Assembly (NCBI RefSeq): GCF_000831645.3
Contig: NZ_CP012559.1
Coordinates: 2,418,001-2,482,000, forward strand
Reading direction: 5' to 3'
Length of the DNA: 64,000 nt
Origin: Companilactobacillus heilongjiangensis
GTDB lineage: Bacteria > Bacillota > Bacilli > Lactobacillales > Lactobacillaceae
Part shown: in pieces, positions 1-64,000 of the stretch
Layout of the letters: the number at the start of each line of letters is the position of its first letter
Position numbering within the stretch: position 1 is the first letter of the stretch
Position numbers and translations under genes: made by a program
Notes under the pieces: generated by a model
The model's database searches: none
Seen by the model: the letters and a program-made list of their open reading frames with translations, nothing else
What the model was told of the DNA's origin: nothing

Positions 1-27
1 GCTATCTAGTAAATAATCTAATAACAA

Positions 28-73
28 AAAAATTCTCCAAATAACATTTCAAAATGTTATTTGGAGAATTTTT
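28..73. terminator. Bidirectional intrinsic terminator
   Basis: A perfect 22-bp inverted repeat (28-49 and 52-73) with a 2-nt centre, beginning with an A-run and ending in a T-run. It can end the minus-strand gene at 186-491 and any plus-strand transcript entering from the left. Confidence 0.8.
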
Positions 74-185
74 AATTTAACTGAAGGGTTAAACTCTAAA
101 CCGTTTATACACGTTGCTGTATTAAGTTCAGTTGTAGTCTTATTCAATAATATACATGTATTAAACTAACCGGAGGAACCGATAG

Positions 186-491
186 TTACTTATGTGATTT
201 CTTATGTAAATAATCAACTTTAGATTCATAATCATCGATCAAAGCATTGACGTTCTGTTGACCTTTCCATCCTGAATATCCAAATAGTAACATCCCGAAT
301 GCACCAAGAACCAACAATACAATACCTAAGATTTTTAACCATGAACTTTGAGCATGATAGAAGTAAATCAAGACAATTCCAATACCACCAAGAATAGTAA
401 AGAGCTGGAACCAATAACCTAAATTCTTTAGCATATGTTTTTGATAAGTAACTTCTTGCTCATAACCATCTTTCATTTCTTGAAATGTCAT
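186..491 (-). CDS. Small two-TM membrane protein, unknown function
   Basis: This encodes 101 residues. Two adjacent hydrophobic segments (about residues 27-45 and 51-71) predict a hairpin membrane protein with a charged N-terminus and a Lys/His-rich C-terminal tail. The start has a good ribosome binding site (AAAGGAGAAG just upstream on the minus strand). It lies about 130 nt downstream of the PTS operon in the same direction, so it could be a distal member, but the gap is large and it probably has its own promoter. I do not recognise the family. Confidence 0.6.
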   Translation of the reverse strand: MTFQEMKDGYEQEVTYQKHMLKNLGYWFQLFTILGGIGIVLIYFYHAQSSWLKILGIVLLVLGAFGMLLFGYSGWKGQQNVNALIDDYESKVDYLHKKSHK

Positions 492-619
492 CTTACTTCT
501 CCTTTACATTTATTTCTAACTGAATATTTCAAAATATCCTAACCATCATATTCGTAATACCAACAAACATATTTAATTAAACTAGCAGGTAGATATTCTC
601 ATACCTAGAGCCGGCTTTT

Positions 620-1468
620 TTAATATGAAAGACCTGGGTTGAAGAATCCAAGCAATACACCTACAAGTGAAACAGCAACCAAAATCAACATAGTCCAAAT
701 AGCTGAAACATGTTTCTTAGTCATTAACCACCAGCAGAAGAATGTAATTGCAACGGTCAAGATTCCGGGATAAATACTATCCAACTTATCTTGTAAGTTT
801 AGGAAAACCTTTCCGTTTGATCCAACTAATTTCAATGATGTTGTGACGTTAACCCATGAAGCTAGAACACCACCAACGACCATACTACCAACGATTCCGA
901 TAGCGTGACGAATAGCTGCTCCTTGTTTACCAACTAGGAAACTAACGGCTTGGTCACCAAATTTGTAACCACGGAAGTATAGAAAACGTTGACCAAAGTA
1001 AGCGATTAGTACCCATGAAACGATATAGAAGATAGCACCAACTGGTGAACCACCTGAAGACATGCCTAATGAAATACCTAGCAAGATAGGAATCAATGTA
1101 CCATCAATCAATGAATCACCGATACCGGCGATAGGTCCCATAAGACCGGCACGCATATCATTAATTGTTTCGCCATCAATATTTTGACCGTTGGAACGAG
1201 CTTGTTCCATACTTGCTGTAATACCAACAATAACTGTACCCAACATAGGGTTTGTATTAAAGAAAGCTGTGTAAGCATGAATTGCTTTTACTTGATCATC
1301 ATGCTTTGGATATAATTTCTTGATAATTGGTAGCATTGAAGCCATGTAACCAAAAGTCTGCATATGTTCTTGAGAGAAACATGTTAGTGCTCCCCAGAAC
1401 CAACGATGGAAAGATTTATTTAATGTCTTCCGATCAAGTTTTTTCATAGTATCAGTAGTATTTTCCAT
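620..1468 (-). CDS. PTS mannose-family transporter subunit IID
   Basis: Membrane component of a mannose/levulose/sorbose-family phosphotransferase system, which with IIC forms the sugar channel. The protein (282 aa) has the IID signatures: an N-terminal soluble part with WFWGALTCFSQEHMQTFGYM, the GLMGPIAGIGDSLIDGTLIP loop, and hydrophobic segments at the C-terminus. The start is ATG at 1468, because GAGGAGGA sits 9 nt upstream; a TTG at 1474 is too close to that site. It follows IIC at the end of a four-gene operon. The transported sugar cannot be read from the sequence. Confidence 0.9.
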   Translation of the reverse strand: MENTTDTMKKLDRKTLNKSFHRWFWGALTCFSQEHMQTFGYMASMLPIIKKLYPKHDDQVKAIHAYTAFFNTNPMLGTVIVGITASMEQARSNGQNIDGETINDMRAGLMGPIAGIGDSLIDGTLIPILLGISLGMSSGGSPVGAIFYIVSWVLIAYFGQRFLYFRGYKFGDQAVSFLVGKQGAAIRHAIGIVGSMVVGGVLASWVNVTTSLKLVGSNGKVFLNLQDKLDSIYPGILTVAITFFCWWLMTKKHVSAIWTMLILVAVSLVGVLLGFFNPGLSY

Positions 1469-1470
1469 GA

Positions 1471-2322
1471 TCAAATATCCTCCTCATCGTCATCATCTGG
1501 TCCATCTGCAACCGACGGCGTACCATTATTTGAACCTCTTGCCATTTCAACTTCATAGAAGATAACGGCGAACAATAGTGAAATAACTGTTACTGAAACT
1601 AGGTTTAAGTGTAGAGATGCTGCTAATGTGAAACCAACTAAAAATGGTACAAAATCAAGTGGAGTATTAATAATTTGACGGAGTAAGATAGCAATTCCGA
1701 CACATGGAAGCATTCCACCAACAGTGAATAGTGTCTTCATAGCAACACCATCCATTGGTAAAGCATTACGTAATGCTGTAACAGCTGTAGAACCATAATA
1801 TGTTAGAAGCATTGTAGGAATGAATGAGAACAAAGCGTGTGAAATCCAAGGCCAGCCAAAGTTAACAGCAGTTAATTTATCAAGCTTACCATTGTGAACA
1901 TCTTTCCAACCAAATGATTGCCAAACTAGATTCATTGTTGCAACGGCGTAGTACAAGACAGTACCAACGGTACCAACCAAAGTACCAACTGATTTAGCAA
2001 GGTTAGCAGCACTACCACTCATAGGATTCAATCCTTGTGCTGTAATAGCAACCATTGCCAAAGGAATACCGATATAAGAAATTGCACGAACATCGGCTGA
2101 AACAGTACCACCTGGTGTAACCAAAGCGATGTAAACCAATTGCATTGCGACACCAGCAGCGATACCTAGTGGCACATTTCCAAGTACGATCCCACAAATG
2201 AGACCACCAACTAATGGACGACCGATTGTATAATTACCTACTGCTTGACCAGCCATACAAGAGTTGGAACATAAACATGCGAATAACCCTAAAATAGCAG
2301 CTTGAACCCAACTAATTGTCAT
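1471..2322 (-). CDS. PTS mannose-family transporter subunit IIC
   Basis: Integral membrane subunit (283 aa) of the same mannose-family PTS, with several hydrophobic helices and the conserved PGGTVSADVRAISYIGIPLA region. It pairs with the IID gene that begins at its stop codon. The C-terminus ends in a short strongly acidic tail (GPDDDDEEDI), echoed by the acidic end of the IIA protein in the same operon; this is an oddity of unknown meaning. Regulation is presumably by the divergent LevR-like protein at 3859 and phosphorylation through HPr. Confidence 0.9.
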   Translation of the reverse strand: MTISWVQAAILGLFACLCSNSCMAGQAVGNYTIGRPLVGGLICGIVLGNVPLGIAAGVAMQLVYIALVTPGGTVSADVRAISYIGIPLAMVAITAQGLNPMSGSAANLAKSVGTLVGTVGTVLYYAVATMNLVWQSFGWKDVHNGKLDKLTAVNFGWPWISHALFSFIPTMLLTYYGSTAVTALRNALPMDGVAMKTLFTVGGMLPCVGIAILLRQIINTPLDFVPFLVGFTLAASLHLNLVSVTVISLLFAVIFYEVEMARGSNNGTPSVADGPDDDDEEDI

Positions 2323-2365
2323 TTTAAATACCCCTCTTTTTAATATCGAACGTTTGAATCAAATG

Positions 2366-2860
2366 TTAATAACCAAACTTAGACTTGAATTTACCCCAAT
2401 CACCGATACGTTGATCTGGCAACAATGCGAAGTCAACTTTATAACCAGCCTTTTCAATATCCTCAAAAGCATCGGCCTCTTCTTGCGTGAATGATTGGTT
2501 GTCACCTAATTTAATTGCGTTATCACGATCATTACCAGGTCCAACAATAATTGTCTTAATATCTCCTGGTACAAATCCCATATCTACCAAAATTTGTTTC
2601 ATATCTTGGGGATTCTTTGTAATTAAGAAATAACGTGTTGATGAATTTAATACCTTATCTTTAACTTGTTCAAAATGTGCTAATGTCCAGACGAAAGTTT
2701 TCTTTTCCGAAGCTGCTTTATAAGCCTCAGATAAAATTGGATTGTTAGCTGCCTTATCATTAACAGCGATAATTCCATCACAAGGATATTCTTTACCCCA
2801 ACGAACTGTAATTAGTCCGTGAATCATTCGATCGTCAATACGTACAAAAGAAATTGCCAT
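2366..2860 (-). CDS. PTS mannose-family transporter subunit IIB
   Basis: Cytoplasmic phosphocarrier (164 aa) passing phosphate from IIA to the sugar. The N-terminal motif FVRIDDRMIHGLITVRWGK contains the family's phosphorylatable His (RMIHGL). The true start is ATG at 2860 (MAISFVRIDD), 10 nt after GAGGAGG; the longer reading frame to 2923 runs back into the end of the IIA gene. The separate IIA and IIB genes resemble levansucrase/sorbose-type systems rather than ManX fusions. Substrate unknown. Confidence 0.9.
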   Translation of the reverse strand: MAISFVRIDDRMIHGLITVRWGKEYPCDGIIAVNDKAANNPILSEAYKAASEKKTFVWTLAHFEQVKDKVLNSSTRYFLITKNPQDMKQILVDMGFVPGDIKTIIVGPGNDRDNAIKLGDNQSFTQEEADAFEDIEKAGYKVDFALLPDQRIGDWGKFKSKFGY

Positions 2861-2876
2861 AATAATAAATCCTCCT

Positions 2877-3314
2877 CTAAATATCGTCGTCAGATAAATC
2901 ATCTGATGATTGTGTTGTATCAAATACTTTTATAGCATCAGTTGCTTCTGATATTATCTTTTTCTGCAAATCCTCATTTGATAAACTGTCTTTCGACATT
3001 GTTGCTGTTAAAGCCATTGGGAAATTCATTCCTCCCATTACCAAGCTACCTTGCAACTTGCCGTGATTGTTTAGAACGTTGCAGACAGTTGTCAGTGGAC
3101 TTCCACCAATAACATCAGCTAAAATCACAAATTCTGAATCGTCTGGAAGATTACTTACTGTATCTTCAAAACGTTTCTCCAGTGTGGAAGCTGCCTCATC
3201 TTTTTTCAAACCAACAGCAATTACTGATTTGACAGGATCTCCAGCAAACATACTCAATGTTTGTCTCAATCCTTTTGAGAAATCACCGTGACTTACAAGT
3301 AGTAAATATTTCAT
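2877..3314 (-). CDS. PTS mannose-family transporter subunit IIA
   Basis: Cytoplasmic IIA phosphocarrier (145 aa), first gene of the minus-strand PTS operon. The phosphorylation-site His is in LLLVSHGDFSKG near the N-terminus, and ILADVIGGSPLTTVCNVL is typical of the EIIA-Man fold. It ends in an acidic tail (SSDDLSDDDI) like the IIC protein. Its leader is short; the structured element at 3360-3535 lies directly upstream. The ribosome binding site is GGAAGAG before ATG at 3314. Confidence 0.9.
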   Translation of the reverse strand: MKYLLLVSHGDFSKGLRQTLSMFAGDPVKSVIAVGLKKDEAASTLEKRFEDTVSNLPDDSEFVILADVIGGSPLTTVCNVLNNHGKLQGSLVMGGMNFPMALTATMSKDSLSNEDLQKKIISEATDAIKVFDTTQSSDDLSDDDI

Positions 3315-3849
3315 TTTATCTCTTCCATTCTGTAAAACATCATTAACGTTGAATGTCTACAGGTCTGAGAACATTTACCTGCTATGCGGAACGGTCCGAG
3401 CCGAAGTGCGGTCTCGAACCTCGGTTTGAAGCCTTACCAAAGTTCGGTAAGGCTCCAAACTCGCCCGGTGGTGTAAGAGCTAAAGCTCTAACGCCACTAC
3501 CACAGCTGGTAAATATTCTCAGCCCTTCCGACCAAATCAGTATAACTAGATAACAGTTGTTCTTTTTTCTACATCTGTTCAATCCAATCAGGACTTAAAA
3601 CTTTCAACTATTAATAATTGCTTTATAGAAAACGGTAGTCGGCATCGGTAAAGAATCTGTTTTGTTCTATTCATCTACTGTGGTTTTCGATACCGTTAAG
3701 GAAGCACCCCCTTTCATTTGAGTTACTGTAGACCGCTTCTATTCATCTGGACTTAAATAAATATAACGCTTACAATGTCTATATTAATCACAGTCAAGTA
3801 GAAAGTCACCTGTACGTTGTGATTAATTATCATCGTTAGTGCTTAAGGA
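3315..3849. promoter_or_regulatory. Divergent intergenic region, man-type PTS / levR-like gene
   Basis: This 535-bp region separates the PTS operon from its regulator. It holds the folded element at 3360-3535. It also holds two copies of GGACTTAAA preceded by TCAG or TCTG (about 3586 and 3744), two copies of TTCTATTCATCT (about 3667 and 3735), and a 10-bp inverted repeat ATTAATCACA / TGTGATTAAT (3783-3792 and 3818-3827) just upstream of the regulator. These may be regulator binding sites (inference). I searched by eye for a -24/-12 sigma-54 promoter (TGGCA-N7-TGC) on both strands and found none. Confidence 0.5.
3360..3535. other. Structured intergenic element, copy A
   Basis: A long multi-stem inverted structure. 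An outer stem 3365-3379 / 3508-3522 has 14 of 15 pairs. A second stem GCTATG / CACAGC is at 3381-3386 / 3501-3506. Inside are hairpins at 3397-3416, at 3422-3438 / 3446-3463, and at 3469-3481 / 3484-3496. Architecture and several sequence blocks (CCGGTGGT, the exact CCACTACCACAGC, and CTTCCGAC at the end) are shared with copy B at 32840-33000. Strand and function are unknown; it could be a structured RNA or a small mobile repeat. Confidence 0.6.
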
Positions 3850-3858
3850 GTGATTATT

Positions 3859-6384
3859 TTGGATGCTTTAGAAAAACTATATACCGCCATATTGCAACGG
3901 TTTCCTAACGAACGTATTACAACTAAACAGGCTGCAGATGCCGTCGGATTAACCCGTGGCGTCACAAGCAGTTACCTTTCTAAATTGGAAAAACAAGATA
4001 AGCTTAAAAAGTCTGGAACCAGACCTGTTTACTGGCAAATCAAAAAAGACCCATCGGCCTTCGATAACTTAATCGGGGCTGACGGGAGTTTAAGTTCTGA
4101 TATTCAACATGCTTTAGAGGCAATTGTTTATCCGACAAACGGCTTGCCAATTTTTATTACTGGAACGCCGGGAAGTGGCAAACGTACCTTTGCTCGTGCT
4201 ATCTATCAAGAAGCAATACGACGAAAGGCACTGACTAAGAATGCCACTTTTCAAATTATGGATTGCATAAATTACAAGGATCAACCCGATAAATTTCGCA
4301 GTGACCTATCCAAAAATATCGGCGATTTCAAAGATAAAGGATCCAATCAAACTGGCTATTTATATATTAAAAACCTACAATCACTTACTAAAAATGACCA
4401 ACATTATCTTTTCAATACTACTAACCAGCAGGAGTTTTCCGGACCTCGATACATTTTCTCGGCTACAGCGGATATCGATAAACTAGACAATGCTTATTTC
4501 AAATCAGCCGCAGTTCATATTACCCTTAGACCATTAAACCAACGTCCTTTTGCGGAACGAATCGCTTTTATAGCTATGTTTTTACAACAACAAGCTAATC
4601 AAACTGGCCGAGGAATCATGATTTCTCCCAGCAAATTGATTAAACTTTCTACCATTAAACAAATCAATAATATCCGTGGATTGAACAATTACATTCAACT
4701 CCTTTGTGCTGAAGCATATGCGCATACGCCTGAAGGGGACTTGCTATTTATCAGTGACATTTCTGAAAAAGCCATCCACATATTGCCAAATCAGCAAATG
4801 GTAACGGACAGCATTCGGTCACTAACTAACAGTTCGTTGCAATTGGGCACTACTTTAACATCCCTACTCAACAAACTGACGGATTCAGTTCAACGTGGCG
4901 AAACCATTTCCGAGCAGTATTTCCTTGTGATTAAAATCATTAATCAATTAAGCACTGCAACCAGTGAAGAACTCCTAAATCCGTCCATACAGAGAATTAA
5001 GGAGTTAATTCATAAATACATCACCCATCCATATGGTGTAACTTTTCCCAAAGATGAGACTTTCTGGAGAAATATTACGCTCGCATTCGTATTTGCCAAC
5101 CTATATGACGACAATATTGCGGGTTCTGAAAAGGTGCCTCATTTACAAGAACAAGTTAAGGAACACTATCCACGATCCCATTATCTATTTCATAAATTAC
5201 TAGAAAAAACTCTTCCTAGACGAGTAGATAGTGAAGCTTATTACTTACCTTTCTTCATATTGATGTATCAATGTGCTGATGAAATTGAAGCCGTCCGTTA
5301 TAATGCAATTTTACTTGCTCACGGTGAACATACTGCATCAAGTATTCAACAAGTCGTTAATTCATTGTGTGGAAATTACTTTTTTGAAGCTTTCGACATG
5401 CCAATCGACATTTCATTGGAACAGATTAATACTTACGTTAGCAAATATCTTGAAAATCAACCTAGCTCAACACAAGGAAATATCATCTTATTCGATATGG
5501 GGTCATTGCGCCAAATGTTTACTAAGATTAAGCGGACTTCGAATCAAGAATTGCTAGTTGTGAATAATGTCACCACTTCAATGGCATTGGACACTGCACT
5601 TCGTATCCAACGAAACGATAGTTTCCAATCAATCGCTGAAGCTAGCAAGAAATATAGTTTAAGCACTGACGCACAATATTATGAAGGCCTCTCAAATAAG
5701 AAGAATATTATCGTCTCTTGTATGTCTGGTGTAGGGCTATCGAAAGAATTGAAGAAACTTATCGACTCAACACTTTCACCTTCACTCGAAGTTATTGCGC
5801 TTGATTATAAAAAGTTACATGAATTGTTGGAAAATAATGATCAGCAATTCTTCTCCAATACATTGTTGATTATGACGACATCTGATGTCAGCGACAGTCT
5901 CGATTTGAACATCATGAATATTTATAATATTTTCGATAAAGTCACCTCTTCAAAGCTTCAATCAATTTTGTTAAACGCTGGCGAAACTAAAAAATCGACC
6001 ACATCCCTAATTGATCAATTACTAAGGTTCTTATCAATTGAAGGTATTCGCGGTCGACTACAGATTTTAAATCCTGATATTGTGATTCAAGATAGCCAAG
6101 ATGTAGTTTCTCATTATGAAAACTTTTATAACGTCAAATTCGAGGCTAGACTAAAATTAAACTTATACATGCACCTTTCGTTAATGTTTGAACGGATGCT
6201 GATGAGTCGAAGCAATTCTGAATCAGTTATCAAACAGGAGTCTCTAACTGATAAAGAACGTGACTTCTTCTCACTTTCACATGGTATTTTTAAGCCAGTT
6301 GAGCAAAAATTCAACATTACGATTCAAGATTACGAAATTGAGCTTTTGTATCAATTGCTTAAAGATTTTATTTTCGTTAATTAA
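3859..6384 (+). CDS. LevR/ManR-like PTS regulator with degenerate AAA+ domain
   Basis: Probable transcriptional regulator of the divergent mannose-family PTS. Domain order: N-terminal winged helix (about residues 15-50); AAA+ domain with an intact Walker A (GTPGSGKRT, near 105); a degenerate PRD (about 370-470); EIIA-Man-like domain with AHGEHTASS; EIIB-like domain with CMSGVG; C-terminal PRD with MHLSLMFERML. The Walker B position reads GYLYIKNLQSL, lacking the acidic pair, and no GAFTGA loop is present, so sigma-54 activation looks unlikely. I place the start at TTG 3859, since AAGGAGTG (3845-3852) overlaps the GTG at 3850. Family confidence is high; the mechanism is inferred. Confidence 0.8.
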   Translation: MDALEKLYTAILQRFPNERITTKQAADAVGLTRGVTSSYLSKLEKQDKLKKSGTRPVYWQIKKDPSAFDNLIGADGSLSSDIQHALEAIVYPTNGLPIFITGTPGSGKRTFARAIYQEAIRRKALTKNATFQIMDCINYKDQPDKFRSDLSKNIGDFKDKGSNQTGYLYIKNLQSLTKNDQHYLFNTTNQQEFSGPRYIFSATADIDKLDNAYFKSAAVHITLRPLNQRPFAERIAFIAMFLQQQANQTGRGIMISPSKLIKLSTIKQINNIRGLNNYIQLLCAEAYAHTPEGDLLFISDISEKAIHILPNQQMVTDSIRSLTNSSLQLGTTLTSLLNKLTDSVQRGETISEQYFLVIKIINQLSTATSEELLNPSIQRIKELIHKYITHPYGVTFPKDETFWRNITLAFVFANLYDDNIAGSEKVPHLQEQVKEHYPRSHYLFHKLLEKTLPRRVDSEAYYLPFFILMYQCADEIEAVRYNAILLAHGEHTASSIQQVVNSLCGNYFFEAFDMPIDISLEQINTYVSKYLENQPSSTQGNIILFDMGSLRQMFTKIKRTSNQELLVVNNVTTSMALDTALRIQRNDSFQSIAEASKKYSLSTDAQYYEGLSNKKNIIVSCMSGVGLSKELKKLIDSTLSPSLEVIALDYKKLHELLENNDQQFFSNTLLIMTTSDVSDSLDLNIMNIYNIFDKVTSSKLQSILLNAGETKKSTTSLIDQLLRFLSIEGIRGRLQILNPDIVIQDSQDVVSHYENFYNVKFEARLKLNLYMHLSLMFERMLMSRSNSESVIKQESLTDKERDFFSLSHGIFKPVEQKFNITIQDYEIELLYQLLKDFIFVN

Positions 6385-6491
6385 GTGTCAAATTATGAAA
6401 TCGGTTACTTTTGATATTGAAATATTTATAAAATTCTTCTATTCTTAAATTATCCGTTAGTTAGGATAATCTGTTATAGGGGGATTTTTTT

Positions 6492-7097
6492 ATGAAATTA
6501 ACCAGATCAGCAGCTTTAATCGCTGCTCTAGCAGTGGCATCGGTCGGTGGATTACTTGTCACACAGCACGACGCCAAAGCATCTACAGTCGCCACAACCA
6601 TTACCAAAGGACCAGCTTGGCTTTACACTTCTGAGGGGAAAATGATTACTGACCGTGCCCTTGCACCAAATACTAAATGGGCTGTTGGTAAAACCATTAC
6701 TATCAACGGCGAGAAACTTTATCAAGTCGCTACCAATGAATATTTGAAAGCCAGTGACTCTTCATTATCTGGCAGCAATGTTCAAACACAGCAACCTGCT
6801 CAAACTGCCCTGATTGGAACAGTTACAACACACGGAGGCACGCTGACAATCAGTAAGCGACTAGATGACCTTTCCGACAACATCTTACCTGAAGGTTCAC
6901 AATGGCAAATTGGAAAATACGTTATAAATCGTCTCGGAAAAAAATACGTTCAAGTTTCTGGCGATGACTACGTTCCTATTTCCCATATGAAATTCAATAA
7001 GGCACTACCCGAACCAACTTCAGATCCTAATCTATATTATTATTGGCAAATGGATCCTAAATTGAATCCTGGATATACTCCAAATACAGACTATTAG
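6492..7097 (+). CDS. Secreted protein with two SLAP modules
   Basis: A 201-residue secreted protein. A Sec signal peptide (LTRSAALIAALAVASVGG, cleavage near DAKAS) is followed by a SLAP-type surface-layer module (about residues 32-98, with ITDRALAPNTKWAVGKT and LYQVATNEYLKASD) and a second, more diverged module (about 106-168). SLAP modules bind cell-wall polymers in lactobacilli, so the protein is probably non-covalently attached to the surface. It has no catalytic domain. GGGGGA precedes the ATG. It lies 19 nt upstream of a SLAP-CAP gene; the same pairing recurs at 33495-35257. Confidence 0.8.
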   Translation: MKLTRSAALIAALAVASVGGLLVTQHDAKASTVATTITKGPAWLYTSEGKMITDRALAPNTKWAVGKTITINGEKLYQVATNEYLKASDSSLSGSNVQTQQPAQTALIGTVTTHGGTLTISKRLDDLSDNILPEGSQWQIGKYVINRLGKKYVQVSGDDYVPISHMKFNKALPEPTSDPNLYYYWQMDPKLNPGYTPNTDY

Positions 7098-7116
7098 AAA
7101 ATATGAGGAATAGACG

Positions 7117-7923
7117 ATGAAAAAATTTAGATTAACCGGTATTATTGCCGCTCTAATCTTGGTCACATTCAGCGGACTTATTTCGACACAAAATCAAGTT
7201 GATGCGGCTAAAAGACCAACATTTTTCGTACGTAAAGTCACTAGACTTTATACTTCTGAGGGTAAATTAATCAGTAATCGTGCTTTAGGACCTTATACTA
7301 ATTGGGCTGTGGGTAAACTTGGCTTCATCGACGGTGCAGAATATGCTCAAGTAGCAACCAATGAGTACGCATTTATTAGCGATGGTCAAATCAGTAACGA
7401 TCCAAACGTTGAGGTTCAAATCACAAATTACAAACCTGATATCAACAAAATCAATGACTATATTGTTAAATATGTAAATGCCATTCATGCTGCTAACGGA
7501 ACGCAACCAGTTCATGGATCGACTGAACTCATTAATTACGCCAATCAGAGAGCAGCGCAACAAACTAATGGTCAATTGAGCCATTCAACTGCAACTCGTG
7601 AGATGTCAGAAAACTTATCTAGTTCTGGCTATGATTATCTTCTTCATTGGGGATACGTTCATTCAGACAGAGATGTAGCCTATTATCTATTGAAAGGTTG
7701 GTATGACGAAACTTACAATATGGGAAGCTACTTAGGAACACGTGGTCATTTTGGACACAGAGCTGCGATAATCTATTCCGGACCAACCGTTGCAGTCGGT
7801 ATGTCTAACGATGCTTCATCTTTCGTTGCTGACTGGGCACCAGGTAATGACTTCATGAATCTCTATAATTATACGGGAACTTCGCCAAACACTAAATTTG
7901 TTTCCAAAGATTCCGTTCGATAA
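7117..7923 (+). CDS. Secreted SLAP-CAP domain protein
   Basis: A 268-residue secreted protein: signal peptide, one SLAP module (about residues 40-95, with LYTSEGKLISNRALGPYTNW), and a C-terminal CAP/SCP-like domain (about 110-255). In the latter, LSHSTATREMSENLSSSGYD and HFGHRAAIIY match the helical and GHxxxI-type motifs of the family. CAP domains in Firmicutes are extracellular with mostly unknown roles. It forms a two-gene operon with the SLAP protein upstream and ends at a strong terminator. Confidence 0.8.
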   Translation: MKKFRLTGIIAALILVTFSGLISTQNQVDAAKRPTFFVRKVTRLYTSEGKLISNRALGPYTNWAVGKLGFIDGAEYAQVATNEYAFISDGQISNDPNVEVQITNYKPDINKINDYIVKYVNAIHAANGTQPVHGSTELINYANQRAAQQTNGQLSHSTATREMSENLSSSGYDYLLHWGYVHSDRDVAYYLLKGWYDETYNMGSYLGTRGHFGHRAAIIYSGPTVAVGMSNDASSFVADWAPGNDFMNLYNYTGTSPNTKFVSKDSVR

Positions 7924-7925
7924 AA

Positions 7926-7963
7926 AAAAAGAAGGAAAATCCTCTGCGATTTTCCTTCTTTTT
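7926..7963. terminator. Bidirectional terminator
   Basis: A 16-bp stem (7926-7941 / 7948-7963) with a 6-nt loop, A-run on the left and T-run on the right. It separates the convergent SLAP-CAP gene and the reductase gene, overlapping the reductase stop codon. Confidence 0.85.
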
Positions 7964-8501
7964 ACTTGCTATAAGTTAGATAAGCAATTCCATTAACCTT
8001 CTTAGCTGATTCCAAGTTAAACTCTTTGAACTTGGTTTTGTCAGAAAACAGTGGAATACCACTACCCAAAACGATTGGAACGATACCGATTTGATAACTA
8101 TCAATCAAATCACTATTTACTAGTGGAGCGATAATACTACTGCCACCGATAATCCAGACGTCTTTCTTTGATGGTTGGCTCTTCAGCATTTCGACCAAAT
8201 CAACAACGTTATCCCGGATAAAGTTAATATTACCAAGGCTCTCAGTTGGATGTGTCGTTAAAATATAATTTTCAAACGAATCATACGGATAATTATTAGG
8301 TGATAATTTGTTGGCTACTTGCTCGTAAGTTTTCCGTCCCATTACCACTGTATCAATATGTTTAGTTAATCTTTCATATTCACGATCAGTCGTTTCCCCC
8401 GAAGTAAAGTCACTATCAATTAAAAAATCAATATTGCCATCTGTTTCAGCAATAAAGCCGTCCAAAGTTTCAGCGATAAACAAGATAACTTTGCGTGCCA
8501 T
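7962..8501 (-). CDS. Dihydrofolate reductase / RibD C-terminal family protein
   Basis: A 179-residue NAD(P)H-dependent reductase of the DHFR/RibD_C fold (YwjB/YyaP-like). Visible motifs are LFIAETLDGFIAETDGNIDF at the N-terminus, VVMGRKTYEQV (cofactor-binding region) and VWIIGGSSIIAPLV (the conserved GG dinucleotide-binding turn). The start is ATG 8501 (MARKV), 8 nt after GGAGG; the TTG at 8516 overlaps that site. The physiological substrate of these stand-alone proteins is unknown. It is monocistronic and convergent with the SLAP-CAP gene. Confidence 0.8.
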   Translation of the reverse strand: MARKVILFIAETLDGFIAETDGNIDFLIDSDFTSGETTDREYERLTKHIDTVVMGRKTYEQVANKLSPNNYPYDSFENYILTTHPTESLGNINFIRDNVVDLVEMLKSQPSKKDVWIIGGSSIIAPLVNSDLIDSYQIGIVPIVLGSGIPLFSDKTKFKEFNLESAKKVNGIAYLTYSK

Positions 8502-8656
8502 GATTTTGTCCTCCAATTGACCTATTTAGTTGAAACAATTATATAATCAATTGGCGGTAAATACATAACTTCAAGCAATATTTTAATTTTACTTTTTGTC
8601 ATTTATTTTATTTCTGCAAATTATTCTATCTATTGGTCTCGATTATTGTTATACTA

Positions 8657-8740
8657 AAACCGATGCAGCTTTTATAAGTGGCAATCTCAGTCACTTTGTA
8701 TCGGGAAATAGGCAGGTGTGGTCACCTGTCTATTTTTTTG
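8657..8740 (+). ncRNA. Candidate small RNA with intrinsic terminator
   Basis: An extended -10 (TGTTATACT, TATACT at 8650-8655) is followed by a compact fold. One stem CCGATGCA / TGTATCGG (8660-8667 / 8697-8704) encloses AAGTG / CACTT (8676-8680 / 8692-8696). A terminator hairpin AGGCAGGTG / CACCTGTCT (8710-8718 / 8723-8731) with a run of seven T follows. The T-tract is plus-strand oriented and stops about 10 nt short of the stop codon of the convergent yhf operon. No good -35 is visible. Predicted length is about 80 nt. Confidence 0.5.
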
Positions 8741-8748
8741 CGCTTTTT

Positions 8749-9978
8749 TTAATCGCCTATATCTGTTCCATCAATAATTCTATGTAGAAAGCTTTTACCA
8801 TTTTCAGGTGCTTCAACTCCAAAATAATCAGCTCCAGTAGCTCCAACATCAGAAAGCGTTGCTCGATCACCTACATATTTATTATGTGTACCCTCTTTGT
8901 AAATAAGTAACGGTGTACGTTCACGTGTATGTAGTGTAAACCCAATCGTTGGGTCATCCCCATGATCAGCCATAACAATTAAAATATCGTCACCCGTATA
9001 TAGCGGTAATACTTCTTCCAATTTTTTATCAGCCTTTTCCAAAACATCGGCATAACTAACAGGGTCTTCAGCATGACCTGCCAAATCGGTCTCTTGAATA
9101 TTCATGAACAATAATCCATTTTTCATATCCTTAGACTGTTCTATAAATTTATCAAACAAATAATTTGTATCTACACCAGGGAATTTTCTGTCAGTATCAA
9201 CATTTATGATATCTGACGTTTTACCAACTAGTGCAACATCAATATCAGAACGATGAAGTATTTGAGGTAATTGAACTTTAGGATTTATTCCATACCCTAA
9301 ATGAATAACATGATAGTCAACGTTATAAACACCAGACTCGGGAGCTGAAACTCCAACATATTTTTCATGCTCTATCTTTAAAGCTTTCAAAATATCCTTC
9401 AACGTAACTTCACGACCACCAAAGGCAATTACACGAGAAACCTTAACAACGCTTCTCACAGACTCACCCAATCTAGTAATCTCATCAAACGGCATCTCAT
9501 CTAAAGCCGCTGTGACATTATAAACTTGACCTGGGTCTGCCTCAAGATTATCTCCAATTGTCGCACAATCGTTTACAAGCAATAGCTGATACCCGGGATC
9601 ACCATATCTCTTAACATCAAAACCGTCCTTTTTTACTTGTGCCTCGACTGTATCAATTACTTCATTAAATGGTTGTAATAAAGGCATTTTAGGCTTTGTT
9701 CCCATTATTTCCTGATGAGCCAAATAAGAATCAGCCCCATGATGCATTAAATTAGAAGTACCCCAATTAGCAGTCGTAGAGAATTTAAAGTCTCCTCTTT
9801 CTTCACCAATTGCATTCATTAATCCTAGTTTAATTAAATTTGGTATTTTAATTTGTGGAACCGCTTTAATGATATTTAAAGCAGTATTAGCCCCAATATC
9901 ATCAGGACGTACCTTAGGCACATCGTCCATTGCGCCAACACCAAAACTATCTAAAACAATAACTCCAAACTTGCCCAT
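8749..9978 (-). CDS. yhfW: YhfW: phosphopentomutase-like (DeoB paralogue) metalloenzyme
   Basis: A 409-residue alkaline-phosphatase-superfamily protein resembling DeoB. GVIVLDSFGVGAMDDVPKV carries the N-terminal metal-binding Asp and DILIVMADHGDDPTIGFTLH the C-terminal metal ligands, followed by HTRERTPLL. The context (last gene of a yhfZ-Y-U-T-V-S-X-W operon) identifies it as YhfW rather than the housekeeping DeoB; a nucleoside catabolic operon would contain deoC or pdp genes, which are absent. The expected role is intramolecular phosphate transfer or phosphohydrolysis on an unknown sugar phosphate or phosphonate-like compound. AAAGGAG lies 8 nt before the ATG. Confidence 0.8.
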   Translation of the reverse strand: MGKFGVIVLDSFGVGAMDDVPKVRPDDIGANTALNIIKAVPQIKIPNLIKLGLMNAIGEERGDFKFSTTANWGTSNLMHHGADSYLAHQEIMGTKPKMPLLQPFNEVIDTVEAQVKKDGFDVKRYGDPGYQLLLVNDCATIGDNLEADPGQVYNVTAALDEMPFDEITRLGESVRSVVKVSRVIAFGGREVTLKDILKALKIEHEKYVGVSAPESGVYNVDYHVIHLGYGINPKVQLPQILHRSDIDVALVGKTSDIINVDTDRKFPGVDTNYLFDKFIEQSKDMKNGLLFMNIQETDLAGHAEDPVSYADVLEKADKKLEEVLPLYTGDDILIVMADHGDDPTIGFTLHTRERTPLLIYKEGTHNKYVGDRATLSDVGATGADYFGVEAPENGKSFLHRIIDGTDIGD

Positions 9979-9979
9979 A

Positions 9980-11146
9980 TTACTTAACTCCTTTCGCTAA
10001 TTCTCTTCCCTGTGTATCATACAAACCAATCAATTTTGGACTTCCAGTATGTAACCCTTTAACAAGTGCAACTGTACTTCTCGTTACGAACATCTGAGTT
10101 CTGCTTGACATTACTACTGGTAAACCAGATTTAAACTTTTTATTTAATTCTAAATAATAATCAATACTTGAGTTATCTAGTGGTAAAACTTCTGCAGACT
10201 CTACCTTATCGCCATCTTTGACAATCGCATTTTTGAGATGACCCCTGCGATAGTAACCACCACCATAGATAAAACTATGATCACCATAACTATGTGAAAT
10301 TTCACTCACATAACAATAAGCAGGTTTTTCTGGCAAGTCCTTTGTTGCATGCATTGGTGTCGTCCCTGTAAGTGAGTGACCTGGCTCACCCTCTGTACCG
10401 CCTAATTCACTGATCAGCTTAATTGATTTAGTAGCAGTTGCTGACGGCAAGCTAACGACAGAACATTCAACTCCGTGCTTATTAAATAATTCTTTAGCCT
10501 TTTTTACAGTTTCCATATTCGATGTTGAATGATAATCACCAGTTTTTTCATCGAATAAAATGGCAGGAAATGTCGTTAGCCCGACAACTTTTACATTAGA
10601 CAAATCTCTCAATTCACTTAATTGATTATCCAACTCATCCAGCGTAAATCCGCCAACCTGTCCTGGATAAATATCATCTTTAGTATCTTGAATCTTTAAA
10701 ATTACTGGTTGAATTTTACCCACAGCCTTTGCGGCCTCATTCAAATCGACAGTATTTTCAAGTGAATACATCGTAAAATATTTAGTTCCATAGGAAATTA
10801 TCTTTTTTAACAAAGCCTTAGGTGTTTGAACCAAATGTCCAACATTTCCTAAATTCAATCCATTTTCCATAAAAACTTCTGCTTCTCGAAAATCTACTAC
10901 GACTGCATTTTCAATACCTGCTGATTGAATTTCTTTAGCTACAATAGGATTTCGACCCAATTGCTTAGTCATATAGAGTAATTCGACACCATATTTTTTA
11001 GCTTCAGCCACCATCTTAACTGTATTATCATGTATCATATCCAAATCAATTACGTAAGTGTCTGGCAGTATTTGACCCGTTTTATGTAATTCGAAAGCAA
11101 AGTCTATCAACTCCGGATTATGTTTTTCAAGCTGTTTCAAAAACAT
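9980..11146 (-). CDS. yhfX: YhfX: alanine-racemase-fold PLP enzyme
   Basis: A 388-residue fold-type III PLP protein. The N-terminal barrel motif TYVIDLDMIHDNTVKMV and LLYMTKQLGRNP give the expected Schiff-base lysine (in MTKQLG). C-terminal conserved stretches include SHSYGDHSFIYGGGYYRRGH. The start at ATG 11146 follows GGTGG, which overlaps the end of yhfS; the longer frame to 11209 lies inside yhfS. Probably a racemase or epimerase acting on an amino compound, working with the PLP enzyme YhfS upstream. The substrate is unknown to me. Confidence 0.8.
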   Translation of the reverse strand: MFLKQLEKHNPELIDFAFELHKTGQILPDTYVIDLDMIHDNTVKMVAEAKKYGVELLYMTKQLGRNPIVAKEIQSAGIENAVVVDFREAEVFMENGLNLGNVGHLVQTPKALLKKIISYGTKYFTMYSLENTVDLNEAAKAVGKIQPVILKIQDTKDDIYPGQVGGFTLDELDNQLSELRDLSNVKVVGLTTFPAILFDEKTGDYHSTSNMETVKKAKELFNKHGVECSVVSLPSATATKSIKLISELGGTEGEPGHSLTGTTPMHATKDLPEKPAYCYVSEISHSYGDHSFIYGGGYYRRGHLKNAIVKDGDKVESAEVLPLDNSSIDYYLELNKKFKSGLPVVMSSRTQMFVTRSTVALVKGLHTGSPKLIGLYDTQGRELAKGVK

Positions 11147-11148
11147 TG

Positions 11149-12246
11149 TTACTTCACCACCTTGCCAATACTGTTCTTTAATATGCGTACAATGGTATCT
11201 GCACCACATCTGTATGGATTAATACGAATTGTCGTTTTAAGTAATTCTGGATCATATTCTTTAAACGTTCCCGAAACTCTGTAAAACATCGGAATAATCT
11301 CATACTTAGACTCAGCCCCAACTGGATTTGGAGCAGCTCCAAGCGCATTAGTATACTTTAAGATTTCTTGAGCAATTGGCTTTTCAAATTCAACCAATAA
11401 GACCTTGGATTGGGCATTAGCCACATAAGCTGAAGCAATCCCTGATACTTCATTACTATTAAGTCTTTCAACCAACTCATTAACTACACGTGCCTGATTG
11501 GCTAAAGCAACCGGAGCATATGTTAGTCCTCGCAAAACATCTAGAGCCTCATGACCTTGAACTTGGGAACCACCAGAATAATTTTCCTTGCGTAATTTAT
11601 CCAATTCCTCTTTGTTCCCAACGATACAGCCGATACCTTCGGGCCCAAGTAATTTAAATGTGGAGAAACAACTAAGTGATGCACCCAACTCAACACCAAT
11701 TTTATTAACCTTCATAACGGCATAATTATCATCTGTGACGATGGGAATATTAGGATATCTTTCTTTAAGATACGAAATGACCTTTTCCATAGAATAAGAG
11801 TCACTAGGCTGTTGACGTGTATATTGAATCAAAATTGCCGAAATGCCTTTAGGTAAATCTTGATTTTCAATGTCGTTATAATCCACTGCCACTGTTTTAA
11901 TGCCCATACTGTCAATCGAGACCTTAGTCGTTGGGTAAATTGGTGCTCGATGAACTAGTAATTGTTCACCAGGCTTTAAAACAGAGTGTAAAGCTAGTCG
12001 AATGGCTGACGTTCCGGATCCTCTGACTAACATTGCTGCTTCAGTACCAAAGAAATCAGCTAGAACTTCTTCAACCTTCTTGGTATATCTAGGTTGATTG
12101 AGACCCGGAACAACTCCCAAGTCACCTCGGCTCAATAATTCATTACCTTCAAAATGACGAGTCATTGCATCAACCAATTTGAATTGTTTATCGAGGGCAG
12201 CATCTATTGAGATGCTCTCCAAAGGATACGTTTTAAATTTAGGCAT
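11149..12246 (-). CDS. yhfS: YhfS: PLP-dependent fold-type I enzyme (aminotransferase/lyase-like)
   Basis: A 366-residue fold-type I PLP enzyme related to cystathionine-lyase/aminotransferase families. MLVRGSGTSAIRLAL is the phosphate-binding region, IVTDDNYAVMKVNKIG supplies the Asp that contacts the pyridine nitrogen, and LSCFSTFKLLGPEGIGCIVG contains the PLP lysine (STFK). The start ATG 12246 overlaps the yhfV stop by 8 nt (ATGCCTAA), implying translational coupling. The length matches enterobacterial YhfS. The reaction is not known. Confidence 0.85.
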   Translation of the reverse strand: MPKFKTYPLESISIDAALDKQFKLVDAMTRHFEGNELLSRGDLGVVPGLNQPRYTKKVEEVLADFFGTEAAMLVRGSGTSAIRLALHSVLKPGEQLLVHRAPIYPTTKVSIDSMGIKTVAVDYNDIENQDLPKGISAILIQYTRQQPSDSYSMEKVISYLKERYPNIPIVTDDNYAVMKVNKIGVELGASLSCFSTFKLLGPEGIGCIVGNKEELDKLRKENYSGGSQVQGHEALDVLRGLTYAPVALANQARVVNELVERLNSNEVSGIASAYVANAQSKVLLVEFEKPIAQEILKYTNALGAAPNPVGAESKYEIIPMFYRVSGTFKEYDPELLKTTIRINPYRCGADTIVRILKNSIGKVVK

Positions 12247-13123
12247 TGATATCACCATAGATTCTATGTGGATTTTCATTTAACATTTTATTAATGAATT
12301 CTTCAGAAACACCAGCTTCCTGAAGTTGAGGTACAAAGTTATCTAGTAAATATGAATAACCATTACCACCGTTTTCTTTTAAGTGTGATTTTCTTGTAAT
12401 ATCCATAGACATTACTACTTGATCAGCAAATCCTGCTGCTTCAATATCCTTAAGCATTTGAACCCTAATAGAATCTGCTAAATAGTTATTTTTTCCAATG
12501 GTATCGAATTCCACATTAATACCTGTCTTCAACATATCAATGACATAGTCAGAACTTGCTGATAAATCAACATGCCCAATTACAATCTTGCTCAGATCTG
12601 CATGGTTACGTACGAAGTAATTAACTTGTTCATGGCCTAATGTTCCAATTGATGTATGAGTACTGATTGGGCAACCAGTTTCTTTTTGTGCAATAACAGC
12701 AGCATCAAATACCTTGCCTTCGCCTTCAGTCCACTTACCTTTGGTAGTAGCAATTTCTCCAATAACTCCAGCCTTAACGTTTGTGCCCTTAATTCCGACT
12801 TGAATATCTTTAATCATTCCTTCTGCTAGTTGGTTAACTGACAATCTAAAAACTTCGACTGGTAGAAATGCATCTTGATAAAATCCGGTAGATTGAACAA
12901 TATTGATTCCGGACTCTTCAGCAACTTTTTGTGCGTAAGGAATATTTCTTCCCATTCCTCGATTACTCATATCAATAACATTACGAACTCCTTTGGCATA
13001 CAAGTCCTTAAATTCTTCAATTACAAGTCTTTGTGAATCAAGATGACAATCTTCATTATGCTTAACTTCCGACAAATCAATTGGAATATGTTCGTGTGAA
13101 TAAACCATACCAGGTACTAACAT
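12239..13123 (-). CDS. php: YhfV/Php: phosphotriesterase-homology metal hydrolase
   Basis: A 294-residue amidohydrolase-superfamily protein of the phosphotriesterase-homology group. The binuclear metal ligands are recognisable: HxH in MVYSHEHIPIDL, the bridging acid in VIGEIATTKG, His in CPISTHTSIG and KIVIGHVDLS, and a late Asp in VVMSMDITRK. Relatives hydrolyse lactones or phosphoesters; the natural substrate of Php is not established. It follows yhfT by 23 nt, with AGAGGA before the ATG. Confidence 0.85.
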   Translation of the reverse strand: MLVPGMVYSHEHIPIDLSEVKHNEDCHLDSQRLVIEEFKDLYAKGVRNVIDMSNRGMGRNIPYAQKVAEESGINIVQSTGFYQDAFLPVEVFRLSVNQLAEGMIKDIQVGIKGTNVKAGVIGEIATTKGKWTEGEGKVFDAAVIAQKETGCPISTHTSIGTLGHEQVNYFVRNHADLSKIVIGHVDLSASSDYVIDMLKTGINVEFDTIGKNNYLADSIRVQMLKDIEAAGFADQVVMSMDITRKSHLKENGGNGYSYLLDNFVPQLQEAGVSEEFINKMLNENPHRIYGDINA

Positions 13124-13146
13124 GTGAAATTCCTCTTTCCTTTAAT

Positions 13147-14439
13147 TTAAAAAATCATTATTACTCTTAAAATATTAAGTAGAACACCAAATGCAATTGT
13201 TGCGATAGGACCAACTGCCATATCTACTAATGGTTTCTTTGATTTCTTATTTAATAGCCAGAAACCAATAACCCAGAAGAAACCGATATTGGCAGCCATC
13301 TTATTACATGCGATAGCAGCACCTATTAACAGTGCAATTGCAATTGTATCTTGTAACGATGTTCTAATATGTTCACCCATATCTCTCAAACCAGGGAACT
13401 TATCCAATCCTTTAGCAGTTGCTGCTAATAATTGAACTTCAATCCACATCCAGACAAAACCGGCGATGAAAGCTACAATTGGTTGACCTTTCAGTAAAAG
13501 ACCAAGTGCAAAGATAATTGTTGTTCCGGCCATACCGTAAACACCAGTTACGATGGCTGTTGAGAATACCAACGGAATGAAACCAATAGCACGAGCAAAT
13601 GTAGCAATAGCTGCTTCCATAACTTGATTCTTAACTAACAATTGTTGTGGTAACACATCAACAGCAATAATTAACATACTTGATGCAGCTGTAATTAAAC
13701 CACCCATAATTGATAGCCAGATCCAGTTACCTTTGATACGACCAACACGTTTTGAGAACACATTGACTAGACTCGCATTAGAATTCCCATCGCCTTTAAT
13801 TTGTGCAGCGAAGTAAATCATACATACCATTGCAACTAACAAAGCCATACCAATGGCATTTAATGTAATTGTGTAACCATTTACTTTGAAAGTACCAAAC
13901 TTCGTAGCTAATAAGTAAGCCAAGAATGTTAAACCAAATGTGATGAAACCTTTCTTGGGATTGTGTTGACTTGCAACAGCAAGTGCTGGAAACGCACAAA
14001 ATGCTAACAAAATTGGACCGCTCATTAATGAAAGTGCAGGCAAGAAATTAAATGGTAACATCTTGAACATTGCAACAATTGAAGAAAGTCCAAATAGCAA
14101 ACCTGCACCATAGATGGCACCTACGATACCAGCTAAAGCTGTACCCCATTTGTTGTCTGGAGTCCATGTACCAATAACATCGGCTGCCAGTAAAATACTA
14201 TGGGCAACCAGAATTGTTGACCCAATTGAAACAGGAATACCAAAACCAATGATTAAACCAAAACTGACGGCAAAACTGGTAGCAGCCAATTCTTTTCTAG
14301 TAATCTTGCCTTCAATATATTCAGGCATGATGGGTCTCAACCCATCGTTAAAAACGGCAATACCACGATTGGCTAGGATTGATCCGACACCACCAACGGC
14401 AGCAATTAATATGTAATTAATCAGCGTAGTAACATTCAT
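13147..14439 (-). CDS. yhfT: YhfT: multi-pass membrane transporter
   Basis: A 430-residue membrane protein with about 10-12 hydrophobic helices, clearly of the YhfT family. Conserved stretches are NRGIAVFNDGLRPIMPEYIE near the N-terminus, FARAIGFIPLVFSTAIVTGV in the middle and a C-terminal GPIATIAFGVLLNIL. It presumably imports the substrate of the operon. AAGGAAGG lies before the ATG. A 73-nt gap to yhfU upstream contains a perfect 11-bp inverted repeat (14462-14491), so yhfT may also have its own regulated promoter. Confidence 0.85.
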   Translation of the reverse strand: MNVTTLINYILIAAVGGVGSILANRGIAVFNDGLRPIMPEYIEGKITRKELAATSFAVSFGLIIGFGIPVSIGSTILVAHSILLAADVIGTWTPDNKWGTALAGIVGAIYGAGLLFGLSSIVAMFKMLPFNFLPALSLMSGPILLAFCAFPALAVASQHNPKKGFITFGLTFLAYLLATKFGTFKVNGYTITLNAIGMALLVAMVCMIYFAAQIKGDGNSNASLVNVFSKRVGRIKGNWIWLSIMGGLITAASSMLIIAVDVLPQQLLVKNQVMEAAIATFARAIGFIPLVFSTAIVTGVYGMAGTTIIFALGLLLKGQPIVAFIAGFVWMWIEVQLLAATAKGLDKFPGLRDMGEHIRTSLQDTIAIALLIGAAIACNKMAANIGFFWVIGFWLLNKKSKKPLVDMAVGPIATIAFGVLLNILRVIMIF

Positions 14440-14461
14440 TGTTATACCTTCCTTTATTTGT

Positions 14462-14491
14462 TTTCAATATACTGTATATTGTATATTGAAA
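14462..14491. promoter_or_regulatory. Candidate YhfZ operator upstream of yhfT
   Basis: Perfect inverted repeat TTTCAATATAC-N8-GTATATTGAAA between yhfU and yhfT. The same half-sites with the same 8-bp spacer (CAATATAC-N8-ATATATTG) occur at 16173-16196 upstream of yhfZ. Binding by the GntR-type YhfZ is an inference from this match and the position. Confidence 0.65.
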
Positions 14492-14511
14492 GATAGATAA
14501 ACAGAGTTAAA

Positions 14512-14877
14512 TTATTTCACTAAATATTTCACTAAAATTGGTAGTACAGTATCCTTAGTATTAATGGTAAAACCAAATGCTACTTTACCTTTATTATTAA
14601 TTTGATCCGCAATTTCTTCTTCGGATAACACTTTTGATGGTGACGCTACAGTAACTGTTTTATCTGACCCTAGAAGTGCCGTTGCCATTGCCAATGCTCC
14701 ACCAGCTCCTGTTTCACATGCACCAATATAATAATCTGCTTCTCCAGCTTGGATTGACATTGCTGCTTCAAGATCATTCTTAACAGTTATTTCAACATCC
14801 TTATCACCAATCATTTTTTTCAAATCAGCTTCAATCTCATCTTTACCCATTTGACCACCGATTACAATTTTAATCAT
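14512..14877 (-). CDS. yhfU: YhfU (DUF2620) small cytoplasmic protein
   Basis: A 121-residue protein of the YhfU/DUF2620 family. IVIGGQMGKDEIEADLKKMI, DYYIGACETGAGGALAMATA and GKVAFGFTIN match the conserved glycine-rich pattern of the enterobacterial protein. It overlaps the end of yhfY by 8 nt (ATGATTAA) and has AGGAGG 7 nt upstream, so translation is coupled. No biochemical role is known to me. Confidence 0.85.
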   Translation of the reverse strand: MIKIVIGGQMGKDEIEADLKKMIGDKDVEITVKNDLEAAMSIQAGEADYYIGACETGAGGALAMATALLGSDKTVTVASPSKVLSEEEIADQINNKGKVAFGFTINTKDTVLPILVKYLVK

Positions 14878-15229
14878 TTTGATTCCTCCTTAATATGTTC
14901 AAAACATGTAGCAAAATATATTTCGTCTCACCTTCTGTGAATTCTACTGGTGATTTTGATTTTAAATCATTCCAGACAGATCTCGCAACTTTGTACTCTG
15001 GTTTCCCAGAAACTTGTTGCCACAATTCATCTGGCATTTCATCAACCTTCTTATTTTCAAACATACGGTTAATTGCCACTGATAGATGAATCAATAGCAT
15101 TTCATTATCATTACTGTAATAATTTTTCAAAAAATAATCATCGACATCTGTTAAAAAGTCAAAGGAGTCCTGATCCAACTTTCCCAGTCTGTGCAGTACC
15201 TTCAACTTCTCTTCAGTAGTTTCTTTCAT
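14870..15229 (-). CDS. yhfY: YhfY: PRD-like small regulatory protein
   Basis: A 119-residue helical protein; the stretch LLIHLSVAINRMFENKKVDE and the later KYILLHVLNILRR resemble a single PTS-regulation domain (PRD) with conserved His positions. The start ATG 15229 is 8 nt after AGGAGG; the GTG at 15238 overlaps that site. The length matches enterobacterial YhfY (about 120 aa). It sits directly after yhfZ, so it may link operon expression to PTS phosphorylation (inference). Confidence 0.75.
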   Translation of the reverse strand: MKETTEEKLKVLHRLGKLDQDSFDFLTDVDDYFLKNYYSNDNEMLLIHLSVAINRMFENKKVDEMPDELWQQVSGKPEYKVARSVWNDLKSKSPVEFTEGETKYILLHVLNILRRNQND

Positions 15230-15241
15230 TTCTGTCACCTC

Positions 15242-16156
15242 CTAATATTCGGGTAAAATTTCACCAGAAATTACTGCTTTTTGAACAGATGTAATCTTAT
15301 CAATATCGGCATATCTTTGAACAATTTCCTTAATAAATGTATTACCCTTTTTACATAATAATGCTGCGCTTGATGACTTTTTAACTAATTCACTATCAAT
15401 CGGACTGTACGAAACTGGATAATTTTTTTCTTCGACTTCATCCCGGTTCCAAATTGCGGCATCAATACTTCCATTTTCAATTCTTTGAACAATTTGGTTA
15501 TAAGGTGTCTCAATCATTTTTACATCATGATTTTTAACGATTTCCTGCGTCAGAATTTTGTAATCGATTGAGTATGAATCAACACCAATGCTCATGCCAT
15601 CGTATATAAAGTCATTTCTGCCTTTCTTATGTACAATAACATGCTCTGAAACGTAAGTTTTTTGTGGAAGTAATGTGACAAGGTCAACATCATTGTGTTT
15701 TACTAGATAATCGGCTGTTAGCCCTGAAGTAACTATAAAGTCATAACGATTACTATTTAATCCATTCAAACGATTTATAGAGCCATTAACATAAGCTAAA
15801 TTTAAATTCAATTTCTTATCTTCAAATGACTTATAAAAGCCAGTGCTTAAACCCTCGTAATATTTCGTATATGGTAATGGCATAGCGCAAACGATATTTC
15901 TATCATCAAGATAGTTCAACAACTTATCCTGATCTTGATCTACTAGATACGTTCCCATATGTCCTTTGGATACAGTGACGATTGCCTTATCAGTCTTCAA
16001 AGTCTCTAATGCACTTTGCATCGTTCCTCTTGAGGTATTAGTTTCGTTACACAACTCATCAACAGTTGGAACTTTATCGCCTACTCCCAATGTAAAAAAC
16101 TTCTTTGCTAGATAGATCAAAGCAATACCTTTTTTTTGATATTGTATTTCTCGCAT
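15242..16156 (-). CDS. yhfZ: YhfZ: GntR-type regulator of the yhf operon
   Basis: A 304-residue regulator, first gene of the operon. The N-terminal winged helix (about residues 10-70) has GDKVPTVDELCNETNTSRGT as its recognition region. The rest resembles a periplasmic-binding-protein-like effector domain (the YhfZ C-terminal domain), with ESP-like segments such as YDGMSIGVDSYSID. It probably binds the substrate of the pathway and the repeated CAATATAC-type palindromes upstream of itself and yhfT. AAAGAG precedes the ATG. Confidence 0.85.
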   Translation of the reverse strand: MREIQYQKKGIALIYLAKKFFTLGVGDKVPTVDELCNETNTSRGTMQSALETLKTDKAIVTVSKGHMGTYLVDQDQDKLLNYLDDRNIVCAMPLPYTKYYEGLSTGFYKSFEDKKLNLNLAYVNGSINRLNGLNSNRYDFIVTSGLTADYLVKHNDVDLVTLLPQKTYVSEHVIVHKKGRNDFIYDGMSIGVDSYSIDYKILTQEIVKNHDVKMIETPYNQIVQRIENGSIDAAIWNRDEVEEKNYPVSYSPIDSELVKKSSSAALLCKKGNTFIKEIVQRYADIDKITSVQKAVISGEILPEY

Positions 16157-16172
16157 TATTACATCTCTTTCC

Positions 16173-16196
16173 CAATATACGGTTTTTAATATATTG
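16173..16196. promoter_or_regulatory. Candidate YhfZ operator upstream of yhfZ
   Basis: Imperfect palindrome CAATATAC-N8-ATATATTG centred about 30 nt upstream of the yhfZ start, matching the perfect palindrome at 14462-14491 in half-site and spacing. Placement suggests autoregulation. Confidence 0.6.
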
Positions 16197-16298
16197 CTTT
16201 CAACGACATTAGTGTAAGCCCTTGCATAATTTATGTCAATATATTTTTTACCATAACCTGTATATCCATATTATTTTCTTAACATATCTATTAGAACA

Positions 16299-16332
16299 TA
16301 CAAAAAAGGAATCATACAAATGTTTGTATGAT
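16299..16332 (-). terminator. Terminator of the cellobiose-type PTS operon
   Basis: 12-bp stem GAATCATACAAA / TTTGTATGATTC (16307-16318 / 16321-16332), followed on the minus strand by a T-run (A-run at 16299-16305). It ends the operon that finishes at 16363. Confidence 0.8.
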
Positions 16333-16362
16333 TCTCTTCTAAATATATTTCACATCGAGCAC

Positions 16363-18285
16363 TCACAACAAGTTTGTTAACTGTTTAATAAATTCTTCAT
16401 AAGTCCTAGCTTTAACTAATTCTGCAATATTTTTAGGATCCACTGCAATTTGTGATAAATCATCAAAGATGTTTCTATATGATTGTTTATTCTCCTTATT
16501 AACCGCCAACAAAAACATTAAATTAACTTCATGATTATCTTCATTCCACAAAATACCTTTTGGAGCAATAACAACATACCCTTGTGTCTTCAAGGCAATC
16601 ATTTGCATAGAATGTGGTATTGCCACGCGTCCAAAAGCCGTACTTGACATATTCTCGCGAGCTTTTAACTTGTCAGAAAATTTTTCAGGAATAACATTTT
16701 TACTCTCCAGTTCATCACATACGGTCTGAAAAATATCATCCCTCTCAACCTTATCATCTACTACTTTAAAATTATCCTTCGGGAAAAACCTTTCCAAATT
16801 ACTTGTAAAATTAATTTTCTGCTGCTGATGTTTATGACTTTCGATCAATTGATTAATACGTTTGTAATCTGCTTGAGTCATAAACTGCGAAATATTAGCA
16901 TGATTTATTCCTGGCAACTGATATTCTGAATTAACTTGAATCACAAAATCAACTTTACGTGGATAATCTTTCTCATTTATCATTTCAGGAGTATGAACAA
17001 CACTCCCAATAACCATATCTTGACTAAAAAGTCGTTCCAACCTGCTAGCAAAATCATCTGTATCATTTTGATAATCAGGCATTAAAACAACAACGTACAG
17101 CTTATGTAAATCATTTATATACTCTGACACTGCATTACCAATATGCATTGCAATATAAGCAATTTCGTCGTCCTCCAAAGTAACATGTTCTATTTCTTCC
17201 ATTCGATTAGAAATCAAAACTGCACATTCATAAATAATAGGAGAAGACTTTCTTATACTTGCAGTCATTGGATTACGCTCAACATATCCTCGTGAGGAAC
17301 GCTCAAGCAGACGCTGAATATGAATGGCAAATTGCTCTCTAAAATTCAAAACTCTCAAATCAATATTTAGCATCGAATTAACATACTTTATTAAATCGTC
17401 AACCAACACGACAGTACTATGTTTAACTGTATCTTCCAAATTCCGATGCTTACGCGTAATAGAAAATTGGATAATCAACTTTAAACTTTTTCGTTCCGCA
17501 TCAGAAAATTTAATTTTTTCATTGTCTTCAACACTATCAATTAACTTATTTCCAAACTCTGTTTCCTGAATTACCTTTTCATCCGAAAGTAAATCAGATT
17601 TTAATTCATATTTCGTTTTTCCTTCGGTATTCTGCGGTTGATAGCCGTTCTTAACTCTATGGGTAGCAATCGCTATATGTAACAGAATATTATTGAAGTC
17701 AAATGTATTCAAATAAATATTTTCTAATTGAGTTAATCTTCTTATTGAATTTGAAATCTGAACTACGTCTATATCAGGGAAACTTTCTTGAATAGTCTTC
17801 GTTCCAATGAATGTCTGCTTTGATTCACGGTACAGAATATCACTGATTAATCGTCTCTTATTCATTTCACTACCGATTAGGGCCCAGTCATCACCACTCT
17901 GCTTCAATTCCAATTCAAAAGGCTTAACGTACTGCTGAATCTCCCGGAAAAGTTTAACTACTGTGGATTCACTTAAATATAGTTGATCTGCTACATCGTA
18001 CAAATTTAACTTTTTCTGTTGAGTAAACTCATTAGTCAAAACTCGTTTAATACTTTCGTAATCTGAATTGTCATTGTTGGTACTATTTACTTTTTTCTGG
18101 TTAAATTTATACCCTTTATTGCTAACAAAAATAGCTGTAGCATCGATTAAATCTTTTGCGTAGCGTTTAATACTACGTTGAGATACACCAATTACCACAG
18201 CTAATTCGTTAGAGGTATGCCATCCAGGGTTATTTTGTAAATAGTCCCATAATTCTTTCTTATGGTCTTTACGCAAATAACTCAT
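16363..18285 (-). CDS. PRD-containing transcriptional activator (LicR/MtlR type)
   Basis: A 640-residue BglG/LicR-type activator, last gene of the operon it probably controls. Order: winged helix (SNELAVVIGVSQRSIKRYAK, about residues 22-42), a second HTH region near 110, PRD1 and PRD2 (about 190-400, with IAMHIGNAVSEY in PRD2), a GatB-like EIIB domain (about 410-490) and a C-terminal EIIA domain with phosphorylatable His in GRVAIPHSMQ. The ATG at 18285 directly abuts GGAG; a TTG at 18276 has better spacing and may be the real start. Confidence 0.85.
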   Translation of the reverse strand: MSYLRKDHKKELWDYLQNNPGWHTSNELAVVIGVSQRSIKRYAKDLIDATAIFVSNKGYKFNQKKVNSTNNDNSDYESIKRVLTNEFTQQKKLNLYDVADQLYLSESTVVKLFREIQQYVKPFELELKQSGDDWALIGSEMNKRRLISDILYRESKQTFIGTKTIQESFPDIDVVQISNSIRRLTQLENIYLNTFDFNNILLHIAIATHRVKNGYQPQNTEGKTKYELKSDLLSDEKVIQETEFGNKLIDSVEDNEKIKFSDAERKSLKLIIQFSITRKHRNLEDTVKHSTVVLVDDLIKYVNSMLNIDLRVLNFREQFAIHIQRLLERSSRGYVERNPMTASIRKSSPIIYECAVLISNRMEEIEHVTLEDDEIAYIAMHIGNAVSEYINDLHKLYVVVLMPDYQNDTDDFASRLERLFSQDMVIGSVVHTPEMINEKDYPRKVDFVIQVNSEYQLPGINHANISQFMTQADYKRINQLIESHKHQQQKINFTSNLERFFPKDNFKVVDDKVERDDIFQTVCDELESKNVIPEKFSDKLKARENMSSTAFGRVAIPHSMQMIALKTQGYVVIAPKGILWNEDNHEVNLMFLLAVNKENKQSYRNIFDDLSQIAVDPKNIAELVKARTYEEFIKQLTNLL

Positions 18286-18300
18286 CTCCGTATACGTCTT

Positions 18301-19758
<1,458 letters not shown>

Positions 19759-19766
19759 TTATCTCC

Positions 19767-20105
19767 TTATCTAGTTTTTTGATCGCGCTTTTCAAATACT
19801 GTAATCAAGTGTTTGGCAAAATTATATTCACTCATAATAGTCATTAAAGTATCTTGGGCATGTGTAAATAACACTGAATACTTAACTTCTTCGCCTTCTG
19901 CTTCTTCCTGAAGTTTCTTAGTTTGCAATCTATGTGCAATAACTAACTTTTCGTCAGCTTTTTTTATATTTTCTTTTGCAGAAATGTAATTGAAATCTCC
20001 GATGTCATCTAATGCATTAGCTATAAATGCTCGGGCATCACCGGCATTAATAATAATTTCCATCGTATCTTTGACTGATTTATTATCAAACTCTTCCTCT
20101 GCCAT
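19767..20105 (-). CDS. PTS lactose/cellobiose-family subunit IIA
   Basis: A 112-residue helical phosphocarrier of the lactose/cellobiose family. MEIIINAGDARAFIANALDD is the N-terminal helix region, and KYSVLFTHAQDTLMTIMSEY contains the phosphorylatable His (THAQD). It feeds phosphate to the IIB protein at 21410. It lies between the IIC gene and the GH1 gene, 11 nt from the latter. Confidence 0.9.
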   Translation of the reverse strand: MAEEEFDNKSVKDTMEIIINAGDARAFIANALDDIGDFNYISAKENIKKADEKLVIAHRLQTKKLQEEAEGEEVKYSVLFTHAQDTLMTIMSEYNFAKHLITVFEKRDQKTR

Positions 20106-20135
20106 AAGATGTCTTCCTCCTAAAAATAAAATCTT

Positions 20136-21374
20136 TTAATTTCGTGCTGCTTCTTCTTGAAGAACTTGTCCATCATAAACTTTAAAGAATGGGAACCAGA
20201 TTAACCATGCGACTACAAAGATAATTGCCATTAAAATGATTGCACCAACTGATGGGCTAACAATCCATGTTGAAATTGGAAATGGAATGTACCACATCTG
20301 CATTAATGCCTTTGGAATTGCGGCCAAGCCCATCTTTAAACCAAGCCAAGTAATAATTGGAATAACAATACCGTTGATCCATAGAGGAATCATCAAGTAT
20401 GGGTTCCAAACAACAGTACCAAAAACAAGTGGTTCATTTATATTGAATAATGATGGAACAATACAAGCCTTACCTAGTGCTTTTAAACGTTGAGATTTAG
20501 CCATCAACAACATCATTAAAGCTAAAGGCATGGTACATCCAACACCACCAATCCATGCCCAACCACTGTAAATAACTTCACTAGTGAAGACATGAGTTGC
20601 AGGATTGCCAGCAGCAACTGCAGCAACATTAGCTGCAATGCCACCAAGCATTAATGGTTGAGTGACTGGAGAAAGTACCCAACCAGATATACCCATTGAA
20701 TAAATAAAACAGTCTAAGAACAAAATGAATGTAAATCCATAAATTGTATCTGCTCCTGATGCTAAAGGTGCGAATATCGATTGAATTGCGTTATACATAT
20801 TAAAATGTGCTACATCTACTAATAGCCAACCAAATATAATAATAATTCCAATAGGTAACATAGAATCAAACCATGATGTTACAAAATCCGGAATCACTGT
20901 ATCTTCACTAAAGAATGAAAATCTTCCAAAAGCCTCCATTATCAAACTGACAAAAATAGCAACAATAATGGCGACAAACATACCACCTGCACCAAATTCA
21001 CTAAAACTAAATGAAGCTGTAGCTCCTGAATTAGTGAACTTTGGATTAATTAACATCATAAACAAAGCGACAGATGTTAATCCAGCGATAATACGCTGTT
21101 TTTTAAGCTTCTTATATTCCATATAGTTGAATGGAACCAGAAACGCAACAAAAATTGATAATAGTCCAAAAGTAAAGTTGCTTACCGGTGTAAAATCAGG
21201 CCACCAATTCCAGAAATTTCCAGGAATATTTAGCAAACTAACTACTGAACCAACAAGAATGAATGGCAACACTTCAAGAACTGAATTCTTTAGGGTTACG
21301 ATCCATTGATTGTTCCCAACAACTTGTGCTTTTGGTGCAAACTTAGTGTTGAGAAAGTCCATAAATTTATCCAT
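20136..21374 (-). CDS. PTS lactose/cellobiose-family permease IIC
   Basis: A 412-residue membrane permease with about ten hydrophobic helices. FINEPLVFG-type signature is present as SLFNINEPLVFGTVVWNPYL, which carries the sugar-binding Glu of the family; the N-terminus (FAPKAQVVGNNQWIVTLKNS) is also typical. It imports and phosphorylates a beta-glucoside or related disaccharide together with IIA and IIB. Substrate inferred from family and the neighbouring GH1 enzyme only. Confidence 0.9.
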   Translation of the reverse strand: MDKFMDFLNTKFAPKAQVVGNNQWIVTLKNSVLEVLPFILVGSVVSLLNIPGNFWNWWPDFTPVSNFTFGLLSIFVAFLVPFNYMEYKKLKKQRIIAGLTSVALFMMLINPKFTNSGATASFSFSEFGAGGMFVAIIVAIFVSLIMEAFGRFSFFSEDTVIPDFVTSWFDSMLPIGIIIIFGWLLVDVAHFNMYNAIQSIFAPLASGADTIYGFTFILFLDCFIYSMGISGWVLSPVTQPLMLGGIAANVAAVAAGNPATHVFTSEVIYSGWAWIGGVGCTMPLALMMLLMAKSQRLKALGKACIVPSLFNINEPLVFGTVVWNPYLMIPLWINGIVIPIITWLGLKMGLAAIPKALMQMWYIPFPISTWIVSPSVGAIILMAIIFVVAWLIWFPFFKVYDGQVLQEEAARN

Positions 21375-21409
21375 TTTGACACACCCCTTATTTATTTTTT
21401 AACTGTGTC

Positions 21410-21718
21410 TTAGTCGCCAAGCTCTTCTTGTAAATGTGCAATTGCACCCTTACCATCAAGAATTGAATAGTAATCAGCATGCATTAGAATAACTTTTACA
21501 TTTTCAGGAACACGTTCTTTAATACCATCAAATTCTGCCTTTAAATGTGGTCCAACCATCAAAGCATCAATATCATCCATATAATCACCTAATTCAGATT
21601 CACTACGTGCCTTGATTTTATAATCAAGTCCCTCTTTTTTAGCAGCCTTTCTCATATTAGCTGCCATGAAGCCTGATGATGCTCCAGATCCACAAATCAA
21701 TAGAATACTTTTACTCAT
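21410..21718 (-). CDS. PTS lactose/cellobiose-family subunit IIB
   Basis: A 102-residue IIB phosphocarrier and first gene of the operon. The active-site Cys is in ILLICGSGASSGFMAANM. The start is ATG 21718 (MSKSI), 9 nt after GGAGG; the upstream TTG overlaps that site. The region upstream has a cre-like site and an inverted repeat, suggesting catabolite control plus specific activation. Confidence 0.9.
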   Translation of the reverse strand: MSKSILLICGSGASSGFMAANMRKAAKKEGLDYKIKARSESELGDYMDDIDALMVGPHLKAEFDGIKERVPENVKVILMHADYYSILDGKGAIAHLQEELGD

Positions 21719-21795
21719 GATATATTCCTCCAATAATTTCTAAATAATTTATTTTGTTATCTGTTTCTCTTTACATTTATATAGTAAGTTTTTAT

Positions 21796-21809
21796 TGTAT
21801 GCGATTACA
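21796..21809. promoter_or_regulatory. cre-like site upstream of the cellobiose-type PTS operon
   Basis: TGTATGCGATTACA matches the CcpA cre consensus TGNAANCGNTNNCA at all but one position. It lies about 80 nt upstream of the IIB start. Confidence 0.6.
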
Positions 21810-21814
21810 TTTAG

Positions 21815-21863
21815 TTTTGTCACTACCTAGGTGACAAAATATATTTTTGAATGTCACCACCTT
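21815..21863. promoter_or_regulatory. Inverted/direct repeat operator upstream of the cellobiose-type PTS operon
   Basis: Perfect inverted repeat TTTTGTCAC-N7-GTGACAAAA (21815-21839). The left arm continues as TGTCACTACCT and is repeated as TGTCACCACCT at 21852, 34 bp away. These are candidate binding sites for the PRD activator encoded at the end of the operon (inference). Confidence 0.55.
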
Positions 21864-21877
21864 AAATTTAGGTACAC

Positions 21878-21914
21878 AAAAAGAGTAGTTCTATTTTTCA
21901 GAACTACTCTTTAT
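21878..21914 (-). terminator. Terminator of the fructose-type PTS operon
   Basis: 13-bp stem (21880-21892 / 21900-21912) with a T-run on the minus strand, 26 nt after the IIABC stop codon. Confidence 0.85.
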
Positions 21915-21939
21915 TCAAATTAGATTTGTAAAACATATA

Positions 21940-23868
21940 TTAAATAATACCAGCTGCCATTTGTTTGTTCATATCACTTTCACTCAAGGTCTTCTTAGTA
22001 AATCCTAGAATCAAAGCAGTGATAACAGCACCTATAACAATACATCCGATATACAATAGTGGCTTATTACATGCAACTGGAATTACGAATATACCACCAT
22101 GTGGAGCCTGAAGTGTAATTCCCATCATCATACTTAAAGCACCACCAACGGCACCACCGATAATATTAGCAGGAATTGTTCTCAATGGATCAGCTGCAGC
22201 GAATGGAATGGCACCTTCAGTAATGAAACAGGCACCCAAAATCCAGTTAGCTTTACCAGCTTCTCTTTCTTGATTAGAAAATTTATTTTTAAATAATAAT
22301 GTAGCTAATGCTACCCCCAAAGGAGGTACCATACCACCAACCATCAAAGCAGCTGATGGTCCATAAATCTTAGAAGCGAACATTGCTAAACCAAATGCTG
22401 AAGCAGTCTTGTTAATCGGACCACCCATATCTGAAGCCATCATACCAGCTAATAGAGCTCCCATAACAAAAGCACTAGATCCATTCATTGATTTCAGCCA
22501 TGTCGTTAAGAACTCATTGAAATGAGACATAGGTGTATTCAAGATAAAGAACATTACGAATCCAACTACAAACGTTGACAATAGAGGTATTAATAACACT
22601 GAAATTAATCCTTGGTATGTATGTGGAATATTCTTAGTTTTCTTAATAATAAATTTTGTTAAATAACCAGCTAAGAATCCGGCTAACATACCTCCTAAGA
22701 ACCCAGAGCCACCATTCACGGCCATCATACCACCAATCATACCTGGTGCTAATCCTGGTTTATCAGCAATACTCCATGAAATATAAGCAGCCAAAACTGG
22801 AACATATAGCTTGAATGCGGCATTACCACCCATTTCGTTAAAGAATGCTGCCCAAACATTATATTGACTACTTGTTGGATCACTAGCATAAATACCAAAC
22901 ATAAAGGAAATGGCTATAAAAATACCACCAACTACAACAAATGGAATCATGTATGAAACACCACTCATAGTGTGAGTGTAAAATGCTCTTGCAAAGCTTC
23001 CACCTTTGCTTTCCCCTTCAGTTTCTTCACTCTTTTCTTCAGCCTTCGAAATCTTATCTGATTTAACATAGTCAGAGCTCAAAGCTAAAGCATCTGTCAC
23101 AATCTGTTGAGGTTTATCGATGGCTCTCTTGACTGGGACATCAAGAAACTTTCTTCCTTTGAAAACGTCTGTATCCACTTTTACATCGTGAGCAACAACA
23201 ATTGCATCAGCTTTTGCAATGTCTTCTGGAGTAAGTTTGTTTTCCACACCCGTTGAGCCATTAGTCTGAATCTTGTATTTCATTCCACGCTTTTTAGCCT
23301 CATTTTCAAGTGATTCAGCAGCCATATAAGTATGCGCAATACCTGTCATACATGCAGAAATACCAATTAAGTATTTCCCACTATCTTCAGTTGCTTTCTT
23401 CAAATCTTTTTCATTTGATTTTGCTTCATCCTGCTTGATTAAATCATTATAGATTTCATCTTCAGTCATTGCAGTCAACAATTTAGCACGGAAATTTTCA
23501 TCCATCAGAAAAGTAGAAATAGTTGATAACATCCGCAAATGCTCATCATTAGCGGTTGCTGGAGCTGCAATCATGAATACCAGATTAACAATCTCCTTAT
23601 CCCATTGGATACCACTTAAATTTTTAAGGATAACAATCGTAGCTCTGTCTACACCATCTGATTTACCGTGAGGTATTGCCACTCCATAACCAACGGCAGT
23701 AGATATTTCCTTTTCTCTCTTATTAACAGCGCTTTGAAACGAGGTTACATCAGAAACATATCCATTTTTCCCGAGTAATGAACTCATTTTTTCAATGGCT
23801 TCTTGTTTACTCATGGATGTATTAGAAATAATGATATTCTTTTTATCAATCACATCTTTAACATTCAT
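21940..23868 (-). CDS. PTS fructose-family transporter IIABC
   Basis: A 642-residue fusion. EIIA (about residues 1-150) has its active His in GVAIPHGKSDG. EIIB (about 165-265) has its active Cys in GISACMTGIAHTYMAAESLE. A membrane EIIC domain (about 290-640) follows, with GGPINKTASAFG and the late FVIPVACNKPLL region. It imports and phosphorylates fructose or a related sugar. It follows a class II aldolase gene and a PRD regulator, and no 1-phosphofructokinase is present. So the phosphorylated product may be a bisphosphate precursor or a different ketose (inference). Confidence 0.9.
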   Translation of the reverse strand: MNVKDVIDKKNIIISNTSMSKQEAIEKMSSLLGKNGYVSDVTSFQSAVNKREKEISTAVGYGVAIPHGKSDGVDRATIVILKNLSGIQWDKEIVNLVFMIAAPATANDEHLRMLSTISTFLMDENFRAKLLTAMTEDEIYNDLIKQDEAKSNEKDLKKATEDSGKYLIGISACMTGIAHTYMAAESLENEAKKRGMKYKIQTNGSTGVENKLTPEDIAKADAIVVAHDVKVDTDVFKGRKFLDVPVKRAIDKPQQIVTDALALSSDYVKSDKISKAEEKSEETEGESKGGSFARAFYTHTMSGVSYMIPFVVVGGIFIAISFMFGIYASDPTSSQYNVWAAFFNEMGGNAAFKLYVPVLAAYISWSIADKPGLAPGMIGGMMAVNGGSGFLGGMLAGFLAGYLTKFIIKKTKNIPHTYQGLISVLLIPLLSTFVVGFVMFFILNTPMSHFNEFLTTWLKSMNGSSAFVMGALLAGMMASDMGGPINKTASAFGLAMFASKIYGPSAALMVGGMVPPLGVALATLLFKNKFSNQEREAGKANWILGACFITEGAIPFAAADPLRTIPANIIGGAVGGALSMMMGITLQAPHGGIFVIPVACNKPLLYIGCIVIGAVITALILGFTKKTLSESDMNKQMAAGII

Positions 23869-23897
23869 AATTTTCCCCTTCTACATCAAATATTAGA

Positions 23898-24770
23898 TTA
23901 TTTGAAATACAAGCTAGCCTTTCCTGTTGAATTGAATAGATCCATTTTATATTCAACAAGATCTTGTGCAGCCTTACGAGCACTTGGCATTAACACGTTT
24001 GGTTCATAATCATCAGGCTTTTCAACCAATGTTTTACGTAATTGATTGAAAAATGCGGTCTTCATATCCGTTGAAAGGTTGATTTTAGCAACACCATGTT
24101 TGTATGTCTTACGGATTTCTTCATCTTTGTTATCAGAACCACCATGTAATACCAATGGAATATCAACTGCCTCGTGAATCTTTTCCAAAAGATCGATTCT
24201 TAATTCTGGCTTCTCAACATGTGCATAGTGACCATGACGTGTTCCAATAGCAACTGCTAATGTATCTACTCCAGTTGCCTCAACAAACTTCTTAGCATCT
24301 TCAGGATCCGTATAAAGAATTTCGTTAACACCGTTACTATCAACAGATAATTCATTGCTTCCAATTGTTCCTAATTCTGCTTCTACAGAAACACCAACTG
24401 CATGGGCTGCTTCGACACATTTCTTGGTAATAGCAATATTTTCTTCCCAAGGTTTAGCTGAAGCATCAATCATTACTGAACTATAACCGTTTCTAATTCC
24501 CTTAAGAATATCTTGGTAAGTCCCACCATGATCAACGTGGATGGCCATTGGGATTCTTGTACGATTTACAGCTTGTCTGACATAAGCTACAAAATCTTCG
24601 CTAATAAAGCTCAATTCATCTGGGTGAATTTGAATAATAGCTGGGGCATTCTTCTTTTCAGCCGCATCAATAATTGCTTCAACAAATTCACTGTTTGAAA
24701 CATTGTATGAACCAACCGCAAAATTATTTTTATAAGCTACATCTAGTAAATCAACCATGTTCATTAACAT
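23898..24770 (-). CDS. Class II fructose/tagatose-bisphosphate aldolase
   Basis: A 290-residue zinc-dependent aldolase. The zinc ligands are in MAIHVDHGGTYQD, AIGTRHGHYAH and IPLVLHGGSDNKDEEI; KINLSTDMKTAFF is the phosphate-binding region. It cleaves a ketose bisphosphate or 1-phosphate to dihydroxyacetone phosphate and an aldehyde. Its place between a PRD regulator and a fructose-family PTS indicates a catabolic aldolase specific to that operon (GatY/KbaY/Fba-like). The start has AAAGAGG upstream, within the end of the preceding gene. Confidence 0.85.
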   Translation of the reverse strand: MLMNMVDLLDVAYKNNFAVGSYNVSNSEFVEAIIDAAEKKNAPAIIQIHPDELSFISEDFVAYVRQAVNRTRIPMAIHVDHGGTYQDILKGIRNGYSSVMIDASAKPWEENIAITKKCVEAAHAVGVSVEAELGTIGSNELSVDSNGVNEILYTDPEDAKKFVEATGVDTLAVAIGTRHGHYAHVEKPELRIDLLEKIHEAVDIPLVLHGGSDNKDEEIRKTYKHGVAKINLSTDMKTAFFNQLRKTLVEKPDDYEPNVLMPSARKAAQDLVEYKMDLFNSTGKASLYFK

Positions 24771-24772
24771 TT

Positions 24773-26635
24773 TTAATATCCTCTTTCTTTATTCCATACA
24801 GAAATGAAATTCTGCTTATTTTTAGTTTTTAGTAATTTCAACACCGTCTCTAGGTTATTGGTATGTACGTATACATCCCTGAAGAATCCCTTATTTACTT
24901 CTAGTTGCTCCGAAGGAATATAGGCTATAATCAATTTCACCTTCTGAGTCCCCCAGATAATATTTGATTTGTTAATACCAATAATTACCTTGGGATTATA
25001 AGAAAATTTGGTTAAAAATGGATGTGGTAAGGCTGTATAATTTCCGACATCCGTGCTAGACATTTTTTCTCTATCCTTAAAGTTATCGATGAGATTGGAA
25101 TACCCTGATAACTCCAGCAACTTCTCAATGGCATCTATACTTGAACTTTCATTTATATGAAAATAGTCTGCGTCATCTATTAAATTTGAAGTTCCTATTG
25201 TGGAAATAAACCTTTGTACACTCTGAATATCCATGCTGTTAAAATTTCTTGAAATATGTATTAATTTGTCGATCCTATAATATTTGGGACTAGGATATTC
25301 ACCGATTGTCGTTAGGATTAAATCAAACTCATTAAAGTTTGCTTTTTCAAAATCATGCTCAATACGGGCAATATGAATATTTTGAAAAAACATTTCCACC
25401 TTATTTTTTATTAATTTGGTTTCGATTTGCTTATTGTTAACAATCAAAAGCGTTTTTAATATTCCGTCTTTTTCCTCATTCAAAACTAATTGAATGTGTA
25501 TTGATAAATACGCTATTTCCGATTCCGGAATAGATAGTGAAAGACGCTTCTTCAAGTCATCGTAAATGAAACTAGAAATAGAATATGCAAACAAATATTC
25601 ATGCTTCAATTCAGTAAAATAAGGATTAAAAATTGGAATCTTTTCCTTTATTGGATTTAGAAGTCTAGCTATATGGTTAACAATTTGATTCTGATAATTC
25701 TCATTAGAATATACTGGAATATTGAAATATTTTTCTGCTTTGAATAACGTCTCTTTTATGGCTGAGATAGTTGTTTCATCGTTCAAAATTATTTCTGGGT
25801 TAGTAATATCTAATGGTAGTGCCAAAAGATAATATGTAAGGCTTAATAATTCTTCCTTCGTTTTTCCAATTTTAAAATCATCAATTAAACTACTTGCTAA
25901 CTTATATTCCGAAAATTCATGAACCACTTCTTCATAGCTAGCTAACTCAGTTACATAATGGTGACTCTTCACTCGATAATTCATAATTATGATGTGAATA
26001 ATCAACTTTACGTACGTCCAATATTCAACGGTACAGTTATGAGCTGTCAGAGTGTTGTCAACCATTTTTACACTCTGAGTTATTTCTTTAATATCAGTCA
26101 TATCTTTAAAGAAATTATCCAATTGATAAATCAATTTCTCTTTTGAAAATATTTTTAAAGGTACCAATTCTTCTAAAATTAAACGCTTAGATTCCTCATT
26201 GCCGACCAATCTAACTCCTGTGAAAATCTTTGATTCAAATGAAAGTCCAATATCAAACTGTTTAATTTTTAAAAATAACTTTTGAATTTTGCTACGAATA
26301 CTTTCACTCGAATAAGAAAGTTGATCAGCAATTATATCAATTTGCGTATATCCAGTACTATTTATTAATAACAATGCAATCCGAAACAGGATCTCGTCGT
26401 CACTGTCTGAATCATTTGAATTGATATTCTTGGAATCATATTTACTTTTATCAATTTTGTATCCTTTTTCAGTCGAAACAATTAACTTCTCACCATTAAA
26501 GGACGCATTAACTTTAGCTACATAACTTCTTACACTCCTCTCCGTTACCCCAACCAACTCAGATAATTGTTTGTTAGTAATAAAGTCTTTTTGTTGCAGC
26601 AACACATCTAGCATTTTATTTATATTCTTATTCAT
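24773..26635 (-). CDS. PRD-containing transcriptional regulator of the fru-type operon
   Basis: A 620-residue LicR-type regulator, first gene of the operon. Winged helix (ITNKQLSELVGVTERSVRSY), a second HTH region (about 95-120), two PRD domains (with YLSIHIQLVLNE in the second), a diverged EIIB-like segment and a C-terminal EIIA domain with ALPHPF (His). The EIIB-like part has no obvious cysteine signature. It likely activates its own operon depending on PTS phosphorylation. Confidence 0.85.
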   Translation of the reverse strand: MNKNINKMLDVLLQQKDFITNKQLSELVGVTERSVRSYVAKVNASFNGEKLIVSTEKGYKIDKSKYDSKNINSNDSDSDDEILFRIALLLINSTGYTQIDIIADQLSYSSESIRSKIQKLFLKIKQFDIGLSFESKIFTGVRLVGNEESKRLILEELVPLKIFSKEKLIYQLDNFFKDMTDIKEITQSVKMVDNTLTAHNCTVEYWTYVKLIIHIIIMNYRVKSHHYVTELASYEEVVHEFSEYKLASSLIDDFKIGKTKEELLSLTYYLLALPLDITNPEIILNDETTISAIKETLFKAEKYFNIPVYSNENYQNQIVNHIARLLNPIKEKIPIFNPYFTELKHEYLFAYSISSFIYDDLKKRLSLSIPESEIAYLSIHIQLVLNEEKDGILKTLLIVNNKQIETKLIKNKVEMFFQNIHIARIEHDFEKANFNEFDLILTTIGEYPSPKYYRIDKLIHISRNFNSMDIQSVQRFISTIGTSNLIDDADYFHINESSSIDAIEKLLELSGYSNLIDNFKDREKMSSTDVGNYTALPHPFLTKFSYNPKVIIGINKSNIIWGTQKVKLIIAYIPSEQLEVNKGFFRDVYVHTNNLETVLKLLKTKNKQNFISVWNKERGY

Positions 26636-26705
26636 AATATTTTCCTTACCAATTTACTAATAAGAACCGTTATTGCTTATCAACAATTCCTATTATATTT
26701 TCTGT

Positions 26706-26719
26706 TGTAACCGCTCACA
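26706..26719. promoter_or_regulatory. Consensus cre site
   Basis: TGTAACCGCTCACA matches TGNAANCGNTNNCA at every fixed position, about 70 nt upstream of the regulator-aldolase-PTS operon. CcpA repression is expected. Confidence 0.75.
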
Positions 26720-26730
26720 AAGTCATACTT

Positions 26731-26750
26731 ATTTCCTACCGGTAGGAAAT
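26731..26750. promoter_or_regulatory. Perfect 20-bp palindrome, candidate operator
   Basis: ATTTCCTACCGGTAGGAAAT is its own reverse complement. It lies about 95 nt upstream of the PRD regulator gene and just beyond the cre site; it is not part of the neighbouring terminator. A dimeric regulator binding site is the likely explanation. Confidence 0.6.
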
Positions 26751-26770
26751 AGCCCCATCTTAAGCAAAAC

Positions 26771-26810
26771 AAAAAGGATGTAAGATAATCAAATATCTCA
26801 CATCCTCTTT
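26771..26810 (-). terminator. Terminator of the NmrA-like gene
   Basis: A stem of AAAGGATGTAAGATA against TATCTCACATCCTCTTT with a 6-nt loop and a T-run on the minus strand, about 10 nt after the stop codon at 26820. Confidence 0.8.
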
Positions 26811-26819
26811 GTTCTGATA

Positions 26820-27761
26820 CTATTTTTCTGTCGAATGACGATCTCCTAACAAGAAATCATCCTTATGCTCAAACATATATTTTACAGTAATTGGTTCATG
26901 TCCCGTCAATCTACAAAAATCACTGACTGGAACATCCAGATATCCTTCACGAACAGTCGTACCAAATGTAACCATTCCATCGGAAGTGGCCTGAATTGGG
27001 CTCTTAGAAAAATCACCATCAGTATTTCTAGGAACGCCAACGCTATCAAAATAATCATATAATTCTTGGTCAGTTTTCTTAACATACTTTATATTGTTGC
27101 CAGTCTCCTTATTGCCAACTTCCAAGAATTTATTATACGTAAATGGCTCGTGACCATTAATATTCAAAACTGCTCTATGATAAAAGTCATCATTTAATGC
27201 ACAAGCTGCACTCAAGGCTGCATCACGTCTAGAAATAAACCAAACACGTCCGTCACCCATATTTTTCTCAATCGTATCTTCGTGACTATCAACCGCACGC
27301 ATATAATCTGAAATAAATGCCTCAGCAAAGAGAGAATTACGTAAGAAAATATAATCTAAATCCGTATTTTGAATTATAGATTCCGTATAACCGTGATCCG
27401 CATTCTCGACACTTGGGTTAAAAGGATTTCCAGCGGATAAAACCGACGTATAAATAACCTGTCTAACTCCTGCTTTTACACAAGCATCCACAAAATTTTT
27501 ATGAGCTTTACGACGCTTCTCACCAACAAAAGGCATCGAAATCAATAAAACTTTATCAGCGTGAGCATAAACTTTTGCTAAACTTTCAGGTGAATTGAAA
27601 TCTGCTACGGCCGTTTGAATACCTTGGTCGGCATAAATCTTTAATTTGCTTTCATCAGGTGCGGTGAATACTAATCTTTCCTTAGGAATCAATTGCTGAA
27701 CATACTCAGCAACCAATTTTCCAAAATTACCATCGACACCGTTAACAAAAGTTTTTTGCAT
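26820..27761 (-). CDS. NmrA-like NAD(P)-binding protein
   Basis: A 313-residue atypical short-chain dehydrogenase of the NmrA/quinone oxidoreductase-2 type. The N-terminal dinucleotide-binding loop is FVNGVDGNFGKLVAEYV, with VADFNSPESLAKVYAHADKV and RQVIYTSVLSAG as expected for the Rossmann fold. The catalytic YxxxK of classical SDRs is not obvious. It could be a redox sensor or a quinone/aldehyde reductase. It is monocistronic, with GGGGGT before the ATG and a cre-like site upstream. Confidence 0.7.
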   Translation of the reverse strand: MQKTFVNGVDGNFGKLVAEYVQQLIPKERLVFTAPDESKLKIYADQGIQTAVADFNSPESLAKVYAHADKVLLISMPFVGEKRRKAHKNFVDACVKAGVRQVIYTSVLSAGNPFNPSVENADHGYTESIIQNTDLDYIFLRNSLFAEAFISDYMRAVDSHEDTIEKNMGDGRVWFISRRDAALSAACALNDDFYHRAVLNINGHEPFTYNKFLEVGNKETGNNIKYVKKTDQELYDYFDSVGVPRNTDGDFSKSPIQATSDGMVTFGTTVREGYLDVPVSDFCRLTGHEPITVKYMFEHKDDFLLGDRHSTEK

Positions 27762-27795
27762 TAAAAAATACCCCCAATTGTTATTTTCAACGCCA

Positions 27796-27809
27796 TGTTA
27801 GCGTTTTCA
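27796..27809. promoter_or_regulatory. cre-like site upstream of the NmrA-like gene
   Basis: TGTTAGCGTTTTCA matches the cre consensus at all but one fixed position, about 35 nt upstream of the start. Possible CcpA control. Confidence 0.5.
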
Positions 27810-27842
27810 CAATAATTAAATTTTAACACCTCTGTCAATAAC

Positions 27843-27872
27843 AAAAAAGAACCCTGAATCAAATTCAGAGTC
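27843..27872 (-). terminator. Terminator of the beta-lactamase-like gene
   Basis: Stem ACCCTGAAT / ATTCAGAGT (one mismatch) followed by a T-run on the minus strand, immediately after the stop codon region at 27875. Confidence 0.75.
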
Positions 27873-27874
27873 CA

Positions 27875-28810
27875 TTAATAGTTAACAATTTTAGTTCCAG
27901 CATCCGATCCGTAAACAATCTGCTGCACATTTTTCGTAATTTTAGCAATCCTTGGGAACCCACTAAATTTGCTTTGATTATGACCATTAGTTAAAATAAC
28001 CAGAATATACTTCTGACCATCTGGCATCGTCACAATCCCCGCATCATTATTGACGTCATCGAGAAAACCAACTTTATCTTGCACAGTTGTCCCAGCATCA
28101 GCTGCGGCAGCCCCAGCAGGAATTCCATCACGATAAATTTGTTTTCCCATCAATTTTAAAATCTTGGCTTGATCGGATTTGTTTTTAAACACACCTGTGC
28201 CTGACTCGAGGTCTTGCAACAACAGCTGCAAACTATAACTCGTCGTCAGTGTTCCTTGACCAGACTGGAAAACGCCTGAGTACCAGCCTTGATTGCCAGC
28301 AAACTCATTCAGAATATCTGCGCCATAAATATCAATTTGATTTTCCGAAAAATCATTTGCACTTTCAACAATCATTCGATTGAATCCATCTACATTAGAA
28401 TCCGTCCAACTAAAATTGCCGTTCAACTTTTGATTCATTAGAAACGCCGCAATGTAAAGTTTATACGTACTAGCAGCGGTTTGTGCGGTGTGAGCATTAG
28501 CCTCTACTTGCAAGCTACCCTTCTTATAAACGTCAGCATACTTGCCATCGGCCGCATCACTATCCTCAGTAGCGCCTAAATTATAAAAACTAACACTAGC
28601 CGTGCCATCTTTAGTCACACTGTTCAAATAACTCGTCAAATTGTGTTTGATAATGCGCTGCTTCTTTTTAATCACTTGATTAGTTTTGGCATTATCATTA
28701 CCACTTGAGGCATAAGAATTATTGAAATAGTAACCTAGTCCTCCTGCTAGCAGAACCACCACTAAAATAATTCTTAAATATTTTTTTATATTCCTTCTTC
28801 TAACTCTTAT
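27875..28810 (-). CDS. Membrane-anchored class A beta-lactamase-like serine hydrolase
   Basis: An N-terminal membrane anchor (YLRIILVVVLLAGGLGYYF) precedes a beta-lactamase2-type domain: SxxK in AASTYKLYIA, an SDN-like ESANDFSENQ and a KxG-like DKVGFLDD. Such proteins are usually penicillin-interactive or cell-wall enzymes rather than resistance enzymes. The first ordinary start (GTG 28762) has no ribosome binding site and lacks basic residues before the anchor. An in-frame ATA at 28810 follows GAGGTGATCAC by ideal spacing and gives MRVRRRNIKKYL, so I propose AUA initiation (311 aa). Confidence 0.7.
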   Translation of the reverse strand: MRVRRRNIKKYLRIILVVVLLAGGLGYYFNNSYASSGNDNAKTNQVIKKKQRIIKHNLTSYLNSVTKDGTASVSFYNLGATEDSDAADGKYADVYKKGSLQVEANAHTAQTAASTYKLYIAAFLMNQKLNGNFSWTDSNVDGFNRMIVESANDFSENQIDIYGADILNEFAGNQGWYSGVFQSGQGTLTTSYSLQLLLQDLESGTGVFKNKSDQAKILKLMGKQIYRDGIPAGAAAADAGTTVQDKVGFLDDVNNDAGIVTMPDGQKYILVILTNGHNQSKFSGFPRIAKITKNVQQIVYGSDAGTKIVNY

Positions 28811-28932
28811 GTGATCACCTCATCTCAACGCTTACATATATTTACTAATACTCTCTTAAGTAACTCAATTATACGAGCTACAACCATAAATGTTTTATAC
28901 AATTATGTTACATATTTTTAAATATACGATTT

Positions 28933-28946
28933 TTGATTTAAATCAA
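28933..28946 (+). promoter_or_regulatory. FNR/CRP-type box upstream of the Ric-like gene
   Basis: TTGATTTAAATCAA is an exact TTGAT-N4-ATCAA palindrome. A -10 TATACT at 28969-28974 predicts a transcript start near 28981, placing the box centre at about -41.5, the classical class II activator position. The regulator itself is not in the window. Confidence 0.65.
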
Positions 28947-29004
28947 TTTTTTAATCCATTTGGCACCTTATACTGAAGTCATCAAACGAAAAGAGGCTTT
29001 TCAA

Positions 29005-29289
29005 ATGACAACGGTTAAAGACTATTTAGACGAGCGTCACGATAAATTGGATTTCTATACTCGAGCAATCACCAATGCCCACGGACAAAATCACCCTGAA
29101 GTTTTTGATGTCAGACAGCAATACGTTAAATTGTGTCTAGATGCTAGCAATCACAAAGATCTCAGTGACAATTTTGCCAAATTACGTCAAACGACTAAGG
29201 ATTATGCGATTCCCGGAGATGTCTGCCCTGTCTTTGAAGCAACTTATCACATGTTGAAGACAGCCGATGCTATCAACGCTCAAATTTAA
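29005..29289 (+). CDS. Small protein resembling short Ric/ScdA-type iron-sulfur repair proteins
   Basis: A 94-residue helical protein. The stretches YLDERHDKLDFYTRAITNAH, NHPEVFDVRQQY and YAIPGDVCPVFEATYHML recall short proteins annotated in lactobacilli as Ric (iron-sulfur cluster repair); this is from memory and only moderately sure. There are too few His residues for a full hemerythrin domain. The start ATG 29005 follows AGAGG by 8 nt. The FNR-type box upstream fits a role in oxygen or nitrosative stress. Confidence 0.5.
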   Translation: MTTVKDYLDERHDKLDFYTRAITNAHGQNHPEVFDVRQQYVKLCLDASNHKDLSDNFAKLRQTTKDYAIPGDVCPVFEATYHMLKTADAINAQI

Positions 29290-29323
29290 AATAACAAATT
29301 CTCCCCTGTAAATTATTCAAATA

Positions 29324-29388
29324 ACAAAAAAGTCTTCATCAAGATAAATTCTTCGAAAAGAATTATATCTTGATGAGGACTTCTTTTA
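29324..29388. terminator. Long bidirectional terminator
   Basis: 17-bp stem AAGTCTTCATCAAGATA (29330-29346) against 29366-29382, with an inner AATTC / GAATT stem, flanked by an A-run and a T-run. It separates the convergent Ric-like gene and the SDR gene. Confidence 0.85.
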
Positions 29389-29416
29389 TATCAGTAACCT
29401 TATATTATTAAATTTA

Positions 29417-30253
29417 TTAATTTCTAACTTCTGAAACATCACCATACCAATATTGTGCTGTAATTCCACCATCTGCTAAGAAATCACTACCAGTAATAAA
29501 GGCACTGCGACGGTCCATCAACAATTCAGCCAAACCAGCAATTTCATCTGGAGTTCCGGGTCGTTTTGTTACCATCGAATCAAACATCTTTTTATATCCA
29601 GCTCCACGAGGTCCATTCAATTCATCCAAAGCTAATGGTGTCATAATGATTCCTGGACTGATGGCATTTATTCTGGCCTCACGTTTCTGCCACTTAACAG
29701 ATTCAGCCGCTACTCGTAAAACATTCGTCCGTTTAGCATATTGATAAGCTGCTAAGGAATCGGTAATGACATCTGGTTGTAAGATTGGTAAATTCAGCAA
29801 GTCTTCAGTCGGTGTCATTGCCAAGGCCTGATTATCTTCAACTGATAAACCTGGCAATCGATGTCCTGACTGTGAAGAAATCACAATTCCAGCTCCACCA
29901 GGCGCCATAACTTTTCCAAATTCTTCTAATAAAACTGATGTACCGTACAAATCAACTTTCAACACTTGTTCAGCACTAGCTTGTGAAGGTGAAACTCCGG
30001 CTGCATTAACTAGGCCCATGATTTCACCAAGCAATTTAGCTTTTTCCACTACTTCTTTAATGGAGGCTCTTGAAGAAAGATCAGCTTTAATAGTTTCAAC
30101 TGAAAAACCTGCTTCACTCAAATTTTGTTTCATTGTATCTAATTTATCTTCGCTGTAATCCGCCAACAACAGCTTTCGACCAGCTGCCACTCTTCTGACG
30201 ATTGCTTCACCAATTGCACCAGCACCAAATAATACGACTACTTCATTGTTCAA
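29417..30253 (-). CDS. Short-chain dehydrogenase/reductase (SDR)
   Basis: A 278-residue SDR. The cofactor loop is VVLFGAGAIGEAIVRR, a GxGxxG variant of TGxxxGxG. NAG is replaced by LVNAAGVSPS, the catalytic Ser region is IVISSQSGHRL, and YQYAKRTNVLRVAAE supplies the YxxxK pair after an insertion. The C-terminus has NAISPGIIMTPL and the usual ADGG motif. The start is TTG 30253, 9 nt after GGAGG. Substrate unknown; no operon partner. Confidence 0.85.
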   Translation of the reverse strand: MNNEVVVLFGAGAIGEAIVRRVAAGRKLLLADYSEDKLDTMKQNLSEAGFSVETIKADLSSRASIKEVVEKAKLLGEIMGLVNAAGVSPSQASAEQVLKVDLYGTSVLLEEFGKVMAPGGAGIVISSQSGHRLPGLSVEDNQALAMTPTEDLLNLPILQPDVITDSLAAYQYAKRTNVLRVAAESVKWQKREARINAISPGIIMTPLALDELNGPRGAGYKKMFDSMVTKRPGTPDEIAGLAELLMDRRSAFITGSDFLADGGITAQYWYGDVSEVRN

Positions 30254-30361
30254 AATATATATCCTCCATTGCTTAACTGATTTAACTTTCAAGATATATA
30301 TTACAAACTATCCACTTACCGACCAATTCCAATTATTAAAAGCATCGATAAGCTAAACTTA

Positions 30362-31246
30362 TCAATCATTTTTAGCTAACCATTTATTCAATCGTTTCAT
30401 ATAAGAAGCAGTTTCATCAATAAATGCCATATGACGGCTGTGAGCAAACAAAGTCCATTCAACACTTGGCAACTGATCGACCATTGTTTTAGCAACTAAC
30501 GGCGTACATAAATCGTCAGTTCCACTCGTTACCAAAGTTGGCGTGGTGATATTTTTCAACTTATCCGTGTAATCATAATCCTTCAAATTACCAGTTGGAA
30601 AATATTCATTTGGACCCCAAGCGGTAACATAAGACGTTTTCCCACTGATTTTTGGACGACGTAAAAACTCCGGAGACTGCTCTGTGATAGGTCCTGAGGC
30701 ATGTTGTAACATGAAATGTTCATTAGCTTTTAAATATCCTGGAGCAGTATAATTTGCCGTTGACTCTGCTTGGGTGATTGCTGCTTGATCTTCTGGCGAC
30801 ATGAATTTAATCATCCGATGCTGTTCTTGAGCCCACAATCTGGACGAAGACAAAGTGCTGGCAAGAATCAAACTTTTCACACCTTGAGGGTTATGGTCGC
30901 ACATGTAAATTATCGCTAACATCCCGCCCCAAGATTGACCTAACAAATGAACTTGTTTTAGACCTAAATATTCTCGCAAAGTTTTCAACTCATCTACCCA
31001 AGTATCAGCTTTCCACAGGTCCTTATCATCAGGAATACTGGATTTTCCACAACCAAGTTGATCATACATAATTATTGGTCGCCCAGTTTCTTCGGCTAAT
31101 TGGTCAAAGACTTCAAAATAATTGTGAGTGGACCCAGGACCGCCGTGTAATAGCAATAATGGCGTCTTTTCGGAGTTCAAATCCCCGACAATTCGATAAT
31201 AAGTTTTGTATTCACGAAATGGCATGTAGCCTGTTTGGATTTTCAA
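30362..31246 (-). CDS. Proline iminopeptidase-like alpha/beta hydrolase
   Basis: A 294-residue alpha/beta hydrolase of the prolyl iminopeptidase (S33) group. LLLLHGGPGSTHNYFEVF is the oxyanion HGGPG motif, GQSWGGMLA holds the nucleophile Ser, TSGTDDLCTP the Asp and FAHSRHMAFID the His. It would release N-terminal proline or act as a related amidase/esterase in the cytoplasm. It starts with TTG 31246, 8 nt after GAGG. Confidence 0.85.
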   Translation of the reverse strand: MKIQTGYMPFREYKTYYRIVGDLNSEKTPLLLLHGGPGSTHNYFEVFDQLAEETGRPIIMYDQLGCGKSSIPDDKDLWKADTWVDELKTLREYLGLKQVHLLGQSWGGMLAIIYMCDHNPQGVKSLILASTLSSSRLWAQEQHRMIKFMSPEDQAAITQAESTANYTAPGYLKANEHFMLQHASGPITEQSPEFLRRPKISGKTSYVTAWGPNEYFPTGNLKDYDYTDKLKNITTPTLVTSGTDDLCTPLVAKTMVDQLPSVEWTLFAHSRHMAFIDETASYMKRLNKWLAKND

Positions 31247-31318
31247 TTTAACTGCCTCTTTTCACTTATACAGCTATCATAGCAAAAAACATCCCAGCTC
31301 ATTTATCAAACTGTACAA

Positions 31319-31786
31319 TTAACGTTCCGGGTATGGTTTACCAATATCTCGCTTTAGATAATCTTCTTCATACATTTTATAAATATCATTACAGATTTCC
31401 CAGTTACTATCAGGCCACGACTTTCTTTGAGATAAGTCAATTAAGGGCCGTGATAGTGCCACCTTAGTAGGAAATCGTAACTTATAATCAACCTTCTGTC
31501 TGGATGCATAATATCCTTTTTTATACGGCGCAACTCGACCATTGAAGGACACTATTTCATCCTTGTGTAAAACTCCCAATTTTTTGAATCCAACTGTTAA
31601 ATTCAGCCATAGATGATCCGCAATCAGCTCTTCCTTTTCATCATCAATCAAAGTTATGTCCTTTAATATCAGCGTTGGTTTGGCATGTTCTTTTCTTCTA
31701 TCATCATATTTGAATCCATATTTAACAAACTTTCCACTGTATCTATGGCGTTGATTACTTCCAATATTTTTCAATTTTGCCCGCAT
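31319..31786 (-). CDS. Hypothetical basic protein
   Basis: A 155-residue basic, soluble protein that I do not recognise. It begins with RAKLKNIGSNQRHRYSGKFV and has a central beta-rich stretch (PTLILKDITLIDDEKEELIA, then LHKDEIVSFNGRVAPYKKGY) that reads like an OB-fold or nucleic-acid-related domain, then a Pro/Arg-rich C-terminus. No signal peptide or membrane segment. The start ATG 31786 is 8 nt after GGGAGG. Function unknown. Confidence 0.6.
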   Translation of the reverse strand: MRAKLKNIGSNQRHRYSGKFVKYGFKYDDRRKEHAKPTLILKDITLIDDEKEELIADHLWLNLTVGFKKLGVLHKDEIVSFNGRVAPYKKGYYASRQKVDYKLRFPTKVALSRPLIDLSQRKSWPDSNWEICNDIYKMYEEDYLKRDIGKPYPER

Positions 31787-31850
31787 GTACATATCCTCCC
31801 TTTTTGGCTAGATATGTGAAATTACGACATGGAAACAAAATTTGTTCAAC

Positions 31851-31890
31851 AAAAAATGCCCCAGCTAATTTAATAGTCGAGGCATTTTTT
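31851..31890. terminator. Bidirectional terminator
   Basis: 10-bp stem AAAAAATGCC (31851-31860) / GGCATTTTTT (31881-31890), directly after the SDR stop codon at 31899. Confidence 0.7.
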
Positions 31891-31898
31891 ATTATCGA

Positions 31899-32723
31899 CT
31901 ATTGATCAATACCAACGGAAATATCGTGATATTTATCAACGTCTTTCAAAGTATTAGTAAGTTCTTTTTTCATCCCATCAGTCGCAAAAGTTCCCAATGG
32001 CAAGTGATCCGGCACAACTTTATTATCTGTAGCCATGTCAAAAATTGTTTTGGCAATTAATTCCGGACTTCCAGGTGCTTGCGTGACACCATTTGAAGCA
32101 CCATCGACCATTCCAGCAAATTTACTATAATCTGCAATTTCAACTGGGGCAGTCTTTCCAGCATTCCATTTAGTTCTGGCACCACTAGGCTCAACGTTCA
32201 TCACCTGAATACCCAATGGAGCAACTTCTTGGCGCAAAGCGTTGGAATAACCTTCCACCGCAAATTTAGTTGCACTGTACCAACCTAAAGTTGGCAACGA
32301 AGTAACACCTAATGCGGACGAAATGTTAATAATTACCCCTTGCTTTTGTACCCGCATAATTGGCAAAACTGACTTTGTCACATTACCCAATCCAAAAACA
32401 TTAACCTCAAACATTTGGCGAACATCTTTTTCGTTACTTTCCTCAATTGTTCCAAAATATCCTAAACCAGCGTTATTGACCAATACATCAATCCCGCCAA
32501 ATTTATCCTTGGCTACCGCAACTCCGGCTTGAACTTGCTCTTCATTCGTCACATCCATAATCACCTTAGCCACACGTGTTGCATCAAATGCGTCCAAATA
32601 TGCCAAATCAGCCTCTTTACGAGCAGTCGCTACCAAGTTAGTGCCTGCTTGTTTGGCGACGACCTGAGCCAATTCCTTACCAAATCCACTTGAAGTTCCT
32701 GTAATCATCCATGTTTTTGTCAT
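31899..32723 (-). CDS. Short-chain dehydrogenase/reductase (SDR), MerR-type promoter
   Basis: A 274-residue classical SDR: cofactor loop ITGTSSGFGKELAQV, VLVNNAGLGYFG, catalytic Ser in VIINISSALG and the YxxxK pair in GWYSATKFAVEGYSNAL. Substrate unknown; similar proteins reduce aldehydes or ketones. The promoter at 32758-32788 has the long 19-bp spacer with a dyad typical of MerR-family control (NmlR/AdhR-like), which suggests induction by electrophiles such as aldehydes (inference). Monocistronic. Confidence 0.85.
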   Translation of the reverse strand: MTKTWMITGTSSGFGKELAQVVAKQAGTNLVATARKEADLAYLDAFDATRVAKVIMDVTNEEQVQAGVAVAKDKFGGIDVLVNNAGLGYFGTIEESNEKDVRQMFEVNVFGLGNVTKSVLPIMRVQKQGVIINISSALGVTSLPTLGWYSATKFAVEGYSNALRQEVAPLGIQVMNVEPSGARTKWNAGKTAPVEIADYSKFAGMVDGASNGVTQAPGSPELIAKTIFDMATDNKVVPDHLPLGTFATDGMKKELTNTLKDVDKYHDISVGIDQ

Positions 32724-32757
32724 TAATATTTCCTCTATTTTCTAGTTAATGTTTAGC

Positions 32758-32788
32758 ATTTTACAAGTTAGAGGTCACTCTAAGTCAA
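32758..32788 (-). promoter_or_regulatory. MerR-family-type promoter of the SDR gene
   Basis: On the minus strand: -35 TTGACT (32788-32783), a 19-bp spacer holding the dyad TTAGAG-N4-CTCTAA, and -10 TAAAAT (32763-32758). An over-long 19-bp spacer with a centred CTTAGAGT-like dyad is the hallmark of MerR-family activated promoters. No merR gene is in the window next to it. Confidence 0.65.
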
Positions 32789-32839
32789 ACATTTTAACTT
32801 ATTGCTAATCTAACGTGTGGTGCTAGTCAAATATGCCGT

Positions 32840-33000
32840 CTCCAAAGCTGGGAAATATTCTCAAGCTGTGCGGACGTGTTTGAAGCCCTGACACAGTCCG
32901 TCAAGTCTTCAAACACGTCCGGTGGTATAAGTACGGGAGAAATCTCCCGTACTTATACCACTACCACAGCACACAAATATCTCCCAGCTCTTCCGACTAG
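32840..33000. other. Structured intergenic element, copy B
   Basis: The outer stem is AGCTGGGAAATAT (from 32846) against 32975-32989 with one bulge; the second stem is GCTGTG / CACAGC (32865-32870 / 32965-32970). These enclose a perfect 14-bp stem (32872-32885 / 32907-32920) and a perfect 18-bp hairpin (32923-32940 / 32943-32960), giving a three-way junction. Sequence blocks and topology match copy A at 3360-3535, although stem sequences differ. A plus-strand terminator follows at 33018-33040. Confidence 0.65.
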
Positions 33001-33017
33001 TTAATCTATAAAACCGT

Positions 33018-33040
33018 AAGACGCCACGGGCGTCTTTTTT
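33018..33040 (+). terminator. Terminator after structured element B
   Basis: Stem AAGACGCC / GGCGTCTT with a 3-nt loop and six T. It sits between element B and the small gene at 33081 and has no coding gene before it on the plus strand. So element B may be the 5' part of a terminated non-coding transcript or an attenuator for the gene at 33081. Confidence 0.75.
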
Positions 33041-33080
33041 GAGTTTTCGTAACAAATAAAAAAACTGGAGGTAGTATCTA

Positions 33081-33380
33081 ATGACATTAGATATTAGATT
33101 TACAAAAATTATTGCGGAACTAACTGAGGACTTGGAAATTCAAACGGGATTAGTTTTAACTGGCTCTCAAAAACGAGAACTAAATATGAAACAACATGTG
33201 ATTCTCAAGGAAACTGAAATAAAGCCTTACTTAGCTGACATCAAGGAATACCTTCGTAATACCGAACCTAGTGAACGTGTTTGGGAATGCTACAATGTTT
33301 TATCCAATAACACATACATCATCGCCATTCACTTGGTATCGCCTTTCTTCAGATTGGACACTGCTGATTTGAATGGATAA
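33081..33380 (+). CDS. Small protein, unknown function
   Basis: A 99-residue protein that I do not recognise. The sequence is predicted mainly helical in the first two thirds (FTKIIAELTEDLEI, ETEIKPYLADIKEYL) with a hydrophobic C-terminal stretch (TYIIAIHLVSPFF). The size is compatible with a bacteriocin-immunity-like protein, but no signature supports that. Start ATG 33081 after TGGAGG. It follows element B and its terminator, and ends at its own terminator. Confidence 0.55.
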   Translation: MTLDIRFTKIIAELTEDLEIQTGLVLTGSQKRELNMKQHVILKETEIKPYLADIKEYLRNTEPSERVWECYNVLSNNTYIIAIHLVSPFFRLDTADLNG

Positions 33381-33384
33381 CAAA

Positions 33385-33417
33385 AAACCTCAACCGTAAT
33401 TGGTTGGGGTTTATTTT
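33385..33417 (+). terminator. Terminator of the small gene
   Basis: Stem AAACCTCAACC / GGTTGGGGTTT (33385-33395 / 33402-33412) followed by a T-rich tail. Confidence 0.75.
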
Positions 33418-33494
33418 TCAAGATAATAAATTAGAACCACTATTGCCACAATAATTTCTAATGCCTTCATTGTTCTTTGGCATTAATTTATTAA

Positions 33495-34667
33495 TTATCT
33501 AGCAAAGTCTTCAACTGAATATATATTTCCATCTGGTGATTCACAAATTCCAATACCAACTGATTTTGCATTTGGATTAATAATAGTTAAGTAGTGATTC
33601 CATGTAGCATTTGTTCCCTCACCACGATAATTGTCCATAGCAACATCGGCATATCCTTGCGCCGTTTGATCAGTTAAATCTTTCCATGGTAGCAAAATCA
33701 GGTTCTCACCTTGTCCACTCAACTCTGGCTTTTCTTGCTTTAAGTATTCGTAGAAAATAGTTTTACCTGAAGAATCATAATGAGTAAAGTTTGTTGAAAC
33801 TTCTTGTGCACGTCTGGCTGCAATTGCATCCAAAGTGGGATCTTCTACCAAGGTAGATAATCCACGTGACTTACGTTCAGCATTAATTGTACCCATCATT
33901 GCCGACATAACATCTTCTACTTTAGGATATCTTTTATGAATTTGTTCATACGTTAACCCATTCGTACCAACTTTAACGTCAGCATTTAAACTAGGGTCAA
34001 TATCAGGATCCGTGGAAGTACTTGTTGATGTTGAACCTTGGTTATTATCAGTACTTGTATCCGTTTCAGATGAACTATCACCATTAGTACCCAAATTACC
34101 TGAACCAACGACCGCAAAGTCGGAGAACTTAGTATTTGTACCAAAGTCAGCGATATAAGTTGAGTTAGTCATAGGTTGTGTGTACATCAATTTAGATGCA
34201 TCAGCGTATTCATGCGTTGAAACTTGCACAAATTGTTGACCATTTTTGTTAACGACATATTTACCGATTGCCCATTCTGAGTTAGGTGCCAATGAACGGT
34301 TGGCCATACTGTTAGTATCATCACGATAAAGTGCCAACATACTCATAGCTTTTCCAGCTAATCTTGGCGCATGACTTTGTTGTTGACCATTAAGAGAAGA
34401 ATCAGCAGCACGAAGATATTCATTAGTTGAAACTTGATACATCTTTTCGCCATTGATTGTCAAAATTTTACCAACTTGCCAGGCAGAATTTGGTGACAAA
34501 GCTCGGTTACTAATTTTAGCCCCTTGTGGTGTGTACAAACGAGCAACTACCCCAGAATGAACCGTCGCAACAGTCGCAGCGTTAGCTTTCGTTGAAAAAG
34601 CTAGTACTCCAGTTGTTGCCATTGCTAAAGCGGCTACGATGGCTGTTGATTTAGTCATAAATTTCAT
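33495..34667 (-). CDS. Secreted double-SLAP CAP-domain protein
   Basis: A 390-residue secreted protein: signal peptide (cleavage near TKANA), two SLAP modules (about residues 34-95, with ISNRALSPNSAWQVGKILTI, and 105-160), and a Ser/Thr/Asp-rich linker (about 195-230). A C-terminal CAP/SCP domain (about 250-390) has MMGTINAERKSRGLSTLVED, THYDSSGKTIFYEYL and ENLILLPW. It is a larger paralogue of the SLAP-CAP protein at 7117. It follows a SLAP-only gene by 26 nt, repeating the gene pair seen at 6492-7923. Confidence 0.8.
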   Translation of the reverse strand: MKFMTKSTAIVAALAMATTGVLAFSTKANAATVATVHSGVVARLYTPQGAKISNRALSPNSAWQVGKILTINGEKMYQVSTNEYLRAADSSLNGQQQSHAPRLAGKAMSMLALYRDDTNSMANRSLAPNSEWAIGKYVVNKNGQQFVQVSTHEYADASKLMYTQPMTNSTYIADFGTNTKFSDFAVVGSGNLGTNGDSSSETDTSTDNNQGSTSTSTSTDPDIDPSLNADVKVGTNGLTYEQIHKRYPKVEDVMSAMMGTINAERKSRGLSTLVEDPTLDAIAARRAQEVSTNFTHYDSSGKTIFYEYLKQEKPELSGQGENLILLPWKDLTDQTAQGYADVAMDNYRGEGTNATWNHYLTIINPNAKSVGIGICESPDGNIYSVEDFAR

Positions 34668-34693
34668 AATATTTACTATCCTCGTCTAATTGA

Positions 34694-35257
34694 TTATCTC
34701 AAACCTAGGTATGGTTCGAAGCCAATTGTTTCAACATTTGAAGGTGTCTTGTTCAATTGAGCATCCTTGGCATTAACAAAAGTGCCCAAACCAACTTCAT
34801 AGAATGTATCCTTACCATTGTTAACAACATGGCTAACTCTCCAAGCACTGTTTGCGCCAAGTGTTTGATAGTGAGCTGGGTCACCCTTTGTAGCTGAGAA
34901 GTACAATGGAGCTCCGTTGTTACCCAATGTAGCAACTAGACTTGATGAAGGTGCTTGTTGTGGTTGACCTGAAAGTACTGAATCTGAAGCTCTCAAATAT
35001 TCGTTCGTAGCAACTTGATACATTGTGACACCGGCAATTTTACTGATAGTACCAACACGCCATTTTGTGTTTTGTGCTAAAGCACGGTCAGTAACCCAGG
35101 CACCATTTGAATTATAAAGTTGAGCTGTAACGCCTGATTTAACTGTTGCGACTGTAGCTGCATCTGCTTCTGTAGTATTGCTTGATAAACTTGTTACTGC
35201 TCCTGTTGCTGCCATTAATAATGCAGCTGCTAGTACTGCTGATTTTGTAAATTTCAT
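34694..35257 (-). CDS. Secreted protein with two SLAP modules
   Basis: A 187-residue secreted protein: signal peptide (KSAVLAAALLMAATGAVTSL, cleavage near TEADA), a SLAP module (about residues 36-98, with VTDRALAQNTKWRVGTIS) and a second diverged module (about 105-170). It has no enzymatic domain. It is the counterpart of the 6492 gene and precedes a SLAP-CAP gene. The protein probably sits in the cell wall or S-layer. Confidence 0.8.
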   Translation of the reverse strand: MKFTKSAVLAAALLMAATGAVTSLSSNTTEADAATVATVKSGVTAQLYNSNGAWVTDRALAQNTKWRVGTISKIAGVTMYQVATNEYLRASDSVLSGQPQQAPSSSLVATLGNNGAPLYFSATKGDPAHYQTLGANSAWRVSHVVNNGKDTFYEVGLGTFVNAKDAQLNKTPSNVETIGFEPYLGLR

Positions 35258-35298
35258 GATAAATAATCCCCTTAATATTGTATTTTTATTCTATGAAT

Positions 35299-36285
35299 CT
35301 AATCTGCTTGTTCCTGAATTGCGGGCATTTTATTAGCCACATATTGAACTGTTTGTTTCTGAGCATCAGTTGAATAATAGTTATTTTCAAGATCCCTTAG
35401 ACTAATATCGTGCTTAATATATGACACTTCGGCGGATGACTCTTTTTCATCGTAATGTCTCGTATAATAGCTGACGGTATTACCATTAATCTCATAACCA
35501 ATGGTAGAAACTCCACTTCCAATACCGATCCAATATTTTCCCTTATAAGTGTAGATACTCAACATATCTTCCTTTGTAACATCATCACCTGGCATTGCTA
35601 ATTGATGAACCATGACTCCAATTAGTTTTGGATCAGTAGTTAGCTGAGCTGGCTTATTACTGGAAGATTCTGTATCAGAAGATACTGTTACCTTTTTGCC
35701 AGACACAATATCCGCAAAACTCGATTTAACCTTGGTATTCTCCGTTTCTGTCAAATTAGGTGTTCCGTCACGACTTTGATCAACTAAGACAATTGGTTCT
35801 CCATTTTGAAAAGCAAAGAAATACGTAATATGGTTTGGCAATGGTGGTACTACCCCGTCGTAGTTATAAATTGCTACAACGTTATAAGTGTATTTGTTAC
35901 TACCATCTTTGCTCCACCCAATTGATGCGTTAGTACCCTGAACTGTGACCTTAGATAAATCATCGGGATACACAGTTCCGGTTGATGTCTTTAAAGAATT
36001 GGTTCCATCATACTTAACATACGATTGCTTCATAGTTGGTGCCCATTGATCAATGAAACTTTCTAGCTGATTATCTTTAGCAGTATCCCAAAATACAATC
36101 GATTTTTTAGTATTCGCTGTATTCGCTTGAGATTTATGCTTCTTCTTGATACCTGTTGTCGTTTTAATCTTCGGTGAATCAGTATCCTTTTTACTCTGAT
36201 TCTGACTACTGCAACCGGTCAAAATAAGTGTAACCACAGTTAATAATGCAGCCAATTTCCATTTCCTAATTCGAATAATCCTCAC
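35299..36285 (-). CDS. Lipoprotein, last gene of the zinc-ribbon/PrsW cluster
   Basis: A lipoprotein with basic residues (RIRKWK), hydrophobic stretch and lipobox LILTGCSS. The rest is soluble, with a Lys-rich linker and an extracellular domain containing SIVFWDTAKDNQLESFIDQW and a later KYWIGIGSGVSTIGYEINGN. I recall DUF4767-like lipoproteins, unsure. The start is uncertain: GTG 36285 overlaps AAAGGAGG, whereas ATT 36276 has ideal spacing and gives a clean signal peptide. The start region overlaps the end of the PrsW-like gene, so translation is coupled. Confidence 0.7.
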   Translation of the reverse strand: MRIIRIRKWKLAALLTVVTLILTGCSSQNQSKKDTDSPKIKTTTGIKKKHKSQANTANTKKSIVFWDTAKDNQLESFIDQWAPTMKQSYVKYDGTNSLKTSTGTVYPDDLSKVTVQGTNASIGWSKDGSNKYTYNVVAIYNYDGVVPPLPNHITYFFAFQNGEPIVLVDQSRDGTPNLTETENTKVKSSFADIVSGKKVTVSSDTESSSNKPAQLTTDPKLIGVMVHQLAMPGDDVTKEDMLSIYTYKGKYWIGIGSGVSTIGYEINGNTVSYYTRHYDEKESSAEVSYIKHDISLRDLENNYYSTDAQKQTVQYVANKMPAIQEQAD

Positions 36286-37426
36286 CTCCTTTATTTGATA
36301 TAGAGTCATTGTTAACTGCTGACTGTAATTCTTTAACTTCACGCAAGCCAGCATGAATTAATACAAGAATCGTTAACCAAGTTATCAAAACTAATGCTGG
36401 AATCACAATCTTCCTAAAGTTATAAAATAGATTCCAATCCCAGAACATATGGATAAGAATAACTAGAACAAAGAACCTTAAAAACTTTGCATTCATAAAA
36501 GTACCTGTCGATAAATTCTTAGAACCTTTCACAATAACTAAAGCGGCAGTAGCAATGGCACACCACTCTGTATGTGTAGCGATGGAGTAAAGTGTTCTGA
36601 TTAACGCATCACTCATTGAAGCTAATTGGTTACCCATAAACATATATTGAATATTCTCGAAGGCTGCAAAACCAGTTCCCACTGCAGCCCCAATTAGCAG
36701 TCCGTTAAAAATTCTTTTGATTTTCAATTTCTGAACAAAATAAGCAGCAATTAATAACTTAGATGATTCCTCAACTACTCCGGTCAATAATGAACCTGAG
36801 AAATTTAGCTCCCCGCTATCGCCAAGAAAAAGGTCCATCAAAAGCGTCAAAATAATGGCTAAAATACCACCAAGCAACATTATTTTTCCAACCTTGTAAA
36901 AACTAATATTTTTATAAACATTAGTTTCAAAAAATAATACTAGCGCTGCCATTGGAACGGCAATACATGTCATTACATCAACGGCAACACGATCACCAAT
37001 TGCATTCGGATTCAAATTGGCAAGCACTGAAAGCAAAACTCCAGCCGCTATCATAAATATTAAAATTCTTGAAAATAACCAAGGCTGAACTTTCTCATTC
37101 GATATTTCAGATAACGACGGTGTGGTCTTATTAGTACCCGCAATAAAAATATCCTCTGCCTCATCTTCGGTATGTGATTTAAAAACTTCACTAAAAAATT
37201 CTTTCCAACTGACTTTGACAGCTCCTTCTCCACCAGTCCAACTGTTCAAATGGGACGTTGCAGAATCAAGAATCGAACCTTTTTGTTCGGGCTGTTCCGC
37301 TTTTTCTTCAATACCATCATTGCTTATTGTTTCGAGTGGTTTCCCACATTTAATACAAAACTTTGACTTGGCAATATTCTCAGTACCACAATTAGTACAA
37401 AATACTGTCTCCTTTTCATCGGCCAA
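36266..37426 (-). CDS. Zinc-ribbon PrsW-family intramembrane protease
   Basis: A 386-residue membrane protein. An N-terminal zinc ribbon (CTNCG at 10-14, CIKCG at 24-28) is followed by a soluble linker and about eight TM helices carrying PrsW motifs: GVVEESSK (Glu219-Glu220), FAAFENIQ (about 253), THTEW (His285) and HMFWDW (His326). PrsW proteins are metalloprotease-like and cleave membrane proteins such as anti-sigma factors. The start is TTG 37426, after AGGGGGA. Neighbours with matching zinc ribbons and lipoproteins are likely partners or substrates (inference). Confidence 0.8.
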   Translation of the reverse strand: MADEKETVFCTNCGTENIAKSKFCIKCGKPLETISNDGIEEKAEQPEQKGSILDSATSHLNSWTGGEGAVKVSWKEFFSEVFKSHTEDEAEDIFIAGTNKTTPSLSEISNEKVQPWLFSRILIFMIAAGVLLSVLANLNPNAIGDRVAVDVMTCIAVPMAALVLFFETNVYKNISFYKVGKIMLLGGILAIILTLLMDLFLGDSGELNFSGSLLTGVVEESSKLLIAAYFVQKLKIKRIFNGLLIGAAVGTGFAAFENIQYMFMGNQLASMSDALIRTLYSIATHTEWCAIATAALVIVKGSKNLSTGTFMNAKFLRFFVLVILIHMFWDWNLFYNFRKIVIPALVLITWLTILVLIHAGLREVKELQSAVNNDSISNKGGEDYSN

Positions 37427-37448
37427 AATAAAATCCCCCTAATATTTA

Positions 37449-38129
37449 CTAGAACATATAACCTAATGCCCCACCGAGTAGTCCACCGGCAATTCCTGCT
37501 GCATCACTATTTTTTTCATCCTGCTCCGCACTATCGGCTTCGGCCTGTAGATAATCTTGATGATTCTTACGACAAGCGGCTGTATTTTGGTAACGATGCG
37601 TTTCATTATTACCTGTGAATTGCCACATTAAAGTATCAGTATCTTTATATCTCGTCTGTGTTAAATTAATTTTCCAAGAACCAATCGTCTTTTTTGAAAT
37701 TGATTTAGCAGCACTGGCCATATGATATTCAAGTGCTATTGCACTCGTATCAAAATGGGTACTATTTAGACCCCTTTCGATATTGTTCATACCAGCCTCC
37801 CCGACATTAATTCGAATCGTCCTAGTTAATGGGTTGACCGAAACTTCATAACCATTTTTTGTGGTGAATTCCTCTCTTTGAAGAACCGACTTAATTGTCA
37901 TTGGAGCATAAATTGCCATGTAACCGAAAAGAACAACGACAATAGCTACCAAAGTAGCAATCACCTTTTTATTGTGACGATACTTTTTAATCAATGAAGT
38001 ATTTTCAGTAGCTTTACTTTCTGTTGATTTACTTTCACTACTTGATTTTTTAACCATCAAATTTTGACCACACTTCGGACAAAACTTCACACCTTTTTCG
38101 ACTTTATAACCGCACTTTGGACAAAACAT
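37449..38129 (-). CDS. Zinc-ribbon single-pass membrane protein
   Basis: A 226-residue protein: N-terminal zinc ribbon (CPKCG...CPKCG), Ser/Thr/Lys linker, a TM helix (about residues 56-75: VIATLVAIVVVLFGYMAIYA), an extracytoplasmic domain and a C-terminal glycine-zipper-like end (GIAGGLLGGALGY). It is a clear paralogue of the next gene upstream (38151). Domains of this kind resemble TcaA/YvbJ-type proteins. The start ATG 38129 is better spaced from GGGGGA than the TTG at 38135. Confidence 0.75.
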   Translation of the reverse strand: MFCPKCGYKVEKGVKFCPKCGQNLMVKKSSSESKSTESKATENTSLIKKYRHNKKVIATLVAIVVVLFGYMAIYAPMTIKSVLQREEFTTKNGYEVSVNPLTRTIRINVGEAGMNNIERGLNSTHFDTSAIALEYHMASAAKSISKKTIGSWKINLTQTRYKDTDTLMWQFTGNNETHRYQNTAACRKNHQDYLQAEADSAEQDEKNSDAAGIAGGLLGGALGYMF

Positions 38130-38150
38130 TTTCAAAAAATCCCCCTATCT

Positions 38151-38825
38151 CTATCTACCTAACGCGGCACCAATCAACCCGCCAACTACTGCGCCAGATA
38201 CCGCCGAATCGATTTCACTATTTGTTGCATCTTTTCTTTCAGAGACTTCTACATATGCTTGTTTGGCGCGCCGATACTCATTTGAATTTTGATAGCGAAT
38301 GCTCTCGTGTCCGTCTGAATACTGCCACATAATCCTTGGGGCATCCGAACGAGTTGTCTGAATAATTTGAATCGTCCAATTGCCGGGCAAATCCTTACCC
38401 ATCTTCATCATCTGTTCTTCGGCACCAATCGGATTAGTTAGAAATCCATTCCCAGTTGAAGCTGCCACTAAATTATAAATTTCGCCATTTTCAGTTGTTA
38501 TCATGATTTTTTTAGTTAAAACATTAGCCTTAACTGAATAATTAGCAGTTCTAAATTCTGTTTTTGCCACTTCGCTTTTAACAACGCCAGGTAAATATAG
38601 TAATCTGTATCCTACAAATCCTACGATTAACACTGCTAATACAAGAATTAGTCGAAAAATATTCTTTTTATTAACATGCGACTTGATTGACTCTTTCATT
38701 TCTGGAGTTAAATTTATTTCTGGCTTTGATTTCTCATGCTCAACAGTTTCTCCAACTTTGTGACCACACTCTGGGCAAAATTCCGCACCTTCTGGTATCT
38801 CAGCTCCACAATTACTACAATGCAT
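38151..38825 (-). CDS. Zinc-ribbon single-pass membrane protein (paralogue)
   Basis: A 224-residue protein with an N-terminal zinc ribbon (CSNCG...CPECG), a TM helix (about residues 56-74: IFRLILVLAVLIVGFVGYRL), an extracytoplasmic domain with TIQIIQTTRSDAPRIMWQYS and a glycine-zipper-like C-terminus (GAVVGGLIGAALGR). The domain aligns with the neighbour at 37449 (MWQFTGNNETHRYQN against MWQYSDGHESIRYQN), so the pair arose by tandem duplication. Confidence 0.75.
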   Translation of the reverse strand: MHCSNCGAEIPEGAEFCPECGHKVGETVEHEKSKPEINLTPEMKESIKSHVNKKNIFRLILVLAVLIVGFVGYRLLYLPGVVKSEVAKTEFRTANYSVKANVLTKKIMITTENGEIYNLVAASTGNGFLTNPIGAEEQMMKMGKDLPGNWTIQIIQTTRSDAPRIMWQYSDGHESIRYQNSNEYRRAKQAYVEVSERKDATNSEIDSAVSGAVVGGLIGAALGR

Positions 38826-38837
38826 CTTATTTACCCC

Positions 38838-39869
38838 CTAATTCTTTTGCACAATCCAGTTAGATTTTGAAGTATCCATGGAATATGGTGATTCACCCTC
38901 ACCAACAACTGAAACTAATTGCCATTTATTATCGTCGGTTAGTTGATAAGCCATTTGATATTCTTCCATCTGTGTACTTGAACTACCATAATCCGCATCA
39001 TCGTCTGTTCTAAAAGCATGTTGATCAGTATCTGTTTTTTTGACTTTGGCATATGTTTGCACAAACAATAGTGTGGCATTCTTTAATTCCATAGTAGGTC
39101 GACTACCAATCTGGACATAAGTGGCATGGTCGCCATCAAAGAACCCGCCACTTGAGTGTTTTGATGATTTTTTATCATAGTATTGATTCATTACTTGAAA
39201 ACTAGCTGCTGAATCGCCACGATAATTTGTTCCATCCAATGAACTAATTAACAATTTCGATTGATTAGGCAATTTGGAGGAATCATTAGTACTTGCTGCA
39301 TCCAAATATTTTGGCAAATCATTGAATGCCATTTGGCTAATTTCTTTATCGTCAGCATTCTTCAAGTTGTAGAACGACATATTCATTTCATTCTTAGTAT
39401 TAGTTTTCCTGAAGCCCAGCTTTTTATCGTAACTTTCAGATTCATCCATAGTAGATTGGCCTGAAGATGTTCCGACTGAGTATTCTTCAGTCATCAGTTC
39501 ACCAACTACTGGCAATGAGCCACCAAACTTAACCTTGTCAAATTCATGCAACTTAGCTATATGAATTTCATTTGGATCGATGTTGACAGAAGTTTTTTTA
39601 CCATTATCGTAGATGTACATCCATGAGGGACCTTTTGGTAATGCATATTTGTACTCTTTACCACGTGCCCTTTGCTTCTGCTTTGCTTTTTCAACCTTTT
39701 GCTTTGCTGCTCTTTTCTTTGCTCGTGTCTTATCAGCTTTATTTTCCTTAGGCGTTTCAGCTTTACGTGAATTGTCACTAACTGTGACATTACCAACTGA
39801 ACATCCCGTCATGAAAACTCCACCACTAATTAATAAGACTGCCAGTGCAGTAATACTCTTTTTATTCAT
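38838..39869 (-). CDS. Lipoprotein, first gene of the zinc-ribbon/PrsW cluster
   Basis: A 343-residue lipoprotein: signal peptide with lipobox GVFMTGCSV, a long Lys/Arg/Ala-rich segment (about residues 37-70), then a soluble extracellular domain with VGELMTEEYSVGTSSGQSTM and YQMAYQLTDDNKWQLVSVVG. Function unknown. The next gene follows 12 nt downstream. The gene has AGGGGA before the ATG. It faces a divergent XRE regulator gene across a 244-nt intergenic region. Confidence 0.7.
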   Translation of the reverse strand: MNKKSITALAVLLISGGVFMTGCSVGNVTVSDNSRKAETPKENKADKTRAKKRAAKQKVEKAKQKQRARGKEYKYALPKGPSWMYIYDNGKKTSVNIDPNEIHIAKLHEFDKVKFGGSLPVVGELMTEEYSVGTSSGQSTMDESESYDKKLGFRKTNTKNEMNMSFYNLKNADDKEISQMAFNDLPKYLDAASTNDSSKLPNQSKLLISSLDGTNYRGDSAASFQVMNQYYDKKSSKHSSGGFFDGDHATYVQIGSRPTMELKNATLLFVQTYAKVKKTDTDQHAFRTDDDADYGSSSTQMEEYQMAYQLTDDNKWQLVSVVGEGESPYSMDTSKSNWIVQKN

Positions 39870-40113
39870 AAAGTTCCCCTATATTTATTGAATTATCGTC
39901 ATTCATTTAATCCTTTAAGCAATAATTTTTCCGCCAATTTTTGAAGTCATTTTGATTATACAACTTTTTATAATCCTTTAGAACCACAATAATATATATA
40001 CTAATGAACTATAGTCTTACAGTATCTGCTAATGCAATTCCTCATGGGAACTTATAACGTTATCTTTTCTTCATTACTCTTTAAACTAAGACTAAAAGTA
40101 AAGAGGTCACAAT

Positions 40114-40458
40114 ATGAAGAATAATGTGGGTGGCAACATCGCCAGAGAACGTCATAATCAAAATATGACGCAAGAGCAACTTGCAGAACTTAGTGATCTG
40201 ACCATCAATTATTTATCTAAAATTGAACGTAGCTTCACTAAAAAAATAAGCGCTAATACACTCAGTAAGATTTCCAAAGCACTAGGTGTCACCATGGATT
40301 CATTAATGGACGGCGACGATATCAAATCTACGGAAAAATTTGGTCCCAACCTTAGACAACTAACTAAGTTTCTGAACGATTTAGAGCCTGAACAAGGAGA
40401 ACAACTTAGCAAACGATTATTGGAAGTTATTAAATTGAGTCAAAAGACTAATAAATAA
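40114..40458 (+). CDS. XRE-family transcriptional regulator
   Basis: A 114-residue protein with an N-terminal Cro/CI-type helix-turn-helix (IARERHNQNMTQEQLAELSD, then INYLSKIERS and ANTLSKISKALGVTMDSLM) and a short helical C-terminal tail of about 45 residues. It is divergent from the zinc-ribbon/PrsW envelope cluster and may regulate it (inference). AAAGAGG precedes the ATG. It ends at an intrinsic terminator. Confidence 0.85.
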   Translation: MKNNVGGNIARERHNQNMTQEQLAELSDLTINYLSKIERSFTKKISANTLSKISKALGVTMDSLMDGDDIKSTEKFGPNLRQLTKFLNDLEPEQGEQLSKRLLEVIKLSQKTNK

Positions 40459-40474
40459 AAATTCATTGCACACA

Positions 40475-40513
40475 AAAAGCCCTGACCTCACATCGGTCAG
40501 AGCTTTATTTTTT
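40475..40513 (+). terminator. Terminator of the XRE regulator gene
   Basis: Stem AAAGCCCTGACC / GGTCAGAGCTTT with a long T-run ending at 40513. Confidence 0.8.
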
Positions 40514-40563
40514 CTGCTATTCGACAGTAATCTTGAAAGATTACACACTTCAAGTTTTCACTA

Positions 40564-41637
40564 TTAAAACTTTATTTCGTATTCAAAAGCCATCTTTTTA
40601 TAGTAGTCCAATTCAATGAAATCAGTTGGTCTAACTTCACCAGCATCTTTTTCAAAAAATTCTAAGCCCGCCAGCTTCAACATTTTATAAACGAACTGGG
40701 AGCAGAACATAATATTAGGCCTAAATGAATGCTTGGCAACCAATCCTACTAGATTATAAGCACTGCCCTCTTCATTAATTTCGGCGACTTTTTCAATCAA
40801 AAGTTCCTTCTGCCTACGAGTGACTGGCAAACTATATATCAAAACTGACGCATCATCCTTTTGATGAAAATATTGCACTGCTTCAGCGTTCATCCCCGGA
40901 GGATAGACATTATTTCCACCGTTGTAACTAATAATCGTATTAAGATCTCTATCAAAAGATAGTGACACGTGATTATACTGTTTCTGCGTAAATTGCGAAA
41001 TTATTTCACTGGCCGGACTTCCGGTATTAGAAACCACCAAATAAATATGTCCATCATCCAAACTAGCTTTAGCAGAATCAAAATAGTAATCTGTCAGACT
41101 GCCATGGTTGATATAACGTGTTGAACTGTGTCGGGGAATGTCTTCCAGAACTGTTTTCATATGATTCATCGAAACACTTTTCTTCATATTAGACATGCTC
41201 TGCATCATCGACTTAATCCGCTGCGAATTATCACGTAATTCCTCAAAACTGATGGCAGTGACATCTTCAATCGTAGGCATGTAAAATTCGGTTCCATTCT
41301 TAGTTGTCGTAAAACGTTCGATAAAAAATGGAATTCCTAACAGAACTAATGCAAAAATTTTAGCGGGAAAGTACATAAAAGTGACACCGTGCATTGGAAA
41401 GACAACCAAGGATGCAAAAACTATTTGTGTCGCTAAAATAACGCCATAAATTACCGTTAAACTTACTTTTACCCGTCTTTTGAATCCGACTTTCATCCAT
41501 GTTCGAATAATGAAAATCAATGCCAAATAGCAATAGGCAATAATCATGATTGGCAATGTACCCAACATAAATAATCCAATCAACAAAACTATACTCATCG
41601 TTCTGGATATTCTGTACTGGTGTAATAGATCGTTCAT
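40564..41637 (-). CDS. Membrane protein with YiiX-like (permuted NlpC/P60) domain
   Basis: A 357-residue protein. Three hydrophobic segments (about residues 14-105) precede a cytoplasmic linker and a C-terminal domain. In that domain QYNHVSLSFD (His) and IMFCSQFVYKML (Cys) are the catalytic-type residues of the YiiX/YebB permuted papain-fold family; HIYLVVSNTGSPASEIIS fits its first strand. Likely a membrane-associated cysteine hydrolase acting on lipid or peptide bonds; substrate unknown. It is convergent with the XRE gene. Confidence 0.7.
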   Translation of the reverse strand: MNDLLHQYRISRTMSIVLLIGLFMLGTLPIMIIAYCYLALIFIIRTWMKVGFKRRVKVSLTVIYGVILATQIVFASLVVFPMHGVTFMYFPAKIFALVLLGIPFFIERFTTTKNGTEFYMPTIEDVTAISFEELRDNSQRIKSMMQSMSNMKKSVSMNHMKTVLEDIPRHSSTRYINHGSLTDYYFDSAKASLDDGHIYLVVSNTGSPASEIISQFTQKQYNHVSLSFDRDLNTIISYNGGNNVYPPGMNAEAVQYFHQKDDASVLIYSLPVTRRQKELLIEKVAEINEEGSAYNLVGLVAKHSFRPNIMFCSQFVYKMLKLAGLEFFEKDAGEVRPTDFIELDYYKKMAFEYEIKF

Positions 41638-41782
41638 TCCTGAAAATCCCCTTTTGAAACAATATGGCTCTCATTATACTCAAAAACAATAACGTTTTAT
41701 AGGTTATTTGATAACGGCGTATTAGTGTACAATCAAATCATAACAAGCATCCACCAACACACTGTACAAGGAAAGGAATTTT

Positions 41783-42445
41783 ATGATGAATCTACGCGAT
41801 AAAAAGTTTGTCTTCTTCGATATGGACGGAATCCTAATCGACACTGAAGGTTTATATTACTCAGCTCGCAAAGAAATCCTAGAAAAGTACGGCTTCCCAT
41901 TCACAAAAGAAGATAACCAACACTACATTGCCAAAGGTTTTCCCGATACTAAACGTCGCCTACAAGAATTAGCAGGTGATCCAAAACTGGGCGCAAAAAT
42001 TTTTGATGAATCAATGGAACGCTACCATGACAAAGTTTTAGCCGGCGAAGTAACACTTAAATCCGGTACGATAGAATTGCTCACATATCTACAAGAACAC
42101 AACATTGCCCGCTACATCACATCATCTTCCACCAAAGAAATTCTGACGCTCAATGCCAAAAACACAGGTATAACAGACTATTTTACCGCCCTTATCAGTG
42201 GTGACGATGTAAAAAATAATAAGCCAGCCCCTGATATTTATTTACACGCGTTAGATGTAACTCACGCCAAACCAGAGGATGCGTTAATCTTCGAAGATTC
42301 CAACAGTGGCATCGAATCAGGATTAGCGGCTAAAATCGACGTAATAATTGTCCCTGACCTAGTTCAACCAAAGCCTAAATTGGCAAAACAGGCCGTGGCA
42401 GTTCTTCCTAATTTAAAAGAATCAATAAAATTATTTGAGGAATGA
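41783..42445 (+). CDS. HAD-superfamily phosphatase (beta-phosphoglucomutase-like)
   Basis: A 220-residue HAD hydrolase with a C1 cap. DxD motif in FFDMDGILIDTEGLYY, Thr/Ser motif II in ARYITSSSTKE, motif III Lys in DDVKNNKPAPDIYL and the acidic pair in ALIFEDSNSGIESG. Proteins of this group are sugar-phosphate phosphatases or phosphoglucomutases. It lies convergent with the glycogen operon, but a link is only suggestive. AAGGAAAGGA precedes an ATGATG double start. Confidence 0.85.
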   Translation: MMNLRDKKFVFFDMDGILIDTEGLYYSARKEILEKYGFPFTKEDNQHYIAKGFPDTKRRLQELAGDPKLGAKIFDESMERYHDKVLAGEVTLKSGTIELLTYLQEHNIARYITSSSTKEILTLNAKNTGITDYFTALISGDDVKNNKPAPDIYLHALDVTHAKPEDALIFEDSNSGIESGLAAKIDVIIVPDLVQPKPKLAKQAVAVLPNLKESIKLFEE

Positions 42446-42482
42446 TACCTAAAAACACTATATAAGTCTATTTCATTGGAAT

Positions 42483-42515
42483 AAAAAAAAGACTGAATAT
42501 CAGTCTTTTTTTTTA
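42483..42515. terminator. Bidirectional terminator
   Basis: Stem AAAAAAGACTGA / TCAGTCTTTTTT with a 4-nt loop, between the convergent HAD gene and the glycogen operon. Confidence 0.85.
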
Positions 42516-42550
42516 TATACATATATATATTGAATCAGTCCCGGAGACGC

Positions 42551-44368
42551 CTAAAAATCTTCAATAATCTTAAATTCACCATGTTCCAAACTCTTGTCAG
42601 TCAAACATTTCTTAATCTCAACTGCCAAATCGGAAGGCACCACGTCCAACATTAAATCATTGGAGTTTATCTGACGTTCATTAGATGAAGTGTTCAAAAC
42701 AACCAATAATTTCTTATCGCCTTGCCAGTAAACATATCCAATCCCATAATTGTCCAGATGAAATGGTGCAAATTCAGCATCATCAATCCAGCTATTACGT
42801 GAACGCCAATGATACAAATGTTCCACTGCCTGCTGTAAATTAGTATTGAGATCATCCCAAGGGAAGAAAGCTCGGTTCTCGGGGTCTTTCCCACCAGTCA
42901 AACCAGTTTCATCTCCATAATAAACACAAGGAACGCCGGGCAACGTGAACAGCAATCCAAACGCCTGCTCAAGCCAATCATGATTTCCATGCAAAGCAGT
43001 TAGAATCCGCCTCGTATCATGACTACCGATATTATTAAAATTATATTTGAAGACAGTCTGCGGATAATTCTCTTTCAACGTCATCAACTCTAACCACCAC
43101 TCAGATGGCTTCAAATCACCAGTCAACACTCGAATTATCAACTTACGCAACGGATAATTCATGACCGCCTGCAACATGCCGCCTTCCAAGTAATGACGTC
43201 GTTTGCCATAAGCCAATTTATGCGAGGCATCTTCCCAAACTTCACCGATTAAAACTTTGTCAGGGTACTTGTCCAACGCTTGTCGAATACCCAAGATAAA
43301 TTCATCAGGCAACTCATCAGCAACGTCTAAGCGCCAGCCATCAACACCACGACTAGTCCAGTAGTCAATTACTGAGTCATCGCCACCATAAATAAAATTC
43401 TGATAATCAACGTTTTCCTTATTAACCGTTGGCAAATCAGTGACACCCCACCAGCTATCATATTCTTGCGGATACTTCGTAAAAGTAAACCAAGGATAAT
43501 AGCGGCTGTCTTTCGACTGTGTAGCACCAAGTGTTTCATACGTTCCAGCTTGATTGAAGTAACGTGAATTAACTCCGACATGGTTAAAGACACCGTCCAA
43601 AATAACGTGCATCCCTGCTTCATGGATCTTCTTAACCAAGCGGTCAAAGTCAGTCAAAGTGCCCAACATCGGATCAATTTTGAAATAGTCACTCGTATCA
43701 TAACGGTGATTACTCATCGCCTCAAAGATTGGGCTCAAATAAATGATGGTCACGCCTAATTGCTTCAAATAAGGAATCTTCTTTTCAATTCCGAGTAAAT
43801 TACCGCCATAAAAGTCCCAACGAACAACTTCTTGCTTATTGTTACGGATATACATTGGCAAATCGCTCTTTTGACCATAAATAAAGCTATTCGGTTTCGG
43901 ATTATTAATGTGACCATCAGAATTACCATTGTTAAAACGGTCGACAAAGATGTGATAACCCAGACCATGCTTATACCAATCAGGAATCTTTTCAACATGA
44001 CTCATAACGGTTAACTGGTACATTTGGACGTCCGAGCGCTTCAAATAAATCACGCCTTCACCGCCAAAGCCGCCATCTAGACAGCCATAGAAACAGCTTT
44101 CCTGATTCGTAATAACTTCAAAATAGTAGAAAAACAAACCCGAAGATATCGGTGTAAATTCAGCCTGATAAGAATGTGGTCCCAAGTTCATCTGAAACTG
44201 ATGTTCCGTATCCCAGTGACCATCTTGTGCCACATGCAGAATAACTTGTTGAATATCATTGCTAGAATGAACTCTTATATTAAAATCAACTTCAGTTCCT
44301 TCGACCACCGCGCCGAATGGAGCTTTTTTTGACGTTTCAAATGAATTGTACTCAATCACAATACTCAT
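42551..44368 (-). CDS. GH13 alpha-glucan hydrolase (neopullulanase/maltogenic amylase-like)
   Basis: A 605-residue cytoplasmic GH13 enzyme. The N-terminal beta domain (about residues 1-115) resembles the CBM34-type module of neopullulanases. Catalytic residues are in DGWRLDVADELP (Asp nucleophile), VLIGEVWEDAS (Glu) and NNIGSHDTRRIL (Asp). It likely debranches or hydrolyses maltodextrins released from glycogen. Last gene of the glg operon. The start ATG 44368 is 8 nt after AAGGTGG; the GTG at 44380 overlaps that site. Confidence 0.85.
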   Translation of the reverse strand: MSIVIEYNSFETSKKAPFGAVVEGTEVDFNIRVHSSNDIQQVILHVAQDGHWDTEHQFQMNLGPHSYQAEFTPISSGLFFYYFEVITNQESCFYGCLDGGFGGEGVIYLKRSDVQMYQLTVMSHVEKIPDWYKHGLGYHIFVDRFNNGNSDGHINNPKPNSFIYGQKSDLPMYIRNNKQEVVRWDFYGGNLLGIEKKIPYLKQLGVTIIYLSPIFEAMSNHRYDTSDYFKIDPMLGTLTDFDRLVKKIHEAGMHVILDGVFNHVGVNSRYFNQAGTYETLGATQSKDSRYYPWFTFTKYPQEYDSWWGVTDLPTVNKENVDYQNFIYGGDDSVIDYWTSRGVDGWRLDVADELPDEFILGIRQALDKYPDKVLIGEVWEDASHKLAYGKRRHYLEGGMLQAVMNYPLRKLIIRVLTGDLKPSEWWLELMTLKENYPQTVFKYNFNNIGSHDTRRILTALHGNHDWLEQAFGLLFTLPGVPCVYYGDETGLTGGKDPENRAFFPWDDLNTNLQQAVEHLYHWRSRNSWIDDAEFAPFHLDNYGIGYVYWQGDKKLLVVLNTSSNERQINSNDLMLDVVPSDLAVEIKKCLTDKSLEHGEFKIIEDF

Positions 44369-44381
44369 TGCATGGGCCACC

Positions 44382-46787
44382 TTATTTCAAAATCCGCTTA
44401 TATGGAACTTGCCAAATATCCTCAGCGTAACGGGCTACTGAATAGTCAGCTGAGAATGTTCCGGATGCAGCAATATTAGCCAAGGACTTCTTCTGCCAAG
44501 TCTCGACATCTTTGAAATCTTGGGAAATCTGTTTCTGCTGTTTGACGTAATCGGCATAATCAGCCAAAACGAAATATTCATCATTATATTGTAGTAATGA
44601 ATCGTAAATCTCACGGCCCTCAGTCGAAATACCCGGAATCATATTGGTAATTAAGCAATTAACGACTTTTTGTAACTCAGGATTACTGTCATAAATAGCT
44701 TTTGAACGATAATCATTGCGGTGATAATAGCCGTAAACATCGCTCGCTGTGAGTCCAAAGGTATACTCGTTTTGCTTGCCGGCTGCCCGAATGATATCAA
44801 TATTTGCGCCATCTAATGTGGCCAATGACAAAGCACCATTAGTCATCAATTTCATATTGCTAGTACCAGATGCTTCCTTAGAGGCTGTCGAAATTTGCTC
44901 ACTAATATCAGCTGCGGGAATAATCAACTCACCCAACGAAACACCATAGTTAGGTATAAAGACAACTTTCAACTTATCACCGATATCAGGATCATTGTTG
45001 ACCAAATCGGCTAACGCATTGATAACCTTGATAACTGACTTGGCATAGTGATAACTAGGAGCTGCCTTGGCACCAAAAATGTGAACTCGTGGTGTAACTT
45101 CAGCCTTAGGATCGTGCTTGATTTCCAGGTACTCACGAATAATCTCTAGCATATGCAACACTTGTCGCTTATACGCATGCAGCCGCTTGATTTGGACGTC
45201 AAAAATAGCATCGGTTCGAATCGTAATTCCCATTTCGGACTGTACATAATCGGCCAAACGTTGCTTATTTTCTTTCTTAACATCAACTAATTGATTCAAA
45301 AACTTAGTATCGCCTTCAAAGGCTGACAATTCCTGCAACAATTTCGGATTGAAGTGCCACTCTTTACCAATCTTACTGTCAATCAACTTAGTAAGCGGTT
45401 GGTTAGCAACTTCCAACCAACGACGTTCAGCAATACCGTTAGTCTTATTGTTGAATTTTTCAGGATAAATTCGGTAAAGATCAGCTAAAACATCTTTTTC
45501 TAGCAACTCGGTGTGTAATGGTGCAACCCCGTTGACGCTGTGACTACCAATAACAGCTAAATAAGCCATCCGAACTTGGCCATCACCCAAAGGAGCTGTT
45601 CGATCGACAATATCTTCACCAAAAACAGGAATTTTAGCAGCACGATAACGACGATTAATTTCCTCGACGATTTGATAAATTCTGGGAAGCAAGCCTTGGA
45701 ACATTGGAATTGGCCACTTCTCAAGTGCTTCTTGCATAATTGTGTGGTTAGTATAACTCATAGTTGACGTTGTGATTTGCCAAGCCAAGTCCCAAGGACA
45801 ATCGTGTTCATCCATCAAAATACGCATCAATTCAGGGATTACCAAGGTTGGATGGGTATCGTTGATATGAATCGCAACTTTTTGGGCAAAACGTTTGAGG
45901 CTAATGTGACCTGACAGATAATGACGGACAATACTTTGGACACCAGCTGAGGAGAAGAAATATTCTTGACGCAAACGCAACGAACGTCCTTCTTCATTAC
46001 TGTCATCCGGATACAAAACTTTAGTAATATCATCGATATTGTCACGCTGACTTTGAGAATAATACTTTTCCTCAGCGTTTGGTGGCAATTCAGCTGACCA
46101 AAGCCGCAATGTATTCGTAACCACATTGTGATAACCGATAATGCCGGTATCATAAGGAACCGCCAAAACATCATCGGTGTGATCATAGACTGGTTTCAAA
46201 CTGCCATCTGGTTGCTCTTGCATCCAAACGTGACCGCCAAATTTAACTAAACAAGCCCGATTTTCACGTCTGACTTCCCAAGCATTACCATTACGGAGCC
46301 AATCATCAGGCAATTCAACTTGATAGCCATCCATGAAGACTTGCTTAAATAGACCGTAACGATAACGAATTCCGTTACCATTACCAGCCATTCCAATACT
46401 TGCCATTGAATCCATGTAACAGGCGGCAAGTCGACCCAAACCACCATTGCCAAGTCCAGGGTCGGGCTCAGCTCGAACAATTTTATCGAAATCTAGGCCT
46501 AAATTTCTAATACCTTTTTTGACGACATCAGTAATGCCCAAATTCAGCATATTTGATTGGAGAAGTCGTCCTGGTAAAAATTCAATTGAAAAATAATATA
46601 CTTGTTTGACATCATTTTTACGGTAACTCTTAGAAGTATCCGTCCAGTTCTCACTGTTATAACGCTTAATTAAATGTCCCAAAGCCATGTACTGCTCCAT
46701 TGGTGAAGTGTCTTTTAATTCCACCGCATAGGCAGCCCTAATTTCGTTAATGTAATCTCTGACAAACTCGGCTTCTTTTAATTCCAT
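44382..46787 (-). CDS. glgP: Glycogen phosphorylase
   Basis: An 801-residue glycogen/maltodextrin phosphorylase releasing glucose-1-phosphate. The PLP lysine is in EASGTSNMKLMTNGALS, and GNGGLGRLAACYMDSMA is the conserved N-terminal glycine-rich motif; length is typical of the family. It lies 37 nt downstream of glgA and 13 nt upstream of the GH13 hydrolase gene, with AGAGG before the ATG. Confidence 0.95.
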   Translation of the reverse strand: MELKEAEFVRDYINEIRAAYAVELKDTSPMEQYMALGHLIKRYNSENWTDTSKSYRKNDVKQVYYFSIEFLPGRLLQSNMLNLGITDVVKKGIRNLGLDFDKIVRAEPDPGLGNGGLGRLAACYMDSMASIGMAGNGNGIRYRYGLFKQVFMDGYQVELPDDWLRNGNAWEVRRENRACLVKFGGHVWMQEQPDGSLKPVYDHTDDVLAVPYDTGIIGYHNVVTNTLRLWSAELPPNAEEKYYSQSQRDNIDDITKVLYPDDSNEEGRSLRLRQEYFFSSAGVQSIVRHYLSGHISLKRFAQKVAIHINDTHPTLVIPELMRILMDEHDCPWDLAWQITTSTMSYTNHTIMQEALEKWPIPMFQGLLPRIYQIVEEINRRYRAAKIPVFGEDIVDRTAPLGDGQVRMAYLAVIGSHSVNGVAPLHTELLEKDVLADLYRIYPEKFNNKTNGIAERRWLEVANQPLTKLIDSKIGKEWHFNPKLLQELSAFEGDTKFLNQLVDVKKENKQRLADYVQSEMGITIRTDAIFDVQIKRLHAYKRQVLHMLEIIREYLEIKHDPKAEVTPRVHIFGAKAAPSYHYAKSVIKVINALADLVNNDPDIGDKLKVVFIPNYGVSLGELIIPAADISEQISTASKEASGTSNMKLMTNGALSLATLDGANIDIIRAAGKQNEYTFGLTASDVYGYYHRNDYRSKAIYDSNPELQKVVNCLITNMIPGISTEGREIYDSLLQYNDEYFVLADYADYVKQQKQISQDFKDVETWQKKSLANIAASGTFSADYSVARYAEDIWQVPYKRILK

Positions 46788-46824
46788 ATTAATACCTCTG
46801 TTATTCTAAGAGATGCAAACTGAC

Positions 46825-48261
46825 TTAATCAGTCAATTCTTGATACAAATTACGATATTTAGTAGCTGAATTTTCCCAGCCAAAGTCTTGTTCCATCCCT
46901 TGCTTTCTGAGTTCTTGCCAAGTTTTGGGAGCTTTAGTATATAAATCAAAGGCGGAATCTAACATCTTGCCCAAGACTTCAAAGCGATAATCGTCAAATC
47001 CGAAACCAGTTCCTTTTTTGGTGAACTTATTGAACGGCACCACTGTATCACGTAATCCACCTACGGAATGGACGATTGGTACGCTACCATAGCGCATTGC
47101 CATCATTTGTGATAAGCCACAGGGCTCAAAGGCTGATGGCATAACGAAAGCGTCACTTCCGGCATAAATTAACTGTGCCAACTTCACATCAAACTCGATT
47201 TTAGCAGCAAGCTTGTCAGGATAGGCATCTTGGTACCCTCTGAAACCTTTTTCCAAATCTGGGTCACCAGTTCCTAGAATGACAACTTGTACATCATGAT
47301 TTTGTAAAAATTCATTCAAAGCATCTAACAACAGATCCATACCTTTTTGACGTGTTAAACGTGAGACGACTGCAAAGATAGGCACATCTTTTTGAGGTAG
47401 TCCAACAGCCTTTTGGAGGGCCTTTTTATCAAGTGCTTTACCCTTCATATCCTTAACGCTGAAATGTTCCGGAATATTGGTATCAGTTGCTGGATCATAG
47501 ATTTTCATATCGATTCCATTAACAATTCCGTGTAATTTATAGGAATTGTCACGTAATATGCCATCTAAATATTCACCAAAATTAGGGGTTTGAATTTCTT
47601 TAGCATAGCTGGGTGAAACTGTGGTAACAGCATCCGCAAACGTGATGCCGCCTTTCATAAAGTTCACATTTCCATAGTATTCAACGCTACCCTCATTGAA
47701 AGTCCGACGGCCAATGCCAAATAAGCTGCCCAAAATAATTGGGTCATAGATTCCTTGGAATTGAATATTATGAATCGTCAAAACTGTCTTAATATGGCGA
47801 TAAGCGTCAATCCAGTTGTATTTATCCTTCAATAATACGGGAATAAAGGCGGTGTGCCAGTCATTTAAGTGCAATACATCTGGAATATAGTTGACCTTTT
47901 CTAGCATTTCACAGACTGCCAATTGGAAAAAGGCAAACCGTTCGCCATCGTCCCAATAGCCATACAAGCTGTCGCGGCCAAAGTATTCTTCGTTGTCGAT
48001 CAGATAGTATTGAATCCCGTTGAGTTCGAGCGTTTTGATACCACAATACTTCGTCTTTTCACCGACACGAACGGTAAAGTGCATCAAGTCTTTAACTAAA
48101 TTACGATATTTTTCCGGAAAAAGCTTTCCATAGTAAGGTATAGCTATTTTTACTTCATTATCTTGGTGCAGAGCTTGTGGCAAAGCGTAAATAACATCCC
48201 CCAAACCACCAGTCTTATAAAAAGGTGCTGCTTCTGCTGCCGCAAATAAAACCTTATTCAT
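46825..48261 (-). CDS. glgA: Glycogen synthase
   Basis: A 478-residue ADP-glucose-dependent glycogen synthase (GT5). KTGGLGDV near the N-terminus (ADP-glucose binding) and FVMPSAFEPCGLSQMMAMRY near the C-terminus are hallmark motifs. The start is ATG 48261 ([14 protein letters not shown]), 6 nt after GGAGG, overlapping the glgD stop by 8 nt. Confidence 0.95.
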   Translation of the reverse strand: MNKVLFAAAEAAPFYKTGGLGDVIYALPQALHQDNEVKIAIPYYGKLFPEKYRNLVKDLMHFTVRVGEKTKYCGIKTLELNGIQYYLIDNEEYFGRDSLYGYWDDGERFAFFQLAVCEMLEKVNYIPDVLHLNDWHTAFIPVLLKDKYNWIDAYRHIKTVLTIHNIQFQGIYDPIILGSLFGIGRRTFNEGSVEYYGNVNFMKGGITFADAVTTVSPSYAKEIQTPNFGEYLDGILRDNSYKLHGIVNGIDMKIYDPATDTNIPEHFSVKDMKGKALDKKALQKAVGLPQKDVPIFAVVSRLTRQKGMDLLLDALNEFLQNHDVQVVILGTGDPDLEKGFRGYQDAYPDKLAAKIEFDVKLAQLIYAGSDAFVMPSAFEPCGLSQMMAMRYGSVPIVHSVGGLRDTVVPFNKFTKKGTGFGFDDYRFEVLGKMLDSAFDLYTKAPKTWQELRKQGMEQDFGWENSATKYRNLYQELTD

Positions 48262-49426
48262 TAGATACCTCCGTTTGCCGAAATATTCGTTCGCCTTTAC
48301 CAATTACAAGAGGTTTTTCAGGTGTCCCCATCAATTGCATATTTGGACCAATGACTACGTTTTTGTCGATAATGGCATTTTCAACTTTCGTCCCGGCACC
48401 AATTCTGGTCCCTTGCATAATGACGGAATCCTTAATTTGTGATTTGCGATTAATGAACACATTTCGGAAGATAACTGAATGATCAATTTTTCCTTCAATG
48501 TAGCCACCAGTACCACAGAGACTGCCTTTGACATGCGAACTCTTAGCAAAGAACGTTGGAATTTCATTCTTAACCTTCGTGTAAATTCGACGCTGAGTAT
48601 AGAAGAGTGATCTGAAATTATCTTCTGCCAAAATCGACATGCTGGCATTATAGTAGCTTTCGATATCATGGATATTAGCGTAGTAGCCAGTATATTCAAA
48701 GGCGTTGGCACTGTGTTGCATAACCGCTTGGAGCATCAAGTCCTCTAAACTGATTAAGTCTCCACGTTCATTAGCTTCCTTCAAAATGTCGATTAAATCA
48801 ACTGTACTCATCATATAAATGTTCAAACTCTTGGCAAATTTACCGTTCTCATTTGGAACAACATTCTTGCTGGCAGCAGGTAAAATTGCGGTAGCCATCC
48901 CATTATCAGTCAATTGTAAAACCGATGTGCTTGGGTTAGCTTCTTTGGCATCGATACTCTTGTAGACTGTTGTGACTGGATTGTCGCGTTCTTGGTGATA
49001 ACGTAACAAAGCACGGAGGTCGATATTACAAATATTTCTCGTTCCCATAATTACGGAGTACTCACTATTGCTGCGTTTCAAAAAGAGAATCGTATTGTCG
49101 TAATAGTGATGAATCAATGTTTCCTTCTTTTGTGGAGCAATCAATGACAAATCATTGTATGGAAAATTAAATAATCCACCGCGAATAGTATCCAAATTCC
49201 AATCATTACCACTACGCAAATGGTCCGCAACTGAACGGCCTGAACGTGGTGAAATAATCATGGCGTTTTGAATTCCGGCGTTAGTAATGCTGGAAAGTGG
49301 AAAATCAATCAAACGATAGCGACCGCCAAAAGGCAGAGTTCCCACTGGACGGTTCGTTGTTAATGGCTCGAGTTGTTCCCATGGTTCAACTAAATTTATG
49401 ATGGCACTCACACTATTATGTTTCAT
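48254..49426 (-). CDS. glgD: GlgD: non-catalytic subunit of ADP-glucose pyrophosphorylase
   Basis: A 390-residue GlgC homologue. The nucleotidyltransferase signature GGxGxRL is missing ([19 protein letters not shown] in its place), while [18 protein letters not shown] and the C-terminal left-handed helix repeats remain. In Firmicutes GlgD partners with GlgC and modulates its activity. It overlaps glgC by 4 nt and glgA by 8 nt. Confidence 0.95.
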
Positions 49427-50568
49427 GATTTTTTAACCCCCAATACTTCGCCGTAACCTACAACGGCAATATCATCTTCAGTTCCTTTAACAACAGCATC
49501 GTCACCAATAACTGCTTCTTCTCCGACTAATGCATGGTCGACCACAGCGTTCTTTCCAATCGTCGCTCCAGGCATAATCATACTGTCCACGACTTTACTA
49601 CCGGCACCGACTGAAACACGCTGTGACAAAATCGAATGGTCAACTTCACCGGCAACATAACAACTGTCAACAATCATTGAATTATTGATATTGCTTGTCG
49701 ATGTCAAATACATTGGTGGCAAAACTTGAGCTTTGGAATTGATTCGCCAATTGTGGTCGCCGATATTCAGGCTGTTGTATGGAGAAAGGAATTCCATGTT
49801 TGCTTGCCAGAGACTTTGGATTGTACCAACGTCACGCCAGTAACCTTCAAATGAATAAGCGTAGGCGGATTCATTATTTGCTAAATACATTGGGATAACA
49901 TTTTTACCGAAGTCTTCTAATTCTTTGTTAGTGCTGAAACTAGTGGTTAGATAATTTCTCAAAGTTGCCCAGTTGAAAATATAAATACCCATTGAAGCCT
50001 TGTTGCTCTTAGGATGTTCTGGTTTCTCTTCAAATTCGATGATGCGGTCAGTTTCATCCGTATTCATCATTCCGAAACGTTTGGCTTCTTCAGGAGTTAC
50101 CGGAATAACACCAACAGTTAATGAAGCTTTCTTAGCTTTGTGATAAGCCAGCATTGCTTCATAATCCATCTTATAAATGTGGTCACCAGAAAGGACTAGC
50201 AAATATTTTGGATTCTGTTGGTCAATATATTCAATATTTTGGTAAATAGCGTGGGCTGTTCCTTCGAAGAACTTTTCTCCTTCTGTCGATGAGAATGGCT
50301 GCAGAACAGTAACGCCACCCATTTGATCATCCAGACCCCAACTGGAACCATTTCCGATGTGAGCGTTTAGTTCCAAAGGTTGATATTGGGTGATGACCCC
50401 GACAGTATTGATACCTGAATTAGCGCAATTGCTTAGTGTAAAATCAATGATACGATAGCGTCCTCCAAAAGGAATCGCTGGTTTTGCTGTGGATTTAGTC
50501 AATTTTCCTAACCGACTACCTTGTCCGCCGGCAAGAATGATTGCTAACATTTCATTATTTTCGTTCAT
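49423..50568 (-). CDS. glgC: Glucose-1-phosphate adenylyltransferase
   Basis: A 381-residue ADP-glucose pyrophosphorylase. [20 protein letters not shown] is the intact nucleotidyltransferase signature; [20 protein letters not shown] and the C-terminal hexapeptide repeats follow. It makes ADP-glucose for GlgA. The start ATG 50568 is 9 nt after AGAGG within the glgB stop region; the GTG at 50577 is too close. Confidence 0.95.
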
Positions 50569-50573
50569 TTGAC

Positions 50574-52460
50574 TCACCCTCTATTAAGTTTGGTTGGTCG
50601 AATCAATAGCGCTCCCATAGCTGGAAGTGTCACCGTAAAACTAGCAGGTTGGCCGTTAAAAGGCGTTTTATCTGCTGTGAATTGCGTTTCCAGTTTGGTC
50701 CAAGTACCGCCAAAGCGCTCATCTTCCGTGTTAATAAGTAATTCATAATCACCTGAATATGGAACTCCGATACGATAATCCTGTTTCTCGACTGGTACAA
50801 AGTTGAAAGCTGCCACGACGAATTGACGTTTTTTCTTACCTTGACGAATAAAGCCCATCGTTGAACTTTCATTGTCATCCGTATTGGAATAAATCATCCC
50901 TTCAGGCTCATAGTCCTGTTCCCAAAGTGGCCGTTCATCGTGATAAACATCATTGATGGCCTTCGTAAATGCCTGCATCTTCTGATTCAAGGGATCCTTT
51001 AGATCGACCCACTCGAGCTGACTCCAATCACGCCATTCCAAAAATTGACCCCATTCTGAACCCATGAAAGTTAATTTTTTACCCGGAAAGGCTAGTAAAT
51101 AAGTAATCATCGTCCGCAAATTAGCAAATTGATTGTAGCGGTCCCCCGGCATCTTGTGCATCAACGACTTCTTACCGTGAACAACTTCATCATGAGAAAA
51201 TGGCAAAATAAATTTTTCATTGTACATGTAAACAAAAGCAAATGTTAATAGGTTGTAGTGATCGTGACGATAGAGCGGATCCATTTCGAAAAATTTCAAC
51301 GTATCGTGCATCCAACCGAGATTCCACTTGTAGTCAAATCCTAAGCCACCATCGACAACAGTGTCCGTAACACCTTTATATGCTGAAGATTCTTCGGCAA
51401 TCATCAATGTATCAGGATGTTCCTGATGGACGACTTGATTCAGTTTTTGTAAAAATTCGATACCTTCTAAATTACGATTATCACCGTATTTATTGACCAA
51501 ATTTTCCTTGCCGACGTCATAATCCAAATAAAGCATGTTTGAAACCGCATCAACACGCAGTCCATCCAAGTGACATTCATCAATCCAATACAAGGCACTC
51601 GAAATCAAGAAACTCTGCACTTGAGCTTTGCCCAAATCAAAATTCCAAGCACCCCAACCTTTGTTATCAGCTCGATTTTCGTCCTGATATTCAAACGTTG
51701 GCGTCCCATCATATTGATAAAGTGCATCGTAATTTCTAATAAAGTGTCCCGGAACCCAGTCAACAATGACCCCGATATTTGCCAAGTGACAGTTATCAAT
51801 GAAGTTTAAGAAATCTTCTCGACTACCAAAACGACTCGTAGTAGCGAAATATCCTAATTGCTGATAACCCCAAGAAGCATCCAAAGGGTGCTCCATGACA
51901 GGCATCAACTCAATATGCGTGTAACCAAGCTCTTTAACATAAGGAATCAATTCATCCGCATACTCAGAATACGTATAATAACTGTCATCATCGTGTCGCT
52001 TCCAAGAACCAAGATGAACTTCATAAATATTCATCGGTCGTTGTGCTGGTTTACTCCGCTTTCTTCGTCCGAGCCACAAACCATCGTGCCATTTGTGACC
52101 GATTGGAGGTGTGACAACCGCCGCATCTCCAGGTTTTCTTTCGAACTGAGTCGCGTATGGATCTATCTTTAAATTACGTTTGCCATCAGGTCCAACAACC
52201 GCAAATTTATACAAATTACCCAATTTGGCATTATTAGTTTCGATATGCCAGATACCAGTATTTTCAATCTGTTTCATAGGACTATCTTGCCAATCGTTAA
52301 AATCACCAACGACCGCGACGGATTTAGCATTTGGAGCCCAAACATTGAATTCCGCTCGACCTTCATCGTGCATGTGACATCCTAAGAAACCATAACTTTT
52401 AAAAGACCTCCCCGTGTTAAACAAGTAACTTTTATCAGCTAATGTGTCTTGCAATACCAA
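50574..52460 (-). CDS. glgB: 1,4-alpha-glucan branching enzyme
   Basis: A 628-residue GH13 branching enzyme introducing alpha-1,6 branches. It has an N-terminal CBM48-like domain ([19 protein letters not shown]), catalytic Asp in [18 protein letters not shown], Glu in [14 protein letters not shown] and the conserved [16 protein letters not shown]. First gene of the glg operon. The start is probably TTG 52460 after GGAAGTGAT; a GTG at 52469 lies inside that ribosome binding site. Confidence 0.95.
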
Positions 52461-52879
52461 CCCAATCACTTCCCTTCAAAGAAACGTGAAAATTGTAACT
52501 ATATTTATTTAAACATCTCTGTTATAACTTCATTATAAGTTAGTTATTGACAATTGTATTCATTTTTTGTTGAAATTATATCGAATAAATTTTTAACGGT
52601 TATTCGTTGATATAATTGTTATTAAGCGCTTACATAATCTGGAGTATACAAGATGTCACTTAGTAATGGTTGGTTTTTTGAACTTTTTAGCTTTTTATCT
52701 GTTAAAATCGTTCATTTATTCACAATAGGCACTAATTATTATTTCTTTTTGACATATACCAATTTTTAGCTGTAAAAAAACAGTTCTCACGGATATTGTT
52801 GGGCAATCTGCCAAGTTTTTTTGACGGAATTAGTCTGGTGATACAATTAATTTATACATTTTTAGAAAGGTGAACTGAT
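52461..52879. promoter_or_regulatory. Divergent promoter region of the glycogen operon
   Basis: About 420 bp without a gene. Facing glgB is a minus-strand -10 TATAAT (52537-52532). At 52621-52634 a cre-like ATTAAGCGCTTACA fits the consensus except for its first two bases. Facing the small gene at 52880 is a plus-strand -35 TTGACG (52821-52826) with an extended -10 TGATACAAT (to 52847) at a short 15-bp spacing. Confidence 0.5.
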
Positions 52880-53182
52880 ATGGCTGAAAAAAATGACCAG
52901 CTTATCAAAGCTAAAGCTTTGATCAAGCAACTTTATAACTCAACTGACGATACACGTTTGCAAGCTCCTTTGATGAAAGCTTACAAACGACTTGAAGAAG
53001 GAACTGATGTGATTGATTTGGTTGCGCATGCTGCTAGTGCTGTGAACTATATTCGTTTGACTGAAGAAATTTCTTTGACCGCTGAACAAGAGAAATTGTG
53101 GCGTGAATTAAGAGACCTTGGTTCAGCTGCTATTTTGTATCATGATCCTAAGAACAATTTATTGGACTTGAGTGAAAAGTAA
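52880..53182 (+). CDS. Small helical cytoplasmic protein, unknown function
   Basis: A 100-residue, predicted all-helical soluble protein (KNDQLIKAKALIKQLYNS, APLMKAYKRLEEGTDVIDLV, EEISLTAEQEKLWRELRDLG). I do not recognise the family; helical bundles of this size include bacteriocin-immunity-like proteins, but no motif supports that. It has AGAAAGG before the ATG and its own terminator. Confidence 0.6.
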   Translation: MAEKNDQLIKAKALIKQLYNSTDDTRLQAPLMKAYKRLEEGTDVIDLVAHAASAVNYIRLTEEISLTAEQEKLWRELRDLGSAAILYHDPKNNLLDLSEK

Positions 53183-53187
53183 AAAAT

Positions 53188-53230
53188 AAGCTTGCCAACA
53201 CTGATTTACCAAGTGTTAGCAAGCTTTTTT
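53188..53230 (+). terminator. Terminator of the small helical gene
   Basis: 15-bp stem AAGCTTGCCAACACT / AGTGTTAGCAAGCTT with one wobble and a T-run. Confidence 0.85.
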
Positions 53231-53280
53231 CGATGCAGAATTTCATTTTATACTCATAAAGGATAATACATAAAACGGTT

Positions 53281-56037
53281 TTACTTAATTCTATTTTTCT
53301 TTAGCAATAATGCTTTAATTCCAGAAATCATGAACAATGGCACCGCTGGTAAAAATATCACTGCTAAGTATAATTTACCGTTCAAGCGGGCAGTTCCCAT
53401 TACTTCATTAAAGAATGGCGCTATGGTTACCAGAATTGAACTTAACGCTGAGAAAGTTACTGCCATAATCAGCTTCGGATTGCTGAAGGGACTGCGGTGG
53501 AACAATGTTTTGGAACTTCTCGCATCAAATACATTCCACAATTGCCCGAATACTAACGTTAAGAAAGCTACCGTTTGGGCTTCTTCAACTCGCATGCCAC
53601 TTTTAGCTGCCAAGATAAAGGCCACGAAAACCACTGCACCCATCGTAATTCCACGGACGATTATTCTTCTTAACATTCCGTCAGCCAAAATCGATTTATG
53701 CGTATCCCGAGGTGGCTCGCTCATAATATCTGATTCGGGAACGTCATATCCTAAGGCAAAAGATGGCAAGGCATCACTGATCATGTTTACCCACAAGACC
53801 ATCAGCGCTGTTAATGTTGGCGTATTGCTGCTGACATTTCCAATATCATGCGTTATGAAAAGCAGGCCTAACATCAATGACAAAACTTCCGCGACATTAG
53901 TTGTTAATTCATGACGCATAAAATTTTTAATATTGGTAAATATCGTTCGCCCTGCTTCCACTGAATGTTCAATCGTAGTGAATTTATCATCCAGTAAAAT
54001 CAAATCGGCTGAATCTTTGGTTACATCGGTTCCATTGATACCCATCGCAACCCCAATATCAGCTGCACGTAAAGCTGGAGCATCATTGACACCATCGCCA
54101 GTCATCGCAACCACTTCCCCATGACGTTGGAGCTGATTAACGATTCGCTGTTTGTGTTCCGGAGAAACTCGAGCGTATACCCGAATATCTTCGACTTTAT
54201 TAAATAATTCATCATCAGTTAATTTATCAATTTGTTTTCCTTCCATAACTTGTGCGCCATCGTTAGAAATAATTCCTAATTTAGTGGCGATTGCAGCCGC
54301 AGTTTTGGCATGGTCACCCGTTATCATAACAACATTTATATCAGCGTTATGAAGTTTTTCAACGGATTGACGGACTTCTTCACGTGGCGGATCAATTATT
54401 CCAGCCAATCCTAACAGCATGATATTTTGTTCTAATTCTTCCATTGGTGCGTTGAGCGCTTGTTCTTCAGTAATAACTCGTTCGCCGACAGCCAAAGTTC
54501 TCAAAGCATCTTGAGCAAATTCAGTTATCTTTTCTTCAAATAAATCTCGGTCAGTCCCAGTTGCTGACTTGTTCAATAAGACATCCGGTGCACCTTTGGC
54601 CAAAATTTTAAATTCAGTACCACTTTTGATAACGACACTCATCATTTTTCTGGTGCTATCGAATGGAAAAACTTTCAAAATATCGTAATCCACTTCAGCC
54701 TTGCGATTCAATAAATCCTGTCTCTCTAATCCCGCTTTCAGGCCTAAAACTACCAGCGCAACATCAGTTGGATTGCCAAACGGAACATATTTTCCATTAG
54801 GATTTTTCGAAACATTAGCTTCATTATTTAAAATACTCGCAATGATGAATTGCCTCGCCGAATCAACTTCAGTTTTCAGTGTTATGTCACCTAAAGGATC
54901 ATAGCCACGACCTTCAACTTCAAAATCCACGCCATTTGCGAAAAATCTGGTTACGGTCATTTCATTTTTTGTTAAAGTTCCCGTTTTATCTGAGGCAATA
55001 AACGTTGTCGATCCTAGAGTTTCAACGCTATTCAGTGACTTTATCAAACCTTTGCTCTTGGTCAGAACAGTTGCTCCAATCGTTAAAACAATCGACAAAA
55101 CTGCGGGTAAAGCATCGGGAATTGCAGCCACTGCTAAGGCAATTGCAGTAGATAAAATGGCTGTGAAACTAGTGAACGAAAAAGTTCCAGTCGTCAGCCA
55201 AATTTTCAACGAACCGGTAACTAATGTGAACAACACCACTCCCCCAGCGACGTACATCAACTTGCGAGTTAGTTCATTAACCGTCTTTTCGATAGGGGTT
55301 TTGGAGTCCGGCGTATCGTTCAACAATCCAGCAATTTTGCCCAATTCAGTATCCATACCCGTAGCAACGACAACTGCATAGCCATTTCCATTGGTCACGG
55401 TCGAACCCGAGTAACCCATATTGGTGCGGTCACCCAAGTCCGTGTCTTCTGAAAGTGCTTCGATAGTTTTATTTATAGGATCAGATTCACCCGTCAAATG
55501 TGATTCAAGCACCTGTAATTCTGAAACCTTGAACCAACGAACATCTGCTTCGATGAAATCGCCCATTTTTACTCCGATAATGTCACCGGGAACCAATAAA
55601 TTTGCCGAAATTTTCTCCCAGTCACCATCCCGAAAAACTGAAACTTGGTGGTCATTCATCTTCTTGAGACTATCCAAGGATTTTCGAGCGCTGACAGTCT
55701 GCCAGACGGATAATCCGCTGTTGATCAATATTAAAATCAGAATGGCAATTGCTTCATAAAACGAAGACATCGCATGTTTCAAGTCCCCATTACTGCTCAA
55801 ATCATAAACTCCACTGATAACCGATAATAAAATTGCTAATAATAAAATAATTACGAGTGGCTCTTTAAAACTATGAATAAATATTTTCCAAATCGGCGTG
55901 GGTGGATCTTTTTGAATCTCATTTGGTCCCTGTTTTTCTAACCTCAATCGAGCTTCTTTGTTAGTTAATCCAGTATGACGACTGGACTTCAATTCCTTTA
56001 ATACAGTATCTTTAGTCTGGTTGTAAAACATCTCCAC
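53281..56037 (-). CDS. P-type cation-transporting ATPase (Ca2+-ATPase-like)
   Basis: A 918-residue P2-type ATPase. TGES appears as ESHLTGESDPINKT, the phosphorylated Asp is in FIASDKTGTLTKNEMT, and the hinge is VVAMTGDGVNDAPALRAADI; ten TM helices are predicted. In TM4 the SERCA PEGLP motif reads IPDALPAVLSI, so the ion-ligating Glu is Asp. It may export Ca2+ or Mn2+, or have altered ion preference; specificity cannot be assigned. Monocistronic. Confidence 0.85.
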   Translation of the reverse strand: MEMFYNQTKDTVLKELKSSRHTGLTNKEARLRLEKQGPNEIQKDPPTPIWKIFIHSFKEPLVIILLLAILLSVISGVYDLSSNGDLKHAMSSFYEAIAILILILINSGLSVWQTVSARKSLDSLKKMNDHQVSVFRDGDWEKISANLLVPGDIIGVKMGDFIEADVRWFKVSELQVLESHLTGESDPINKTIEALSEDTDLGDRTNMGYSGSTVTNGNGYAVVVATGMDTELGKIAGLLNDTPDSKTPIEKTVNELTRKLMYVAGGVVLFTLVTGSLKIWLTTGTFSFTSFTAILSTAIALAVAAIPDALPAVLSIVLTIGATVLTKSKGLIKSLNSVETLGSTTFIASDKTGTLTKNEMTVTRFFANGVDFEVEGRGYDPLGDITLKTEVDSARQFIIASILNNEANVSKNPNGKYVPFGNPTDVALVVLGLKAGLERQDLLNRKAEVDYDILKVFPFDSTRKMMSVVIKSGTEFKILAKGAPDVLLNKSATGTDRDLFEEKITEFAQDALRTLAVGERVITEEQALNAPMEELEQNIMLLGLAGIIDPPREEVRQSVEKLHNADINVVMITGDHAKTAAAIATKLGIISNDGAQVMEGKQIDKLTDDELFNKVEDIRVYARVSPEHKQRIVNQLQRHGEVVAMTGDGVNDAPALRAADIGVAMGINGTDVTKDSADLILLDDKFTTIEHSVEAGRTIFTNIKNFMRHELTTNVAEVLSLMLGLLFITHDIGNVSSNTPTLTALMVLWVNMISDALPSFALGYDVPESDIMSEPPRDTHKSILADGMLRRIIVRGITMGAVVFVAFILAAKSGMRVEEAQTVAFLTLVFGQLWNVFDARSSKTLFHRSPFSNPKLIMAVTFSALSSILVTIAPFFNEVMGTARLNGKLYLAVIFLPAVPLFMISGIKALLLKKNRIK

Positions 56038-56252
56038 GCCTCCTTTAATTTGGCATACTTCTATAAGTGTCTCCTAATAGTTTAACAAATATTTTTGTAA
56101 GGCTCGAAACATACGACTTAGAATTTATAAATATATTCTCTAAATATTGAATAAAATATATTGTTATTGTTATAAATAGTAGCCGCTACATATAACTGTT
56201 AAACTTAACCTCATATATACAAGTAACTTAAATTCGAATATGGAGAAAAATT

Positions 56253-56417
56253 ATGACTAATTTAATCGCCAGTGGATTCCTGTTTGTCGGTGGAGCAATC
56301 ATCATGAACGTGTCGCAATTCGGCAAAATTGTACCTATTATGGGCGGTGTTTGCGCATTGCTCGGGGTGGGCCTTTTGTTGTATCACTTGTTTGCTGAAA
56401 AATCTTGGGAGAAATAA
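56253..56417 (+). CDS. Small two-TM hydrophobic protein
   Basis: A 54-residue membrane protein with two hydrophobic segments separated by a short QFGKIVP loop (LIASGFLFVGGAIIMNV, then MGGVCALLGVGLLLYHLF). GGAG lies before the ATG and a strong terminator follows at 56450-56507, which supports a real gene. Function unknown. Confidence 0.6.
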   Translation: MTNLIASGFLFVGGAIIMNVSQFGKIVPIMGGVCALLGVGLLLYHLFAEKSWEK

Positions 56418-56449
56418 ATAAGAGCTTTAATATTTGATACCTCCTTACT

Positions 56450-56507
56450 AAAAAATCCGTATTATGCTCACAAAATTACACGAAGTGAGTATAATACGGA
56501 TTTTTTT
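56450..56507. terminator. Terminator after the small membrane protein gene
   Basis: Long stem pairing AAAAATCCGTATTAT and GCTCAC with GTGAGT and ATAATACGGATTTTT, ending in a T-run. Confidence 0.85.
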
Positions 56508-56697
56508 ATTGAGGTTAATGAAACGATCTTCATCTTAACATCATAATTTTTCTACAATATTAGTTTAATAATAACGGAATGAAAGTTTATTAAATTAATT
56601 TAGATTGACAATAATTTTATTAATTAATCATCCAAAAAAGTGCTAAATTGAAGGTATGTAGAATTGGTTTTGGGCAATTCACACAGGGGGAATAATT

Positions 56698-59136
56698 ATG
56701 AGGTTTGAGCAATTGAAACGTGCTTCAAATACTATTGTTAGGAAAAAGCTCTATAAATCAGGTAAAAATTGGGTAGTAATGTCGAGTTTGGCATTTGTTG
56801 GTGGACTTGCTCTTTTGGGGTCTTCACAGATTAATATCGTTAAGGCTGATGTTGCTTCTGATTCTGATACTGAACAGCAGGAACAAGTAAATACTGATGA
56901 TACTAAGATACAAAGTAGTTCTGCTGGAGCTACAGGTGATGAAACCTCAGGTAACACTGAGGATAACCGTCAAGGTATTGTTAATGGTGGTAACACTACT
57001 CCATCGAACGAAAAAAATGCTAACGCTAGTGAACCAGCAGACAGTGCCTATGACAAGACACCCACTGAACCTAGCCAGACTTATGAGGCACCCGCAACAA
57101 CAAGTGGCAATATTATAGCTACTTCAAACACGGATAAAAACACTGAACCTACAACAACTTCAAGTGACATAGACAGTGGTGACGGGTGGAGAATTGATAG
57201 CAATCATGCCCTTCATTTCACATCTTCAAATACTGAGCTTAGTGGTGATCCTAACAATGGCTGGCAAGCCGATCAATATCACGTCGGTCCAGATGCAATC
57301 ACCTCAATAAGCTTTGATGATAGAGTGACTGCAGGCAGTAGTTTAAACGGATTGTTCCAAGGCCTTACAGCAATTAAATCAATTAGTGGACTAAATAACT
57401 TAGATACTAGTAAAACTACTGATTTTAGTTCTATGTTCGTTGGTTGTCAGAACTTAGAAACTGCGGATGTTTCTGGATTGCGTACTTCAGCAGGAACTAA
57501 TTTTAGTGACATGTTTGCTTCATGTTCTAAATTACAGTCTGTCGATATATCTAAGTGGGATTTATCTCACGGTACTAACTTTATAGCTATGTTTGCTGGT
57601 TGTACTTCATTAAAGTCTATCGATTTATCTAACTGGGACATGTCAAAGCTAGGTTCTGCTAATTATGGTGGTCTACTTGGCGGAACATCTTTGCAGTCAC
57701 TAAAATTAGGCTCAAAAGATAAACTAGACGGCTCTATCGGTCTACAAGATCCTGAAACATCGAATGATTCCATTAAAGGCGGTTGGACTTCTGATGACTA
57801 TAAGACAACCGATAATCCTAATGGCCTTTATAATAGTGCGGCACTCGAAGGGGATGGCCCCAATCCTAGCCTCTATGATGGTGTTAACGGTAAGGCAACT
57901 ACTTGGCAAACATATCCTAAATTCGTTAATTTTAAGGTGCAGTATGTTGATGATTCTGATCCTAAGAATCCAATAACTTATACCGATCCCACAACCTACT
58001 CAGCACGTGCTGGCTCTTCATTTACTCTTAACCAATATTTACCTGGATATAACGCGATTGACGGGAGTTTAACTGGTACAGTTCCTTCAGAAAATGGGGA
58101 TGTTATTACTTATCAAACTAAGCTTACCCCATGGGCCCCAGTCAATCTAAAAATACAAGAGAGTTATCTAGATGGCCACAAAACAAATTATGTTCAAATG
58201 CCATTGACTGTTTATACTCTTTTAAACAGCTACGATTACTCTTCAAAATTATTGAATGATGGCAAAGAATGGGCTGATGTCGATCTGGATAAATCAAAAG
58301 TTTTATATAATAGTCCCAGCGGTCCAACATTTACTGAAAAAATAAACGATTTTAAAGAATTCAAAATATCCTCAATTAACGACCTTATAAATGTGATTTT
58401 GTCTCACTCTATTGCCAATCCATATGATGAATCCGGTTCTAGGATTCTGGTAAATCCTAATTTTGCTGGAGGTTATTTTGGATTTGATATTGTTTATAAA
58501 AAAGGCGGAGTCATCCCTACCAGACCAATCCACAGTGATTCCACACCATCTTCAACAATCACAGACTTTAACCAAAACGTCGCAACCTTCGGTGATAGAC
58601 CAGCCGTTCAGGTATACAATACTGAAGGCAATACGATTGATGAGACCGTTGCACCTGATGTCGATTGGCATAGCGATAAAAAGATGTTGCTAAATGGAAT
58701 AACCTATTACAGTCTGGCAACCGACAAGTGTGTTAAATCTTCCGATGCCTATATATTCTTCGCCAATAGCGCCGATGTTAGAACCTATCAAGGCAATTAC
58801 GTTCAATTAACCGACGGCAATAATGGCAAGATTCTCAGTCGTGAATTACAAGCTGGTAGCGATTGGTATACCGATCGAATTGCAATGTTTGATGGTGAAA
58901 AATACTACCGTGTAGCTACAAGTGAATTTGTTAAAGCACCTGCAGTTTATGAATACAAAGCTGAGCCACGTGTTGTTAAGACTAATAAAAATACTGTTGT
59001 TTATGATGAATTAGGAAATACTGTTGACCTACATTTACCATTTTCTGAGTATAAGTCTGATATTGCCGTAAATATTAATGGTAATACGTATTATCGTATA
59101 GCCACTAACCTCTTTGTTCGTGCAGACAATATCTAA
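56698..59136 (+). CDS. KxYKxGKxW-signal surface protein with BspA repeats and SLAP modules
   Basis: An 812-residue surface protein. A KxYKxGKxW signal peptide (RKKLYKSGKNWVV, cleavage near VKADV) is followed by a Thr/Ser/Asn-rich region (about residues 55-155). A BspA-type DUF285 repeat block (about 200-330) contains SSMFVGCQNLETADVSG and SDMFASCSKLQSVDISKWDL. Then come a MucBP-like stretch (about 415-485) and three C-terminal SLAP-like modules (about 635-812). No LPXTG anchor is present, so attachment is presumably through the SLAP modules. Likely an adhesin. Confidence 0.8.
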   Translation: MRFEQLKRASNTIVRKKLYKSGKNWVVMSSLAFVGGLALLGSSQINIVKADVASDSDTEQQEQVNTDDTKIQSSSAGATGDETSGNTEDNRQGIVNGGNTTPSNEKNANASEPADSAYDKTPTEPSQTYEAPATTSGNIIATSNTDKNTEPTTTSSDIDSGDGWRIDSNHALHFTSSNTELSGDPNNGWQADQYHVGPDAITSISFDDRVTAGSSLNGLFQGLTAIKSISGLNNLDTSKTTDFSSMFVGCQNLETADVSGLRTSAGTNFSDMFASCSKLQSVDISKWDLSHGTNFIAMFAGCTSLKSIDLSNWDMSKLGSANYGGLLGGTSLQSLKLGSKDKLDGSIGLQDPETSNDSIKGGWTSDDYKTTDNPNGLYNSAALEGDGPNPSLYDGVNGKATTWQTYPKFVNFKVQYVDDSDPKNPITYTDPTTYSARAGSSFTLNQYLPGYNAIDGSLTGTVPSENGDVITYQTKLTPWAPVNLKIQESYLDGHKTNYVQMPLTVYTLLNSYDYSSKLLNDGKEWADVDLDKSKVLYNSPSGPTFTEKINDFKEFKISSINDLINVILSHSIANPYDESGSRILVNPNFAGGYFGFDIVYKKGGVIPTRPIHSDSTPSSTITDFNQNVATFGDRPAVQVYNTEGNTIDETVAPDVDWHSDKKMLLNGITYYSLATDKCVKSSDAYIFFANSADVRTYQGNYVQLTDGNNGKILSRELQAGSDWYTDRIAMFDGEKYYRVATSEFVKAPAVYEYKAEPRVVKTNKNTVVYDELGNTVDLHLPFSEYKSDIAVNINGNTYYRIATNLFVRADNI

Positions 59137-59137
59137 A

Positions 59138-59172
59138 AAAGCCTCTAAGCCATTACGGTTTAGAGGTTTTCT
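59138..59172. terminator. Bidirectional terminator
   Basis: Stem AAGCCTCTAAGCC / GGTTTAGAGGTTTT between the convergent surface-protein and YitT-family genes. Confidence 0.8.
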
Positions 59173-59179
59173 AATCTAA

Positions 59180-60073
59180 TTATTTATGCAAACTAATGTG
59201 ATATCTCTTCCGTTGATAACTAAATCCTTCACCGATTACTTCATGAGCATCAAGCACAGTAACAAAAGCTTTGGAATCAACAGATTTAATTAGCTGCTTT
59301 AATTGGGGCACTTCACGCGGTTGAATCATCAGATAAATAACTTTCTTCTCATCATTTTGATAACCACCTTCAGCGTTCAAATACGTCCAGCCACGCTCAA
59401 GCGTAATATCAATTAACTGCGTAATTTCTTCATATTTGTCAGAAATAATGAACAAGGCTTTGGCACGATTGGGACCTTCTTGCACAAAATCAATCATTCT
59501 TGCCAAAATGAAACTAACAATTAACGAATACATAATGTGATAAAAATCCAAGTATGATAGCGATAAAAATAATACAATATAATCCATAATTAAAATGCCT
59601 TTGCCAGACGAAATACCATATTTTTTTTGACTAACACGGGCGATGATATCACTACCACCAGTCGTTCCGTTATAGCGAAAAACTAGTCCAATGCCGAGTC
59701 CAGATAATACACCCGCAGCAAGGGATGATAACAATAAATCATGTTTTAATGGTAACGGTTTAATTATAGATTGATGCGACCAAAGTATTAAAAATAATGA
59801 CAAACAAAGCGTGCCATAAAGCGTATAGAACATAACACGCTTGCCTAGAAATCGAAATCCAATTAATATCAGTGGAATATTTAGCACTAATGTACTTACA
59901 CCAAGATTAATATGAAGAAAATATCGAATGATCAAAGTAATACCACTTAATCCCCCGTCAGCTAGGCCATTTGGAATGGAAATCATATCCAAACTGAAGG
60001 CATAGATGGCACATCCTAGGGTAATCATTAATAGTTCCAAACTATTATATTTGGTCCACCACTTAAAATTCAT
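59180..60073 (-). CDS. YitT/DUF161 family membrane protein
   Basis: A 297-residue membrane protein with five or six TM helices followed by a C-terminal DUF2179-like cytoplasmic domain (ITLERGWTYLNAEGGYQNDE). GLADGGLSGITLIIRY and FRYNGTTGGSDIIARV are the repeated motifs of the YitT family. Function not established. Monocistronic. Confidence 0.85.
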   Translation of the reverse strand: MNFKWWTKYNSLELLMITLGCAIYAFSLDMISIPNGLADGGLSGITLIIRYFLHINLGVSTLVLNIPLILIGFRFLGKRVMFYTLYGTLCLSLFLILWSHQSIIKPLPLKHDLLLSSLAAGVLSGLGIGLVFRYNGTTGGSDIIARVSQKKYGISSGKGILIMDYIVLFLSLSYLDFYHIMYSLIVSFILARMIDFVQEGPNRAKALFIISDKYEEITQLIDITLERGWTYLNAEGGYQNDEKKVIYLMIQPREVPQLKQLIKSVDSKAFVTVLDAHEVIGEGFSYQRKRYHISLHK

Positions 60074-60279
60074 ATTTTTCCCTCCAATATAATAATTTTT
60101 TTGCTATTAATATTAAGTTTACCTTACGCTTTCCTTTATTATATTACTATCCTCTAAATCTATTTTCCAAAATAAGTCTCATTCACGATTTTCATACAGT
60201 AAATTACTACCCAAGTATACGTTAATCCCTTGGTTTTACACCTATATAAAAGTAATTAAGATTAATTTCAGCATGAAAA

Positions 60280-60308
60280 AAACACCTCTAAACGAGATGT
60301 CTTTTCAA
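60280..60308 (-). terminator. Terminator of the DUF932-like gene
   Basis: Stem ACATCTC / GAGGTGT (one wobble) followed by a T-run on the minus strand, 27 nt after the stop codon at 60335. Confidence 0.7.
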
Positions 60309-60334
60309 TTATTTAAAACTTAATCAACTCTGTA

Positions 60335-61573
60335 TTATCCTAACTCATTTAATCTTCCCAATTGATCAATATATTTATTAAACTTACTTTCGATGAACAA
60401 TCTAGCTGAAACATCATCTTTCACTACACCATCTAACAATGAAAACAGTTTAAAAATACTTATAGTATTATCAACGACATCAATATTATTTTTCAAAGCC
60501 TCAAATTTATCTTTATAACCCGTTAATAATTGGCTTGTCGAACCAGATAAATCCCTAAATATGGTAAAGAGTACCTGCTCTGTCACCTTATGATTTAAAC
60601 TTGCATTTCTGACGGCATTAATTACACCATCAGTTAATTCATTTAATCCGTCCAGTTTTTTTAATTCACCAGTAATCTTATCAGATTTCCATCCATGATC
60701 AATTTTTAAGATTTCCTTACTGATTGCAGAAACGTGATGTTTCCCATCATTAATCTTATAAACAAAATTGAATCTGACACTTCCATCTGATATTTCACTA
60801 TTTGATATATTCACCCCTGTACTAATGGAAATATTTCCACTAAGTTTTTTCTTTTCAGACGATATTAATGTAAGGTTCATTTTTGAATCTGTGATATTAA
60901 ATTTATCAACATAAAATTTTTCATGTCTTTGAACGCTATAATTTTCCATCATTGCAAGGGCAATATATAAAACAATATTATTGTCATATAATTTGTATCT
61001 ATCACTTGTCACCACCGCTCTAAGGTAAGCTTCCCCTTCATATTCTATTAGCCGAAATCTAAATGTCTTTTCTGGTTCTTTACTCTTAACGATATCTAAA
61101 TTACTTTTAACCATATCTTCGGCACCTAATTCTAATGAGAAGTTTGCAAACTTATTTATTTTAAAAATCTTATCTAAAAAGTCTTCTGATCCATTGTATA
61201 TTGTTTTGGCAGTATACGCATGTTCACCCTCATCCGAATTAATATCAACCTTAATTTCATACTTACTAGTACTAGTATCTCTGTAAAACTCTACTTGGCC
61301 AATATCCTTAACACTGATAATTTGATCATATTTGTGTAACTTAATTTTATTAAAAGAATCTAATACTTCTTTAGATCCAATTATAGATAATTTATCATTA
61401 ATTCCATCTAACGGTACATTATCTTGAACTTTATTCTGAAAATCTTTTTGCTTCTCTTTTTCTGTAAAGTTATTTTGAACTGTTCCTTCACTAATCAATC
61501 GCAAAACTGATTTAATGCTTGCAGCTTCAGTCAATTGTTCTTTATTTAAGTTGTCTTCAATTAAATTTTTCAT
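60335..61573 (-). CDS. Probable DUF932 (phage/plasmid-like) protein
   Basis: A 412-residue soluble protein. The stretches YLRAVVTSDRYKLYDN and VNISNSEISDGSVRFNFVYK resemble the conserved core of DUF932 proteins, found on phages, plasmids and islands. The N- and C-terminal helical regions are not recognisable. It suggests acquired DNA in this part of the window, which also has an IS200 transposase and decayed sequence. Start ATG 61573 after AAGGAG. The family assignment is moderate and rests on motif memory. Confidence 0.5.
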   Translation of the reverse strand: MKNLIEDNLNKEQLTEAASIKSVLRLISEGTVQNNFTEKEKQKDFQNKVQDNVPLDGINDKLSIIGSKEVLDSFNKIKLHKYDQIISVKDIGQVEFYRDTSTSKYEIKVDINSDEGEHAYTAKTIYNGSEDFLDKIFKINKFANFSLELGAEDMVKSNLDIVKSKEPEKTFRFRLIEYEGEAYLRAVVTSDRYKLYDNNIVLYIALAMMENYSVQRHEKFYVDKFNITDSKMNLTLISSEKKKLSGNISISTGVNISNSEISDGSVRFNFVYKINDGKHHVSAISKEILKIDHGWKSDKITGELKKLDGLNELTDGVINAVRNASLNHKVTEQVLFTIFRDLSGSTSQLLTGYKDKFEALKNNIDVVDNTISIFKLFSLLDGVVKDDVSARLFIESKFNKYIDQLGRLNELG

Positions 61574-61644
61574 ATGTTTTCTCCTTGATATAGAATAAGT
61601 TTTGGTCCTATATATCTCGAAGAAATTATTAAGTTTTTAATACC

Positions 61645-61700
61645 AAAAAAAACACCCCCATTTATTTAGATACAGCAAATAACCTAAACAAATGGGGGTT
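61645..61700 (-). terminator. Terminator of the 61801-62178 gene
   Basis: Long imperfect stem ACCCCCATTTATTTAG (from 61654) against CTAAACAAATGGGGGT (to about 61699), with a run of T on the minus strand. Confidence 0.7.
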
Positions 61701-61732
61701 CATTTTCAGCAAAAATTTGTTATAATTACTAA

Positions 61733-61803
61733 AGGTTACGTGAATTCCCATTCAGGGCATTTGCCATAAGTCCGATAAGCTGCCACTTATCGGGCTTTTT
61801 TTA
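61733..61803 (+). ncRNA. Candidate small RNA convergent with the 61801-62178 gene
   Basis: A perfect extended -10 (TGTTATAAT, TATAAT at 61721-61726) with a weak -35 (TTCATT at 61699-61704) is followed by about 70 nt ending in a terminator (CCGATAAG / CTTATCGG, 61772-61779 / 61786-61793) and eight T. The T-tract ends at the stop codon of the convergent gene, so the RNA would be fully antisense to that gene's 3' untranslated region. Confidence 0.5.
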
Positions 61804-62178
61804 TTTGATAGTCTGGGCCTCATTTAAATTAAAGAGTAGTTCATTATCTTCCATGAAATACTTGCCTTCAATCTTGTATGTATGTTCATCAGTATTCCAA
61901 CTCATCATTTCTTCAAACCTTTGAATAAGATCTTTATAATTCCATCGTGCCATTACAAGCTTACGATCTTCCTTATAAAAGGGCGCAGCATCCGGATTGC
62001 TTTCTTCAGAGGGCTTTATTAAAATTGCCTTTTTTTCAACATCCATGAGTAGTTCAGCATACTTTGGTTTATTTAATCTAATCACTGCTGTTCGGCTAAA
62101 TGATATTCCTGACTTAGCAACTGTCATTGTTGGTAGCCCATTTGATAGGCTATATACTTTAAAATTACTAGTGTCCAT
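61801..62178 (-). CDS. Small protein, unknown function, consensus promoter
   Basis: A 125-residue cytoplasmic protein that I do not recognise. The N-terminus has MTVAKSGISFSRTAVIRLNK and KAILIKPSEESNPDAAPFYK, a pattern I associate with small conserved hypothetical proteins in lactobacilli; the C-terminus is helical. AGGAG precedes the ATG. A consensus promoter lies upstream (62202-62230), and a convergent candidate sRNA overlaps its 3' untranslated region. Confidence 0.6.
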   Translation of the reverse strand: MDTSNFKVYSLSNGLPTMTVAKSGISFSRTAVIRLNKPKYAELLMDVEKKAILIKPSEESNPDAAPFYKEDRKLVMARWNYKDLIQRFEEMMSWNTDEHTYKIEGKYFMEDNELLFNLNEAQTIK

Positions 62179-62201
62179 TTCACCACTCCTATCTTAATTG
62201 C

Positions 62202-62235
62202 ATTATATATTTAGTGTCGTATTTTGTCAACTAAA
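62202..62235 (-). promoter_or_regulatory. Consensus promoter with flanking dyad
   Basis: On the minus strand: -35 TTGACA (62230-62225), 17-bp spacer and -10 TATAAT (62207-62202), a perfect sigma-A promoter. An inverted repeat TTTAGT-N14-ACTAAA (62210-62215 / 62230-62235) spans it and could be an operator. Confidence 0.75.
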
Positions 62236-63327
62236 ACTTTTTTTATTCTCTTTTTTGAATCATTTTACTTTTTAGATAATCGCTTTTCAGTGTTTAAGCA
62301 AGCAGCTGTCTTTAGTATTCTTCTACTTTTTTATCTTAATATGTTCCTTGAATGAGATTCATTTAACTCCTTAATTAAGATATAGTGGGCTATCCTATTG
62401 GTTTTAATATAATAAAATATTATTAGAGATATATCTTATTAGACAATAGTAAATACAAATCTTGTACTCTTTAGTGACAATATTGGAAGCATATAATATG
62501 CTGGGTAAAACATCATATAAAAACAATTAAAAAATAGAAAGTAAGTATTTCTATATAAATAAAACATAGAATAAAAAAACAGAGTCCATCTTTAAAGTGC
62601 TTTAATTTTGCTATAAATACGGCTTTACTATTTTGGGTATTAATAAATAATTAATACCTTTTATGCGTTTTATTAAGATTTACGTAATAGCACCTGTCCC
62701 AAAGAAAAGAGCAACAATATTCTAAAATGATTTTGTATTTTGTGTACCCAGCGTAAAAACAATATAATTAAAAACATTTTAGTGGGTGATTCAATAATCA
62801 AAGAATACGTTATTTTGAAGTACATTAAAACAATGATTACAACATTAATGGTTGTCTAAAGTGCGATAGAAACAAATTTATAAAAAGGGTAGGTACACTA
62901 CTACAATTGTTCACCAGGAGAAATCATTGGTAATATAAAATAGCTTAAACACAATCGCCACAGGCTTAGAAACATTGATCACATGCTTAAAAAAGTAAAA
63001 CTAATTTATGTATAAAAAGAAACTGTGACATAACTCAAGATTGAAAAAGCCCAAGTACAGAAACGTTTGGATTCTGTACTTGGGCTTTTCCTATTTAATA
63101 AGATTAATGGAGCCGTGACGAAAGTACCTTTCAGGTTCAAAATCATACATCAATACGACTTGACAAAGAACCTCAGTTAAAAGGCATTAATAGAAAATAA
63201 TAATAAAAACCACCCGTAAAACGGGTGGCTTTCTCTGAGGCTATAAGCCTCCATCACTAGCCAGCGCCTTAAGACGCTGGCTTTTGTATATCAAAGCCAA
63301 ATTGCTCTTACCACTGTTGCTTCCGCT
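62236..63327. other. Decayed AT-rich intergenic DNA
   Basis: About 1.1 kb with no credible open frame or ribosome-binding-site-linked start. It has many stops in all frames and very low GC. It contains a perfect 18-bp terminator stem at 63045-63089 and the hairpins of the IS200 end. The terminator region, with nearby AACTGTGACATAACTC, resembles the tail left by other lactobacillar insertion sequences; this is from memory and unverified. Confidence 0.4.
63045..63089. terminator. Perfect 18-bp terminator hairpin
   Basis: AAAAGCCCAAGTACAGAA (63045-63062) pairs perfectly with 63072-63089 around a 9-nt loop. No intact gene ends here, so it is probably a remnant of a lost gene or element. Confidence 0.7.
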
Positions 63328-63920
63328 TTAAGCGGTATTCGTACTACTTACGGGACCCTTAAAAGGGTCCTCATATTCATGAGATATCAATTTATCCGTG
63401 ACCATATCTTTCTTTTCCTGATCACGGATGTATTTTTGTATAGTTGCTTCATTCATTCCTACAGTCGTTACGTAATACCCTTCTGCCCAAAAATGTCTGT
63501 TTCCAAATTTATATTTCAAATTTGTATGCTTATCAAACATCATCAATGCACTTTTTCCTTTTAGATATCCCATAAAACTTGCAACACTTATTTTAGGTAG
63601 AATACTTAACAACAAATGCACATGATCAGGCATCATATGACCCTCGATTATTTCAACACCTTTATATTTACAAAGCAATTTTATATAGTCTTGTAAATCA
63701 CGTCGATATTGATTATATATTATTTTTCTCCTATACTTTGGAATGAATACGATATGGTACTTACACATCCATTTGGTATGTGCAAGACTATTGAGCTTAT
63801 TCGCCACGATAGACGTCTCCTTTGTTTTTAAAATGTTTGGCTTCGACACCTACGTTTTAAAACTTATGGGGGCGTTTTCGCATAACGAATTAATGCCCAC
63901 CCGCTATGCGGGTTTTTTTT
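63255..63920 (-). mobile_element. IS200/IS605-type insertion sequence, tnpA only
   Basis: An IS200-like element; ends approximate. A hairpin AGCCAGCG / CGCTGGCT (63259-63282) with a T-run lies downstream of tnpA, preceded by GAGGCT / AGCCTC (63237-63251) and CCACCCGT / ACGGGTGG (about 63210-63228). On the other side lies CCCGC-TAT-GCGGG (63900-63912). Subterminal hairpins are what single-strand Y1 transposases recognise. No tnpB is present. Exact boundaries cannot be fixed from this copy alone. Confidence 0.55.
63328..63807 (-). CDS. tnpA: IS200/IS605 family transposase TnpA (Y1 HUH)
   Basis: A 159-residue Y1 single-strand transposase. The HUH motif is in MMPDHVHLLLSI, the catalytic Tyr in ATIQKYIRDQEKK, and GNRHFWAEGYYVTTVG is the conserved core. 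The start is GTG 63807, 9 nt after AAAGGAG, giving the usual family length; the frame open to 63849 would add 14 residues without a ribosome binding site. The gene appears intact. Confidence 0.9.
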   Translation of the reverse strand: MANKLNSLAHTKWMCKYHIVFIPKYRRKIIYNQYRRDLQDYIKLLCKYKGVEIIEGHMMPDHVHLLLSILPKISVASFMGYLKGKSALMMFDKHTNLKYKFGNRHFWAEGYYVTTVGMNEATIQKYIRDQEKKDMVTDKLISHEYEDPFKGPVSSTNTA

Positions 63921-63970
63921 TGTTTCGCACGCTTATGCGCACTCAACCGAACCTAAAAGCATAAAATAAA

Positions 63971-63999
63971 AAAGCCTGAACTTTTGTCGAGTTCAGGTC
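63971..63999. terminator. Partial terminator at the window edge
   Basis: AGCCTGAAC / GTTCAGGTC hairpin preceded by an A-run; the right flank is cut off by the window end. Confidence 0.5.
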
Positions 64000-64000
64000 G

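Follow-up and report, generated by a model that had tools for sequence, protein, structure and literature searches.

A large family of structured, non-coding, and apparently mobile repeats in Companilactobacillus heilongjiangensis and other Lactobacillaceae

Several described classes of repeats share features with the element analyzed here. MITEs are short, non-coding, present in high copy number, and mostly intergenic, and the element resembles them in all these respects, as well as in the presence of terminal inverted repeats and target duplications in two of its subfamilies, which we denoted alpha and beta. It differs from MITEs in that a large, branched, covarying fold is kept across genera with differing terminal repeats, in the tail-to-tail arrangement of its modules, and in that no parent transposon was found in the fetched stretches. 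The bcr1-bcr18 repeats of the Bacillus cereus group are 100-400 bp long and have mobile features; their mobility is tied to a TTTAT motif, and bcr1 is present in up to 130 integral copies (PMC6542083), with a predicted common structure listed for this repeat (PMC2267715). By these descriptions, the bcr repeats are set apart from the present element, which shows 8-bp duplications of varying sequence, is present in several hundred copies, and occurs across a bacterial family. The likeness to REP/BIME elements (GTAG- and CGTC-tagged; RAYT) lies in the palindromic and intergenic character, the frequent inverted pairs, and the CCGTC start of many type I copies (PMC3733652), whereas REPs are only 20-40 bp long, compared to a module of about 180 nt here. 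The tag itself is inconstant in the present element, with CGTC in many copies and CGCC or other sequences in the rest. In the main text of the REP/RAYT paper, neither "Firmicutes" nor "Lactobacill" occurs (PMC3733652). BOX (205 copies), RUP (110 copies), and ERIC (19 copies in E. coli) are also intergenic repeats with stem-loops, but are described with fewer copies than found here and are set apart by these descriptions (PMC2267715).

We analyzed a window of 64,000 nucleotides (positions 2,418,001-2,482,000) from the 2,790,548-bp single-contig genome of Companilactobacillus heilongjiangensis that contains two copies of the element, denoted A and B. On balance, these copies are rather likely to be members of one very large, non-coding, non-autonomous (MITE-like) mobile DNA family of Lactobacillaceae. 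The traits of MITEs that we could find include terminal inverted repeats (alpha, beta, and the left end of copy B), target duplications (7 of 17 alpha copies; by eye in beta), and the lack of coding capacity combined with a high copy number (77 copies in 400 kb). A unit consists of one or two branched hairpin modules of about 180 nt, two modules standing tail-to-tail as a rule, and in two subfamilies it is bounded by 16-bp terminal inverted repeats, with target duplications of about 8 bp at a good part of the copies. The parts of the two copies in the window, all on the plus strand, are as follows.

3355-3532, plus strand: copy A, whole folded element with GTC...GAC closing pairs (model score 221.8 bits; MFE fold)
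3361-3383, plus strand: copy A, 5' arm of the outer and inner stems (MFE structure)
3393-3420, plus strand: copy A, internal hairpin 1 (GAGCC...GGTCTC), absent from copy B
3422-3463, plus strand: copy A, internal hairpin 2
3467-3498, plus strand: copy A, internal hairpin 3, with a TAAA loop and the widely kept A.A mismatch
3500-3526, plus strand: copy A, 3' arm of the inner and outer stems (MFE structure)
32813-32828, plus strand: copy B, left terminal inverted repeat ACGTGTGGTGCTAGTC
32838-32997, plus strand: copy B, whole folded element closed by GTC...GAC, hairpin 1 lost (model score 108.6 bits; MFE fold)
32871-32921, plus strand: copy B, hairpin 2 (MFE structure)
32922-32961, plus strand: copy B, hairpin 3 (MFE structure)

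A sequence-only reading had described A and B as a diverged pair of folded elements with a common topology, in which the blocks CCGGTGGT, CCACTACCACAGC, and CTTCCGAC are conserved. This description holds: the three blocks are present in both copies, and both copies fold far below their shuffled versions (copy A, MFE of -82.8 kcal/mol, with shuffles averaging -48.1, z = -8.0; copy B, folded as DNA, -53.5, with shuffles averaging -14.4, z = -13.9; 0 of 200 shuffles as low in each case). The outer stem and the inner junction are present in both, with three internal hairpins in A and two in B. The positions given earlier were roughly right, with the exact ends falling at 3355-3532 rather than 3360-3535 for A and at 32838-32997 rather than 32840-33000 for B. 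The hairpin missing from copy B is retained by the beta subfamily, to which this copy belongs. Without hairpin 1, copy B (window 32830-33008) has a single, long, continuous hairpin 2, so that the deletion kept the fold. The right terminal repeat and most of the 3' tail were not seen in copy B, and neither terminal repeats nor a target duplication were seen in copy A. Under the best explanation, copies without visible terminal repeats, such as copy A, would be old insertions.

The element is abundant in its own genome. A blastn-type search returned, besides copy A itself, at least 39 near-full copies with 86-92% identity. A covariance model, R1, made from 31 copies (A, B, and 29 more; 59 pairs), yielded at least 150 matches, all with E below 1e-30, copy B not being among those listed. 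R1 does recover A and B when applied to the window, although both belong to its own seed. In an unbiased sample of 20 evenly spaced 20-kb stretches (400 kb), 77 full copies remained after opposite-strand echoes, matches cut by the stretch ends, and matches below 86 bits were dropped, which extrapolates to about 540 copies per genome, or about 3.5% of the chromosome. A second match set, with 113 copies, was cleared of echoes and of cut and weak matches in the same manner. The per-genome copy numbers from the model scans (R1 in the own genome, the relatives, and the family; R2, described below, in the genus and the family) are lower bounds, with 150, 25, 8, 74, and 6 candidates scored per genome, respectively. 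The modules are about 180 nt long and form units of about 0.3-0.6 kb without coding capacity. One of the 20 sampled stretches, L120, contained no copies. The window itself is copy-poor, with 2 copies in 64 kb compared to about 12 expected from the genome-wide sample.

The family extends well beyond this species. R1 matched 25 of the 100 genomes of relatives and 55 of the 301 family genomes, from 8 of 40 genera. A second covariance model, R2, made from ten divergent copies that all come from other genomes, recovered both B (55.4 bits) and A (44.2 bits) from a seed of other species only; it matched 34 of the 36 Companilactobacillus genomes (E up to 1e-5) and 119 of the 397 sampled Lactobacillaceae genomes, from 14 of 40 genera (E of 1e-6). 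The only two of the 36 genomes without an R2 match at E up to 1e-5 were G007 (2.5 Mb) and G034 (1.5 Mb). In a pattern search with one hairpin, all matches listed (80 of at least 120) came from Companilactobacillus, including C. huachuanensis, C. nantensis, C. insicii, C. tucceti, C. nodensis, C. mishanensis, C. kedongensis, and C. hulinensis. No good match to the element was found in plasmids or in phages. The earlier statement that the fold corresponds to no known riboswitch agrees with the Rfam scan that had been proposed along with it: no family scored above its curated threshold on either strand of the window, and near copy A there were sub-threshold matches only. A literature search, mostly outside subscription journals, brought up no recognised description of such a repeat family. 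The proposed covariance-model search across Lactobacillaceae thus found both further copies and covariation in related genomes, and no exact match to a known family emerged, these being the three points on which the sequence-only reading could have fallen. The family is real, large, structured, and non-coding, apparently unnamed, and behaves as mobile DNA.

The stems vary in a concerted manner, as had been proposed from copies A and B alone. Across the 31 copies, 98.4% of the 1,819 stem cells are paired, and 21 of the 59 pairs change on both sides. When the partner is shifted by 1-3 columns as a control, pairing drops to 37-44%, and the covariation score falls from 0.160 to 0.036 or less. Cells deviating from the most frequent pair fall into three groups: 92 with both letters altered, 9 with a single letter altered but still forming a standard pair, and 29 that are unpaired. 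In other genera, most stem letters are different, yet most of the copies shown keep the outer stem, the junction, and, together with its A.A mismatch and A-rich loop, the last hairpin.

Marks of mobility are clearest in the alpha subfamily, as seen in the genome of the sister species (G010), where the stretches were selected around known copies. Alpha units carry 16-bp terminal inverted repeats that are CTRAAGGTTGAAAGTT-like and are 317-333 bp long in 12 of the 17 copies measured. Perfect 8-bp target duplications lie exactly at both ends of 7 of the 17 copies, and five more have 7- or 9-bp duplications by eye. The right end, with up to 3 mismatches allowed, has 299 matches in the G010 genome, compared to 1 for the backward control. 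The ends of the beta subfamily, which includes copy B, are related to those of alpha (ACGTGTGGTGCTAGTT-like), and the layout is the same, a module followed by a 3' tail of about 120 bp, with a repeat at either end. The duplication TAATTAAT is exact at L111, and duplications are clear at some other beta copies, in each case by eye. Mobility is well supported for alpha and fairly supported for beta.

Empty sites in relatives, which the sequence-only reading had called for, were sought by comparison with the sister species. Among 17 copies of the own genome located in intervals comparable with the sister species, 10 have a same-orientation copy there, 3 have only a copy in the opposite orientation, and 4 have none. 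These last four represent three sites, one of them with a possible decayed remnant. The 10 shared same-orientation copies are 49-95% identical, five of them only 49-72%, and recent movement is thus not shown for these. Intergenic sequences have diverged so far between the two species that most junctions could not be placed exactly. For copy A itself, an empty site was set aside as a line of evidence: the neighbouring regulator was matched in 10 of the 36 genus genomes (own included), and outside the own genome these matches are at 33-35% identity.

The modules are predominantly arranged tail-to-tail. This is the case for 19 of 25 pairs of neighbours within 700 bp in the own sample, where the spacers of neighbour pairs look unrelated, for 27 of 33 such pairs in the sister species, and for all 6 pairs among the matches listed from three further genomes (G003, G023, and G031). 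In the genus denoted g15, all 14 loci with two copies show this arrangement, these loci having been chosen around copies or their ends. The complete unit of this genus is a module pair enclosed by TGGCCGCCTTACCGTTCGC-like inverted repeats; most pairs measured span about 460-620 bp, with one of 294 bp. The end pattern, with up to 2 mismatches, has 119 and 115 matches in two genomes, compared to 1 and 0 for the control. For the g15 units, the terminal repeats are present, and a target duplication was not seen.

The units of the family would be moved by a transposase of the cut-and-paste (DDE) type that is encoded elsewhere. In the fetched stretches, no autonomous transposon with the same ends turned up. 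Of the 19 frames of at least 100 aa that lie between distant alpha ends in the sister species, 16 were scanned (all except L136:2616-3134, L136:3135-3581, and L141:15868-16230), and none of these is a transposase. A candidate parent transposon in g15 (genome G267), a 2,071-bp interval between ends, was rejected, its two frames encoding an rRNA methylase and a PAP2 protein. At L325:1597-3529 in genome G055, the gene for a 560-aa DDE transposase (Pfam DDE_Tnp_1, DUF772), which we take to be IS1182-like, adjoins a copy and splits a second module on the minus strand; when co-folded, the two halves re-form the complete shape, and the insertion point falls in the loop of hairpin 3. Given this location, the transposase gene looks like an insertion sequence that entered the module, and this enzyme was rejected as the parent, also because 29 of the 30 loci of its relatives have no module, the only one within 1.5 kb being that of G055 itself. 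Relatives of this transposase are encoded in 61 of the 397 genomes, the own genome lacking any (E up to 1e-40). The single case suggests that a hairpin loop of the element may serve as an insertion target. G007, which lacks module matches, has a relative of the same transposase in three copies.

The mismatches within the stems bear on whether the fold is read as RNA or as DNA. In 108 copies from the own genome, G.T and A.C account for 64 and 178, respectively, of 6,845 stem cells, and in 102 copies from the sister species, for 64 and 94 of 6,325; among sporadic mismatches, there are 31 G.T and 69 A.C (20 and 28 by distinct column types). The rarity of G.T (about 1%), together with the higher frequency of A.C, argues against a plus-strand RNA and points to a structure at the DNA level. 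A plus-strand structured RNA is disfavored also in view of the G.U fraction in 19 tRNAs from the fetched sequences (26 of 431 pairs, about 6%), a control in which the ARAGORN bracket output may omit A.C pairs by design. Tolerance of G-U pairs is thus not apparent on the plus strand of the aligned copies. The earlier interpretation, that a structured element of RNA or DNA is under selection or has expanded, is borne out by the very high copy number, the covariation, and the mobility marks in all but a plus-strand RNA, for which G-T pairs are not enriched in the stems and there is no orientation bias toward transcription. When the copies are read on the minus strand, the mismatches favor G.U over A.C (178 to 64 and 94 to 64; 69 to 31 for sporadic ones), so that a modest G-U tolerance is possible there, and different genera keep the same loop letters and fixed mismatches, as might be the case for a structured small RNA, or an mRNA leader or tail element, that is spread by transposition and is seen by selection as RNA and not as DNA. 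We consider such an RNA unlikely given that the share of these pairs is only 1.5-2.6%, below the 6% G.U of the tRNA control, with a ratio of only 28 to 20 by distinct column types; that 79 copies lack an orientation bias toward transcription, 23 lying between divergent genes, 19 between convergent genes, 16 co-directional with tandem genes, and 14 antisense to them, with 5 inside a frame and 2 at an edge; that promoter-like sites near A and B are not above chance; and that Rfam yields no match on either strand. A DNA-level role of the fold appears to be the likelier reading, though not a proven one. The complementarity of the stems might also result mainly from a copying process, such as template switching in hairpins or swaps of whole hairpins between copies, rather than from selection. 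The arms do change jointly, with few intermediates, and in one pair of orthologous copies (L110:14362-14565 and L124:1740-1936; 88% identical overall), the two arms of one hairpin have changed in concert, suggesting that hairpins are exchangeable as modules. Copying should erase mismatches, yet in most copies of the own sample they persist at fixed places, A.C (81 of 105) and C.T (87 of 98) in hairpin 2 and T.G (71 of 107) and A.A (87 of 106) in hairpin 3, the A.A mismatch also in copies from other genera. This persistence argues against a pure correction of one arm by the other, and we hold copying as the main source of the complementarity to be very improbable.

Alternatives to a cut-and-paste MITE-like family concern the enzyme and the benefit to the host. 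The inverted pairs, the hairpins, and CGTC near the 5' end of many copies would fit large elements that resemble REP/BIME repeats and are mobilized in single-stranded form by a Y1 (IS200/RAYT) transposase, and the genome contains two Y1 transposase genes, an IS200-like one (PF01797) in the window (63328-63849, minus strand) and another at 2171490-2171846 of the genome. We give this scenario next to no credence: neither Y1 gene has a model match within 1.5 kb, there is no replichore strand bias (P of 0.36 and 0.33, with the origin assumed at base 1), and the target duplications and terminal inverted repeats of the family count against such an enzyme, neither being, to our knowledge, expected of Y1 transposases. 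The element could, alternatively, be useful to the host, as a boundary, a nucleoid-protein site, or a terminator or stabiliser, and be kept at gene borders by selection, with transposition only spreading it. In line with such a use, the 5' end is the end nearer the gene in 62 of 72 copies, including 21 of 26 singletons (7 of the 79 copies, 5 inside an open frame and 2 at stretch edges, were left out of the gene-context and 5'-end tests); 20 of the 79 copies have terminator-like T-runs no more than 40 nt from the 5' end, compared to 2 of 79 at the 3' end; 10 of the 17 compared positions are common with the sister species even though five of these copies are poorly alike; and nearly the whole genus carries the element. 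The asymmetry of the singletons is, however, about the effect that we estimate for the 120-bp 3' tail, and the 5' end is as often next to a gene start (37) as to a gene end (35). With only 2 copies in the 64 kb of the window and none at threshold in the 2.5 Mb of G007, the element is dispensable there, and we regard maintenance by host benefit as quite unlikely.

Under the preferred reading, that of a MITE-like mobile DNA family, the module would be kept as a DNA fold, hairpin or cruciform, and be recognized by a protein through its shape and a few fixed letters and mismatches, most likely as a part of transposition or of its control. A more far-reaching possibility, which we put forward tentatively and consider doubtful, is that the family exemplifies a class of mobile elements with an identity that would reside in DNA shape rather than in sequence: paired, tail-to-tail, cloverleaf-like DNA folds could be read by a dedicated protein as hairpins or cruciforms, so that stems and terminal repeats could drift freely from genus to genus without loss of mobility, the element coming to occupy several percent of a chromosome. 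If the fold is read as DNA, the family would offer hundreds of natural covarying examples for the study of protein recognition of branched DNA, as well as a test of whether covariation must mean RNA. The presence of hundreds of copies per genome, in the 119 matched genomes of a food-relevant family and without an Rfam match, has a practical bearing on ncRNA annotation, genome assembly, and rep-PCR typing of food strains.

The neighbourhoods of individual copies provided several minor observations. Copy B is flanked by the gene of a short-chain dehydrogenase and by a frame of 99 aa that has no Pfam match. Copy A has on one side a mannose-type PTS operon (EIIA, EIIB) and on the other an activator of the sigma-54 type that contains a PRD domain; a sigma-54 site for this operon was considered and dropped, the window containing 42 matches compared to 42.8 by chance, with none in 3314-3850. 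At L110:14027-14217, an upstream T-box/terminator fragment recurs in inverted orientation just downstream of the copy; a flanking inverted duplication was rejected as a general mark, this being the one clear case among 105 copies. The window also encodes, at 56698-59136 on the plus strand, a surface protein of 812 aa that combines a KxYKxGKxW signal with a DUF285 stretch and an S-layer domain.
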